Shown: positions 1 to 50,257 of the stretch, in pieces | Layout: every line of letters begins with the position of its first letter | How positions within the stretch are numbered: the first letter of the stretch is position 1 | NCBI GenBank assembly: GCA_903885595.1 | Contig: CAISJJ010000028.1 | Span: forward strand, 1-50,257 | Direction: 5' to 3' | From: an uncultured Bacteroidales bacterium | Lineage (GTDB): Bacteria; Bacteroidota; Bacteroidia; Bacteroidales; FEN-979 | Length of the DNA: 50,257 nt | Notes under the pieces: generated by a model | Database searches by the model: none | Told to the model about the DNA's origin: nothing | What the model saw: only the letters and a program-made list of their open reading frames with translations | Program-made: the position numbers and the translations under genes

Positions 1-3
1 GAT

Positions 4-927
4 TTATTTATTTACCTGAAATGTCCTGTCACCGTTTTTGATAAAGTTAACAATTTGTTTAGCTGCAGCGATGCCGGCATTAACGTTTGCCTCTTCTGTT
101 TGTGCGCCCATCTTTTTAGGTGTACAGAAAAACTTGGATTTGAAACCTGCCTCAATTTCAGCCTTGTTGGTTGGTTCAACATCTGAAAGATAGGCAAAAT
201 CTTTCCGTTCCTGGAACATTTTCAGCAAATCGGTTTCGTTTATTACTTCTGCCCGGGCTGTATTTACGAGACAGGCAGGAGCAGGCATTTTCGAAAGCAG
301 TGCAAAATTAATTGATTGCTTTGTCTGGCTGTTGGCTGGTATATGAAGGGAGACAAAATGGCATGCGCTGTATAATTCTTCTACGGATCCCACCCATTTC
401 ACACCGTCTTTTTCGATTTCCTGACGCGAAATAAAGGGATCGAAAGCAAACACATCCATTCCAAACCCCTTGGCAATGCGGGCAACATTCTTGCCGACAA
501 ATCCGTAAGCATGGATTCCGAGCTTTTTACCCATCAGCTCACTGCCCGATTTGCCATTGAAGAAGCCACGGGCATAATAAACCATCATTCCCAGTGCCAG
601 TTCTGCAACTGCATTTGAATTTTGTCCGGGAGTATTCATCGCAACAACACCCTTTTCTGTCGCAGCCTGGAGGTCGATGTTATCATAACCGGCACCTGCC
701 CGCACAATAACTTTCAGTTTGTTGCCTGCACCAATCACAGCTTTATCCGCCTTATCGCTGCGTATAATTACGGCATCAACATCTGCCACGGCCTTTATAA
801 AATCATCCTGGCTTGTGTAACTTTCAAGAAGAACCAATTCGAAGCCGGCTTCTTCCACAACCTTGCGTATGCCCTTCACCGCAACTGCAGCAAAAGGTTT
901 ATCGGTAGCTACCAATACTTTTGTCAT
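4..927 (-). CDS. serA: D-3-phosphoglycerate dehydrogenase, short lysine-type
   Basis: Oxidises 3-phosphoglycerate to 3-phosphohydroxypyruvate with NAD, the first step of serine synthesis in the cytoplasm. The 307-residue product has the D-2-hydroxyacid dehydrogenase layout: substrate lobes at both ends and a Rossmann lobe around residues 100-270. The nucleotide loop reads AYGFVG (140-145), so the first glycine of GxGxxG is Ala. NTARAEVIN holds the catalytic Arg224, and Glu251 follows. The usual TPHIGGST active-site histidine segment is TPKKMGAQT (269-277), with lysine in place of histidine. There is no C-terminal ACT domain, so serine feedback of the E. coli type is not expected. An in-frame ATG lies 45 nt upstream, inside the hairpin region; the ATG at 927 fits family N-termini better. 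It follows serC in the same direction and is probably cotranscribed with it. Confidence 0.95.
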   Translation of the reverse strand: MTKVLVATDKPFAAVAVKGIRKVVEEAGFELVLLESYTSQDDFIKAVADVDAVIIRSDKADKAVIGAGNKLKVIVRAGAGYDNIDLQAATEKGVVAMNTPGQNSNAVAELALGMMVYYARGFFNGKSGSELMGKKLGIHAYGFVGKNVARIAKGFGMDVFAFDPFISRQEIEKDGVKWVGSVEELYSACHFVSLHIPANSQTKQSINFALLSKMPAPACLVNTARAEVINETDLLKMFQERKDFAYLSDVEPTNKAEIEAGFKSKFFCTPKKMGAQTEEANVNAGIAAAKQIVNFIKNGDRTFQVNK

Positions 928-947
928 GTCTTTGAGTTTTTTAAGGA

Positions 948-970
948 GGGGCATCCGGTTCGGATGCCCC
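948..970. other. Perfect hairpin between serC and serA
   Basis: GGGGCATCCG and CGGATGCCCC form a perfect 10-bp stem with a 3-nt loop in the short gap between the serC stop and the serA start. Neither strand has a T-run directly after it, so it does not look like a simple intrinsic terminator. An RNA-stability or expression-balancing element within the serCA transcript is an inference. Confidence 0.6.
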
Positions 971-981
971 AAAATGTTTTA

Positions 982-2052
982 TTACGCGTTCATTTTTTCA
1001 AATTCATGCATCGCATCCACCAATGCCTGAACACTTTCAATCGGCATGGCGTTGTAGGTCGAAGCCCTGAACCCACCAACTGACCGATGGCCTTTAATTC
1101 CGATCATACCTTTGGTCTTGGAAAATTCCATGAAGGCATCTTCCTTATCCTTATACTGCTCTTTCATCACAAAGCAAATGTTCATCAGCGAGCGGCTGTC
1201 ATTAGCCACAGTGCCCACAAACATTTTGCTGTTATCTATGGCATCGTAAAGAAGGTTTGCTTTTTTAATGTTCATTTCTTCCACTGCTTTAACACCCCCA
1301 AGGCTCTTTATCCAGCGCAGTGTCTCAAGACACATGAAAATAGCAAAAACAGGTGGTGTGTTATACAGGGAGGGTTCCTTCATATGGGTTGCATAGCTAA
1401 GCATGGTAGGTATTTTACGCTCAACTTTGGTTAATAACGACTCTTTGATGATCACAAATGTAACACCGGCAGGGCCTAAATTTTTCTGAGCGCCACCATA
1501 AATCAGGTCGTATTTGGCAATATCAACAGGCCTGCTGAGTATATCAGATGACATGTCGGCGATTAATGGAACAGGGGAATCCATATCATGACGGATTTCT
1601 GAGCCATAAATTGTGTTGTTTGTTGTAATATGGAAATAATCAGCATCTGCCGGAATGGTGAAATCCTTTGGCACATAACAGAAGTTTTTATCAGCGGAAG
1701 ATGCAACAACATTTACTTCGCCAAAAAATTTCGCCTCCTTGATGGCTTTTTGAGCCCAAACGCCTGTTTCAAGATAAGCTGCTTTTTTATTCAGAAAGTT
1801 GTAAGGGATCATGCAAAACTGCATGCTTGCGCCGCCTCCCAGGAATATGATCTGGTATCCGGCAGGAATGTTGAGAAGTTCTTTAAATAAAGCCACTGTT
1901 TCGTCAAGAATGGCTTGAAAATCTTTGCTGCGGTGCGAAATTTCCAACAGGGATAAACCAATACCGTTGAGGTCCAGAACAGCTTTTGCTGAGTTTTCAA
2001 CGGCAATACGAGGCAGAATAGAGGGACCAGCGTTAAAATTGTGCTTTTTCAT
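982..2052 (-). CDS. serC: Phosphoserine aminotransferase
   Basis: PLP-dependent transfer of the glutamate amino group to 3-phosphohydroxypyruvate, giving O-phosphoserine; the same family also serves pyridoxal phosphate synthesis in some bacteria. The 356-residue protein begins [10 protein letters not shown], the usual SerC N-terminus. It contains the phosphate-binding GGGASMQF (72-79) and the PLP lysine in [11 protein letters not shown] (Lys190), and ends with the [10 protein letters not shown] phosphoserine-binding segment. Length matches the family (about 355-365). It is the first gene of a serC-serA unit on the minus strand. A terminator-like hairpin separates it from the upstream gene. 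No clear -7 box was found; GCAATATTA near 2099-2107 is a poor match. Confidence 0.97.
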
Positions 2053-2150
2053 AGAGTGAAGGTTTTTAATTTATATCTGCGTAAATGAATTTTGCGTTGC
2101 AATATTAAACAAACAAAGTACGTGATTTTAATTTTGAATTCAAAAATATT

Positions 2151-2190
2151 AAAAAAAAAGACCGAAAGCAATTTCAGGTCTTTTTTTTTT
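2151..2190 (-). terminator. Intrinsic terminator, possibly bidirectional
   Basis: AGACC-GAAA pairs with TTTC-AGGTCT (one bulged base) around a short loop, flanked by nine A on one side and ten T on the other. It lies just past the stop of the exported hypothetical gene on the minus strand and would isolate serC from it. Confidence 0.85.
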
Positions 2191-2226
2191 ATCTGAGTGA
2201 GAATCAGTATTTAAGTTTGGGGTAAC

Positions 2227-3132
2227 TTATTTTTTATTTCTTGAATCGATTCCCTTTAATAAGCTCCAGTTCCCATTTTTAAATTCGTACCCGTCAAATA
2301 CATCTCCGGCAGCAACATAAAACTGAAACTGTCCTTCCAGGTTTGGATCCAGTGGCACAAGACGGTCGCAGACAATCATTTTTACTATTTTTGTCTTATA
2401 CTCAAAATTACGTTTTTTGGGATTCCATTTTTTATCATATTCTATCGTCTGATCCTCATATTTTAACGACATGGAGGTTGATGCCGAAAACCGGTAAATT
2501 ATCCTTGTCATTTTCCCTTCGCCATTATCAGGAAAAACAGGCAATCCGAATCTTGGCCCACCCTGTTCATCAAAGGTAAGCACTTCAATGATTTTTCGGG
2601 TGACCAGCCCATCTTTGCCAGACCATCCAAGTAAGGTGTAATAGGGCTTCCCCTGGTTTGACAGGCAGGGAATGATCTTATAATATAACGCTCCGAACCA
2701 GTGAAATTGATCGAGATATGCAGATTCAGGCAATGATATCGAATCGGCCATATCTTTAAGGGGATACACAGCCGCCGGCTCCCTGTTCAGCATTTTAATA
2801 AAACCGAAATACGCATGTTTCCCCCGGTTGCTTGGTAGGTTCCAGTGATAGATGGTTAATTTATCATCCGGCGAGGAGATTTTCACCAATGTTTTAAGGG
2901 ACTGAAATGGATAATGGTCAACACCTGGAAGCATCAGAGTCTCGTGCATAATATTGTAGAATGAGGTATTGAGAATCCTTCGTAGGCTGTCGTCCGTGGT
3001 TTGGTTAATGACAGTTAAAATGGAAGCCAGGGTATCTTCTGATTGTTTGATCCTCTGAAAATCTTGTCCTGAAACTGGATAATAACAGCCGTAAATATTA
3101 ATTAAAAATCCTAAAATCGTAAGGAAACGCAT
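2227..3132 (-). CDS. Exported protein of unknown function
   Basis: A 301-residue protein I cannot assign to a characterised family. It starts with a hydrophobic signal-like segment ending near Ser-Gly-Gln (residues 1-23 of MRFLTILGFLINIYGCYY...), so export to the periplasm or envelope is likely. The rest is soluble, rich in Trp, Tyr and Pro, with no transmembrane segments, metal motifs or repeats that I can see. The frame extends one codon upstream to a TTG, but the ATG at 3132 directly precedes the signal sequence and is preferred. It stands alone between a terminator and a divergent acyl-CoA reductase gene. I recall similar proteins of about 300 residues in Bacteroidota, but no function. 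Confidence 0.8.
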   Translation of the reverse strand: MRFLTILGFLINIYGCYYPVSGQDFQRIKQSEDTLASILTVINQTTDDSLRRILNTSFYNIMHETLMLPGVDHYPFQSLKTLVKISSPDDKLTIYHWNLPSNRGKHAYFGFIKMLNREPAAVYPLKDMADSISLPESAYLDQFHWFGALYYKIIPCLSNQGKPYYTLLGWSGKDGLVTRKIIEVLTFDEQGGPRFGLPVFPDNGEGKMTRIIYRFSASTSMSLKYEDQTIEYDKKWNPKKRNFEYKTKIVKMIVCDRLVPLDPNLEGQFQFYVAAGDVFDGYEFKNGNWSLLKGIDSRNKK

Positions 3133-3198
3133 CAAGATCGTTAGCTTAATTTTACAATGTGAAAGTAACGGGAATCAGCTGCTTTTATTTTATTGGGT

Positions 3199-3206
3199 TA
3201 ACTTTG
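3199..3206 (+). promoter_or_regulatory. -7 box for the acyl-CoA reductase gene
   Basis: TAACTTTG matches the Bacteroidota TAnnTTTG motif, 14 nt before the ATG. The predicted leader is only about 10 nt. Confidence 0.6.
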
Positions 3207-3220
3207 CATAAAAAGTTGTT

Positions 3221-4270
3221 ATGACAATTGACAAGCGGATCGAATCATTTGCATATCTGGGTGAGCTCCTGCGCCGGTACCAGGAAGATTCAACTGAGCC
3301 TGATTTGGCACCTATCGTTTTGGCAGCCCGTCAGGCAAATGAGGGAAATAAATGGTTTACGCCGGAAAATATCCGGCTTGCCCTGAATAGCATTGGTGAA
3401 GCGCTGCAGTATAAACAGTTAGCCAATTGGATTTCACGGTACGGGAACCATTTCAGCAAACAAATGACCCCCAAAACGATAGGAGTAGTGATGGCGGGTA
3501 ACATTCCTGCGGTGGGATTTCATGATTTTCTTTGCGTACTGATGTCAGGACATAAACTCATCGCCAGGTTATCTTCCTCCGATTTGCGGCTGATACCTGC
3601 CATGGCAGAAATTCTGACCGGCTATTTACCTGAATGGCACCAGATGATAACATTTACTTCCGGCAGGCTTGAACGTTTCGATTCGATCATTGCAACAGGC
3701 AGTGACAATACATCGAGATACTTTGAATACTATTTCGGTAAATATCCGAACATCATCAGGAAAAACAGGAACAGTGTTGCCATAGTCAGGGGTGATGAAT
3801 CACAAGAAGTGCTCATGAAACTAGCTGATGACATCATGCTCTATTTTGGCATGGGGTGCCGCAGTGTTTCGAAAATCTGGATTCCGGAAGGCTATGACTT
3901 TACTGCACTGGTTAAGTCCATCGGAAAGTATGCCTATTATGCCAACCATAATAAATACAGAAATAACTATGACTACAGCAGCTCCATTTTCATGGTTAAC
4001 CAGGAACGCGTAATTGACACAGGATTTCTTCTTCTGAAGGAAGATCCGGCGCTGAATTCACGGATCTCTGTTTTGAACTATGAATACTATTCCAGTATTG
4101 ATAATGTAATAAATGTGCTGAAAGCCATGAAGAATTTAATACAGTGTATTGTATGCAACAGTATGCTTACTGTACCTGTTGTTGTGCCAGGTATGGTGCA
4201 GCACCCTGCATTGTGGGACTATGCAGATGAGGTTGACACGCTTGACTTTTTACTTTCAGGTAAATGTTGA
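3221..4270 (+). CDS. LuxC-type acyl-CoA reductase
   Basis: Predicted NADPH-dependent reduction of an acyl-CoA or acyl-thioester to the aldehyde (LuxC family, aldehyde-dehydrogenase fold). The 349-residue protein has the nucleotide-binding region TIGVVMAGNIPAVGF (86-100), ATGSDNTSRYFEYYF (158-172) where LuxC proteins bind cofactor, and a candidate nucleophile Cys213 in YFGMGCRSVSKIWIP. It is shorter than marine LuxC (about 480), as is common for Bacteroidota homologues. There is no luxD, luxE or luciferase nearby, so bioluminescence is not implied; the aldehyde's fate is unknown. It sits near serC-serA and next to a GlmU-like gene, but reads from its own promoter. The family call is firm; the substrate is not. 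Confidence 0.85.
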   Translation: MTIDKRIESFAYLGELLRRYQEDSTEPDLAPIVLAARQANEGNKWFTPENIRLALNSIGEALQYKQLANWISRYGNHFSKQMTPKTIGVVMAGNIPAVGFHDFLCVLMSGHKLIARLSSSDLRLIPAMAEILTGYLPEWHQMITFTSGRLERFDSIIATGSDNTSRYFEYYFGKYPNIIRKNRNSVAIVRGDESQEVLMKLADDIMLYFGMGCRSVSKIWIPEGYDFTALVKSIGKYAYYANHNKYRNNYDYSSSIFMVNQERVIDTGFLLLKEDPALNSRISVLNYEYYSSIDNVINVLKAMKNLIQCIVCNSMLTVPVVVPGMVQHPALWDYADEVDTLDFLLSGKC

Positions 4271-4279
4271 GAAAAAATC

Positions 4280-4310
4280 TTTGGAATCTAAATTAAAATC
4301 ATTACTTTTG
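4280..4310 (+). promoter_or_regulatory. Promoter of L31 gene (-33 and -7)
   Basis: TTTG at 4280-4283 and TACTTTTG at 4303-4310 are separated by 19 nt, a full match to the Bacteroidota TTTG-N19-TAnnTTTG consensus, 26 nt before the rpmE2 ATG. Confidence 0.85.
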
Positions 4311-4336
4311 CACCCTCATTAAAATACCCTGTTACA

Positions 4337-4606
4337 ATGAAAAAAGATATTCATCCCAAAGATTACCGACTTGTTGTTTTTAAAGATATGTCGAATGACT
4401 ATTCTTTTATCTCAAAATCGACTGTCAAAACGAAAGAAACCATTGTATTTGATGATGGCATTCAGTATCCATTAATCAAGCTGGAAATTTCACACACATC
4501 ACATCCCTTTTATACCGGTAAAATGAAACTGGTTGATACAGCAGGCCGTGTTGATAAATTTAAAAGCCGTTATCAAAAACATCTTGATCAAAAAGCAGGT
4601 AAATAA
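4337..4606 (+). CDS. rpmE2: 50S ribosomal protein L31 type B
   Basis: Structural protein of the large ribosomal subunit, at the bridge with the small subunit. The 89-residue sequence starts [20 protein letters not shown] and contains [12 protein letters not shown], both hallmarks of the type B form. It has no cysteines, so it is the zinc-independent variant. It is a single-gene unit between its own promoter and a terminator. Confidence 0.97.
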
Positions 4607-4628
4607 ACTGCAACAATAATATTTTCGC

Positions 4629-4664
4629 AGAGCTTCCGTTTTATAATGGAGGCTCTTTTTATTT
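4629..4664 (+). terminator. Intrinsic terminator after rpmE2
   Basis: AGAGCTTCC pairs with GGAGGCTCT (one G-T) around a 10-nt loop and runs into a T tract, 22 nt after the L31 stop codon. Confidence 0.9.
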
Positions 4665-4666
4665 AT

Positions 4667-4674
4667 TATCTTTG
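4667..4674 (+). promoter_or_regulatory. -7 box for the GlmU-like gene
   Basis: TATCTTTG, a perfect TAnnTTTG match, directly after the upstream terminator and 23 nt before the ATG. Confidence 0.75.
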
Positions 4675-4697
4675 GCCTGTTAAAATCTTTTTGAACT

Positions 4698-5888
4698 ATG
4701 AATTATATTCTTTTCGATGAAAGTATAGTCCGGACAAACCTACTGCCCCTGACATTTGTACGGCCTGTTGCCGATATCCGGATCGGCATATTAACAATCA
4801 GGGAAAAGTGGGAAAAACGGCTGAAAGCAACAACTTCCACACTTACCGACAACTACCTCTCGGCCAAATTTCCAATTGTAAAAATGGCTGAGAATGTATT
4901 GATCAACGGTTCAATTTGTCCAAATGACGAGATAATTGCAGCAGTTAAAAACCTGAAGCCAAATCAGACCGTTGTTTATAACGACACCATTATTGCACTC
5001 CATGTTACCGAGGAAGAACTCAACCATGTCGGCGATGCCTCAACGGAAGGAATCGAAGAAATAATCATATCAAATGCACCTCTGAAAATAAATCATACCT
5101 GGGAAATCTTTTCAAAAAATGAAATTGCCCTGGCCGACGATTTTCTCCTGTTGACAAAAGGTAGAAAATCAAATCCGCTTAGTAATACGAACAGGGTCGT
5201 TGGAGGTGAACATGTTTTTGTCGAAAAAGGAGCCCGCGTTGAATTTGCCATCCTCAATGCATCAACAGGTCCCATTTACATCGGGAAAGATGCTGAAATA
5301 ATGGAGGGAGCCGTTATACGTGGCCCATTTGCACTTTGTGATGGAGCACAAGTTAAAATGGCTGCCAAAATATATGGTCCGACCACGGTCGGACCGTATT
5401 GCAGGGTTGGTGGCGAAATAAATAATTCTGTGCTTTTCGGGTATTCAAATAAGGCACACGACGGCTTCCTCGGACATTCCGTCATAGGTGAATGGTGTAA
5501 CCTTGGCGCTGATACGAACACATCCAATCTCAAGAATACTTATGATAATGTCCGTTTGTGGAGTTATGGCAAACAAACGTTCGTTAATACACATCTTCAG
5601 TTTTGTGGTTTGATCATGGGCGATCATTCCAAATGTGCGATTGATACCATGTTTAACACGGGTACTGTTGTTGGGGTTAGTGCAAATGTTTTTGGGTCCG
5701 GATTTCAGCGAAATTTCATTCCTTCTTTTAGCTGGGGAGGTTCGGGCGGCCATACAAACTATAGCATCAACAAAGCCATGGAGGTTGCAGAAATTGTCTT
5801 TAAACGCCGCCGCCGGAATTTTGATGAGGTTGAACGCGAACTCCTTACAAGTGTCTATAATCTTACCTTAAAGAATAAATACCTTTAA
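4698..5888 (+). CDS. GlmU-like sugar-phosphate nucleotidylyl/acetyltransferase
   Basis: The 396-residue protein belongs to the alternative GlmU family of Bacteroidota, proposed to make UDP-GlcNAc for envelope synthesis. The N-terminal half (about 1-170) has the family start with LPLTFVRPVADIRIGI but lacks the classical LAAGxGTRM nucleotidyltransferase signature. The C-terminal half (about 175-350) has hexapeptide repeats of a left-handed beta helix (IGKDAEIMEGAVIRGPFALC, IYGPTTVGPYCRVGGEINNS) and GLIMGDHSKCAIDTMFNTGT, as in acetyltransferases. Nucleotidylation plus acetylation is inferred from the family. A perfect inverted repeat lies within the gene at 5376-5395. It has its own promoter and precedes lon in the same direction. 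Confidence 0.82.
   Translation: MNYILFDESIVRTNLLPLTFVRPVADIRIGILTIREKWEKRLKATTSTLTDNYLSAKFPIVKMAENVLINGSICPNDEIIAAVKNLKPNQTVVYNDTIIALHVTEEELNHVGDASTEGIEEIIISNAPLKINHTWEIFSKNEIALADDFLLLTKGRKSNPLSNTNRVVGGEHVFVEKGARVEFAILNASTGPIYIGKDAEIMEGAVIRGPFALCDGAQVKMAAKIYGPTTVGPYCRVGGEINNSVLFGYSNKAHDGFLGHSVIGEWCNLGADTNTSNLKNTYDNVRLWSYGKQTFVNTHLQFCGLIMGDHSKCAIDTMFNTGTVVGVSANVFGSGFQRNFIPSFSWGGSGGHTNYSINKAMEVAEIVFKRRRRNFDEVERELLTSVYNLTLKNKYL
5376..5395. repeat. Perfect inverted repeat inside a gene
   Basis: GGTCCGACC and GGTCGGACC, 9 bp each, separated by AC. It encodes the GPTTVGP hexapeptide turn, so it may simply reflect coding constraint. Confidence 0.5.
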
Positions 5889-5939
5889 TCAACCGATAAT
5901 TATTTCTTGGCACATAAATTGTCAGTATTGCACCCCCGG

Positions 5940-5947
5940 TACTTTTG
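5940..5947 (+). promoter_or_regulatory. -7 box for lon
   Basis: TACTTTTG, a perfect TAnnTTTG match, 34 nt before the lon ATG, with ATTG at 5918-5921 as a weak -33 element. Confidence 0.7.
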
Positions 5948-5981
5948 CATGGGGTGTGACATATTGACTGTTTTATAAATT

Positions 5982-8447
5982 ATGGAGAACCTGATGGAGC
6001 ATGATGCATTGATATTTTCTGATATAGTTGATTCGGAAACAGAGTTTATTCCTTTACTCTCATCGGAGGATGAAGAAGCAATGAATACTGAGGATGTGCC
6101 CGAAGTGCTTCCTATACTGCCATTGCGGAATACTGTTCTTTTCCCGGGAGTAGTTATTCCCATTACCGTGGGCCGTGATAAATCGATAAAGCTTATCCGG
6201 GAATTTTACAAGGGGAACCGGATTATTGGCGTATTGGCTCAGAAAGATGCGAATGTTGAAGACCCGGAATTTGACGACCTCAACAAAGTTGGAACAGTTG
6301 CCTACATCATTAAAATATTACAGATGCCTGATGGCAGCAATACGGCAATCATCCAGGGGAAACGCAGGTTTGCCATCAGGGAGCTGATTCAATCAGAACC
6401 CTATATACTGGCTTCAGTTTCAGCGTTTGAGGCACTGGTAAATATTCCTGCAGACAATGGTGAATTCAGTGCGCTTCTTGCTTCACTGAAGGATTTGGCA
6501 ATACAAATAATCACCAAATCTCCAAATATTCCTTCTGAAGCAGCCTTTGCCATAAAAAACATCGAATCGCCTTCATTTCTGGTTCATTTTATATCGTCAA
6601 ACCTTAACGTAGAGCTTACTGAAAAGCAAAATTTACTTGAAATAGCTGACCTGACCGAATGTGCCAACAGCGTGCTTACCTTACTTACTAAAGAATTGCA
6701 GGTTGCTGATTTAAAACAACAGATCCAGAATAAAGTCAAGACTGACCTGGACAAGCAACAGCGAGACTTCCTGCTGAACCAGCAATTGAAAACCATCCAG
6801 GAGGAGTTGGGCGGTAGCCCAAATGGTCAGGAAATAAATGCGCTTCGTGAACAGGCAAAAGATAAAAGATGGTCAAAAGAGGTAGCTGAAGTATTTGAAA
6901 AGGAAATGAGTAAACTGCAACGTATGCATCCGATGGCAGCTGAATATTCAATCCAGACGAACTACCTGGAGACCCTGGTTCAGTTGCCATGGGGTGAGTA
7001 CACTACCGATAACCTTGACCTTCATCATGCACAGACTGTGCTTGATGAGGATCATTTTGGGCTTGAAAAAGTTAAGGAACGTATCATTGAACACCTGGCA
7101 GTTATCAAACTGAAACGGGATTTAAAATCTCCCATTTTGTGCCTGGTTGGCCCTCCGGGGGTAGGAAAAACATCCCTGGGAAAAAGCATTGCACGGGCCC
7201 TTGGCAGGAAATATACCAGGATGTCGTTGGGAGGCCTGCGGGACGAATCGGAACTTCGGGGGCACCGGAAGACTTACATCGGGGCCATGCCAGGCAGAAT
7301 CGTGCAAAGTCTGAAAAAAATAAAATCATCCAACCCTGTATTTGTACTCGATGAAATTGACAAGGTGATGGGGATGAACATCAATGGCGATCCACAGGCA
7401 GCATTGCTTGAAGTGCTGGATCCGGAGCAGAATATTGCATTTTATGACAATTATCTTGAAATTGATTATGATCTCTCCAGGATCATGTTCATTGCGACTG
7501 CAAATACGTTAAGTACCATTCATCCTGCTTTACGCGACCGGATGGAAATTATTGATATCCCTGGCTATTTAGTGGAGGAAAAGGTTGAAATCGCCCTGCG
7601 GCACCTATTACCAAAACAACTCAGGGAGCATGGGATCAAGAAAAGTCAGATCCAGTTCAGTAAAGAGATCATCAAAAAGATCATTGAAGACTATACCCGT
7701 GAATCAGGTGTCAGGACACTCGAAAAAAGCATAGCTAAGATAATCCGCAGCAAAGTTAAAGCAATTGTAACTGAGGAGAAGTTCAATAAAAAGCTTGCTG
7801 ACACTGATCTGAAAAAGGTTATGGGTATTCCCATTTTTCAGGTTGATAAATACATTTCCAATGATGTGGCTGGTGTTGTGACCGGCCTGGCCTGGACCAT
7901 GGCCGGTGGAGAAATTCTGTTTGTAGAGGTCAGTCTGAGCAGGGGCAAAGGTGAGCTTACCCTGACAGGAAACCTTGGAGATGTTATGAAAGAATCTGCA
8001 TCAATTGCCCTGGCTTATCTTAAAGCACATTCAGAAGAATTTGGCATCGATCCCGGAACGTTTCAAAACTGGAATGTTCACATTCATGTACCCGAAGGAG
8101 CAACGCCCAAAGACGGGCCTTCAGCCGGAATTACAATGTTTACAGCCCTGGCATCAGCATTTACCCAGTTTAAAGTGCGTGAAAGATTAGCCATGACAGG
8201 AGAAATAACATTACGGGGAAAAGTGTTGCCGGTTGGAGGAATCAAGGAAAAAATGCTGGCAGCTCGTCGGGCAAATCTGAAAGATATAATCTTGTCGAAG
8301 GAAAACCAAAAGGACATTGAAGAGATAAAGGCTGATTATATAAAGGGTCTGAGGTTCCATTATATCGATGAAATGCAGGAAATAAAAGACCTGGCGCTTC
8401 TCAAAGAACGGGTAAAAAATCCGTTGAACCTAAATTACACTAGGTAA
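5982..8447 (+). CDS. lon: ATP-dependent protease Lon
   Basis: Cytoplasmic homo-oligomeric AAA+ serine protease that degrades misfolded and regulatory proteins. The 821-residue chain has an N-terminal substrate-binding LonA domain ([20 protein letters not shown]), a coiled-coil linker near 240-330, Walker A GPPGVGKT (390-397), Walker [11 protein letters not shown], and the protease domain with Ser714 in [11 protein letters not shown] and Lys757 in [10 protein letters not shown]. The 43-residue Ser-Lys spacing equals that of E. coli Lon. The first ATG is used; another four codons later cannot be excluded. The acidic N-terminal extension of about 35 residues before the conserved domain is common in Bacteroidota. 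Confidence 0.97.
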
Positions 8448-8491
8448 GATTCCTATTGCATTAATTTGATTTTTTTCGAACTCCCCTGGAA

Positions 8492-10162
8492 TTACCAGGA
8501 CTTCCTGATCGTAGTAGCCTGTTTTAAAAGAATATTTCTTTCAGGATCAAAGGAAAGCGTGACTGGTTCCTTCGAAAATGAAAAGATAAAATCCTGGTGA
8601 TTGATATCATTCATGAAGCGGAGAAGGGTGTCGGCATTATCACTGAAGGTTATCCTTATTTGCAGCGGCATTTTAAAAATGATCGTATTTTCCTGACTTT
8701 GGCTGACAGTGAAGGTTACCCTCCATCGATTCATTGCAAGACTGTCAAAATCATATGTATTATTATAAATCGGGTGATTTGGAGCAAAAACCCATTCATT
8801 AAAAAACCAATTCAGATCGGCACCCGAAATTTCTGAAGCTTTTCCCGTAAAATCACGGGTATAAGCATTTTTATACATCAGGCTGGTATCAGTTGCATAG
8901 GCATGCATCAATTGAAAAAACAGGGAATCTCCCATTACGTAACGAAGCTGATGCAGTACACAGGCCCCTTTGTTGTATGAAACAGACTGGTTATACAGAT
9001 AACCGGCCGCAGGTGTTCGAATAGCCCATTCCGGGTTATATAGCGGCCACCCCGGATTGTTGGTGAGATAATAGCTGGCCAATGCGCTCAGGCTGGATTT
9101 ATATGCACCCGGCCCTTGAATGTGTTCTACCCATAAGTTTTGACAATAGGTTCCGAATCCTTCGTTTAACCAAATATCTGCCCATGTTCCACAGGTAATC
9201 AGGTCGCCAAACCACTGGTGAGCGTGTTCATGTGCAATAATATCAATGTCATTATATCCATATGGCCCCAGGTTTACCATACTCTGATTTTCCATTCCTC
9301 CCCAGGGAAAACTGGAATTCAGGGTTGCAAAACCGATCTTCTCAAAAGGGTAATCACCAAACTTATATGAAAAAAAATCGGTCAGGGGTAGTATGGTAGA
9401 ATCTATCGTTGCAATGTTCTCTCCTGCATTATAATAAATCCTGACAGGTATGCTGTCATCAGGATTGGACAGCTTGCGCCAGTATTTCTTATGAATCATG
9501 AATCCGATCTTCGAAGAGAGGGTGATTAGATAGGTTGAAACCGGGTTATCCGAAATCCAGTGATAACTGATGGTGTCACCAGCAATAGTTGAGTCGGCAA
9601 GGCGCCCGGTTGAACCTAGTCTTACGGATGACGGTACCCTGGCAATTAATTCCCAGACAGCTTTGTCGGAAAGTTGATCCCGGCATGGCATCCACTTTCG
9701 GGCTCCTTCAGGTGGTGAATCTGTATAAACCGTACCGTTGGAAGCATAAAAACCGTTGTCAGTTACATCATGATGCCTGTAAAAGATATCCAAATCCAGA
9801 ATTTCACCGGGTTGGTATGTACGGTCGAGAAGAATTTTCAGGGTATCCGATTGGTGTGTAAATGATATTCCGGCAAAACTTACAGAATCAATGGCCATCG
9901 AGGTATTAACTGCATTAAGGGCAATACCTGATAAAACAGAATCAACCAGGAGGGTAATGCGTTGATGCGCAGAAAATGAGTTGGGATAAGGATGAAAGTA
10001 ACACTGATACAATCCAATATCCAGTTTATACTTTAAAACATCAAAACTGTTGGTCGTGGAAATTTTAGGCGTGTCAGCATTTCGTGAGGAAGAAAAAACG
10101 ACCTGTCCCTGCGCTGCAACAAAAAAGTACAGCACCTGGATGAACAGGAAAATCGCTTTCAT
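8492..10162 (-). CDS. M1-family aminopeptidase without a T9SS tail
   Basis: Zinc metallopeptidase of the M1 gluzincin family. The 556-residue protein starts with a signal peptide (MKAIFLFIQVLYFFVAAQGQ), an N-terminal beta domain, the WGGMENQ substrate-recognition loop, HEHAH with zinc ligands His311 and His315 and catalytic Glu312, and the third ligand Glu334 in NEGFGT. It stops right after the beta domain that follows the catalytic part (FDPERNILLKQATTIRKSW), without the C-terminal sorting domain of its upstream paralogue. An upstream ATG at 10204 would overlap the neighbour by 38 nt and put extra residues before the signal peptide; the ATG at 10162, four bases past the upstream stop, is preferred. 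It is cotranscribed with the paralogue. Confidence 0.9.
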   Translation of the reverse strand: MKAIFLFIQVLYFFVAAQGQVVFSSSRNADTPKISTTNSFDVLKYKLDIGLYQCYFHPYPNSFSAHQRITLLVDSVLSGIALNAVNTSMAIDSVSFAGISFTHQSDTLKILLDRTYQPGEILDLDIFYRHHDVTDNGFYASNGTVYTDSPPEGARKWMPCRDQLSDKAVWELIARVPSSVRLGSTGRLADSTIAGDTISYHWISDNPVSTYLITLSSKIGFMIHKKYWRKLSNPDDSIPVRIYYNAGENIATIDSTILPLTDFFSYKFGDYPFEKIGFATLNSSFPWGGMENQSMVNLGPYGYNDIDIIAHEHAHQWFGDLITCGTWADIWLNEGFGTYCQNLWVEHIQGPGAYKSSLSALASYYLTNNPGWPLYNPEWAIRTPAAGYLYNQSVSYNKGACVLHQLRYVMGDSLFFQLMHAYATDTSLMYKNAYTRDFTGKASEISGADLNWFFNEWVFAPNHPIYNNTYDFDSLAMNRWRVTFTVSQSQENTIIFKMPLQIRITFSDNADTLLRFMNDINHQDFIFSFSKEPVTLSFDPERNILLKQATTIRKSW

Positions 10163-10166
10163 AGTC

Positions 10167-12164
10167 CTATTTAATAATAACCAGCTTTTTATACTGAACA
10201 TCACTGCCGGCAGAAAGTTTACACAAATAATTTCCCGGGGTCAGACTGTAGCAATCTATGATCGTTTCATGTTTGCCACCGGGCTGTGTTGAATTGACCG
10301 GACACATCAGTACAATACCCAGCATGTTAATAATCTCCAGTTTGACATTCATTGGTTCAGTGATTTCGTAGCTTATCGTTGTATTGGCATTTGCAGGATT
10401 GGGGACATTCTGAGAAAGGAAAACCCTTGATCCTTCATAAACGTTTTCATCTGTACCAACAACAGTGCCACCACCTTTCAGCACAATCATGTTGTCGGGA
10501 TCAAACTGAAATTGAATTGGTTGTTTACCAACGGTCCACGACAATTGCTGAAAGTTAACATCATTCATAAACCTGATGATAGTGTCAGTGGCATTGCTGA
10601 ACCGGATTTTAACTTCAACAGGCATTTTAAAGAAGGATGCATTCGTTTGCACTTGTTTCATATGGAAATTGACTTTCCACTGATTATTGCCAAGTGCTGT
10701 AAAATTATAGGTATTCTGGTAGATTGGATGGTTTGGCTGAAAAATCCATTCATCGAAGAACCAATTGAAATCCTCGCCGGTAATCAGGTTTACCTTTGCA
10801 CCAAAATCCTGGATGGTTGCCGACTTGTATTTCAGATTTGTATCAGCGCAATATGCCTGTAATGTCTGGAAAAACAGGGCATCACCAAGCACATAACGTA
10901 ATTGGTGGAGTACACAGGCGCCTTTCGCATAAGTAATTGCGTAATTAAACAAAACGTTGGATGAAGGCGTTGTTACGGCCCAATCAGGATTAGAAATTGC
11001 CCAGCCGGGATTATTTGAAAGATAACTGTTTGCATCAGAGTTGATATCCGATTTGTAGGCCGAATAGCCACCATCACTTTCATACCAGAAGGCCTCTGTC
11101 CAGGTTGCAAAACCCTCGTTCAGCCAAATATCGGCCCATGTGCTGCATGTGATCATATCACCAAACCATTGATGGGCATATTCATGGGCTGCAAGGCTTT
11201 CACTCCAACAACCCGGACACAAACTGGTAAGTGTTTGATTTTCCATACCTCCCCAGGTAAAGTCAGAGTTGAGTGTTGCAAAACCATTTTTTTCAAAAGG
11301 ATGCTCAATGAAATTCTGGGAATACCAGGTTGTCATTTCTGGCAGAATCGCCATAACAGGAGCCGGGTTTTCGCCCTGGTTAAAGTAATATCTTAAAGGG
11401 ATACTGTCGGCTGGGTTACTTAACTTGTGCCACCAACCAATGTTCAGTTGATAATTAACTTTGGAAGTTATTACCATGAGATAAGTTGCAACATTCTGGT
11501 TTGAAATCCAATGATAGGTAAGATAATTGCCATTGAGGGTCGAATCGGCCAATATTCCGTTAGAGCCAAGTTTGACATTGGATTTTACCCTGGCCGTCAA
11601 GTCGAACAATGCTTTATCAGATGGCTTATCCCAGCAAGGGAACCATTTGCGGGCTCCTTCAGGTTCACTATCGGTAAAAACGGTACCATTGTTTGAATAA
11701 AAGGCATCATCCTGGACATTTTTGTGACGATAATAAACTTTAACATCAGCCACTTCTCCAACATTGTAAATACGGTCAAGCTGAATGGTCAGCATATTGT
11801 TGGAATGCGTAAATGAAATACCCGAAAGTCTCACTGAATCAATAATGAGTGAGGAATTTACCGCATTTACTTTGATGGAATTCAAGGTTGAATCAACTTT
11901 GAAATTAATTATTACTGAACCTGTAAAACTTCTTGGAAAGGGAGAAGAATAACAACTGTAAAGATCAACATTCAAGGTGTATTTGATCACATCGAAGGTA
12001 TGTTGCGGACCCGAATTGGTATTGAACGGACTATGTTGCGATAACTGTAAGTTCGATTTCTTAAGGGCACAATACTCAGATCCTTTCATGGCCGAAAAAT
12101 CCTGTGCATGGCCGATGGTAAAGAATGAGAAGAGTATAATCAACAGAATGGAGCTTTGTTTCAT
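10167..12164 (-). CDS. M1-family aminopeptidase secreted by T9SS
   Basis: Paralogue of the next gene and probably the product of a tandem duplication. Its 665 residues comprise a signal peptide (MKQSSILLIILFSFFTIGHAQ), N-terminal beta domain, WGGMENQ, HEYAH (zinc His327 and His331, catalytic Glu328), NEGFAT (Glu350), and an alpha/beta region. A C-terminal domain of about 85 residues begins at SQNVPNPANANTTISYEI and ends GNYLCKLSAGSDVQYKKLVI, the pattern of a T9SS type A sorting domain. Secretion across the outer membrane, followed by surface attachment or release, is therefore likely. It is the first gene of the pair, with a -7 box 34 nt upstream. It probably degrades peptides outside the cell. 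Confidence 0.93.
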   Translation of the reverse strand: MKQSSILLIILFSFFTIGHAQDFSAMKGSEYCALKKSNLQLSQHSPFNTNSGPQHTFDVIKYTLNVDLYSCYSSPFPRSFTGSVIINFKVDSTLNSIKVNAVNSSLIIDSVRLSGISFTHSNNMLTIQLDRIYNVGEVADVKVYYRHKNVQDDAFYSNNGTVFTDSEPEGARKWFPCWDKPSDKALFDLTARVKSNVKLGSNGILADSTLNGNYLTYHWISNQNVATYLMVITSKVNYQLNIGWWHKLSNPADSIPLRYYFNQGENPAPVMAILPEMTTWYSQNFIEHPFEKNGFATLNSDFTWGGMENQTLTSLCPGCWSESLAAHEYAHQWFGDMITCSTWADIWLNEGFATWTEAFWYESDGGYSAYKSDINSDANSYLSNNPGWAISNPDWAVTTPSSNVLFNYAITYAKGACVLHQLRYVLGDALFFQTLQAYCADTNLKYKSATIQDFGAKVNLITGEDFNWFFDEWIFQPNHPIYQNTYNFTALGNNQWKVNFHMKQVQTNASFFKMPVEVKIRFSNATDTIIRFMNDVNFQQLSWTVGKQPIQFQFDPDNMIVLKGGGTVVGTDENVYEGSRVFLSQNVPNPANANTTISYEITEPMNVKLEIINMLGIVLMCPVNSTQPGGKHETIIDCYSLTPGNYLCKLSAGSDVQYKKLVIIK

Positions 12165-12197
12165 TGGATTTCCACATTACGATTGGATTGAAAACAG

Positions 12198-12205
12198 CAA
12201 AATTA
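12198..12205 (-). promoter_or_regulatory. -7 box for the M1 peptidase pair
   Basis: Reads TAATTTTG on the minus strand, 33 nt before the ATG at 12164. It is back to back with the promoter of the peptide-binding lipoprotein gene. Confidence 0.6.
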
Positions 12206-12234
12206 CTGTTTTTAAGGTTGCGCTTCGTTTATAA

Positions 12235-12264
12235 TTGAGATTGTGGAAAAAACAGATATTTTTG
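12235..12264 (+). promoter_or_regulatory. Promoter of the peptide-binding lipoprotein gene
   Basis: TTG at 12235-12237 and TATTTTTG at 12257-12264 are 19 nt apart. The ATG at 12275 lies only 10 nt after the -7 box, so the leader is very short. Confidence 0.7.
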
Positions 12265-12274
12265 CGCATTGTTT

Positions 12275-13903
12275 ATGAAATACTACAACTTTCTATTCCT
12301 GGTTTCGTTCGCATTGCTTTTCTCATGTAAAAATCATGACAGGCAATCGGGGAAGACTGTGTTCCGTTACAACGAAGCTGCAAACATAACCACACTGGAT
12401 CCGGCATTTGCAAGGGATCAAGCCATTATCTGGGCCACGAACCAGTTATTCAACGGACTGGTGCAGCTGAATGACCGGTTGGAGGCCGGGCCTTGCATTG
12501 CCAGTTCGTGGGAGATTTCACCTTCGGGACTTGAATACGTGTTTCATCTGCGTCATGATGTTTTTTTTCATGACAGTCCGGCATTTAAAAACAGGAAAGG
12601 GCGGCGTGTGGTTGCCCCAGACTTTGTTTACTCCTTTCAACGGATTATTGATCCTTCTGTTGCTTCACCCGGAGCCTGGATTTTCAATAACATAAGCAAG
12701 GATCAGGAGAAAATGCCATTTGAATCGTTGGATGATTCGACTTTGGTTGTCAGACTAGATAAACCTTTTCCACCATTTCTAGGACTTCTGAGCATGCAGT
12801 ATTGTTCAGTAATTCCGTATGAAGCCGTAGATTATTTTGGAGCAGCATTTCGAAGCAATCCGGTGGGCACCGGCCCCTTTAAATTCAAAATGTGGGAAGA
12901 GGGTGTGAAATTGATCCTGGTTAAAAATCAGGGATACTTTGAATATCAGGATGGAGATCGTTTACCATTTCTTGATGCAGTTGCTATAACATTTGTTGCA
13001 GACAAACAATCGGCGTTTCTTGAATTTGTAAAAGGAAAACTTGATTTCATCTCGGGAATTGACCCTACTTATAAGGATGAATTGCTGACTCGGGAAGGAA
13101 AGTTGCAGCCAAAGTATGCATCTCGTATCGTTCTGTACACCCAGCCTTATCTTAATACGGAATATCTTGGTTTTATGGTTGACACAACCGGTCAGACAAA
13201 GAATCCAAGTGCCCTTGCAGACAGGAGGGTCAGGCAAGCCATTAATCAGGCCTTTGACCGGAAAAAAATGATCAGGTATTTACGAAACAATATAGGAACC
13301 CCCGGGAACCAGGGAATTACCCCAAAAGGGTTGCCATCATTTGATTCATCTCATATATTTTACGATTTTAATCCTGAGAAAGCCATCCAACTGCTGGCTT
13401 CTGCTGGATATCCGGGCGGCAGGGGGTTACCGGAATTCACCTTGACATCCACCTCCGATTATCTTGACATATGCAAGTATATTCAGCACCAGGTTGCAAC
13501 CATTGGTATAAGCCTGAAAATCGATGTCAGTCCTCCTGCGTCAGTGAAAGAAATGAAGGCCCAGGGAAAATTGTCATTCTTCCGGGCCTCCTGGATTGCA
13601 GATTATCCGGATGCAGAAAATTATCTCTCTATGTTTTATTACAAGAATTTTTGTCCCAGGGGGCCTAATTATACCCATTTTTCAAACCGTGATTTTGACC
13701 GCCTCTTTGAAAAATCAATGTCGACCGTCAATGATTCACTCAGGTTGGAATATTATCAGCAAATGGAAAAAATCATGATGGAGGAGGCGCCTGTGGTCAT
13801 CCTCTATTATGACCAGGTTTTAAGATTTGTTCAAAAGAACATACGGGGGCTTGGCACAAACCCGATGAATCTGCTGACACTTAAAAAAGTCAGAAAGTTA
13901 TAG
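12275..13903 (+). CDS. Peptide ABC transporter substrate-binding lipoprotein
   Basis: Family 5 extracellular solute-binding protein (OppA/DppA-like), predicted to capture oligopeptides for an ABC importer. The 542-residue product has a lipoprotein signal (FLVSFALLFSC, lipidated Cys18) and family motifs TLDPAFARDQAIIWATNQLF near the mature N-terminus and GTGPFKFKMWEEG in the middle. Its C-terminal half contains RQAINQAFDRKKMI and MEEAPVVILYYDQVLRFVQ. The frame opens two codons earlier at a TTG, but the ATG at 12275 starts the signal peptide. No permease or ATPase genes are nearby. Divergent from the secreted M1 peptidases, which fits joint use in peptide uptake (inference). Its 3' end overlaps the convergent MBL gene by 14 nt. 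Confidence 0.9.
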   Translation: MKYYNFLFLVSFALLFSCKNHDRQSGKTVFRYNEAANITTLDPAFARDQAIIWATNQLFNGLVQLNDRLEAGPCIASSWEISPSGLEYVFHLRHDVFFHDSPAFKNRKGRRVVAPDFVYSFQRIIDPSVASPGAWIFNNISKDQEKMPFESLDDSTLVVRLDKPFPPFLGLLSMQYCSVIPYEAVDYFGAAFRSNPVGTGPFKFKMWEEGVKLILVKNQGYFEYQDGDRLPFLDAVAITFVADKQSAFLEFVKGKLDFISGIDPTYKDELLTREGKLQPKYASRIVLYTQPYLNTEYLGFMVDTTGQTKNPSALADRRVRQAINQAFDRKKMIRYLRNNIGTPGNQGITPKGLPSFDSSHIFYDFNPEKAIQLLASAGYPGGRGLPEFTLTSTSDYLDICKYIQHQVATIGISLKIDVSPPASVKEMKAQGKLSFFRASWIADYPDAENYLSMFYYKNFCPRGPNYTHFSNRDFDRLFEKSMSTVNDSLRLEYYQQMEKIMMEEAPVVILYYDQVLRFVQKNIRGLGTNPMNLLTLKKVRKL

Positions 13904-14657
13904 AAAGGCCATCGTAGGCAAGTTTGACAAATTCAGGCAATTCACGGCTCACCTCCTTGTGGGTTCCCATTTGGTGACTGACGTGTGTCAGGTAGCCTTG
14001 TTCAGGTTTTATCTCATTCATTAATGCGATAGCTTCCTCAAGATTAAAATGTGAATAGTGTTTTTGTTTCCTAAGTGCATTGAGAACAAGAATCCGTGAT
14101 CCCCTGATCTTTTTCTTTTCTTTTTCAGTAATATTCACTGCATCCGTGATATACGTAAAATCGTGTATCCGGAAGCCGAACACAAATTTATTGTTATTAT
14201 AATGTAAAGCCCTGATTGGTATTACTTTGAGTCCTTGAATAATAAACGGTCTGCTGATTAAACGATGCAGGACAATTTCAGGTACACCGGGATATGGGTC
14301 CTTTTCAAAAGCATAGGAGAATTCCATTTTAATTATCCGCTGCACCTCCCTGGATGCAAACACATCAGTTGGCCGGTGGTTGATAAAATTGAATGCTCTT
14401 ACATCGTCAAGCCCGCCCAGGTGATCCTTGTGACCGTGGGTGACAAGAATAGCATCGATCGACCGTATCTTTTCCCGCAACATTTGTTGCCTGAAATCTG
14501 GTCCGCAATCTACAATGACCCGAAGCCCGTTTGTGTCGATGCAGATGGAAGAACGGAGCCTGCAGTCGCGCATATCGTCTGATTGGCAAACCTTGCATTC
14601 ACATGCAATTACTGGCACACCCTGCGAGGTTCCTGTCCCAAGAAAAGTAACTTTCAT
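13890..14657 (-). CDS. MBL-fold metal-dependent hydrolase (PhnP/YycJ-like)
   Basis: A 255-residue metallo-beta-lactamase-fold protein, probably a cytoplasmic phosphodiesterase. It starts KVTFLGTGTSQGVPVI and carries a four-cysteine site of the kind seen in PhnP-like enzymes (Cys19, 21, 24, 32), followed by the metal motif THGHKDHLGG (His74, His76, Asp78, His79), FITDAV-like and SHFNLEEA segments, and a final GYLTHVSHQMG with another metal histidine. PhnP hydrolyses a cyclic phosphodiester in phosphonate breakdown, but no phn genes are present, so the substrate is unknown. It converges on, and overlaps by 14 nt, the peptide-binding lipoprotein gene. It has its own promoter, back to back with that of the DUF6913 gene. 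Confidence 0.88.
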   Translation of the reverse strand: MKVTFLGTGTSQGVPVIACECKVCQSDDMRDCRLRSSICIDTNGLRVIVDCGPDFRQQMLREKIRSIDAILVTHGHKDHLGGLDDVRAFNFINHRPTDVFASREVQRIIKMEFSYAFEKDPYPGVPEIVLHRLISRPFIIQGLKVIPIRALHYNNNKFVFGFRIHDFTYITDAVNITEKEKKKIRGSRILVLNALRKQKHYSHFNLEEAIALMNEIKPEQGYLTHVSHQMGTHKEVSRELPEFVKLAYDGLSITF

Positions 14658-14675
14658 TCCGGCCCCTTTTTAAAG

Positions 14676-14683
14676 CAAAGATA
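14676..14683 (-). promoter_or_regulatory. -7 box for the MBL hydrolase gene
   Basis: Reads TATCTTTG on the minus strand, a perfect TAnnTTTG match 18 nt before the ATG at 14657. Confidence 0.65.
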
Positions 14684-14819
14684 ACTTGTATTAGCCATTT
14701 AACTCAAACAGGAGAATTACAAAATTTATAATTTATTAACATAATGAATGATACTTTGTTTCACTTCATCACGTTTGTAAGCAGATTAGTTAAATGTTGC
14801 ATGTTTCAACTGGAATTGT

Positions 14820-14827
14820 TAAATTTG
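14820..14827 (+). promoter_or_regulatory. -7 box for DUF6913-dapA
   Basis: TAAATTTG, a perfect TAnnTTTG match, 34 nt before the ATG at 14862. Confidence 0.65.
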
Positions 14828-14861
14828 CGATTCAGTCTGAGTTAAAATTAAACTGCAGATT

Positions 14862-15416
14862 ATGTTTGGTAACATTAGGAGAAGGATCGGCCGGTATTAT
14901 TTCAGAAAGGAAAATTTGAAGAGTGTAAATCATCATAAGATGGTCACTCTTCAGGATGCACAACGCATCGGCATTCTGTACACACTAAATGATGTGCCTG
15001 ATTATGACCTTGTTTCAAAGTTCGTATCTCAGTTGCAGAGTGAACATAAAGAGGTTAAAGCATTGGGATTTGTTAAAAACAAGATCCTGGTACAACGGTT
15101 TTTACCAAAGTTATCCTATGATTTTTTTTCAAAACGTGATCTCACATGGTTTTATAAACCCATTCATACACAGGTGAAGGATTTCATTGAAAAAGAATTT
15201 GACCTTCTGATAGATCTGAGTTTACAGGACAATTTCCCGCTCAAATATATTGCAGGGCTATCAAATGCATTGCTTCGTGTTGGTAAATTTTCGGAAGAAA
15301 ATACTGCTTATTATGACTTGATGATCGATACAAAACCTACCATGACTACCAATGAATATTTGGGACAGATACAACATTACCTCACAATTATCAATTCTGA
15401 TGCGAAAAGGCTTTAA
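14862..15416 (+). CDS. DUF6913 family protein
   Basis: A 184-residue protein of a Bacteroidota-restricted family with no known function. It has a basic N-terminus (RRRIGRYYFRK), no signal peptide and no membrane segment, so it is probably cytoplasmic. The middle (VTLQDAQRIGILYTLNDVPD, then a segment with alternating hydrophobics) and the RDLTWFYKPIHTQVKDF region look like a compact alpha/beta fold. No catalytic motif is visible. Its last 17 nt overlap the start of dapA, so the two are probably translationally coupled. A link to lysine or peptidoglycan precursor synthesis is only suggested by this neighbour. Confidence 0.85.
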   Translation: MFGNIRRRIGRYYFRKENLKSVNHHKMVTLQDAQRIGILYTLNDVPDYDLVSKFVSQLQSEHKEVKALGFVKNKILVQRFLPKLSYDFFSKRDLTWFYKPIHTQVKDFIEKEFDLLIDLSLQDNFPLKYIAGLSNALLRVGKFSEENTAYYDLMIDTKPTMTTNEYLGQIQHYLTIINSDAKRL

Positions 15417-16293
15417 TAAATTTAAAGGGACAGGTGTTGCCATTGTAACGCCTTTTAAAAAATCGGGAGCAATTGATTTTGAAGCCTATGAGAAAGTAAT
15501 AAGTCATGTTATTGAGGGTGGTGTCGATTTTATTGTTGTCCTTGGTACAACTGGGGAGGCATCGACCATTTCAAAACCTGAGAAAAAAGCGCTCATTGAA
15601 TTTTCTGTCAGGACAATTAATAAACGTCTACCCTTGGTAATTGGTATCGGAGGAAATTGTACTTCTGATGTCGTATTGGCCATACATGGAACACCTTTTA
15701 AAGGAGTTGATGCCATACTCTCGGTGTGTCCCTATTACAACAAACCACAGCAGGAAGGAATTTACCAGCATTTCAAAACAATAGCTGAATCGAGCCCTGT
15801 GCCTGTTATAGTATATACGGTCCCAGGCCGCACATCCAGTAACATTTCAGCAACGACCACATTACGCCTCGCCCGTGATTGTCAGAACATTGTAGGGATA
15901 AAAGAGGCCTCCGGGAATTTGGACCAGATCTATCAGGTACTTAAAAACCGGCCAAAAGATTTTCTGGTTTTATCTGGAGATGATGCCATCACGTTACCAC
16001 TTTTAGCCGCAGGGGCTGATGGAGTGATTTCGGTAACAGCAAACGCCTACCCACATGAATTTTCAGAAATGGTAAGAGTTGGATTGTCGGGAGATTATAT
16101 CATAGCCAGGTCAATTCATTACAAGCTAATCGATTTTACAAACGCATTGTTCGCCGATGGTAGCCCTGCTGGAATTAAAGCTGCACTGGAGATCAAAGGT
16201 CTTTGTCACAGTCATACACGGCTACCCCTTGTTCCAGTGAATCAGGAAGTATATAAGCTTATTCAAAATCACATTGGGCAAATCGAAAAATAG
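15400..16293 (+). CDS. dapA: 4-hydroxy-tetrahydrodipicolinate synthase
   Basis: Condenses pyruvate with aspartate semialdehyde, the branch point to diaminopimelate and lysine. The 297-residue TIM-barrel enzyme has GTTGE (49-53), PYYNKP (111-116), Tyr139 in VYTVPGRTSSN, Arg144, and the Schiff-base Lys168 in GIKEASGN. The frame is open further upstream, but the ATG at 15400 gives the expected N-terminus (FKGTGVAIVTPF) and normal length. It overlaps DUF6913 by 17 nt. The M14 carboxypeptidase gene follows after 35 nt with no promoter visible between. Confidence 0.96.
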   Translation: MRKGFNKFKGTGVAIVTPFKKSGAIDFEAYEKVISHVIEGGVDFIVVLGTTGEASTISKPEKKALIEFSVRTINKRLPLVIGIGGNCTSDVVLAIHGTPFKGVDAILSVCPYYNKPQQEGIYQHFKTIAESSPVPVIVYTVPGRTSSNISATTTLRLARDCQNIVGIKEASGNLDQIYQVLKNRPKDFLVLSGDDAITLPLLAAGADGVISVTANAYPHEFSEMVRVGLSGDYIIARSIHYKLIDFTNALFADGSPAGIKAALEIKGLCHSHTRLPLVPVNQEVYKLIQNHIGQIEK

Positions 16294-16328
16294 TTTAAAA
16301 AAAACAGCGAAATCAAAATTATTAACAG

Positions 16329-18062
16329 ATGAAAAAAATCTCGCTGATTATTTTGATTTTTTTCCTGGCTAATCTATCCTACACCATCCAGGCTCAGTAC
16401 ATAAACCAGAACACTACCGACAGCCTTTTCAATGACAGGGGAGAGGTTTATTTTACATTTCCTGTACACAAATTATACGATATTCATACCTTGACAAAGG
16501 TTATCTCCATTGACAATGTTAAGGGACATCAGGTATTTGCTTATGCCAATAAGCTTGAATTTTCTGAATTTCTCAAATTTAAAACGGACTTCACAATTCT
16601 GCCGCATCCGGGTACCCTTTTGCAGGAATCGTCACTAATTCCTGTTCCAGGAAACCATCAACCAATTAACAGGATCATTTGGGATTTCTACCCCTCGTAT
16701 CAGCAATATCTTGACTATATGGTGGGTTTTGCAGCCGCATACCATGATATCTGTAAGCTCGATACGATCGGCACATCCATTCAGGGCCGGCTGATTCTGG
16801 CTGTTAAAATCAGTGATTATGCTGAAATGCCGGAAGCTGAACCGCAATTTCTTTATACTTCAAGTATACACGGAGATGAGACCACAGGATATGTGTTAAT
16901 GCTCCATCTTATCGATTATCTGTTATCGAATTACAATACTAATCCAACGGTGACAAACCTGATTAATTCAACTGAAATTTTCATCAACCCACTTGCAAAT
17001 CCTGACGGTACCTACCATGGGGGCAACGCCTCCGTGTATGGGGCGACCCGATACAATGCAAACAATATTGATATTAACCGCAACTTCCCCGATCCTAAGG
17101 TCGGACAACATCCGGATGGCAATCAATGGCAGGTTGAAACCGAAGCATGGATGAATTATGCAGAAAACAACCATTTTACCATGAGCGCTAATTTTCATGG
17201 CGGGGCAGAGGTTTTTAACTACCCTTGGGACACCTGGTCAAAACTGGCAGCTGATGATGATTGGTGGCAGTTTGTTGGACGTGAATGGGCCGACACAGTT
17301 CACCAGAATGCTCCTGCAGGATATTTTACAGATATGGAGAACGGTGTAACCAACGGATATGCATGGTACGAAATAAATGGAGGACGACAAGATTATATGA
17401 ATTACTGGCATAACTGTCGTGAAGTAACAGTTGAGATATCAAATATTAAATTATTGCCAACCAATCAGTTGATTAATTTCTGGAATTATAATTATACATC
17501 ACTTCTCAATTATATCAGGCAAGTCCACTATGGTTTCAGCGGAGTTGTCACTGACACGGTAAACGATGCACCTCTTGCTGCAAAAGTGTTTATTCAATCG
17601 CACGATTTTGATAATTCGGAAGTTTACACGAGATCTTTATCAGGCTTTTATGCCCGTCCGGTTTTTGAAGGAGTTTACGATGTGTCTTTTTCTTCACCGG
17701 GATATTTTACAAAAACAATCAGGAACGTCAGTGTCTCCAAATGGGCAACAACCATCCTGGATGTCCAACTCAGGCCGCTAACCTACGATGCCCAGGATAA
17801 GGTAACCTCCACCACGATGGTTTTTCCAAACCCGTCTGATGGGCACTTCCGGCTTGTTCTGCCTGATAAGCCGATCAATCCATCATGCTCTGTGCAGATA
17901 ATAAACACAGTAGGATCAATTGTTTATTCCTCTGTAATAGACTATTTTCACGGAATGATACAAGTAGACCTCGATATTTCCCACCTTCAGAACGGTTTAT
18001 ATTTCCTGAAATTTAACTCCGGGTACAGGATTTATCTCGATAAACTAATAATCAGCCGGTGA
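16329..18062 (+). CDS. Secreted M14 zinc carboxypeptidase with T9SS tail
   Basis: The 577-residue exported enzyme cleaves C-terminal residues from peptides. It has a signal peptide (LIILIFFLANLSYTIQAQ), a propeptide-like region to about 110, and an M14 catalytic domain with zinc ligands His181 and Glu184 (SSIHGDETTG) and His290 (ANFHGGAEV). Substrate-binding Arg251 lies in INRNFP and the catalytic Glu369 in CREVTVEIS. A carboxypeptidase regulatory-like beta sandwich follows (GVVTDTVNDAPLAAKVFI, about 400-470). A T9SS type A sorting domain occupies about 495-577 (VFPNPSDGHF to NGLYFLKF). Surface or extracellular location is inferred from the tail. Together with the M1 enzymes it suggests external peptide digestion. 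Confidence 0.93.
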   Translation: MKKISLIILIFFLANLSYTIQAQYINQNTTDSLFNDRGEVYFTFPVHKLYDIHTLTKVISIDNVKGHQVFAYANKLEFSEFLKFKTDFTILPHPGTLLQESSLIPVPGNHQPINRIIWDFYPSYQQYLDYMVGFAAAYHDICKLDTIGTSIQGRLILAVKISDYAEMPEAEPQFLYTSSIHGDETTGYVLMLHLIDYLLSNYNTNPTVTNLINSTEIFINPLANPDGTYHGGNASVYGATRYNANNIDINRNFPDPKVGQHPDGNQWQVETEAWMNYAENNHFTMSANFHGGAEVFNYPWDTWSKLAADDDWWQFVGREWADTVHQNAPAGYFTDMENGVTNGYAWYEINGGRQDYMNYWHNCREVTVEISNIKLLPTNQLINFWNYNYTSLLNYIRQVHYGFSGVVTDTVNDAPLAAKVFIQSHDFDNSEVYTRSLSGFYARPVFEGVYDVSFSSPGYFTKTIRNVSVSKWATTILDVQLRPLTYDAQDKVTSTTMVFPNPSDGHFRLVLPDKPINPSCSVQIINTVGSIVYSSVIDYFHGMIQVDLDISHLQNGLYFLKFNSGYRIYLDKLIISR

Positions 18063-18135
18063 CAAAACTATGGTTTCATTACCGGTCATGTTATAAGATT
18101 CCACATGGTCGTCCTTAAAGAAATATTCTGATTCT

Positions 18136-19389
18136 TTAAAACTTGTCGGCAAGCGCTGGAATTGATACTGAAGAATATTTTCCTTCATCCAGTTTTTTCT
18201 TGACTTCTGCAAACGCTGCAATTGTAACAGTCACATCCTCCAATGTATGCGCCGCTGTAGGAATCAGCCTGAGCATGATGACACCTTTGGGTACAACAGG
18301 ATAGATGACACCTGAACAGAATATGCCATAATTTTCGCGCAGGTCGGCAATAACCTGGGTGGCTTCAATAGGACCGCCCTGAAGAAATACGGGAGTAACG
18401 GGCGATTGCGTTTTGCCAATATCGAATCCCTTTTCCCTGAGTCCGCTTTGCAATGCTGCTACTATTATCCATAATTTTTCGCGTAATTCAGGGTGGGTCC
18501 GAATCATATCAAGACGTTTTAATGATCCAACCACCATCGGGAGTGGGAGAGATTTTGCGTAGATCTGTGATCTCATGTTATAAGTCAGTGCCTTAATGAT
18601 ACGTCTTTCAGTCGCAACAAATGCTCCGATACCCGCCATAGCCTTTGCAAATGTACCAAAGTAGACATCAACGCCATCCATAACCTGCTGCTCCTGGCTT
18701 GTTCCGGCACCGGTTGAACCCATGGTACCAAAACCATGTGCATCGTCAACCAGAAGCCTGAACCCGTATTTAGCTTTAAATTGGAGAATTCCCTTAAGAT
18801 TTCCAAGATCTCCGGGCATGCCAAATACACCTTCTGTGATCACCAGGATTCCGCCTCCGGTGGTATCAGCCACTTTTCTTGCATGTTTGATCTGGGTTTC
18901 AAAATTTTCAAGGTCATTATGCTTGAATACAAAACGTTTACCAATGTGTAACCGCAATCCGTCGAGAATACAAGCATGCGATTCTGAATCATAAACAACA
19001 ACGTCGTGCCTGTCAAGCATTGAGTCAATGATCGAAACCATTCCCATATAGCCAAAATTCAGCAAGTACGCAGATTCTTTATTTTCAAATGCAGCAAGCT
19101 CACGTTCAAGTTGTTCATGATAATTTGTCTGTCCCGACATCATGCGTGCACCCATTGGCGCCGCTAACCCAAATTGAGCGGATGCTTCCGTATCAGCTTT
19201 CCTGATTTCAGGGTGATTCGCTAATCCCAGGTAATTATTCAAACTCCAGACAAGTACAGGTTTCCCCCTGAAAAACATATGGTTCGAAATCTCTCCTTCA
19301 AGTTTCGGGAAAGAATAATAACCAAAACCCTGATCGGCATATTGGCCCAATGGCCCCATATTGCCTGCTACTTTTTCAAAAATATCCAC
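18136..19389 (-). CDS. PLP-dependent alpha-oxoamine synthase family enzyme
   Basis: A 417-residue fold-type I PLP enzyme of the family that joins an amino acid to an acyl-CoA (glycine C-acetyltransferase, BioF, serine palmitoyltransferase). Motifs are LVWSLNNYLGLANHPEI near the N-terminus, YDSESHACILDGLRL, the cofactor-binding VDDAHGFGTMG, and the PLP lysine in GTFAKAMAGIGAF. The long N-terminus (EKVAGNMGPLGQYADQGFGY) resembles a Bacteroidota subgroup annotated only as aminotransferase class I/II-fold, distinct from the characterised Porphyromonas serine palmitoyltransferase as I recall it. Sphingolipid base, aminoketone or biotin-type products are all possible; context does not decide. It is a single gene with its own promoter, divergent from bamD. 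Confidence 0.85.
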   Translation of the reverse strand: MDIFEKVAGNMGPLGQYADQGFGYYSFPKLEGEISNHMFFRGKPVLVWSLNNYLGLANHPEIRKADTEASAQFGLAAPMGARMMSGQTNYHEQLERELAAFENKESAYLLNFGYMGMVSIIDSMLDRHDVVVYDSESHACILDGLRLHIGKRFVFKHNDLENFETQIKHARKVADTTGGGILVITEGVFGMPGDLGNLKGILQFKAKYGFRLLVDDAHGFGTMGSTGAGTSQEQQVMDGVDVYFGTFAKAMAGIGAFVATERRIIKALTYNMRSQIYAKSLPLPMVVGSLKRLDMIRTHPELREKLWIIVAALQSGLREKGFDIGKTQSPVTPVFLQGGPIEATQVIADLRENYGIFCSGVIYPVVPKGVIMLRLIPTAAHTLEDVTVTIAAFAEVKKKLDEGKYSSVSIPALADKF

Positions 19390-19437
19390 GTTATGAATGA
19401 ATTAAGTTATACGATAAGTGATTGATTTTCCAGCATG

Positions 19438-19445
19438 CAAAAGTA
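19438..19445 (-). promoter_or_regulatory. -7 box for the PLP enzyme gene
   Basis: Reads TACTTTTG on the minus strand, 48 nt before the ATG at 19389. Divergent from the bamD promoter. Confidence 0.55.
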
Positions 19446-19519
19446 CCAAAAAACAAATACTTTTTCATGTCAGAACCCGTTATCAGATGGTAATATTATG
19501 ATATTTCCATCAAAAGTTG

Positions 19520-19527
19520 TAAATTTG
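19520..19527 (+). promoter_or_regulatory. -7 box for bamD, nearly leaderless
   Basis: TAAATTTG ends only 4 nt before the bamD ATG at 19532. With the usual spacing, transcription would start at or next to the start codon. Confidence 0.6.
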
Positions 19528-19531
19528 CACC

Positions 19532-20389
19532 ATGAAATATAAGGTTCTCTTATTCTTAGCATTCAGCCTGCTGCTTTCACTGTCTTCCTGTAAATTTCAA
19601 AAAATTCTGAAGAGTGGTTCAGTAGATGAAAAGTATGAAGAAGCGGTCAAATTGTATTCCCAAAAGGACTATTCCCGGGCTCTACAGCTTTTCGATCAGT
19701 TATCAGGTGTTATGCGCGCAACAGATAAGGCACAGAAAATATCATATTACTATGCATTTTGCTATTATAATCAAAAGGATTATACAATGGCATCCTATTA
19801 TTTTAAGCGCTACACAACCAATTATACAAATACCCCGGAAGCAGAGGAATGCTTGTTTATGGCTGCATATTGCAACTTTCTTAATTCTCCGGAGTATAGT
19901 CTTGATCAGTCAGTGACCTTTGAGGCCTTGAAGGACCTGCAGTTATTTACCAACACCTATCCCACCAGCAAAAGGGTTTCGGAATGTAACGATTTAATGG
20001 ACAAATTAAGGATTAAACTTGAGATGAAAGATTTCAGGATGGCTAAATTATATTACAGGATGGATGACTATTCTGCCGCCATTCAGGGACTTAATAATAT
20101 TTTAAAGGAATATCCTGACACACCCCACAAGGAAGAAATTTTATTCCTGGTTTTTAAAGCGTACCATAAATATGCAAAGGAAAGCATCGAGACAAAGAAA
20201 AAGGATCGTCATTCAAAAGCTTTAACATCGTATAATGACTTTATTGTTCAGTTTCCTGAGAGCAAATTTTTGGATGAAGCATCAGGATTGAAGGAGCGAT
20301 CGAAGAAAGAACTTGAGTCTTTATACAATAAGGATCAGAAAATCAATCAGGAAAATACCACGAATCAAACATTAAAAACAACAAAGTGA
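19532..20389 (+). CDS. bamD: Outer membrane assembly lipoprotein BamD
   Basis: Lipoprotein of the BAM complex that inserts beta-barrel proteins into the outer membrane. The 285-residue product has a lipoprotein signal (LLLSLSSC, Cys20) and tetratricopeptide-type helical repeats typical of BamD: EEAVKLYSQKDYSRALQLF, YYYAFCYYNQKDYTMASYYF, and AAIQGLNNILKEYPDTPHKE. The C-terminus is charged and Asn/Gln-rich. It heads a same-direction string rpoZ, coaBC, DUF4835, recN that is conserved in Bacteroidota. Its stop overlaps an upstream GTG of rpoZ. Confidence 0.94.
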   Translation: MKYKVLLFLAFSLLLSLSSCKFQKILKSGSVDEKYEEAVKLYSQKDYSRALQLFDQLSGVMRATDKAQKISYYYAFCYYNQKDYTMASYYFKRYTTNYTNTPEAEECLFMAAYCNFLNSPEYSLDQSVTFEALKDLQLFTNTYPTSKRVSECNDLMDKLRIKLEMKDFRMAKLYYRMDDYSAAIQGLNNILKEYPDTPHKEEILFLVFKAYHKYAKESIETKKKDRHSKALTSYNDFIVQFPESKFLDEASGLKERSKKELESLYNKDQKINQENTTNQTLKTTK

Positions 20390-20391
20390 CC

Positions 20392-20727
20392 ATGGATTAT
20401 AAAAAGGTAAAAACGGACGTGCATGCAGTGACCCGTAACATCGAGGATTTTACGGCTGGAACCAATAATATGTATGAAACAGTTGCTGTTATTTCCAAAC
20501 GGGCAAATCAAATTGGTCTAGAAATAAAGGAAGAACTGAACCAGAAATTATCTGAATTTGCTACGACTACCGATAATCTCGAAGAGATTTTCGAGAATCG
20601 TGAGCAAATCGAAATTGCCAAATATTACGAACATCTTCCAAAACCAACGCTCATTGCAATACATGAGTATTTGAACAGTGAGGTTTATTTTCGCAACCCG
20701 CATAAGGAAAGACCTGAGGATTTCTAA
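20392..20727 (+). CDS. rpoZ: RNA polymerase omega subunit (Bacteroidota form)
   Basis: Small RNA polymerase subunit that helps fold and hold the beta-prime chain. The 111-residue product carries the Rpb6/omega-type segment NNMYETVAVISKRANQIGLEIKE (split here by its conserved Arg-Ala-Asn), with a C-terminal tail ending NPHKERPEDF, as in Bacteroidota homologues. A GTG two codons upstream overlaps the bamD stop; the ATG at 20392 is preferred. Its position between bamD and coaBC supports the assignment. Confidence 0.85.
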   Translation: MDYKKVKTDVHAVTRNIEDFTAGTNNMYETVAVISKRANQIGLEIKEELNQKLSEFATTTDNLEEIFENREQIEIAKYYEHLPKPTLIAIHEYLNSEVYFRNPHKERPEDF

Positions 20728-20744
20728 TCCCAATCCGGTAAATT

Positions 20745-21932
20745 ATGTTGAAGGGTAAAAAGATCGTTGTTGGCATCACTGGCAGTATTGCAGCCTATAA
20801 GATACCTTTTCTTGTGAGATTGCTCGTAAAGGGAGGTGCAGAGGTTCGGGTCATTATGACTCCCGCCGCCACTGATTTTATTACTCCCCTCACCATGTCC
20901 ACCCTTTCAGTGCATTCAGTGATTATCGATCCCTTTAAAGCTAATAGCGGTGAGTGGAATAATCATGTTGAGCTTGGACAGTGGGCAGATGCAATGTTAT
21001 TCGCACCGGTGACCGCAAATACCCTGGGCAAAATGGCGAATGGTATTGCCGACAACTTTCTGGTTACAGCCTATCTTTCGGCAAAATGCCCTGTTTTTAT
21101 TGCTCCTGCCATGGATCTTGATATGTTTGCACATCCTTCTACTCAAAAGAATATCAGCATTCTCAGATCATACGGAAATATTATTATCGAACCCCAGGTG
21201 GGGGAATTGGCCAGCGGGCTGTCAGGGCCAGGTCGACTTGAAGAACCTGAAAGTATCCTGCAAATACTTAATGATTTCTTTGCATCCCGAAAACCCCTGG
21301 ATAAAAAAAAAATCCTGGTAACAGCAGGTCCAACTTACGAGAAAATTGATCCTGTGCGTTTTATCGGTAATTATTCAACCGGTCAGATGGGCTTTTCAAT
21401 CGCCGCTGAAGCAGCAGCCAGAGGCGCTCAGGTAACATTAATTGCAGGACCGACACATTTGACTGTCAGCAACCCGGGAATCAGAAGAGTGGACGCAGAA
21501 TCTGCGGATGAGATGTATAAGGCCTGTTTAATGGAAGCGGAATTGGCCGACATAATCATTATGGCTGCCGCAGTAGCTGATTACACCTGTGAACAAAAAT
21601 CGGCCGTAAAAATGAAAAAAAGTTCAGCGACATTATGTCTTGAACTTTCTCCGACAAAGGACATACTCATGGAGTTAGGAAAGCAAAAAGGAAAAGATCA
21701 GGTGTTGATTGGATTTGCCCTTGAAACGGACAATGAAATAGAGAATGCACAAAAAAAACTTCAGAAAAAGAATCTTGATTTTATTGTGCTTAATTCCCTG
21801 AACGAGAAAGGTGCCGGGTTTGGCCTGGAAACAAATAAAGTTACAATTATTGATAAAGCCGGTCATATTCACAGCGGAAGTTTAAAAACCAAACAGGAAG
21901 TAGCTTCGGATATCCTGGATATAATTTCTTAA
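20745..21932 (+). CDS. coaBC: Bifunctional CoaBC: PPC synthetase/decarboxylase
   Basis: Makes 4'-phosphopantetheine from phosphopantothenate, cysteine and CTP in coenzyme A synthesis. The 395-residue protein has the N-terminal FMN decarboxylase CoaC (GITGSIAAYK, catalytic-region NHVELGQWADAM, FAPVTANTLGKMANGIADN, and PAMDLDM where many homologues have PAMNxxM). The C-terminal synthetase CoaB starts at about 185 (VTAGPTYEKIDPVRFIGNYS, STGQMG) and continues with AAAVADY. Length matches the family. Confidence 0.96.
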   Translation: MLKGKKIVVGITGSIAAYKIPFLVRLLVKGGAEVRVIMTPAATDFITPLTMSTLSVHSVIIDPFKANSGEWNNHVELGQWADAMLFAPVTANTLGKMANGIADNFLVTAYLSAKCPVFIAPAMDLDMFAHPSTQKNISILRSYGNIIIEPQVGELASGLSGPGRLEEPESILQILNDFFASRKPLDKKKILVTAGPTYEKIDPVRFIGNYSTGQMGFSIAAEAAARGAQVTLIAGPTHLTVSNPGIRRVDAESADEMYKACLMEAELADIIIMAAAVADYTCEQKSAVKMKKSSATLCLELSPTKDILMELGKQKGKDQVLIGFALETDNEIENAQKKLQKKNLDFIVLNSLNEKGAGFGLETNKVTIIDKAGHIHSGSLKTKQEVASDILDIIS

Positions 21933-21950
21933 AGACAGAAATATTCAGTC

Positions 21951-22865
21951 ATGGTAAGTATAAAAACCTTGTTGATTTCCCTCCTTTTTGCCTTTTCCTT
22001 TACGAGGATGATTGCACAGGAGTTAAACTGCATGATCAGCGTTTCAACACCCAAGGTGGAAGGCACCGACAGACGTGTGTTTGAAACATTGCAAAGTGCA
22101 ATGTATGAGTTTATTAATAATAGAAAATGGACCAATTTCAATGTCGGTTCCGAGGAACGGATTGAATGCACCTTTTTACTCACTATAAATGATCGTTTGA
22201 GTGCAGATGAATTTGAAGGTACTTTGAATGTGGTTGTTCGCCGACCTGTGTTTAATTCCTCCTATAACTCTCCACTTTTAAATTACATTGACAAGGGAAT
22301 CAGGTTCCGGTATGTCGAATATCAGCCCCTTGATTACTCCGATGGATCCTATACGTCAAACCTCACCTCTTTGTTGGCTTATTATTCCTACACTGTTCTT
22401 GGTTTTTATTTTGATTCATATTCTCCAAGTGGCGGGACCCCTTTTTTCGAGAAAGCTGTGGAAGTTGTGAATGCAGCACAAAATTCACCGGAACCAGGTT
22501 GGAAAGCTTATGAAAGTGATAAAAACAGGTGGTGGCTTGTAAATAACTATATCAATCCTGCCAATTCAGGCCTCAGGGATTTTGCCTACCGTTACCATCG
22601 TTTGGGTCTTGATTTAATGTACGAAAAAGTTGACCAGGGCAGGGGAAGTGTATCGGAAGGAATTGAAATTCTGAAAGGTCTCTATAATGCAAAACCCAAC
22701 TTGTTTGCCTTGCAACTGATCTTTGATGCAAAACGCGATGAAATCGTCAACATCTATAGCGATCAGCGTGTTCCGCCAATGGAAAAGGCAAATATTGTGA
22801 ATATTTTAAAAGAAATTGATCCTGCCAACAGCTCGAAATACCAAGTCATCTTAGATTCGAAATAG
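21951..22865 (+). CDS. DUF4835 family exported protein, PorD-like
   Basis: A 304-residue exported protein of a Bacteroidota family formerly called DUF4835. From recall, the family is now linked to the type IX secretion component PorD; I could not check this. A signal peptide (TLLISLLFAFSFTRMIAQ) precedes ELNCMISVSTPKVEGTDRRV. The rest is soluble, with the conserved FEGTLNVVVRRPVFNSSYNS, a YFDSYSPSGGTPFF segment and RWWLVNNYINP. It lies between coaBC and recN, the usual location in the phylum. The presence of three T9SS-tailed proteins in the window fits a secretion-related role. Confidence 0.88.
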   Translation: MVSIKTLLISLLFAFSFTRMIAQELNCMISVSTPKVEGTDRRVFETLQSAMYEFINNRKWTNFNVGSEERIECTFLLTINDRLSADEFEGTLNVVVRRPVFNSSYNSPLLNYIDKGIRFRYVEYQPLDYSDGSYTSNLTSLLAYYSYTVLGFYFDSYSPSGGTPFFEKAVEVVNAAQNSPEPGWKAYESDKNRWWLVNNYINPANSGLRDFAYRYHRLGLDLMYEKVDQGRGSVSEGIEILKGLYNAKPNLFALQLIFDAKRDEIVNIYSDQRVPPMEKANIVNILKEIDPANSSKYQVILDSK

Positions 22866-22904
22866 AAACGCCGGCAAAGCCAGATTTTATATACATGGTA
22901 TCCG

Positions 22905-24560
22905 ATGCTCCTTAAACTATCAATTAAGAATTACATATTGATCCAGGATGTGGAAATTGATTTTTCTACAGGGTTTTCTGTAATAACAGGAGAAACCGGA
23001 GCCGGTAAATCAATACTCCTGGGAGCGCTGGGCCTGATATTAGGACAGCGAGCCGACTCAAGCATACTGCTTGACAAATCAAAAAAATGCATTATCGAAG
23101 GATCGTTTGTGATTAAGGGATATAATCTTGAGGATTTTTTCAGGATCAATGAATTGGATTTCGATGAATTAATTCTTCTCAGAAGGGAAATTAATCAGGG
23201 AGGCAAGTCACGCGCATTTATTAACGACACTCCTGTTAACCTGACATTTCTTAAAGATCTGGGTGACAGGCTGGTAAACGTGCATTCTCAAAATTCAATA
23301 ATAACACTTAACGATTCGAATTTTCAATTAGCTGTACTCGATAGCTATGCGGGGATACAAGCTAAAGTAACTGCATACAGATCAGGGTATTTTAATTTTT
23401 CAGAACTTAAAAAACAACTTGCCGATCTTAAAACCTCAGCGCTAAAGGCTGTTGGGGAACGTGACTATTACCAGTTCTTATTGGATGAACTTATTAAATC
23501 GAATCTGAGAAGTGGGGAATTACAGGAAGTCGAGGAGCGGCTGGAGTTCCTAAGGCATGCAGGTGAGATAAAGAAAAGCCTTTTCAATGCACATCAAATA
23601 TTTTCCGAAACGGATGTCAATGTTCTTACACAACTTTCGGAAGCAATACATGCGCTGAATGGGATTGTAAAATTTAATTCTGAACTTAAAAATATTGTTG
23701 AAAGACTAAAAACTAACTATATTGATATCAAGGATATATCGGGTGAGCTTTCGGTTATTGAGGATCAGGTTAATATTGATCCTGATGAATTAGCCACGTT
23801 ATCACAACGCCTCGATCTGCTTTACCGGTTATTGAACAAACATCAGAAATCTACTATCGAGGAACTTATCACCCTACAGCATGATATTGAGAATAAAGTA
23901 TTTGACATATTTAATTTGGAGGAAAGAATTCATACCTTAACTGACGAAATTAGCAGGTCGGAAAGCGAATTATTTGAAAAGGCGAAAGCAATTTCATCGG
24001 AGCGGCAGAAGATAGTTTTGAAATTTGAAAAAGAATTGATTAACAAACTATTGCAACTTGGCATTTCAACGGCCAGATTCAAAGTCGAACTTACAGCTGA
24101 TGATGGTTTATTGAAAGATGGCATAGATAAAGTAAAATTATTATTCAGTGCAAACAAAGGGATTGAACTCAGTGAGTTATCGGCCATTGCATCTGGTGGT
24201 GAAATGTCGCGGCTCATGTTAAGTGTTAAATCAATGATCAGCCAAAAGAACTTGCTTCCAACCATCTTTTTTGATGAGATAGACAATGGGGTTTCTGGGG
24301 AAATAGCCGGAAAGGTTGGAAATATTCTAAAACAGATGGGTGAAAAAATGCAGGTTATTGCCATCACTCATTTACCTCAGATTGCCGGAAAAGGAAATCA
24401 TCACTATTGGGTTTACAAATCTGAGAAAAATCAAATAACCAACACCTTTATTAAACAATTGTCATTACAGGATCGGGTTGAAGAAATTGCTAAAATGCTA
24501 AGTAACGAGATTGTAACTGAAGCTGCTTTTCAAACAGCTAAAGAATTGCTTAATAATTAA
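22905..24560 (+). CDS. recN: DNA repair ATPase RecN
   Basis: SMC-like ATPase that acts at DNA double-strand breaks. The 551-residue protein has Walker A GETGAGKS (29-36), a long coiled-coil middle (about 150-390), the ABC signature ASGGEMSRLMLSVK, and Walker B TIFFDEIDNGVSGEIA followed by ITHLPQIAG with the switch histidine. Length matches the family. It is downstream of the DUF4835 gene by 39 nt without a visible promoter. Confidence 0.96.
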   Translation: MLLKLSIKNYILIQDVEIDFSTGFSVITGETGAGKSILLGALGLILGQRADSSILLDKSKKCIIEGSFVIKGYNLEDFFRINELDFDELILLRREINQGGKSRAFINDTPVNLTFLKDLGDRLVNVHSQNSIITLNDSNFQLAVLDSYAGIQAKVTAYRSGYFNFSELKKQLADLKTSALKAVGERDYYQFLLDELIKSNLRSGELQEVEERLEFLRHAGEIKKSLFNAHQIFSETDVNVLTQLSEAIHALNGIVKFNSELKNIVERLKTNYIDIKDISGELSVIEDQVNIDPDELATLSQRLDLLYRLLNKHQKSTIEELITLQHDIENKVFDIFNLEERIHTLTDEISRSESELFEKAKAISSERQKIVLKFEKELINKLLQLGISTARFKVELTADDGLLKDGIDKVKLLFSANKGIELSELSAIASGGEMSRLMLSVKSMISQKNLLPTIFFDEIDNGVSGEIAGKVGNILKQMGEKMQVIAITHLPQIAGKGNHHYWVYKSEKNQITNTFIKQLSLQDRVEEIAKMLSNEIVTEAAFQTAKELLNN

Positions 24561-24599
24561 TTGTAATTATCATTTAAAGTGTTAAATTAAATATATTTT

Positions 24600-25436
24600 A
24601 TGACACATAATCTACTGAAAGGGAAAAAAGGCATCATATTTGGCGCACTTGACAGCAAATCAATCGCCTGGAAAATCGCCACAAGGGCATATGAAGAGGG
24701 TGCTGTTTTTACCTTATCAAACACTCCTGTTGCCCTTCGTTTTGGAGAGATCAATCAATTATCTGCTGAATGTCATGCTGAAATAATACCGGCAGATGCA
24801 ACAAGCATTAAAGACCTTGAACATGTTTTCAAACAATCAATGGCAGTGCTGGGCGGAAAGGTCGATTTTGTACTACACTCCATTGGCATGTCCCTTAACG
24901 TTAGAAAGCAACGTGACTATGATGACCTGGACTATGATTATTTTCAAAAGACGATTGATATATCAGCGCTTTCATTTCATAAAATGCTTCAGGTGGCTAA
25001 AAAGCTGGATGCGATCAATGAATGGGGTTCAGTTTTAGCGCTGTCCTATATTGCCGCACAAAGAACCCTTGTTGGTTATAATGACATGGCTGATGCCAAG
25101 GCAGTTTTAGAATCAATTGCCCGTAGCTTTGGATATATTTATGGAAGAGAGAAGCATATCCGGGTAAATACGATTTCCCAGTCTCCGACACGCACTACTG
25201 CCGGCAGCGGAATTAAAGGGATTGACGGGCTGCTTGATTTCACCGAAAGGATGTCACCTCTTGGAAATGCGACTGCCGATGAATGCGCCGATTTTTCAGT
25301 AGTACTTTTCTCCGATTTGTCAAGGAAAGTAACAATGCAGAACATATACCATGATGGTGGTTTTTCAAGTATGGCCATGAGTTTTAAAGCAATGACTCAG
25401 TACAACAAATGTCTCGAAGATGGGGATAATTTATAG
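24600..25436 (+). CDS. fabI: Enoyl-ACP reductase (NADH), FabI type
   Basis: Last reduction of each fatty acid elongation cycle, and the target class of triclosan. The 278-residue short-chain dehydrogenase has the N-terminal loop GIIFGALDSKSIAWKIA, VLHSIGMS, and the catalytic pair Tyr150 and Tyr160-x6-Lys167 (LSYIAAQR, GYNDMADAK), followed by NTISQSPTRTTAGSGI. It sits after recN with 39 nt of AT-rich sequence and no clear -7 box, so it could be read with recN. The etf promoter follows. Confidence 0.95.
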   Translation: MTHNLLKGKKGIIFGALDSKSIAWKIATRAYEEGAVFTLSNTPVALRFGEINQLSAECHAEIIPADATSIKDLEHVFKQSMAVLGGKVDFVLHSIGMSLNVRKQRDYDDLDYDYFQKTIDISALSFHKMLQVAKKLDAINEWGSVLALSYIAAQRTLVGYNDMADAKAVLESIARSFGYIYGREKHIRVNTISQSPTRTTAGSGIKGIDGLLDFTERMSPLGNATADECADFSVVLFSDLSRKVTMQNIYHDGGFSSMAMSFKAMTQYNKCLEDGDNL

Positions 25437-25460
25437 CTATTCTTTATCCTCTTATTTTTT

Positions 25461-25468
25461 TATCTTTG
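25461..25468 (+). promoter_or_regulatory. -7 box for the etf operon
   Basis: TATCTTTG, a perfect TAnnTTTG match, 40 nt before the etfB ATG. Confidence 0.75.
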
Positions 25469-25508
25469 CACCCCAAAATCCAGTTTTTATTCTAAACGCT
25501 ACTATTCA

Positions 25509-26258
25509 ATGAAGATTTTAGTTTGTATTAGCAATGTTCCGGATACGACAACCAAAATTAAATTCCTGGACAACTTTAAAAAGTTGGACGCTGCGGGGAT
25601 ACAATGGGTAATTAATCCATGGGATGAATTGTCGCTTACCAGGGCACTGGAATTAAAAGATAATGCTGCAAACGGTATTCAGACTGTTACAGTGGCACAT
25701 GTCGGATTAGTCGGCTCCGAACCTACAATTCGCAAGGCTTTGGCAATAGGGGCCGATAACGCTATCAGGATTAATGCCGATCCGGCTGATGCCTATTTCG
25801 TTGCTGCTCAGCTGGCCAATGTACTGAAAATCGAGTCTTACGATCTTATCTTTTGCGGAATTGAATCCAGTGATTTTAATGGATCCACCGTAGGAGGGAT
25901 GCTGGCCGAATTTTTAGGATACCCATCTGTTTCGTCGGTCTCAGGGGTTATTATTGAAAATGGACAAATCATCATTACCCGGGAAATTGACGGCGGCAAA
26001 GAAATCGTGACCTCACCGGCTCCCGTGGTTGCCATTGTTCAGAAGGGCATTGCCAAAGAACCCCGCATTGCTGCCATGCGCGGCATCATGATGGCAAGAA
26101 CGAAGCCGCTGAAAGTGGTGGAACCGGAAGCCATTGAATCACTGACAGAGGTGGTAAATTACGAATTGCCGAAACCACGCGCTGCCTGCAAGTTCATTGA
26201 TCCGGAAAATCCACGCCAGCTTGTTGAATTGCTGCAAAATGAAGCCAAAATTATTTAA
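25509..26258 (+). CDS. etfB: Electron transfer flavoprotein beta subunit
   Basis: AMP/FAD-binding small subunit of ETF, which takes electrons from acyl-CoA dehydrogenases. The 249-residue protein begins KILVCISNVPDTTTKIKF, has INPWDELSLTRALELKD, the AMP-loop region FCGIESSDFNGSTVGGMLAE, and MRGIMMARTKPL, the recognition loop docking to the dehydrogenase. It is first of five same-direction genes ending in an acyl-CoA dehydrogenase. The partner alpha subunit follows after 28 nt. Confidence 0.95.
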   Translation: MKILVCISNVPDTTTKIKFLDNFKKLDAAGIQWVINPWDELSLTRALELKDNAANGIQTVTVAHVGLVGSEPTIRKALAIGADNAIRINADPADAYFVAAQLANVLKIESYDLIFCGIESSDFNGSTVGGMLAEFLGYPSVSSVSGVIIENGQIIITREIDGGKEIVTSPAPVVAIVQKGIAKEPRIAAMRGIMMARTKPLKVVEPEAIESLTEVVNYELPKPRAACKFIDPENPRQLVELLQNEAKII

Positions 26259-26286
26259 TCCGTTCAGATAAAACAAAAACCAAAAT

Positions 26287-27258
26287 ATGTCAGTTTTAAT
26301 TTTTGTAGAGAATTGGGATGGGAAATTCAAGAAACTGAGTTTTGAGCTTGTTTCCTATGGCGCCAGGTTGGCAGAAATGCTGAATACCGAATCTGTTGCA
26401 CTTTCAGTGGGTAATGTTGAAAACATCGAGCTGGAAAAACTTGGGAAATATGGCGCAGCGCGCATCATCAGCGCGGTAAATTCAAATATCAATGTTTTTG
26501 ACAGCCAGGCCTATACTGCCATCATTGCTGATTTTGCAAAAAAGGAAAATGCAAATGTGGTTGTACTTTCCAATAACAATACCGGAAAAGCTCTGGCACC
26601 GCGACTATCTGTTCACTTAAAGGCAGGAATCGGATCGGGTGTAAGCAAACTGCCTCTCAGCACCAACCCTTTCACCGTATATAAAAAGGTCTATTCAGGT
26701 AATGCATTCAGCAACCTGATCATAAAAACAGAAATAAAGATTCTCACCCTGGCTCAAAATTCGTTTGAATTAACTGAAACTTCCAACAATGCCGTTATCA
26801 CAACAGCCGATATTGAATGGAACAGTTCAACTGTTAAGACAACTGTCAAAGAAGTTCAGAAGCAAAGTGGTAAAATTCTTCTGACTGATGCCGATATCGT
26901 TGTTTCAGGTGGCAGGGGTATGAAAACTCCCGACAATTGGGGCCCGATTGTAGAACTGGCCGAACTCCTTGGCGCTGCCACTGCATGTTCCCGACCGGTT
27001 TCTGATGAAGGCTGGCGTCCCCATGACGAGCACACCGGGCAAACCGGGAAGATCATCGCACCAAACCTTTATTTTGCCATCGGTATCTCCGGTGCAACCC
27101 AGCATCTGGCTGGGGTCAGTTCATCTAAATTCATTGTGGCTATCAATACCGATAAAGATGCCCCCATTTTTTCTGCCGCCCAATATGGCATTGTTGGCGA
27201 TGCCAGCAAGGTTCTTCCAAAGCTCGTTGAAGCAGTTAAAGAATTAAAGGGGAAATAA
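26287..27258 (+). CDS. etfA: Electron transfer flavoprotein alpha subunit
   Basis: The 323-residue large ETF subunit carries the redox-active FAD. The C-terminal FAD domain is clear: VVSGGRGMKTPDNW, CSRPVSDEGWRPHDEHTGQT, then IAPNLYFAIGISGATQHLAG and INTDKDAPIFSAAQYGIVGD. Whether this ETF is a simple or a bifurcating type cannot be told from motifs alone. It lies in the etf operon, 7 nt before the membrane Fe-S protein gene. Confidence 0.95.
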   Translation: MSVLIFVENWDGKFKKLSFELVSYGARLAEMLNTESVALSVGNVENIELEKLGKYGAARIISAVNSNINVFDSQAYTAIIADFAKKENANVVVLSNNNTGKALAPRLSVHLKAGIGSGVSKLPLSTNPFTVYKKVYSGNAFSNLIIKTEIKILTLAQNSFELTETSNNAVITTADIEWNSSTVKTTVKEVQKQSGKILLTDADIVVSGGRGMKTPDNWGPIVELAELLGAATACSRPVSDEGWRPHDEHTGQTGKIIAPNLYFAIGISGATQHLAGVSSSKFIVAINTDKDAPIFSAAQYGIVGDASKVLPKLVEAVKELKGK

Positions 27259-27265
27259 ATCTGCC

Positions 27266-28585
27266 ATGGTTAAACAGCTCCTATTCACGATAGCCCTGCT
27301 TGCCACAATTGGTATCTTCAGTTTCACCTTACTTCGCATCATCAGTTATTTTAAACTCACCCAACCAGCTTTTCCCGTCAGGGATTTAAAAAAAAGATTT
27401 TGGGTTACACTTGACGTGGCTATTGGCCAGACAAAGATTTTCCGCCGTCCGGTTATTGGTTTTTTTCATGCTTTGGTGTTTTGGGGTTTCTGCATCATTG
27501 CATTTGGAAGCATTGAAATGGTCATCGATGGACTCTTCGGGACTGAGCGAATTTTAAAATTCCTGGGGCCGGTTTACGATTTGATCAGTGCTTCAGGTGA
27601 TATTTTTGGATTGCTCGTAGCCATTTGCATCATCATTTTCCTGTTCCGCAGGTTATTCCTGCACATCAAACGATTTGATGGGATTGAGATGAAATCAGTT
27701 TCGCACATGGATGCAAACCTTGCTTTGAGCATGATCCTTCTGCTGATGATCTCACTCCTTGGCATGAATATGGCCTATTACGCCGGGACCTTTAATTCAG
27801 GTGAGCCCCTTTCGGGCATATATCCTGTGAGCAGCAATCTTGCAGTGATCTTTACAGGCTTATCTTCATCACAGTTACACCTGGTTTATGAAACCTGCTG
27901 GTGGACGCACATTCTGCTCATTTTTATTTTTGCCAATATACTGCCATATTCCAAGCACTTTCATGTGTTTATGTCCATACCCAATGTTTTTCTTTCACGA
28001 CTGGAGCCATTGGGCAAATTGACCAACATGGACAGCATAACCCGGGAGGTAAAACTGATGCTTGACCCGGATAATGCATTTGCTGTTTCTCCCTCCGAAG
28101 CCCATGTATTACGGTTTGGCGTAAAAGATGCAGAAGATATTTCATGGAAAAACTATTTTGATTCATTGGCATGCACTGAATGCGGCCGCTGTACCTCAGT
28201 TTGCCCTGCCAACCTGACCGGCAAGCGCTTATCCCCGCGGAAAGTCATTATGGATGTCAGGGCCAGAATGAAAGAAAAAGGGCCCGGACTTGTCAAGGAT
28301 GGCATGGAATTTTCAGACAATAAATCTCTCCTGCGGGATTACATTACAGAAGAAGAATTATGGGCTTGCACAACCTGCAACGCTTGTGCTCAGGAATGCC
28401 CTGTTAACATCAACCATCCTGGTTTAATTGTCGATATGCGGCGGTACCTCGTTATGGAAGAGGCTTCAGCCCCTGGCGGAATCAAGGCTGTTTTCAGCTG
28501 CATCGAAAACAATGGAGCTCCATGGCAATTCTCACCGGAAGACCGGCTGTTGTGGACAAAAGATTTAGAGTTACAAGTTAATTAG
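27266..28585 (+). CDS. Membrane Fe-S protein, N-terminal half of ETF:quinone oxidoreductase
   Basis: A 439-residue protein with five or six predicted membrane helices in residues 1-245, of NarI/HdrE-like type with His68, His215 and His231/233 as candidate heme ligands. A soluble part follows with two 4Fe-4S motifs: Cys303, 306, 309, 313 (CTECGRCTSVCP) and Cys368, 371, 374, 378 (CTTCNACAQECP). In other bacteria the same parts are fused to CCG domains in one chain of about 700 residues, described as a membrane ETF:menaquinone oxidoreductase (DUF224-type). Here the CCG part is the next gene. Transfer of electrons from ETF to quinone is inferred from domains and operon. Confidence 0.88.
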   Translation: MVKQLLFTIALLATIGIFSFTLLRIISYFKLTQPAFPVRDLKKRFWVTLDVAIGQTKIFRRPVIGFFHALVFWGFCIIAFGSIEMVIDGLFGTERILKFLGPVYDLISASGDIFGLLVAICIIIFLFRRLFLHIKRFDGIEMKSVSHMDANLALSMILLLMISLLGMNMAYYAGTFNSGEPLSGIYPVSSNLAVIFTGLSSSQLHLVYETCWWTHILLIFIFANILPYSKHFHVFMSIPNVFLSRLEPLGKLTNMDSITREVKLMLDPDNAFAVSPSEAHVLRFGVKDAEDISWKNYFDSLACTECGRCTSVCPANLTGKRLSPRKVIMDVRARMKEKGPGLVKDGMEFSDNKSLLRDYITEEELWACTTCNACAQECPVNINHPGLIVDMRRYLVMEEASAPGGIKAVFSCIENNGAPWQFSPEDRLLWTKDLELQVN

Positions 28586-28595
28586 TTGTTCAATC

Positions 28596-29390
28596 ATGGA
28601 AGTCCGTAAAGTCGAAGTCCCTGTTATGGCTGATTTGCATGCTCGTGGCGAACATCCCGAATATCTCTTCTGGGTTGGTTGTGCCGGGGCATTCGATGAT
28701 CGTTACCAGAAAGTGACCAGGGCTTTTACAAAAATACTGAGTTTCCTTAAGGTAAGTTATGCCGTGCTTGGCAGGGAAGAATCCTGCACCGGCGATCCTG
28801 CCCGTCGTGCCGGAAATGAGATGCTTTACCAGATGCAGGCACTTCAAAACATAGAGATTTTCAGATCATATGGCATTAAAAGGATTATTACCATTTGTCC
28901 ACACTGTTACAACATCTTCAAAAATGAATATCCTGACCTTGGAGCCGAGCTGGAAGTGATCAATTATCTTCAATTCCTTGATAAATGCATCGTAAACGGC
29001 ACCCTGAAAATTGACCTGCATGCATTATCCGGTATCAGCATAACGTACCATGACCCTTGTTACCTTGGGCGGGCAAACGACATCTATTTTGAACCCCGTT
29101 CAATCCTGAAGAAACTGACGGCTAATGTGGTTGAAATGGAAAGAAATAAAAGTTTTGCTTTGTGTTGTGGTGCCGGCGGTGCACAGATGTTCAAGGAAGC
29201 TGAAAAAGGGGAGAAGGAAATTTTTATTGAACGTACCGAAGAAGCCATCAGTACCGGAGCAAAGGTAATTGCAACTGCCTGTCCTTTCTGCATGACAATG
29301 CTTACTGATGGAATAAAGTACAAAAACAGGGAAGAAGAGATTAAAAATTTCGATATTGCGGAATTGATAGTTCAATCATTAAATATATAA
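28596..29390 (+). CDS. CCG-domain Fe-S protein (HdrB/GlpC-like)
   Basis: A 264-residue soluble protein with two cysteine-rich CCG-type domains, as in heterodisulfide reductase B and GlpC. The first has Cys29, Cys64 and CPHC (101-104), with a single Cys in ESCTGDPARR instead of a CC pair. The second is complete: Cys155 (HDPCYLGRAN), CCG at 190-192 and CPFC (229-232). It probably holds the Fe-S centre that meets ETF or passes electrons to the membrane partner. Its start is 10 nt after the membrane protein, so the two act as a split version of a single reductase. Confidence 0.88.
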   Translation: MEVRKVEVPVMADLHARGEHPEYLFWVGCAGAFDDRYQKVTRAFTKILSFLKVSYAVLGREESCTGDPARRAGNEMLYQMQALQNIEIFRSYGIKRIITICPHCYNIFKNEYPDLGAELEVINYLQFLDKCIVNGTLKIDLHALSGISITYHDPCYLGRANDIYFEPRSILKKLTANVVEMERNKSFALCCGAGGAQMFKEAEKGEKEIFIERTEEAISTGAKVIATACPFCMTMLTDGIKYKNREEEIKNFDIAELIVQSLNI

Positions 29391-29410
29391 GTATTCATAA
29401 AACTACTGAA

Positions 29411-31195
29411 ATGGAGAATAGAAAAGTACTGAAAAGCGGTGAGTTCCTGGTAAATGAAATGCAAGCCAACGATATCTTTATTCCGGAAGAATTTGATGAA
29501 GAGCAAAAAATGATTGCCCAAACGGTGCAGGATTTCCTTGACACCGAACTCTACCCGAATATCGAGCAAATCGATTCCCCAGATATCAACCTGATGCAAA
29601 GTATCCTTAAAAAGGCCGGAGAGCTTGGCCTGATGGGCATTTCAATACCGGAGGAGTATGGCGGATTTGGACAGTCATTTGTAACCCAGATGCTCGCTGC
29701 TGAAAAAATCGGTTCAGGTCATTCGTTCTCCGTCGCATTCATGGCTCATACCGGGATCGGTACGCTGCCAATTATGTACTATGGGAATGAAGATCAGCGT
29801 CAGCGTTATGTTACGCGCCTTGCCACCGGTGAGTTGTTAGGCGCATATTGCCTTACTGAACCTGGAGCTGGAAGTGATGCAAACTCAGGTAAAACAACTG
29901 CCACTTTGTCGGAAGACGGTCAGCACTACATCCTTAATGGCCAGAAAATGTGGATCACCAACGCTAATTTTGCTGATACACAGGTTGTATTTGCAAAAAT
30001 TGACAAGGACAGGGTTTTAAGTGCATTCATCGTTGAAAGAACCTATCCCGGGGTGAATGTCAATCCTGATGAGCATAAGATGGGCATTAAGGGCTCATCA
30101 ACAGCCCAGATCTTTTATAATGATGTAAAAGTACCTGTCGGTAACCTGATCGGAAACAGAGGAGAGGGTTTCAGGATTGCCCTGAGCATTCTGCATATGG
30201 GCAGGATTAAGCTTGGAGCCAATGTTTTGGGCGCTTCCAAGAAAGCAATCACCGATTCGGTAAAATATGCCAATGAGCGCAAGCAATTCAATGTGATGAT
30301 CTCGACATTTGGAGCTATCAAACATAAACTGGCTGAACAGGTTATCAGGACTTTCGCGTTGGAGAGTGCAATTTACCGGTTAAGCAAAGACGTTGATCAG
30401 CTGATCGAATTGCATAAAGCAGCCGGAATGGATAAAGGCAAAGCTTCAATCGAAGGTATCAGCCATTATGCTGTTGAAGCAGCCATTCTTAAAGTTTATG
30501 GATCAGAGGTTCTTGACTTTGTAATTGATGAAGCTGTCCAGATTCATGGTGGGATGGGATATTCAGCCGAGATGGCTGTTGAAAGAGGTTACCGGGATTC
30601 CCGGATTAACAGGATATTTGAAGGGACCAATGAGATCAACAGGCTTCTGGTAGTCGATACCGCAATGAAACGGGCGATGAAGGGTGACTTTGATCTATTT
30701 GGGAAAGCTGAAACCATAACAGCCAACCTTGAAAATATTGCTCTCCTTCCAAAGGATGGCGAATCCTATTTCGAAGAAAAACTTCGGTATATAAAGAACT
30801 TTAAAAACCTCATTCTTCTTGTCATCAATGGTGCATCTAAACATTTTGATAAAAAACTGATTCTGGAACAGGAGGTGCTGAACAACCTTGCTGATATGAT
30901 TATAGAGGTCTATATGTCAGAATCGTTGGTACTTAGGGTCCAGAAAATGGAAAATATTCAAGGTGCCGATCCTTCAGGGCTTTACCATGCGATAGTCGAT
31001 GTTTTCATTTACGATGCCGCTGATAAGATCAGGAAACCAGCTACAGATGCGGCAAATTCATTTATCTCCGCTGAACTAAACGGGACATTTAAAAAGGGAA
31101 TTGAAACCCTCACCAATCTTCGTGGGATCAATGTCAAGGATGCACGCCGCAAAATAGCTGATAAACTGATCGAAGATAACTGTTATAAATTCTGA
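29411..31195 (+). CDS. Acyl-CoA dehydrogenase with C-terminal extension
   Basis: FAD-dependent alpha,beta-dehydrogenation of an acyl-CoA, passing electrons to ETF. The 594-residue protein is longer than short- and medium-chain enzymes (about 380) and resembles the VLCAD-like group in having a helical domain after the catalytic core. Motifs: CLTEPGAGSDANSGKTTA, WITNANFADTQVVFAKI, the QIHGGMGYSAEMAVERGYRD FAD region, and the catalytic glutamate Glu404 in RIFEGTNEINR. Chain-length preference is unknown. Last gene of the etf operon, ended by a strong terminator. Confidence 0.94.
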   Translation: MENRKVLKSGEFLVNEMQANDIFIPEEFDEEQKMIAQTVQDFLDTELYPNIEQIDSPDINLMQSILKKAGELGLMGISIPEEYGGFGQSFVTQMLAAEKIGSGHSFSVAFMAHTGIGTLPIMYYGNEDQRQRYVTRLATGELLGAYCLTEPGAGSDANSGKTTATLSEDGQHYILNGQKMWITNANFADTQVVFAKIDKDRVLSAFIVERTYPGVNVNPDEHKMGIKGSSTAQIFYNDVKVPVGNLIGNRGEGFRIALSILHMGRIKLGANVLGASKKAITDSVKYANERKQFNVMISTFGAIKHKLAEQVIRTFALESAIYRLSKDVDQLIELHKAAGMDKGKASIEGISHYAVEAAILKVYGSEVLDFVIDEAVQIHGGMGYSAEMAVERGYRDSRINRIFEGTNEINRLLVVDTAMKRAMKGDFDLFGKAETITANLENIALLPKDGESYFEEKLRYIKNFKNLILLVINGASKHFDKKLILEQEVLNNLADMIIEVYMSESLVLRVQKMENIQGADPSGLYHAIVDVFIYDAADKIRKPATDAANSFISAELNGTFKKGIETLTNLRGINVKDARRKIADKLIEDNCYKF

Positions 31196-31247
31196 CCCTC
31201 CTTGGTATTGCATTGTCAATAATCTTATTAATCAAGTATTTATACCT

Positions 31248-31284
31248 AAAAAGGCTGTCCCGGAATTCCGAAACAGCCTTTTTT
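31248..31284. terminator. Bidirectional intrinsic terminator
   Basis: AAAAAGGCTGT pairs with ACAGCCTTTTT, with the palindrome CGGAATTCCG in the loop. It has A and T tracts on both sides and lies between the convergent acyl-CoA dehydrogenase and clpC genes, serving both. Confidence 0.92.
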
Positions 31285-31322
31285 AATAATAAGCTGAAAA
31301 AGATCACTTATTCTATTGAAAA

Positions 31323-33869
31323 CTACTGAGTTTGTTCAGATTGTTCAAGTTTTGAAACATTAACCACAATTTCATCTTTGTCTGCAACGTAATCAACTGT
31401 GATCAAATCACTATCGGTAAGTTTGGTTTTAATAATCTCCTCTGCAAGGGTATCTTCAATATATTTCTGTATAGCACGCTTGAGCGGGCGGGCGCCAAAC
31501 TGAACATCCCAACCTTTTTCAGCGATATAATCCTTTGCCGCAGGAGTAATTAAAATCTGGTATCCAAGATTTTTTATCCGGTCGTACAATTGCTTAAGTT
31601 CAATGTCGATGATTTTATGAATATCTTCACGCTCGAGAGATTCAAAGATTATCACATCATCTATTCTGTTTATAAATTCCGGGGCAAATGCCTTTTTAAG
31701 CGCATTTTCAATAACTCCTTTTGCATAATCACTTGAGGCAGCCTGTTTTGCTGAAGTTGCAAAACCAACACCTTGCCCGAAATCCTTCAATTGCCTTGAC
31801 CCAATATTTGAGGTCATGATTACAATTGAATTTTTAAAATCTACCCGCCGACCGAAACTATCTGTCAGCATACCATCGTCAAGCACCTGTAACAGTAAAT
31901 GGAAGACATCCGGGTGTGCTTTTTCAATTTCATCCAGCAAAACAATAGAATATGGACGTCTACGAATCTTTTCAGTCAATTGCCCACCCTCCTCGTATCC
32001 GACATATCCCGGAGGAGCCCCGATAAGGCGAGACACTGCAAATTTCTCCATGTATTCACTCATATCGATACGAACCAGTGCATCTTCCGTATCGAATAAA
32101 TATCTGGATAACACCTTTGCCAGGTGGGTTTTGCCAACACCTGTCGGACCCAGGAAAATGAATGTTCCGATAGGTTTGTTCGGATCCTTGAGTCCTGCGC
32201 GGTTACGCCGAATAGCTTTGACCACCTTTCGGATCGCTTCATTCTGTCCGATGACCGAATTTTCCAGTTCAGCTTCCATGTTGATCAGTCGGTCACTTTC
32301 ATTTTTTGCGATCCGTTGCATGGGGATACCTGTCATCATGGCAACTACTTCTGCCACATTTTCCTCTGCTACGGTTTGACGATTTAATTTAGCATTTTCG
32401 TCCCATTTCTTTTTCTCACGTTCAAGACTATCCTGAAGTTTTCGCTCGGTATCGCGAAGGTCGGCTGCTTCTTCGAATTTCTGACTGTTAATGGCAGACA
32501 TCTTCAGTTTCCGTGTCTCTTCAATCTGGTTTTCAACTTTCACAATCTCATCAGGGACATTGATGTTTGAGATATGCACCCGGGCCCCTGCTTCATCGAG
32601 GGCGTCAATGGCCTTATCAGGAAGGTACCGGTCTGTAATGTATCTGTTTGTGAGTGCGACACAAGCTTTAATGGCATCATCCGTATATTTCACCAGGTGA
32701 TGATCTTCATATTTTTCCTTGATGTTATTGAGGATTTCAACCGTCTCTTCCGGAGAGGTCGGGTCGACGAGTACTTTTTGAAATCTGCGTTCAAGTGCTC
32801 CATCCTTTTCAATATATTGCCTGTACTCATCCAGGGTGGTTGCTCCGATGCATTGAATGTCGCCGCGTGCCAGTGCCGGTTTGAACATATTGGAGGCATC
32901 GAGAGAACCGGATGCATTACCAGCGCCAACAATCGTATGTATTTCATCAATAAAAACGATAATGTTCGGATTTTTCTCAAGTTCATTGAGCACCGCCTTC
33001 ATTCGCTCTTCGAACTGCCCGCGGTACTTGGTGCCGGCAACAAGCGAAGCGAGGTCAAGGGAAACAAGGCGTTTGTTGAACAACGCACGTGATACCTTAC
33101 GCTGAACAATCCTGAGTGCAAGCCCTTCTGCGATGGCCGATTTGCCAACACCAGGCTCACCGATCAAAATCGGATTATTTTTTTTACGCCGGCTCAAAAT
33201 CTGGGCAATGCGTTGCAATTCCTTCTCCCGTCCAACAATGGGATCAAGCCTGCCTTCTTCGGCAGCCTTGGTGATATCACGGCCGAAATTGTCCAATACC
33301 GGTGTCTTTGACTTGGAATCCTGTGGTTTTTTCTGACTTCCGCTGAAGCTTTTACCGCCCTCTTCAGGATCCTCGTCGTCATCATCTTTAGGCAGAATAT
33401 CCTGCGGATCAAATCGGGGCTCTTCATTACCACTTGTCAAAATGGCTTTAAGTTCGTCCTTTACTGCGTTGTAACTAACCCCGTTAATTGAAAATGTTTT
33501 TGTAACAAGGTTGTTTTCATCTTTTAGAATGGCCAATAAAAGATGTTCAGTGCCAATGAGTTCGCTGTTAAATAGTTTTGCTTCAAGATAGGTTATTTTT
33601 AACGCCCGCTCAGCCTGCTTGATAAGGGGGATGTTTTCACTTCCAGTGGGCTTCTCTTTATGACTGGCGACAGCCAATTCAATTTTTTTCCTGATCTCTG
33701 CAAGATCTACGCCTAGATTACGTAGAATGCGGATGGCCAATCCTTCCCCTTCCCGGATAATACCTAAAAGAAGATGCTCCAGACCAATGTAATCATTACC
33801 TAATCGCTGGGCCTCTTCCCGGCTGTATATCAAAACGTCTTTTACACGTTGTGAGAATTTTGCTTCCAT
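31323..33869 (-). CDS. clpC: AAA+ unfoldase ClpC
   Basis: Hsp100 chaperone that unfolds proteins and feeds them to ClpP. The 848-residue protein has two N-terminal Clp repeats (1-145), an acidic linker near 160-172, AAA domain 1 with GEPGVGKS (237-244), a UVR-type middle segment ([20 protein letters not shown]), and AAA domain 2 with [16 protein letters not shown] loop (GQGVGFAT) of the kind that docks to ClpP is present. ClpP is not in the window, but the adaptor ClpS is encoded at 40460-40732. Divergent from gyrA. Confidence 0.96.
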
Positions 33870-33949
33870 AAGATGCTCTTTATCAAGATAAGTTGATAAC
33901 TATGACAAAAATCGAACCACTTTTTAATTTGTAAAAATGGTAAGGCAAT

Positions 33950-33957
33950 CAAAAATA
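33950..33957 (-). promoter_or_regulatory. Candidate -7 box for clpC
   Basis: Reads TATTTTTG on the minus strand, 80 nt before the ATG. No good -33 element was found. No CIRCE-like repeat is visible in the clpC-gyrA gap. Confidence 0.4.
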
Positions 33958-34068
33958 CGATCGAATTCATTAAATAATCGCTGAATACCCTTAATTTATT
34001 AACACTTTCATGTTAGTAAGAGTGGAAAATAATTAACCTCCGGCCATGGTTATAAGAGGGAAATTTGT

Positions 34069-34076
34069 TATCTTCG
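34069..34076 (+). promoter_or_regulatory. Candidate -7 box for gyrA
   Basis: TATCTTCG differs from TAnnTTTG at one position and lies 49 nt before the ATG. Confidence 0.35.
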
Positions 34077-34125
34077 TAACATAATAAAAGATATTTTATC
34101 TATCTGATAATTAATCATATAACTA

Positions 34126-36708
34126 ATGGTGCGAGACGAAATGGAATCGGGAGAAAAAATTGTTCAGGTCAATATTGAAAACCAGATGAAAACCGCCTAC
34201 ATTGATTATTCAATGTCGGTGATTGTTCAGAGAGCATTACCCGATGTGCGGGATGGTTTGAAACCAGTTCACAGGCGGGTTTTATTTGGAATGTATGAGT
34301 TGGGAGTCCTTTCAAACAGGGCATATAAGAAATCGGCAAGAATAGTAGGGGAGGTCCTCGGAAAATTTCATCCGCATGGTGATACTTCAGTATATGATGC
34401 AATGGTCAGGATGGCCCAGGTGTGGAGTTTGCGGTATCCACTGGTAGACGGGCAGGGTAATTTTGGTTCTATGGATGGAGATAGCCCGGCCGCAATGAGA
34501 TATACAGAAGCCCGGCTGCAAAAGATCGCAGAAGAAATGGTTGCCGACATTGAAAAAGATACTGTTGATTATCAGTTTAATTTTGATGATACACTGAAGG
34601 AGCCAACCGTGATGCCTTCACGGATTCCAAACCTGCTGATCAATGGTGCATCCGGGATTGCTGTGGGGATGGCTACAAATATGGCCCCTCACAACCTGAG
34701 TGAAGTCGTTGACGGCATTATTGCTTACATTGATAACAGGGATATTACAATTCCTGAATTGATGAAACACATTAAAGCCCCTGATTTTCCGACTGGCGGA
34801 ATTATTTATGGATACGACGGCGTTAAAGATGCTTTCGAAACAGGCAGGGGACGGATTGTAGTTCGCGGGGAGACAACAATTGAACAAGATGATCACGGAA
34901 GAGAGAAAATCATCGTTACTTCTGTGCCTTACCAGGTAAACAAGGCTGAAATGATTAAGAAAACGGCTGATCTGGTAAATGATAAAAAGATTGAAGGTAT
35001 TTCTGATATCCGTGATGAATCAGACCGAAACGGGGTTCGCATCGTTTATGAACTTAAACGTGAAGCCATTACAAATGTGGTTCTAAACAAATTATATCAG
35101 ATGACGGCATTGCAAACATCCTTCAATGTTAACAACATCGCACTGGTCAAAGGCCGGCCGATGATGCTTAATCTGAAGGACATGATCGTTCACTATGTTG
35201 AACACCGTCATGAAGTTGTTTTCCGCAGAACAAAATTTGATCTGGCTGAAGCGCTCAAAAGGGCTCATATTCTTGAAGGATTGCTCATAGCCCTTGACAA
35301 CATTGATGCGGTGATCACGCTGATCAGGGCATCCCAGACACCGGATGAGGCGAAGGCCGGATTAATTGCAAATTTCGGACTAAGTGAAATCCAGGCTAAG
35401 GCGATCCTTGACATGCGGTTGCAGCGGCTGACCGGACTTGAGCGTGATAAAATCAAGGAAGAATACGCCGAACTGATGAAACTGATCGACTTCCTGAACG
35501 GTATACTGGCAGATGAATCGCTCAGGATGAACATTATCAAAGATGAGCTGAGGGAAATTAAGGAAAAGTTTGGGGATGAGCCAAGGTCACAGATTGTTTA
35601 TGCTGCCTCAGATTTCAGGATTGAAGATACGATCCCGGATGAGAATGTAGTCATCACTATTTCTCATATGGGTTATATCAAACGGACTCCCCTATCTGAA
35701 TATCGCGTACAAAATAGGGGAGGACGGGGTGTCAAGGGTTCGGAAATCAGGGACGAGGATTTTCTTGAGCACCTTTTCGTAGCTACCAATCATAATTATT
35801 TGCTCTTCTTTACTGAAAAGGGAAAGTGTTTCTGGCTCAGGGTATATGAAATTCCGGAAGGTGGTAAAACCTCCAAGGGCAGGGCAATTCAAAACCTTAT
35901 CAATATTGAACCTGATGATAAGGTACGGGCTTTTATCAATGTGAAAAATCTGAAAGACGAAGAATATATTTCATCAAATTTCATCATTCTTGCAACAAAA
36001 AAAGGCACCATTAAAAAAACCTCCCTTGAAGCATATTCCCGGCCACGCCAAAACGGCATCAATGCTATCACCATCAATGAAGGAGACCAGCTGCTGGAAG
36101 CAAAACTGACCCAGGGAACCGATGAGGTTGTAATGGCCTTAAAATCGGGACGTGCGATTAGGTTTAACGAAAAGACCGTTCGTCCGATGGGCCGCAATGC
36201 AGCAGGCGTTCGCGGTATTTCCTTCTCCGGAACCAGCGATGAGGTTATTGGTATGATATGCATCCCGCTTGATAAAAAGTGTGAGGTTCTTGTTGTTTCT
36301 GAAAAAGGATATGGTAAGCGATCAGACCTTGATGATTACCGGATCACGAACAGAGGCGGAAAAGGAGTCAAAACCTTAAACATAACAGATAAGACCGGGG
36401 CAGTAATAGCGGTGAAGGATGTAACGGATAGTGATGACCTGATGATCATCAACCGCTCAGGCGTAATCATCCGCATGGCAGTTGCCAACCTAAGGGTAAT
36501 GGGACGGGCTACTCAAGGGGTCCGCCTGATTAAAATTGATGATGGTGATTCCATTGCAGCAGTGGCAAAAGTTGATGTGGAGGTTGCGGCGGTAAACGAA
36601 GAGGACCAAATGATTGATCCTATTGAGAAAACAGATGATAATATGAACGACACATTAGGGGATCCTGTTGTGAATAATAAAACAGATCAACCGGAAACTG
36701 AAAATTAA
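34126..36708 (+). CDS. gyrA: DNA gyrase subunit A
   Basis: Breakage-reunion subunit of gyrase, which introduces negative supercoils. The 860-residue protein has the QRDR segment [17 protein letters not shown] (Thr87 at the E. coli Ser83 position, Asp91 at the Asp87 position), the catalytic Tyr126 in [10 protein letters not shown], and a C-terminal beta-pinwheel with the GyrA-box-like [13 protein letters not shown] and later [11 protein letters not shown] repeats. The box and full pinwheel favour GyrA over ParC. An acidic tail follows from about 825. The ATG at 34126 is used; ATG at 34141 would remove five residues and is also plausible. Confidence 0.95.
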
Positions 36709-36744
36709 TTTGACTTTCTTAGTTTATAATAGAAGTGTATTTTT

Positions 36745-36752
36745 TATCTTTG
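36745..36752 (+). promoter_or_regulatory. -7 box for the TPR protein gene
   Basis: TATCTTTG, a perfect TAnnTTTG match, 45 nt before the ATG at 36798. It lies after the in-frame ATG at 36735, which it argues against as the start. Confidence 0.75.
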
Positions 36753-36797
36753 CCGGCTGGAAATCAATTCAAACCTATCATCCTAATACTCAAATCG

Positions 36798-37985
36798 ATG
36801 AAAAAAATCGTATTACTTTTGGTATTGGTTACTGCCATTACCCTTGCATTTGGACAGAAAAACGTTCGTCAAACTGCATCTAATTACCTGAAATCCGGTA
36901 AATTAGATAAATCGTTGGAAGCTATCAATCAATGTGTTCTGGATCCCAGTACGGCTCAGGATGCAAAAGCATGGCTTATCAGGGGAAATGTCTATCTTGA
37001 ATTAGCAAATACCAAAGAAGAAAATTTTAAAAGTCTTGATCCTGATCCTCTGACCAAAGCTTTGGAGTCGTATCAAAAGGCTATCGAGTTTGATACAAAA
37101 AAAGAGTATTACGACGAAATCTATGTTAAACTAAATTTGCAGCGGAATAGTTATTATAATGCCGGCGTTGATGAGTACAATAAAAAGAACTTCAAACAGG
37201 CCATGCTGAACTTCGGAAAAGGAGCAGAGGTGCTTGAAATTGCAAAAGTTTCAGATACCATTTCGATATTAAATGCAGCTACCTGTGCCTCCCTTGCAAA
37301 CGAAAGCGAAGCAGCAAAAAAATATTACATCAAGTTATTGAAGGAAGACTATAAGTCACCTTCTGTATTTATGACATTATCAGATTTATACCGCCAGGAT
37401 AAAGATTCATCAAATGCATTAAAATATGTTAGGATGGGACAGCAGTTGTATCCTAACGATTTGAGATTGTTTTTGTCTGAAACAAATATCTATCTTACAT
37501 TCAACAAGACAGATAAAGCGCTAAACAACCTTAAAGTTGCCTTGGCGAAGGATTCTACAAATTATTCAGTAGCATTTGCCATGGGGACGATTTATGACAA
37601 TATTTCCAACGATAGTAGTAAAACGGTTGTACAGCGTTACGAGGCATTTGAAAATGCTGTTGCAGCTTACAAAAATGCCATAAGATTATTTCCTGAGTAT
37701 TTTGAAGGTAATTACAACCTGGGGGCCTTATTTGTGAATAAAGCTGCTTCGATAAACGATGAAGCCAATAAATTGCCCCTTGATGCAACTGCACAATATG
37801 AGAAGTTAAAGAAGGAGGCAGACAGCTACCTTGAACAAGCTTTACCATATCTGGAAAAAGCAACTGAATTACAACCTGCTGATCTAAATACGCTGATTTC
37901 CCTAAAACAAATTTATGCGCGCACCAACAAAACAGAAAAGATGAAAGAGGTGCAGGAAAAAATAAACGCTGCCCAGCAAAAATAG
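36798..37985 (+). CDS. Exported tetratricopeptide-repeat protein
   Basis: A 395-residue protein with a signal peptide (IVLLLVLVTAITLAFGQ) and several TPR-like helical pairs: LTKALESYQKAIEFDTKKEY, the YNKKNFKQAMLNFGKGAEVL pair, the SNALKYVRMGQQLYPNDLRL pair, and TDKALNNLKVALAKDSTNYS. It probably mediates protein contacts in the periplasm. A longer frame would start inside the promoter region, so the ATG before the signal peptide is used. It stands alone, with a terminator after it; partner unknown. Confidence 0.88.
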   Translation: MKKIVLLLVLVTAITLAFGQKNVRQTASNYLKSGKLDKSLEAINQCVLDPSTAQDAKAWLIRGNVYLELANTKEENFKSLDPDPLTKALESYQKAIEFDTKKEYYDEIYVKLNLQRNSYYNAGVDEYNKKNFKQAMLNFGKGAEVLEIAKVSDTISILNAATCASLANESEAAKKYYIKLLKEDYKSPSVFMTLSDLYRQDKDSSNALKYVRMGQQLYPNDLRLFLSETNIYLTFNKTDKALNNLKVALAKDSTNYSVAFAMGTIYDNISNDSSKTVVQRYEAFENAVAAYKNAIRLFPEYFEGNYNLGALFVNKAASINDEANKLPLDATAQYEKLKKEADSYLEQALPYLEKATELQPADLNTLISLKQIYARTNKTEKMKEVQEKINAAQQK

Positions 37986-38003
37986 GGCAGGTTAAGAAGT
38001 ACC

Positions 38004-38045
38004 GGGAGAATAACCAAAGAGTGATATTCTCCTGTTATTTTTGCA
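38004..38045 (+). terminator. Intrinsic terminator after the TPR gene
   Basis: GGAGAATA pairs with TATTCTCC around a 12-nt loop and is followed by TGTTATTTTT, about 20 nt after the stop codon. Confidence 0.8.
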
Positions 38046-38139
38046 ATTGCTATTTAACATAATATTAATTATAAGACAAATATTATAATTTTTATTATTG
38101 CCGCAAATGAAGAGATCTTTTCCATAAAGGAAATATTCC

Positions 38140-38147
38140 TATTTTTG
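38140..38147 (+). promoter_or_regulatory. -7 box for the SDR/5-alpha-reductase pair
   Basis: TATTTTTG, a perfect TAnnTTTG match, 22 nt before the ATG at 38170. Confidence 0.7.
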
Positions 38148-38169
38148 CCACCTGACTTAATGTTTCCGA

Positions 38170-39150
38170 ATGAAAATTGCTGTAACCGGCGCCAGCGGCC
38201 ATGTTGGTGTAAATTTGTGTAAGTCCCTGCTTGATCAAGGTCACCAGGTAAAAGCGCTTACTCACCATAACATACAGGGAATTAATAAAATACCCGTTCA
38301 AATTGTTCATGGAGATGTTTTAGATAAGAACTCCCTGCGACCGCTCCTCGAGGATGTGGAAGTTGTATTTCACCTGGCTGCCAAGATATCAATAACAGGC
38401 GACAGGAATGGAATGGTTCAGCGAATCAATGCAGAGGGAACGAGAAATGTATTATCAGCCGCAGTTGACCTCAGGGTTAAAAGATTTATCCATTTCAGTT
38501 CTATTCATGCTTTCCAGCAGCATCCACAACACCTGCCGCTCGATGAAACCAGGCCACTGGTTGAACTGGAAGGGTTTGCCTATGATCGTTCCAAGGCAGC
38601 CGGTGAACGCGCGGTTATGGATGCAGTTAAAAATGGATTTGACGCATTGGTATTAAGTCCTACTGCCATCATTGGTCCGGCAGATCCTGAGCCGTCGCTT
38701 ATCGGTACCGCAGTTGTTGATATTTATAATCATAAAATTCCGTCTCTTGTACCCGGAGGTTATGATTGGGTTGATGTACGTGATGTCGTTGGAGCTGCGA
38801 TAACGGCAATTGAAAAAGGGAGAACTGGCGAAAAGTACCTGCTTTCGGGTCATTGGCATAGTTTACAGGAATTTTCCGGGTTAATCCAGCTGCATTCGGG
38901 AAGAAAAACCGTAAGTACTGTCTTACCAATCTGGATCGCCAGGTTCGGATTGCCGTTTATCACATTATACAGCCAATTTTCGGGAACTAAACCATTGTAT
39001 ACAAGCGAATCGCTGACAATCATCACTGAAGGCAACAGAATGATCAGCAATGTTAAAGCCAGAAATGAACTGAACTTTAATCCACGGCCCCTAACTGACA
39101 CCATCAATGACTTCTTAATCTGGCTCAAGGCAAACGCCTACATCCAATAA
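38170..39150 (+). CDS. Extended SDR, 3beta-HSD/epimerase-like
   Basis: A 326-residue NAD(P)-dependent extended short-chain dehydrogenase. It has the N-terminal nucleotide loop VTGASGHVGVNL, VFHLAAKISI, and the catalytic Tyr-x3-Lys in AYDRSKAAGE. The sequence VDVRDVVGAAITAIEKGRTG and HWHSLQEFSGLIQ resemble the dihydroflavonol reductase/3beta-hydroxysteroid dehydrogenase branch. The substrate cannot be read from sequence. The next gene, 11 nt away, is a steroid 5-alpha-reductase-family protein, which makes a sterol, steroid, terpenoid or hopanoid substrate a reasonable inference. Confidence 0.82.
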   Translation: MKIAVTGASGHVGVNLCKSLLDQGHQVKALTHHNIQGINKIPVQIVHGDVLDKNSLRPLLEDVEVVFHLAAKISITGDRNGMVQRINAEGTRNVLSAAVDLRVKRFIHFSSIHAFQQHPQHLPLDETRPLVELEGFAYDRSKAAGERAVMDAVKNGFDALVLSPTAIIGPADPEPSLIGTAVVDIYNHKIPSLVPGGYDWVDVRDVVGAAITAIEKGRTGEKYLLSGHWHSLQEFSGLIQLHSGRKTVSTVLPIWIARFGLPFITLYSQFSGTKPLYTSESLTIITEGNRMISNVKARNELNFNPRPLTDTINDFLIWLKANAYIQ

Positions 39151-39161
39151 CTGCTCATTCC

Positions 39162-39926
39162 ATGAAAGAATCCATATTTTTTATGATCGTTTATGCCTGG
39201 ATTGCCATAGCGATTTTTATATTTCCGGTAGTCATCAGAATCGTGGCGCCCTATGGCCGGCATACAACAAGAAAATGGGGCGCCATGATCGACAACCATG
39301 CAGGCTGGATACTTATGGAACTTCCGGCATTGCTTGTGTTTGCCTGTTTTTACCTCTTTGGCTCAGGTACTCACCCAACTGTTACCTGGGTTTTCTTTAC
39401 ATTATGGATATTTCATTATATTAACCGCACATTGGTGTTTCCTTTCCGGCTCAGAACAAAGGGAAAAAAAATGCCATTAGCCATCGTGTTTATGGCCATC
39501 GGATTTAATTTTGTCAACGGGTTTCTCAATGGATACTATCTTGGATCCATGGCTACCGAGACCGAATACCCTTTATCCTACATGGCTGACCCAAGATTTA
39601 TTGGCGGGATTGTTTTATTTATTTTTGGCATGTTTATCAACTGGCAGTCTGATAATATTCTGATTCACCTGAGAAAGCCGGGAGAAACGGGATATGTAAT
39701 ACCCCAGAAAGGATTTTTCCGGTGGGTTTCATGCCCGAACCATTTTGGTGAAATAGTTGAATGGTCAGGGTTTGCTTTAATGACATGGAGTTCGCCTGCC
39801 CTTGCATTTGCTGTGTGGACCCTGGTAAACCTGATGCCAAGGGCATTACACCATCACAAATGGTATAAAGAAACTTTTTCAGAATATCCCTCCCAGCGGA
39901 AAGCTTTGCTGCCATTCATCCTTTAA
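39162..39926 (+). CDS. Steroid 5-alpha-reductase family membrane protein
   Basis: A 254-residue integral membrane protein, with about six hydrophobic segments starting at MIVYAWIAIAIFIFPVVIRI. Its C-terminal half has the family's NADPH/substrate region: RFIGGIVLFIFGMFINWQSD, YVIPQKGFFRWVSCPNHFGE, EWSGFALMTW, and the end ARALHHHKWYKETFSEYP-like segment (PRALHHHKWYKETFSEYPSQ). These are hallmarks of 3-oxo-5-alpha-steroid 4-dehydrogenases, which reduce a C4-C5 double bond. Bacterial homologues act on bile acids, sterols or unknown lipids. It pairs with an extended SDR 11 nt upstream. The 3' end contains a 24-bp tandem duplication that includes the stop codon. Confidence 0.87.
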   Translation: MKESIFFMIVYAWIAIAIFIFPVVIRIVAPYGRHTTRKWGAMIDNHAGWILMELPALLVFACFYLFGSGTHPTVTWVFFTLWIFHYINRTLVFPFRLRTKGKKMPLAIVFMAIGFNFVNGFLNGYYLGSMATETEYPLSYMADPRFIGGIVLFIFGMFINWQSDNILIHLRKPGETGYVIPQKGFFRWVSCPNHFGEIVEWSGFALMTWSSPALAFAVWTLVNLMPRALHHHKWYKETFSEYPSQRKALLPFIL

Positions 39927-39948
39927 GCTTTGCTGCCATTCATCCTTT
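39901..39948 (+). repeat. 24-bp perfect tandem duplication over a stop codon
   Basis: Bases 39901-39924 and 39925-39948 are identical (start AAGCTTTGCT, end TCATCCTTT). The first copy is the last eight codons of the 5-alpha-reductase-family gene and the junction forms its TAA. The second copy is noncoding and ends in another TAA. Confidence 0.95.
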
Positions 39949-39953
39949 AAGGT

Positions 39954-39999
39954 TATAAAACACCGATGGGAACCGCTTCTGGCCGAAGTGGTTCCCATC
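39954..39999 (-). terminator. Terminator of the unidentified RNA
   Basis: GATGGGAACC pairs with GGTTCCCATC, extended by a five-pair inner stem (one G-T), with a 5-nt loop. It is followed on the minus strand by CGGTGTTTTAT. No T-run follows on the plus strand. Confidence 0.8.
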
Positions 40000-40281
40000 C
40001 CGTTATCCTATTGGCCGTAGCCAACCGGAGCGTTCAAGTTACAGTTATTGTGGTTGATCTACTTTGGGTGGGGTGACCCCTCCCCTTTCGTTCCGGTCCT
40101 TTTCTGAAATTGCTCTTGCGGGCTATTCCCGATTTTGGACCCTGCTCTGAAAACATGCTATAAACTGGTTCAGACCTTGCGGAATGTTCCGCGTTAACGC
40201 GTGGTCGGGAGTGCCTGGTACCTTGCGGATCCTACTTTCGCCTTCCTGTTTTTGAGTCAGACCTTTTATCGCTCACTTGAA
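39954..40281 (-). ncRNA. Unidentified structured RNA, about 330 nt
   Basis: This is the only stretch over 300 nt without a gene. On the minus strand it starts just after a full TTTG-N21-TATATTTG promoter and ends at a strong terminator hairpin, with richer G+C than the AT-rich DNA up to clpS. Near its 5' end CGTTCAAGT (40275-40283) can pair perfectly with ACTTGAACG (40031-40039), closing a domain of about 250 nt. Inside are a GGTCC/GGACC helix, a GGGAGGGG/CCCCACCC hairpin, CGGG-AATAG-CCCG, GCGGAA-CA-TTCCGC, TTGGC-TACG-GCCAA with a UNCG-type loop, and three copies of CCGCAAG. It lacks RNase P core motifs and a tmRNA CCA end. I do not recognise the family. Confidence 0.7.
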
Positions 40282-40284
40282 CGT

Positions 40285-40317
40285 CAAATATACAGCAGCA
40301 AAACAGGTGAAAGCAAA
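40285..40317 (-). promoter_or_regulatory. Promoter of the unidentified RNA
   Basis: Minus strand: TTTG (40317-40314), 21 nt, TATATTTG (40292-40285). Both elements of the Bacteroidota consensus are present and no open reading frame starts just downstream. Confidence 0.75.
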
Positions 40318-40459
40318 TTTTTTAGGATGCGGATATAAACAACTTACTCACAATGGTTATTAACAATGTGTTAACAACTATTAAAATATAACAACTTGAA
40401 AATCAGGCTATTACTCAGGGTTAAAAATTGAATGTAAAAAAAAGTTAACAAACTGTTCA

Positions 40460-40732
40460 TTACTCAACAGTTACTGTCAATCCACGCATCGTCATTTCAT
40501 TGCATAAAGGCTTTATTTCAGAAAAGGCTCCTGCTTTAACACTGCATTTCCCTTTAAAATGGGCAATCAAAGCGCACTGTTCAGCCTGCTCTGGTTCATG
40601 ATCGCAAACTTCAACCAAGGACTGGATGACAAAATCAAAAGTGTTCACGTCATCATTAAAAAGAATCAGATCACGAAGGCTCCCTTGTTGATCCTTATCG
40701 ATTGGGGAAGGATTTTCTTTATGCTTTACCAT
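40460..40732 (-). CDS. clpS: ClpS, adaptor for Clp protease
   Basis: Small adaptor that delivers N-degron substrates to a Clp unfoldase, here most likely ClpC. The 90-residue protein has a flexible N-terminus, the binding-pocket motif LILFNDDVNTFDFVIQSL, and LIAHFKGKCSVKAG with the pocket histidine. The C-terminus (MTMRGLTVTVE) matches the family. It has its own promoter, back to back with that of the Nudix gene. The 142 nt between its stop and the RNA gene are AT-rich, with no feature seen. Confidence 0.94.
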   Translation of the reverse strand: MVKHKENPSPIDKDQQGSLRDLILFNDDVNTFDFVIQSLVEVCDHEPEQAEQCALIAHFKGKCSVKAGAFSEIKPLCNEMTMRGLTVTVE

Positions 40733-40751
40733 TAAGTTGGATTTTCATTTG

Positions 40752-40759
40752 CAAAATTA
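40752..40759 (-). promoter_or_regulatory. -7 box for clpS
   Basis: Reads TAATTTTG on the minus strand, 19 nt before the ATG. Its upstream region overlaps the Nudix promoter. Confidence 0.6.
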
Positions 40760-40782
40760 CTAATAATATGGGTTCAAACATG

Positions 40783-40790
40783 TACTTTTG
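40783..40790 (+). promoter_or_regulatory. -7 box for the Nudix gene
   Basis: TACTTTTG, a perfect TAnnTTTG match, 18 nt before the ATG. It is only 23 nt from the clpS -7 box on the other strand. Confidence 0.65.
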
Positions 40791-40808
40791 ACTTAACAAT
40801 ACGACCTG

Positions 40809-41456
40809 ATGATAGAATTTACAGAATTTATACTCTCTCTTGAGGATCGGCTGAAAAGACCCCTTCCAGGCCGAACGGCGCAATTAAAAATGTCGTCGTT
40901 AAGGAGGATTCAGGATCTTTTAAAATTTTCGCCCACACAGGATGTAACCCAAAGCAGTGTATTAATTCTGTTTTATCCGACTGAGGGTGAAATTGGTTTG
41001 GTATTGATGCTGCGTCCTGAATACAAGGGAGTACATAGTGGTCAGATCAGTTTACCGGGTGGAAAGTTTGAAGAAGACGATGAAAGTTTGATTTACACCG
41101 CTTTGCGTGAGGCAAAGGAGGAAATTGGCATAGATCCATCCCATGTTCAGGTCATCGGACAGTTAACGGAGATGTATATCCCTCCAAGCCATTTTATGGT
41201 CACTCCCATAGTTGGTTATCAGGCTTTTAAGCCTACATTTACTGCCGATCCAAAAGAAGTAGCCCAGATAATCGAAATCAGGCTTTCTGATTTATTGGAT
41301 GAAAGTAAAGTACAAATAAAAAAAATCAAACTCAGTATGGGACTTTCGTTAAAGGTACCCTCTTTTTTTATTGACAGTCATGTAATATGGGGTGCAACAG
41401 CAATGATTTTAAGCGAATTAAAGGAGCTATCCGCTGAAATTATCATGCTTACCTGA
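40809..41456 (+). CDS. Nudix hydrolase, CoA pyrophosphatase type
   Basis: A 215-residue cytoplasmic Nudix enzyme predicted to cleave coenzyme A or its derivatives to phosphopantetheine and 3',5'-ADP. It has the CoA-specific run EYKGVHSGQISLPGGKFEED before the Nudix box, whose active helix is ALREAKEEIGI. EMYIPPSHFMVTPIVGY after the box is also typical of the NudL/YeaB branch. No signal peptide. It is a single gene, divergent from clpS and convergent with the DUF5074 gene. Confidence 0.9.
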   Translation: MIEFTEFILSLEDRLKRPLPGRTAQLKMSSLRRIQDLLKFSPTQDVTQSSVLILFYPTEGEIGLVLMLRPEYKGVHSGQISLPGGKFEEDDESLIYTALREAKEEIGIDPSHVQVIGQLTEMYIPPSHFMVTPIVGYQAFKPTFTADPKEVAQIIEIRLSDLLDESKVQIKKIKLSMGLSLKVPSFFIDSHVIWGATAMILSELKELSAEIIMLT

Positions 41457-41494
41457 TCCGTCGAGAATAAAGGATAATAAAAAAATTTTATGGC

Positions 41495-42613
41495 TTACCT
41501 GTCACTGATTTTCGTAAAGCAAAATGTCCCGGGAATTCTGCCCGCAATATATTGCCTGATGAGCGTACCATTAGCATTATATTGATAGGCTGTTCCATTC
41601 TGCACATAATCTTTGGCATCACTGACAAAAATATTTCCAGTAACAGGATGTATTTCAAGCCCATAAAAGCGGCGTCCCTCGGAGGGAATGAGGGGCTGAC
41701 CAGGCGGTCCGGCGGCGGAAATGGGCATTTGAAACACCCCATCTTTTAAAAAATATAAGGTGTCTTTTGCTTGATTTATACACAATCGACTGGGGACCTG
41801 TTTTGTATCAGAGAAGGTGAAAACTTTTTCAATCTTAAACGAAATGGGATCGATTCGCAAAAGTGAAGCGGCTTCAAAATAATCATATCCTCCAGAGCAG
41901 AGAATCCAAACTTTTTTTTCTTTATCGATCACAATACCAATCGGTTCTTTTCCTGTGGCAAGGCTATCAACAATCGAATCAGTCTGTATGTCGATTTTTA
42001 AAATCTGAGCTTTTCTTTGAAAACTCGGTTTACTGAAATCTCCAATAGAAGCAACAAGCATATGTTTTTCATACAGGACCAGGTTCTCAGTCCAGGTTGA
42101 GGTTTTTATGCTGCCTGAAACTGAATTGTTCTGAAGATCGATTACAGAAATATTATTCTGCAGGTTGGTAACATAGGCTTTATTGGAATCGATAACCTCC
42201 AGGTAGCGCGGGTAAAAAAGCCCTTGAATTGATTTTACTGATTTAAAATCTTTTACCGAGACAACTTCAATATAGTTTGAGTTATTTACAACAATATAAC
42301 CCAAATTCCCGATGATTTTCATTGACTGTGCGACATCACCCAAACCTCTGCCATTTGATTTCCTGAAAACACTCTGAACTGCCTTGTTAGTTTTATTATC
42401 CAGGTAGGTTACAGAGGCATTTCCCCAATTGTAATTGCCCTCATTAATTACGAAAATTCCATCGTTATAACCTGCAGTGATCCCAGTAGTATCGGAATCT
42501 TCTATTGTTTTTTCGCGAACCGGATCTTTGGAGCATGATGTGCTGCAAAAAATAAAAACAAGACTGGAATATAGAAATACGATCCAATAAATGGGATAAC
42601 GGTTTTTATTCAC
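41495..42613 (-). CDS. DUF5074/YncE-like beta-propeller lipoprotein
   Basis: A 372-residue lipoprotein (signal with lipidated Cys27 in FCSTSCSKDP; the charged residues right after the cysteine resemble surface-export signals of Bacteroidota lipoproteins). The body has repeating propeller blades: NDGIFVINEGNYNWGNASVT, GYIVVNNSNYIEVVSVKDFK, KAYVTNLQNNISVIDLQNNS, and KVWILCSGG. Proteins of this type flank BtuB-like receptors, and BtuG is a cobalamin-binding propeller on the Bacteroides surface. Last gene of a three-gene unit with a TonB receptor 22 nt upstream. Binding of a nutrient on the cell surface is likely; vitamin B12 is a guess by analogy. Confidence 0.82.
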   Translation of the reverse strand: MNKNRYPIYWIVFLYSSLVFIFCSTSCSKDPVREKTIEDSDTTGITAGYNDGIFVINEGNYNWGNASVTYLDNKTNKAVQSVFRKSNGRGLGDVAQSMKIIGNLGYIVVNNSNYIEVVSVKDFKSVKSIQGLFYPRYLEVIDSNKAYVTNLQNNISVIDLQNNSVSGSIKTSTWTENLVLYEKHMLVASIGDFSKPSFQRKAQILKIDIQTDSIVDSLATGKEPIGIVIDKEKKVWILCSGGYDYFEAASLLRIDPISFKIEKVFTFSDTKQVPSRLCINQAKDTLYFLKDGVFQMPISAAGPPGQPLIPSEGRRFYGLEIHPVTGNIFVSDAKDYVQNGTAYQYNANGTLIRQYIAGRIPGTFCFTKISDR

Positions 42614-42635
42614 GTCAGGTGATTTATTATGTATT

Positions 42636-44573
42636 CTATTGATTTCGCCCGCCAGAGAGTGAAAGTTTCAGCGTTAGTGCATAGTTTATTCCGGGCATCG
42701 GTCGGCTTGCTATAGATTGGTAATCAAGATTAAACAGATTATTAATTTCAAACTGTAAAGATATAATAAAATTTCTCAAACCGAGGTTTTTACCAAAAAT
42801 AATAGATGACAAACTATAAGCAGGCATATAGGAAAGGTTGTCCTTCCCCGTGTATCTGCTGCTAACGAAAGAAAAGTTATAGATGATATAAAATTTCCAG
42901 CGCTCCAGTGAAATAGTAGAATTGAAATTATGAACAGGAATATAAATCAACTGTTTCCCTATTTTGTTATCATTTACAATGTCGGTTTTTTCATAGGTTG
43001 AGCGACAGTAATTATAGTTGTTATCAAAGCTCAGGTTGAAGTGCATGAGTTCACATCTGACATTGAAACCCACTTCAAGTCCCCTTGCCAGCACTTCCCC
43101 GACATTCTCAGGTTTCCATAGGCTGCTGCCCTCCACAGGCTGCCATGTAATCATTTCGTAAATCCAGGAGTAGTACCCTGTGAGGTTGGCTTCGATAAAA
43201 AGCCGGTTAGTATTTGTGGTAAAATTGAAGGTAGATCCAAGTTCCGATGTATAGTTTACCTCGGGCTTCAGATCAGGATTTCCTGAAAGTTCCCAGAACA
43301 GATCATTCAATGTAGGATACCTGTAATTTCTGGCAAGATTAGCTGAAAAGGCAAGGTTAATATTGTTGAATGGACGATATTCAGCTCCTATGGCCGGTAC
43401 AAACGGAATAAATTTCCCATCAATCAGATCCTCCCTGAGTACCAATGAAGTGTTGATTTTTTTTCCGATACTGTAATTCATTTCAAGGAAAAAACTAGCA
43501 GTACGCCTGGTTTTTAATTCGTTGTATGAGTCTGAATAGACCCAATCGCCTGTATAATCCATCCCGGGCTTAATCGTTAAATTTTTTATCCCGTTATATG
43601 AAAACCTGATCCTGTTAATCCAGGAATAGTATGTATGGGTAACATTGAGGAGGGAATCCCGGATGTAGTTCATATACTGGGAAACAAGCGCTGACCTGAT
43701 AAGCAGGTTATATTTTTTTTCAATGAACTTATATTCAAGAATAGCTCTGAGCGCATTATCCTGCTGGGATTCCACGTTTTTAATATCAATTTGGGTCGAG
43801 GTAGCAGGAAGTTTCCGTTTGTTGTTATTATACCAGAATTTGACAGAAAACAGGTGTCGGTCATTCAGTTTCAAAAAAAACTCCTGAGCAACATCATAGA
43901 ACCTGTTTGAGGCATTCTTTTGGTAACTGACCTCCCCAATATCATTTGTATATGAAAAATCATTCAGTGCAGAAGCAAAACTAAATTTTGTATGCGATTG
44001 AAATGATTTAGTACCTGCTGTGGCTTTAGCATTGGTAGTATAACTATTAAAACTGGCAAATGTTTGTGCGAGGCTGACGCTATAACGGTTATTCCAGTCC
44101 GGATTTGTTACCAGATCAATAACTCCTCCGAAAGCGCCACTGGTTCGCGAGATACCTGCAGCGCCATATAAAATTTCCAGTCCATCGAACTGGGATATTG
44201 GTATTTGAGAAAAATCAACCTGGCCAAGCATTGGTGAATTGAGGTTGATTCCATTCCATTCAACCTGGGTGTGCTGTGCAGTCGTTCCCCTGAAAGACGA
44301 GGTGGCCAGCGTATTATTGCCATAAGATTTTATAAATATGGTTGAGTGTTGTGATAGGATTGTTGATAAATTGGCACTTAATTGTGGCACCAGGATGGCT
44401 GAATCCAATTTTGATCTTTTAAAACCTTTATTATCGAGGACGAAACTTGATTTGATTTCGAATTCAGGCAAATGGAGTGTATCTCCCAAATCTTGGGCAA
44501 TGATCTTCAGGGTGAGGTAAGGTGACCCAAGGAAAAGAATGCAGAAAAGGAGGTATTTACTGTTTTTTATCAA
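42636..44573 (-). CDS. TonB-dependent outer membrane receptor (BtuB-like)
   Basis: A 645-residue outer membrane transporter. A signal peptide (LLFCILFLGSPYLTLKIIAQ) precedes a plug domain (about 30-160) with LPEFEIKSSF, STIFIKSYGNNTLATSSFRG, and LEILYGAAGISRTSGAFGGV. A 22-stranded beta barrel with alternating aromatic strands follows. It is of BtuB/FepA size and lacks the N-terminal carboxypeptidase-like domain of SusC proteins. The barrel ends LTLKLSLSGGRNQ, without a terminal Phe. The propeller lipoprotein and T9SS-tailed surface protein flank it 22 nt on each side, which fits a BtuB-BtuG-type uptake unit. Substrate not shown by sequence. Confidence 0.88.
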   Translation of the reverse strand: MIKNSKYLLFCILFLGSPYLTLKIIAQDLGDTLHLPEFEIKSSFVLDNKGFKRSKLDSAILVPQLSANLSTILSQHSTIFIKSYGNNTLATSSFRGTTAQHTQVEWNGINLNSPMLGQVDFSQIPISQFDGLEILYGAAGISRTSGAFGGVIDLVTNPDWNNRYSVSLAQTFASFNSYTTNAKATAGTKSFQSHTKFSFASALNDFSYTNDIGEVSYQKNASNRFYDVAQEFFLKLNDRHLFSVKFWYNNNKRKLPATSTQIDIKNVESQQDNALRAILEYKFIEKKYNLLIRSALVSQYMNYIRDSLLNVTHTYYSWINRIRFSYNGIKNLTIKPGMDYTGDWVYSDSYNELKTRRTASFFLEMNYSIGKKINTSLVLREDLIDGKFIPFVPAIGAEYRPFNNINLAFSANLARNYRYPTLNDLFWELSGNPDLKPEVNYTSELGSTFNFTTNTNRLFIEANLTGYYSWIYEMITWQPVEGSSLWKPENVGEVLARGLEVGFNVRCELMHFNLSFDNNYNYCRSTYEKTDIVNDNKIGKQLIYIPVHNFNSTISLERWKFYIIYNFSFVSSRYTGKDNLSYMPAYSLSSIIFGKNLGLRNFIISLQFEINNLFNLDYQSIASRPMPGINYALTLKLSLSGGRNQ

Positions 44574-44595
44574 ATCCAGGATGGTACTCAGATGA

Positions 44596-45597
44596 CTAAT
44601 TCTTTACGATTTTTTTTGTAATAATGGTTCCATCATTCAATGAAAAGCGGGCAATGTATATACCTGCAGGAAATAAAGACAAGTCGAATTGTTCTTTGCC
44701 GGAAAAGGCCTGTTCGAGGAGAATCCTGCCGCTTAAATCAGAAAATCTTATTCCGACCTTGCCTTTTCCCAAAGTACTGACCGATATTTCAGAAGTAACA
44801 GGATTGGGATAAATCAGAACTGCTGTTATTTTTCTTTCGTCCTCAAATCCGTTTGCCGAGTCATGTATTACACCCAGTCCGTCAAGATCAAAACCGCCTG
44901 TATCAAAGGGAGTCGGCCATGGATCATTCACCCTGTGTCCTTGTGAATCGAAGACGGCATATGCTGTTTCTAAACATCCCCCCACATCAATAATCCTGAC
45001 ATGGGTTATATTTTGCAGGTCAATTCCGAGGCTATCAAGAATATCATCCAGGTCGAACGGAGTTCCAAATTCCATCCTGTATTTCCCGGCCAGGTTGTTG
45101 ATTTTTGTGGCATCGACCGTGCCGAAAGTGGAAACCTGCTCATTTTCAGATGTTAGAGAAACAGACGGGAACCGTACAAAACGCTGGCCATCAGAACTTA
45201 CCTCAACAAAAGCAAGTTCAAGAAAAGAGTCACTGAATGCGTTTTCAAACACGGCAAAATCAGGACCCGGGCGATTCACGATAGGTAAATCAAATGTCAG
45301 TAAGGCGGTTCCCCGGTCACCGAGGCTCACCACTGCACCATCGGCGCGGCCGGTGGCATATGAGTTGCTTCCATAGGTTGTTTTATTGACTCCATTGTAA
45401 GTTAAACCGGAATCGGCCATGTTGATAAATCCTCTTTCAATGATACAGGAGGAAGCCCAACTGACAAAAGATGCACTATCTTTGTGCATGGCAGCGGTAC
45501 CTGATTGGTCAACAGGTGGATTGTATTGTGCTTTAATTCCGGTGGACAATAACAACAGAAGGAAAAGTAACCATAAACGGGAGTCAATTATTTTCAT
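44596..45597 (-). CDS. Surface protein with T9SS tail, first gene of uptake operon
   Basis: A 333-residue secreted protein: signal peptide (LWLLFLLLLLSTGIKAQ), then a beta-rich domain of about 230 residues with SLGDRGTALLTFDLPIVNRP, FAVFENAFSDSFLELAFVEV, THVRIIDVGGCLE and FDTGGFDLDGLGVI. A T9SS type A sorting domain follows at the end (IYPNPVTSEISVSTLGKG to AGIYIARF). The first domain resembles carbohydrate- or ligand-binding jelly rolls, but I cannot name its family. An upstream in-frame ATG at 45630 overlaps the -7 box, so the ATG at 45597 is used. It precedes the TonB receptor by 22 nt and probably helps capture its ligand. Confidence 0.82.
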   Translation of the reverse strand: MKIIDSRLWLLFLLLLLSTGIKAQYNPPVDQSGTAAMHKDSASFVSWASSCIIERGFINMADSGLTYNGVNKTTYGSNSYATGRADGAVVSLGDRGTALLTFDLPIVNRPGPDFAVFENAFSDSFLELAFVEVSSDGQRFVRFPSVSLTSENEQVSTFGTVDATKINNLAGKYRMEFGTPFDLDDILDSLGIDLQNITHVRIIDVGGCLETAYAVFDSQGHRVNDPWPTPFDTGGFDLDGLGVIHDSANGFEDERKITAVLIYPNPVTSEISVSTLGKGKVGIRFSDLSGRILLEQAFSGKEQFDLSLFPAGIYIARFSLNDGTIITKKIVKN

Positions 45598-45627
45598 TCT
45601 TTCATATTTTTCCCTGATTTTGACACA

Positions 45628-45635
45628 CAAATGTA
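45628..45635 (-). promoter_or_regulatory. -7 box for the surface-uptake operon
   Basis: Reads TACATTTG on the minus strand, 30 nt before the ATG at 45597. The implied leader of under 30 nt leaves no room for a riboswitch. Confidence 0.6.
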
Positions 45636-45666
45636 GAAAAAAAACAAATCGTTTATATTTAATTCT

Positions 45667-45674
45667 TACATTTG
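45667..45674 (+). promoter_or_regulatory. -7 box for the small lipoprotein gene
   Basis: TACATTTG, the same octamer as the divergent promoter 31 nt away. It ends 2 nt before an ATG at 45677; the ATG at 45707 is the more likely start. Confidence 0.6.
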
Positions 45675-45706
45675 CAATGATAGTTCATCCTGCAAATCAA
45701 GCTGTA

Positions 45707-45922
45707 ATGAGCACAAAACGAGTTATTTCCATTGGATTATCCCTGATCTTTTTCATCATGATTTGCATCACTACATCCTGTAATTCAGGAAAAGCAGTAT
45801 GTGATTCAAACCACCTTGGAAAACCACCGAAACTGAAGAAAAACAAAAGTAATTATGGTGTTGTTTACGAACATAAATCAAAACCTGTAGGTAAAAATTA
45901 TGTAGTCCGAAATCGCAGGTAA
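45707..45922 (+). CDS. Small basic lipoprotein of unknown function
   Basis: A 71-residue predicted lipoprotein: hydrophobic signal ISIGLSLIFFIMICITTSC with Cys25, then a short, very basic tail (KPPKLKKNKSNYGVVYEHK and VGKNYVVRNRR). No domain is recognisable. The frame is open far upstream through another gene, but the promoter at 45667-45674 makes the ATG at 45707 the first usable start with a normal leader. It is divergent from the surface-uptake operon and convergent with the PaaI gene 4 nt away. Envelope location is likely. Confidence 0.72.
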   Translation: MSTKRVISIGLSLIFFIMICITTSCNSGKAVCDSNHLGKPPKLKKNKSNYGVVYEHKSKPVGKNYVVRNRR

Positions 45923-45926
45923 ACCC

Positions 45927-46400
45927 CTATTCGTAAAAGTCGCTGTGTTCAGGATAATACATTGACTCCCTGGAAATGTCGGGAGGAAAGGTGAAAAATG
46001 TTATTAATCCTTTGGCGCACAATGTATTGTCACAATTATACAACCCAACTTCGATATCGGCAAGGTTTCGCCTCATTTGTTTTACTTTTGCACGCAACAT
46101 TATTGGTCCCTGATCGATCGCAACAGTTTTGAGATAGCGAAACTCGGCTTTTGAAGTGTATCCTGAAGTTTTAACCTTCACATATACAGTCCAGCTTGCA
46201 ATTTCATCCATTAAAGTCGCCTGGATTCCACCATGAAGGATGTTGAAATATCCCTGAAAATTTGCTCCTGGATTCCAATGGCTGACAATCTCATCGTTCT
46301 CTTCAGTAAAAGTGAGATGCAATCCAAGGGGATTTTCGGGGGAACAACCAAAGCAATTGTATCCTTCAAGCCTGCTAAAGGGGTTTTTTAATTTTTTCAT
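45927..46400 (-). CDS. PaaI-family hotdog thioesterase
   Basis: A 157-residue single hotdog-fold enzyme predicted to hydrolyse an acyl-CoA. It has an N-terminal Cys pair (NCFGCSPENPLGLHL), the family motif NILHGGIQATLMDEIASW with the HGG turn and catalytic-region Asp/Glu, and FRYLKTVAIDQGPIMLRAKV. Substrate unknown. It starts 9 nt after rimO and so is the last gene of ftsY-rimO-paaI-like unit. Confidence 0.88.
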   Translation of the reverse strand: MKKLKNPFSRLEGYNCFGCSPENPLGLHLTFTEENDEIVSHWNPGANFQGYFNILHGGIQATLMDEIASWTVYVKVKTSGYTSKAEFRYLKTVAIDQGPIMLRAKVKQMRRNLADIEVGLYNCDNTLCAKGLITFFTFPPDISRESMYYPEHSDFYE

Positions 46401-46409
46401 TGCATGAAA

Positions 46410-47720
46410 TTATTGCAAATCGGCATATAAATCAAAGCTTTCAGCCCGGGTTATTTTCACGGAGCAGAATGAGCCAGGCTGTAAAACATTTCCTTCCCTG
46501 GAAATCAACACTTCATTATCCACTTCAGGTGAATCAAATTCAGTGCGTGCAACATAGTACTCACCCTCAAGGCGGTCGACCAGGACATTTATTAATTGTC
46601 CTACCTTTATCTGATTGAGAGACAGGGAAATGCTTTCCTGAATTGACATAAGTTCTTCAACACGTTCCGTTTTCCGCTTTGCTGCGACAGAATCCCTGAA
46701 TTTATAAGCGCTGGTATCTTCTTCATGGGAATAGGAAAATACCCCAAGCCGGTCGAATCGGTATTCTTCAATAAAATTCCTGAGTTCCCTGAACTCGGAT
46801 TCTGTTTCGCCCGGATATCCTGTAATAAGCGTGGTTCTTATTGCAACACCCGGGATTTTCTTGCGGATGTCATCAACAAGTTTCCGTGTTGAGGAGCCAT
46901 CCATGCCACGCTGCATTGATTTTAAAATCCGGTCGCTGATATGCTGAAGCGGGATGTCGATATAATTGCAAATGTTGGAGTGAGATCTGACGACCTCAAG
47001 TAATTGAAGGGGGAATCCGTCAGGATAAGTATAATGTATGCGGATCCATTCAAGACCTTTCACGTTGGCCAGCGTATCGAGCAACTCAGGAAGCATCCGT
47101 TTTTTGTACAGGTCAAGGCCATAGTAGGTAGTATCCTGTGAAATCAGGTTGATCTCTTTTATCCCTGCCGAGGCCATTCCTGATGCTTCTTTGATGATAT
47201 CTTCAACAGGTCGGCTGACATGTTTTCCCCTGATCATCGGTATGGCGCAAAAAGAGCATTTACGATCGCATCCTTCAGCGATTTTAAGGTAGGCATAATG
47301 GGAAGGAGTAGTGATTTTCCGCTCACCAAACAGTTGGTTCCTGTATGTTCCCCCAATGTGGTTAATAATCTGTTTCAGGTTATTAACCCCAAAGAAGGCA
47401 TCCACTTCAGGAATCTCCTGCTGCAATTTTTCTTTGTAACGTTCCGAGAGGCAACCCATCACATAAACATGATCAATGAGCCCGTGCTTTTTAGCATTAA
47501 CATATTGCAAAATGGTATCGATTGATTCCGTTTTTGCATCGTTGATAAAGCCACAGGTGTTGATAATGGCAGTATCTATTTTCTTATGATCAGCCGGATC
47601 GAATATAATTTGGAACTTGTTCGCTTCCAGCTGTTTCATCAGCATTTCCGCATCCACCAGGTTTTTAGCACAGCCCAGTGATATCATCCCGATTTTGTGA
47701 GGTCCGGATTTTGTTTTCAA
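46410..47720 (-). CDS. rimO: Ribosomal protein S12 methylthiotransferase RimO
   Basis: Radical SAM enzyme that adds a methylthio group to an aspartate of ribosomal protein S12. The 436-residue protein has the N-terminal Fe-S cluster cysteines Cys17 (SLGCAKN), Cys56 (NTCGF) and Cys90 (MGCLSERY), the radical SAM triad Cys151, Cys155, Cys158 (EGCDRKCSFCAIP), and a C-terminal TRAM domain that binds the substrate. The SLGCAKNLVDAE start and HYTYPDG favour RimO over MiaB. It starts 11 nt after ftsY. Confidence 0.96.
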   Translation of the reverse strand: MKTKSGPHKIGMISLGCAKNLVDAEMLMKQLEANKFQIIFDPADHKKIDTAIINTCGFINDAKTESIDTILQYVNAKKHGLIDHVYVMGCLSERYKEKLQQEIPEVDAFFGVNNLKQIINHIGGTYRNQLFGERKITTPSHYAYLKIAEGCDRKCSFCAIPMIRGKHVSRPVEDIIKEASGMASAGIKEINLISQDTTYYGLDLYKKRMLPELLDTLANVKGLEWIRIHYTYPDGFPLQLLEVVRSHSNICNYIDIPLQHISDRILKSMQRGMDGSSTRKLVDDIRKKIPGVAIRTTLITGYPGETESEFRELRNFIEEYRFDRLGVFSYSHEEDTSAYKFRDSVAAKRKTERVEELMSIQESISLSLNQIKVGQLINVLVDRLEGEYYVARTEFDSPEVDNEVLISREGNVLQPGSFCSVKITRAESFDLYADLQ

Positions 47721-47731
47721 GAAATTCAGGA

Positions 47732-48682
47732 TTAATTAAAGAGGCTGTCGACGAATTCAACGCGGTTAAATACCTGGAGATCTTCAATCCCTTCGCCCAC
47801 GCCGATATATTTTACCGGGATTTTAAACTGGTCGGAAATTCCAATCACAACCCCGCCCTTGGCCGTTCCGTCCAGTTTTGTCAAGGCAAGTGTATTGACT
47901 TCGGTAGCGGCGGTAAATTGTTTCGCCTGTTCAAATGCGTTTTGTCCCGTTGATGCATCGAGGATTAAAAGTACTTCATGCGGTGCATCGGGCATGAGTT
48001 TCTGTATAACTTTCCTGATCTTGGAAAGTTCATTCATGAGGTTGATTTTATTGTGCAGGCGGCCGGCGGTGTCGATAATGACAACATCCATATCTCTCGC
48101 GATGGCTGATTTTACCGTGTCATAGGCAACGGAAGCCGGATCGGCGCCCATGCCCTGGTTCACAATGGGGACTCCTACCCTATCGGCCCATATAGTAATT
48201 TGTTCAACCGCAGCAGCCCTAAAGGTATCGGCGGCGCCGATCAGGACTGATTTTCCGGATTTTTTAAACTGGTAAGCCAGTTTACCAATGGTTGTAGTTT
48301 TACCAACGCCATTCACACCCACTACCATTATGATATATGGCTTTTTGTCGGCGGGAACCGAAAATTCGGTAAAATCAAGTATATTGTTCTCCTGGAGTAA
48401 TGCGACAATTTCCTCTTTTAGAAGGTTATTTAATTCACTGGTTCCAATATATTTATCTTTAGACGCCCGTTTTTGTATACGTTCAATAATCCGAAGGGTG
48501 GTTTCAACGCCCACATCGGATGTAACGAGTATTTCCTCAAGATTATCCAGTACCTCATCATCGACAGTAGATTTGCCAACAATTGCTTTTGAAATCCGTG
48601 TGAAAATGTTGGATTTCGTTTTTTGTAGTCCCTGGTCAAGACGTTCTTTTTTCTCACGGGAGAAGATGCTGAAAAATCCCAT
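47732..48682 (-). CDS. ftsY: Signal recognition particle receptor FtsY
   Basis: SRP GTPase that brings ribosome-SRP complexes to the inner membrane. The 316-residue form lacks the long acidic A domain of E. coli, as is usual in Bacteroidota. The N domain (about 20-105) is followed by the G domain with GVNGVGKT (122-129), AADTFRAAA, DTAGRLHNK, TKLDGTAKGG, and the final GVGEGIEDLQVF. A terminator separates it from the ribosomal gene pair upstream, so it may have its own promoter, although no clear -7 box is visible in the 14 nt that remain. Confidence 0.96.
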   Translation of the reverse strand: MGFFSIFSREKKERLDQGLQKTKSNIFTRISKAIVGKSTVDDEVLDNLEEILVTSDVGVETTLRIIERIQKRASKDKYIGTSELNNLLKEEIVALLQENNILDFTEFSVPADKKPYIIMVVGVNGVGKTTTIGKLAYQFKKSGKSVLIGAADTFRAAAVEQITIWADRVGVPIVNQGMGADPASVAYDTVKSAIARDMDVVIIDTAGRLHNKINLMNELSKIRKVIQKLMPDAPHEVLLILDASTGQNAFEQAKQFTAATEVNTLALTKLDGTAKGGVVIGISDQFKIPVKYIGVGEGIEDLQVFNRVEFVDSLFN

Positions 48683-48696
48683 AAACTACGGTTTTA

Positions 48697-48731
48697 TAAA
48701 AAAAAAGCTTTTTTCCGGAGAAAAAAGCTTT
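48697..48731 (-). terminator. Terminator between DUF4295 gene and ftsY
   Basis: AAAGCTTTTTT and AAAAAAGCTTT form a perfect 11-bp stem with a 6-nt loop, followed on the minus strand by a T run. It lies between the DUF4295 stop and the ftsY start. Confidence 0.8.
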
Positions 48732-48752
48732 CCATAAGGAAGAAAATTCAAA

Positions 48753-48914
48753 TTAGTTCTCTTTGTTTGCCAAAAAGTCTTTGAGCATTTCGTTGGCAAC
48801 AATTGTTTCCTTGAAAACAAAGGCTCCGGATTTCGGGGATTTAACCATGCGAATGACCTTAGTAAAATCTTTCCCTGAGGTAGCTTTAAACGAAGCAACT
48901 ACTTTCTTTGCCAT
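48753..48914 (-). CDS. DUF4295 family small protein
   Basis: A 53-residue basic protein (MAKKVVASFKATSGKDFTKV..., ending FLANKEN) of a Bacteroidota-restricted family. It nearly always sits next to ribosomal protein L33, here 8 nt upstream. Lysine content and size suggest a ribosome-associated protein, but no function is known to me. It is too short for many automatic gene callers. Confidence 0.88.
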   Translation of the reverse strand: MAKKVVASFKATSGKDFTKVIRMVKSPKSGAFVFKETIVANEMLKDFLANKEN

Positions 48915-48922
48915 ATTTTATG

Positions 48923-49111
48923 TTATTTAATTTCTTTGTGAACTGTAATTTTCTTTAAATATGAATTGTACTTTTTCAGTTCAATTCTTTCAGGTGTATT
49001 CTTCTTATTTTTAGTGGTAATGTATCTTGAAATGCCGGGAATACCGCTTGTCTTTTGTTCAGTACATTCTAAAATTACCTGAATCCGTTGGTCTTTGCTC
49101 TTTTTTGCCAT
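48923..49111 (-). CDS. rpmG: 50S ribosomal protein L33
   Basis: The 62-residue large-subunit protein has the family core [40 protein letters not shown] and a basic tail. Only one cysteine is present, so this is a zinc-free form. It is the first gene of the rpmG-DUF4295 pair; the L28 gene, often its neighbour in this phylum, is not in the window. Confidence 0.96.
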
Positions 49112-49139
49112 CTTCTGAATTCTTTATTTTTCGGGACTG

Positions 49140-49170
49140 CAAAATTAAACCATTTCCCTGAAAAAACAAA
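49140..49170 (-). promoter_or_regulatory. Promoter of rpmG-DUF4295 (-33 and -7)
   Basis: Minus strand: TTTG (49170-49167), 19 nt, TAATTTTG (49147-49140), 28 nt before the rpmG ATG. A full consensus match. Confidence 0.85.
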
Positions 49171-49224
49171 AATTATTTAGCCTCTAAATTATTTTTATTT
49201 CTTTGGCCCTTTTTAATCATCATT

Positions 49225-49245
49225 ATCCCCGATTTAATCCGGGAT
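49225..49245. other. Imperfect dyad between rpmG and xerD
   Basis: ATCCC-c-GATT-t-AATC-c-GGGAT forms a 21-bp dyad in the divergent rpmG/xerD gap. It could be an operator or a weak hairpin; function unknown. Confidence 0.3.
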
Positions 49246-49320
49246 TGTCATTGAATGTCCTGAATATTTTATACTTTTAATTTCTCTTCTAAAAATTCTC
49301 ATATCCTTAAATATCAATCA

Positions 49321-50223
49321 TTGAATATCTGGAAACCTTACATTCATGGATTTAAATCGCATCTCCAGCTGGAGAAATCGCTATCGAAGAACTCGGTGGA
49401 GGCATACCTGCATGATGTAGCGAAGATAATTCAATTTCTTGAGATGCAGGGTATAACTGTAGGTCCGGACAAGCTTGAACTTCATCATTTTCAATCATTT
49501 TTGAAATGGATAACCGAGATGGGGATGACTGCACGATCGCAAGCACGGGTGATTTCGGGGTTGAAGGCATTTTATCGTTATCTGCTGCTGGAGAATATCG
49601 TCATCAAGGATCCGACAGAATTACTTGATTCTCCTAAGATTGGCATGAAACTCCCTGTTACGCTTCATTTGGAGGAGATTGACCGGTTAATCGGGAAAAT
49701 TGACTTAAGCAGGCCTGAAGGCAAACGAAACAAGGCTATGCTTGAAACCCTTTATGGTTGCGGACTGCGGGTTTCCGAGCTGGTAAATCTGAAAATATCA
49801 AACATTTTTTTTGATGAAGGTTTTATCAAAGTAACCGGGAAGGGCGATAAAGAGCGGCTTGTCCCCCTGGGAAGAATTGCACAGGGGGAAATTGAATTTT
49901 ATATAATGGAACTCCGGCCACATATTCCAGTAAAAAAAGGTCATGAAGATGTTTTATTTCTGAATCGCCATGGAGCCAGGCTAAGCCGTGTCATGGTCTT
50001 CACAATTATTAAGCAGCTTGCTGTTCTGTCCGGGATAAAAAAAAGAATCAGCCCACACACTTTCAGGCATTCATTTGCCACCCACCTGGTTGAAGGTGGC
50101 GCTGACCTTCGGGCAGTGCAGGAAATGCTGGGGCATGAATCGATTACAACCACTGAGATTTACACTCATTTAGACAGGGATTACCTGAGAAGTACCATTA
50201 TTCAGTATCATCCGAGGGGGTGA
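49321..50223 (+). CDS. xerD: Tyrosine recombinase XerC/XerD
   Basis: The 300-residue site-specific recombinase, probably resolving chromosome dimers at dif with a second Xer protein. It has the N-terminal SAM-like DNA-binding domain (1-105) and catalytic domain with Arg150 (GLRVSEL), Lys174 (TGKGDKER), His246 and Arg249 (HTFRH), His272 (LGHES) and the nucleophile Tyr281 (EIYTHLD). All six catalytic residues are present. The only plausible start is TTG at 49321: the frame has no ATG between the upstream stop at 49261 and the start of the conserved domain. Flanks show no mobile element, so a housekeeping role is favoured. XerC versus XerD is not resolved. Confidence 0.92.
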   Translation: MNIWKPYIHGFKSHLQLEKSLSKNSVEAYLHDVAKIIQFLEMQGITVGPDKLELHHFQSFLKWITEMGMTARSQARVISGLKAFYRYLLLENIVIKDPTELLDSPKIGMKLPVTLHLEEIDRLIGKIDLSRPEGKRNKAMLETLYGCGLRVSELVNLKISNIFFDEGFIKVTGKGDKERLVPLGRIAQGEIEFYIMELRPHIPVKKGHEDVLFLNRHGARLSRVMVFTIIKQLAVLSGIKKRISPHTFRHSFATHLVEGGADLRAVQEMLGHESITTTEIYTHLDRDYLRSTIIQYHPRG

Positions 50224-50228
50224 AAGAT

Positions 50229-50257
50229 GGCAAGTTAGCAAGTTGGTAAGTTGGCAA
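50229..50257 (+). repeat. Octamer tandem repeat at the window end
   Basis: GGCAAGTT, AGCAAGTT, GGTAAGTT and a partial GGCAA follow one another, starting 6 nt after the xerD stop. The array runs off the end of the window, so its full length is unknown. Confidence 0.7.

Follow-up and report, generated by a model that had tools for sequence, protein, structure and literature searches.

Background

Large structured RNAs of open function are already known in bacteria as a broad kind. In the available part of PMC12286853, OLE, ROOL and GOLLD are described as large and ornate RNAs whose function is open, all three have Rfam profiles, GOLLD, ROOL and OLE form homo-oligomers via A-minor contacts and kissing loops, and ROOL is known from phages and prophages. 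A further example is the raiA-motif RNA (ModT) of Bacillota and Actinomycetota, which the available part of PMC11706538 describes as abundant, trans-acting and highly structured, with wide taxonomic conservation, variable neighbours and a deletion that is tolerated. From Bacteroidetes, the motifs Bacteroidales-1, Bacteroides-1, Flavo-1 and 6S-flavo were put forward as noncoding candidates by Weinberg et al. 2010 (PMC2864571, available part), and the candidates in the available part of PMC8040213 are 27 to 219 nt long.

Here we describe a minus-strand unit beside clpS in a 50,257-nt stretch of DNA from an uncultured Bacteroidales bacterium (the whole stretch analysed is called the window). Judged from its sequence and that of its relatives, the unit looks like a real structured RNA that is separately transcribed. 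As far as the available descriptions go, it resembles raiA/ModT in being highly structured, in occurring across wide taxa with varying neighbours, in the tolerance of its loss and in its probable action in trans. It differs in belonging to another phylum, in having an AU-rich core loop made of two strands, in the lack of an Rfam match, in a far more variable size (134-647 nt) and in the tandem modules found in one genus. The best reading is that the new RNA is comparable to raiA/ModT and not homologous to it. Like OLE, ROOL and GOLLD as described in the same partial sources, it is large and ornate and has many GNRA-type tips; unlike them, it is absent from the phage records and viral contigs searched and has reduced natural forms.

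Results

A predicted separate transcription unit beside clpS

The features of the locus are collected in Table 1. The 533-nt gap between the end of the DUF1295-like gene and clpS had been predicted to hold no credible gene, and inspection of the open reading frames bore this out. The ends of the RNA, at about 40284 and 39957, were placed from the promoter and the terminator. The extent given in the original prediction, 39954 to 40281, had the length of about 330 nt right, but the conserved RNA runs slightly beyond 40281.

A two-element promoter had also been proposed. On the minus strand, TTTG (40317-40314) is followed by TATATTTG (40292-40285) with 21 nt between TTG and TATATTTG, an arrangement that we take to be the Bacteroidota promoter type. 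It was assessed in 61 loci, consisting of the window and 60 loci retrieved by the covariance model R1, from which the promoter is absent. The 5' core motif was matched in 50 of these, and TAnnTTTG lies 3-9 nt upstream of the motif in 46 of the 50, with TTG as well in 44; the count omits the 11 loci without the motif. The chance of the promoter arrangement is 0.35% per window (104/29830). At the other end, a 15-nt hairpin that is 93% complementary (39999-39965) is followed by GUGUUUU. The terminator had been predicted to be strong; its T run counts only four in the window and at least five in several relatives. Comparison across the loci marks this as a standalone unit with a putative promoter box in register and a predicted intrinsic terminator, and the RNA is probably transcribed.

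Between the two ends, the 9-bp pairing that had been predicted for P1 is exact in the window, but only the inner five to six pairs are common to relatives, and the outer pairs overlap the base of the next hairpin, P10. The three CCGCAAG copies were found on the minus strand as claimed, at 40228-40222, 40182-40176 and 40121-40115, within the exchangeable domain.

Two further observations were made in the window. An exact 24-nt tandem duplication at 39901-39948 spans the last part of the DUF1295-like gene together with its stop codon. On the minus strand at 41495-44573, a BtuB-like TonB-dependent receptor (below family cut-offs) adjoins a beta-propeller-like gene; no cobalamin riboswitch reached the Rfam threshold anywhere in the window.

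Table 1. Features of the RNA locus in the window. A2 is the 19-sequence alignment and R1 the covariance model built from it.
Feature	Position	Strand	Basis
Steroid-dehydrogenase/DUF1295-like gene	39162-39926	+	Pfam Steroid_dh and DUF1295
clpS	40460-40732	-	Pfam ClpS, score above family cut-off
Promoter, presumed Bacteroidota type	40285-40317	-	Sequence; in-register box in relatives
Whole predicted structured RNA, ~328 nt	39957-40284	-	R1 match 39957-40285 (window is a training member); A2 covariation
P1, 5' strand CGUUCAAGU	40275-40283	-	Exact 9-bp pairing; helix 1 of A2 structure; 81 cores
Conserved internal loop, 5' strand GAGCGAUAAAA	40264-40274	-	GAUAAA invariant in A2; core motif in 50/61 loci
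P2, 5' strand	40261-40263	-	A2 pairs 23:248 and 25:246: two-sided changes, 100% paired
Exchangeable multibranched domain, several GNRA-type hairpins	40055-40260	-	A2 helices 3-14, most covarying
P2, 3' strand	40052-40054	-	A2 covariation analysis
Conserved internal loop, 3' strand ACAAUAACUGUA	40040-40051	-	AAUAAC invariant in 19 A2 sequences
P1, 3' strand ACUUGAACG	40031-40039	-	Exact pairing with 40275-40283; covariation in A2 and 81 cores
Hairpin P10, tip GGCUACGGCC	40001-40032	-	A2 helix 15; 52-sequence alignment
Terminator hairpin (39999-39965) and U run (39960-39957)	39957-39999	-	52-sequence alignment: two-sided changes in 14/14 pairs

Covariation supports a structured, noncoding RNA

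The fold energy of the strand is -111.7 kcal/mol, compared with -90.2 +/- 5.1 kcal/mol for 100 dinucleotide shuffles (z = -4.2), none of which folded as low. Alignment A2 comprised the window and 18 full-length relatives (19 sequences, 85 pairs) and was used to build R1. It leaves out L006 (cut), L008 (which nearly duplicates L009), the partial or divergent loci L053 and L064, and the reduced forms. Two-sided changes occurred in 51 of the 85 pairs against 33.7 in shuffled alignments, 87.0% of cells pair against a shuffled mean of 77.4%, and the covariation score was 0.354 against 0.193 +/- 0.008; for each of the three measures, 0 of 500 shuffles reached the observed value. Sliding one strand by 1-3 columns left only 20-30 pairs with two-sided changes, a comparison that favours the A2 structure, since it was derived from the alignment on which it is counted. 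The covariation that had been proposed as a check on the RNA was thus found.

Further support came from 81 diverse cores of many families, chosen by motifs of both loop strands, a choice that does not fix the covarying positions. When these were aligned without reference to structure, the top 15 covarying column pairs were 72-100% complementary and fell in P1, P10 or the terminator, with P2 at ranks 17 and 27. At the P1 pair 9:65, the cores carry AU 65 times, GC 14 times, and GU and AC once each. In a 52-sequence alignment of the 3' core, 20 of 20 pairs showed two-sided changes against 15.2 in shuffled alignments (0 of 500 as high), and in the tip of P10 such changes were seen in 6/6 pairs.

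A protein gene was ruled out by the gap lengths and the short open reading frames. The internal gaps between aligned pairs were not multiples of three in 1134 of 1197 cases (63 were), and the longest sense-strand ATG open reading frames of the 19 sequences span 8-67 aa. Protein-like change, which would have told against the original prediction, was looked for in this way and none was seen. Mutual information over the 19 sequences came mainly from pairs that lie outside the structure and are of mixed complementarity, and therefore we claim no pseudoknot or tertiary pair.

Comparison with known RNA families

At gathering score, Rfam 15 gave no match in the window and none on the RNA in 36 related loci; 20 of these had no matches at all, and the remaining 16 had one, a tRNA far from the RNA in L245. 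A permissive scan of the window region yielded three matches, all of them weak (E 0.56-4.1) and to unrelated families, and the same kind of scan of L250 yielded none up to E 5. The raiA model, which we take to be part of the Rfam library, had no match in the whole-Rfam scan of the window and the 36 loci. The models for OLE, ROOL and GOLLD likewise had none in these sequences, and none of the Weinberg motifs (RF01693, RF01694, RF01705 and RF01685) reached the gathering score on the new RNA in the window or the 36 loci.

Housekeeping RNAs were considered in turn. RNase P RNA, tmRNA and SRP RNA are likewise standalone RNAs of about 100-400 nt, and each sits elsewhere in this genome, in agreement with the original exclusion of all three. 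The single match to RNase P RNA (RF00010) is at G000:C502. tmRNA (RF00023) matches above the cut-off at G000:C305 and weakly at C101, and ARAGORN found none in the window. The bacterial small SRP RNA (RF00169) matches at G000:C321 and C227 with similar scores, which reflect either two genes or a duplicated assembly. A 6S-Flavo (RF01685) search of this genome gave no match, but none was obtained in its 14 control genomes either. 6S RNA is a long hairpin with a central promoter-like bubble, whereas the consensus structure here is a multibranched domain closed by P1 and P2, and the shape of 6S RNA was not found.

In the papers searched, no published RNA fits. The RNA family is apparently new as far as Rfam 15 and that literature go. 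Its defining features, namely P1, the GAUAAAAG/AAUAAC loop, P2, P10 and the terminator hairpin, are all present in the window. What had been claimed, a noncoding and structured RNA some 330 nt long that Rfam does not recognise, is supported by the fold, the covariation and the empty Rfam scan, and against Rfam 15 and the papers searched the novelty claim stands.

A conserved core loop and an exchangeable domain

In most copies, P1 and P2 enclose a strongly conserved loop, GAGNGAUAAAA facing ANAAUAACNGUA. It is an internal loop with GAUAAAAG facing AAUAACNGUA between two covarying helices. Of the 61 loci, 53 have AATAAC within their last 150 nt, compared with 78 of 1290 upstream 150-nt stretches; seven of the remaining loci differ from it by a single letter, and the last, L146, has nothing similar. 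GATAAA, present in 58 of the 61 loci, is uninformative by itself, as 175 of 393 upstream stretches of equal length have it too. The constancy of the loop strands in the 77 measured copies, the 81 cores and the 52 sequences is given by construction, as these were selected by motif. The pairs drawn inside the loop are invariant in A2, and covariation therefore cannot test how the loop folds.

The copies share their ends, made up of P1, the loop, P2, P10 and the terminator hairpin, and the domain beyond P2 varies in size and structure between lineages. Measured lengths range from 218 to 647 nt (n = 77, from 117 motif matches that gave 97 distinct 5' ends, 84 of them with a 3' core and 77 with a length; 81 of these served as the cores above and 52 went into the 3'-core alignment). 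Among the loci of genus g8 (L281-L286 and L288), five species have reduced forms of 134 nt. These retain the promoter, P1, GAUAAAAGG, the AAUAAC strand (AAUUAC in G815), P10 and the terminator, and beyond P2 they have just a short plain hairpin, in whose stem the two strands change together. Two other species of the genus, G025 and G032, have kept the promoter and terminator with a decayed loop motif.

Genus g226 has gone in the other direction, with one to four tandem modules matched in 16 of the 21 loci inspected and no matched module in the other five (L263, L264, L265, L269 and L277). The module reads GYRY-RAAGG-hairpin-GARA-hairpin-AGAA-RYRY, with a spacing of 102-112 nt where both neighbours were matched. 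Its end stems are complementary in 45 of 45 cases, with ten combinations; the pattern alone would yield complementary ends about four times in ten at random, and modules from related species cannot be counted as independent. An alignment of this genus took in 15 of the 21 loci, with L279 and L280, which began at a wrong upstream match, trimmed; no figure rests on it.

Distribution, copy number and loss

Conservation in relatives, which had been proposed as a check, was confirmed by blastn: the RNA was found in 17 of 61 genomes, its own included, all of the same family. R1 extended this to 30 of 43 genomes of the family and 10 of 19 of the genus; one further congener, G005, was found by blastn only, its RNA being cut by the contig end. 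Five of the 19 congeners (G002, G004, G012, G016 and G018) have the gap between clpS and the DUF1295-like gene without the RNA, and no match elsewhere in the genome. On a tree of ClpS and Nudix from 33 genomes, in which several nodes are weak, presence and absence require four changes, compared with a mean of 5.6 and a minimum of three after shuffling. On the strength of this tree, the RNA looks ancestral in the family and appears to have been lost more than once. The original suggestion of a housekeeping RNA of the lineage therefore fits the age of the RNA but not its absence from the five congeners.

Across the order, R1 matched 78 of 393 genomes in 31 families and 45 genera, and R2, a model of the 3' core, matched 90 of 393 in 34 families. 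The window, a training member of both models, reaches 266 bits with R1 and 82 with R2. Across the phylum, R2 matched five of 395 genomes: the genome itself, three of genus g226 in another order (perhaps a Cytophagales genus) and a false one, G562, where the match lies on a tRNA-Ser. The R2 matches that were not inspected (most of the 90 of 393, and 34 of 55 genomes in g226) may therefore include false ones as well. Within g226, 55 of 72 genomes match R2, and 41 of the 50 high-quality ones do so, among them two single-contig assemblies (G847 and G855).

A DNA search for an exact pattern spanning promoter and 5' core, run on one genome each of 84,980 species, retrieved 77 stretches, of which 74 are labelled as Bacteroidota groups or Chlorobiota and the other three as Alteromonas, Listeria and 'Alphaproteobacteria'. 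R1 matched 72 of the 77 at E <= 0.1, a figure to be read knowing that the pattern is part of the model and that the short edge matches L198, L175, L247 and L191 carry little weight. R1 found no match in L185, L212 and L240, where the pattern is near the end of the stretch, or in L187 (Alteromonas) and L230 (Listeria), and the last two are taken as chance. The stretch labelled Alphaproteobacteria, L220 (SACF01000013.1; INTA.CYC.164), carries the RNA and is probably a mislabelled Bacteroidales genome. The possibility of a phage or plasmid element was rejected: an exact pattern was found in 0 viral contigs, the RNA in 0 phage records, and the L250 form, the only one searched there, in 0 plasmids.

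Most genomes have one copy, and some have tandem or second copies. Two copies about 0.4 to 1.5 kb apart were seen in G074:C55, G191:C1, G108:C28, G302:C1 and G868:C83. Taken together, the matches place the RNA in a large family of predicted standalone structured RNAs of Bacteroidota, which spans many uncultured Bacteroidales and one genus of another order of the phylum.

Genomic neighbourhood

Both clpS and the DUF1295-like gene are present around 15 of the 17 blastn matches (one match is cut by the contig), and in G022, of the same family, the RNA is 1.5 kb from clpS. Over the 61 loci, clpS lies within about 4 kb in only two, the window and L151, and a functional link with clpS is not supported. 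The original view that the position beside clpS may be chance agrees with this count but less well with G041:C6 and G043:C34, one genome each of families f6 and f8, in which a copy found with R2 follows clpS on the same strand, about 3-5 kb downstream. Given these copies, the siting may go back to an old neighbourhood that the families share, and need not be chance alone.

The next downstream open reading frame of at least 100 aa is codirectional with the RNA in 30 of the 61 loci, convergent in 28 and absent in three, as judged from crude calls; in the window it is convergent. This orientation rules out a cis-acting leader or riboswitch, and since the downstream genes point either way, the RNA would act in trans. 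Neighbours differ between families and also within g226, whose 21 loci have several neighbourhoods. A DnaG primase is near the RNA in 14 loci of seven families (convergent in 13) and RelA/SpoT in seven loci of six families, one representative of each having been named by Pfam. Both were rejected as partner genes, as they look like shared ancestry of place, and no partner gene was linked to the RNA among the repeated neighbours.

Discussion

The reading that we prefer, and to which we give about an even chance, is that of a trans-acting ribonucleoprotein scaffold in the manner of ModT. The RNA would be transcribed and, as a component of a ribonucleoprotein, act in trans. A conserved partner, probably a protein, would bind the loop that P1 and P2 frame, and the exchangeable domain, tandemly repeated in one genus, would serve as a scaffold on which size, valency or stability depends. 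The RNA may then be a stable, dispensable regulator or scaffold, as raiA/ModT is in Bacillota, without seed pairing to mRNA. Conservation runs over the whole length and is not concentrated in a seed, and simple base pairing is therefore unlikely; the available part of PMC11706538 argues likewise against seed pairing from the whole-length conservation of ModT. The decay of the loop in G025 and G032 and the absence of the RNA from at least five congeners make a partner that all species need unlikely. A more specific idea, which we offer tentatively, is that of a new class of large bacterial RNA, in which the shared two-helix core and its conserved loop carry interchangeable cargo domains, from a hairpin to four tandem three-way-junction modules, and so form either a multivalent scaffold or an RNA-only pseudo-symmetric particle specific to Bacteroidota.

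The main rival is an RNA-only assembly, in which GNRA loops and junctions would hold together homo-oligomers (cages, rings or dimers) such as those that GOLLD, ROOL and OLE are known to form (PMC12286853, available part). The comparable size of the 77 measured copies, the many GNRA-type tips and the regularly spaced modules of g226 suit this explanation, but the 134-nt forms persist without the domain, and the absence from viral contigs and phage records sets the RNA apart from ROOL. Covariation outside the nested structure was not convincing either (19 sequences give weak power, and a few such pairs were 84% complementary), and we regard this assembly as rather unlikely. A conserved DNA element or decayed gene with no expressed RNA can scarcely account for the compensatory changes over 19 and 52 sequences, the promoter box in register, the terminator or the gaps that are not in threes, and we give it next to no credence. 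A regulator that binds RNA polymerase or ribosomes directly, as a substitute for 6S RNA or as a ribosome-associated RNA, would fit a unit with promoter and terminator that is usually present once per genome, with DnaG or RelA/SpoT nearby in several families. The empty 6S-Flavo search adds little in its favour given the equally empty controls, while several close species do without the RNA and its multibranched shape differs from that of 6S RNA; such a regulator seems improbable.

A trans-acting ribozyme, or another trans-acting RNA whose conserved loop forms an active or ligand-binding centre, could explain why an A-rich internal loop is framed by covarying helices and is kept in the five species where the rest is lost. 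However, no Rfam ribozyme or riboswitch model matches, and downstream of the RNA there is no constant gene such as a ligand sensor would control, which leaves little probability for this explanation. Base pairing, with a structure that only protects the RNA, would suit a trans-acting, patchily distributed single unit with an intrinsic terminator, as many small RNAs are. The seeds of pairing RNAs usually change fast, however, and here the same conserved stretches recur across many families, so we consider a base-pairing small RNA very unlikely. Fast seed change is also argued in the available part of PMC11706538.

Large and strongly conserved structured RNAs are rare in bacteria, and several have proved unusual in structure or function. 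The RNA described here is absent from Rfam 15 and occurs in at least two orders of a phylum that is common in aquatic, sediment and gut habitats. Among close relatives it is long, modular, reduced or lost, and this variety amounts to a set of natural experiments. With the RNA present in 41 of 50 high-quality g226 genomes, a tractable host may exist for direct tests of function. An RNA-only assembly, if true, would be the more surprising outcome than a ribonucleoprotein.
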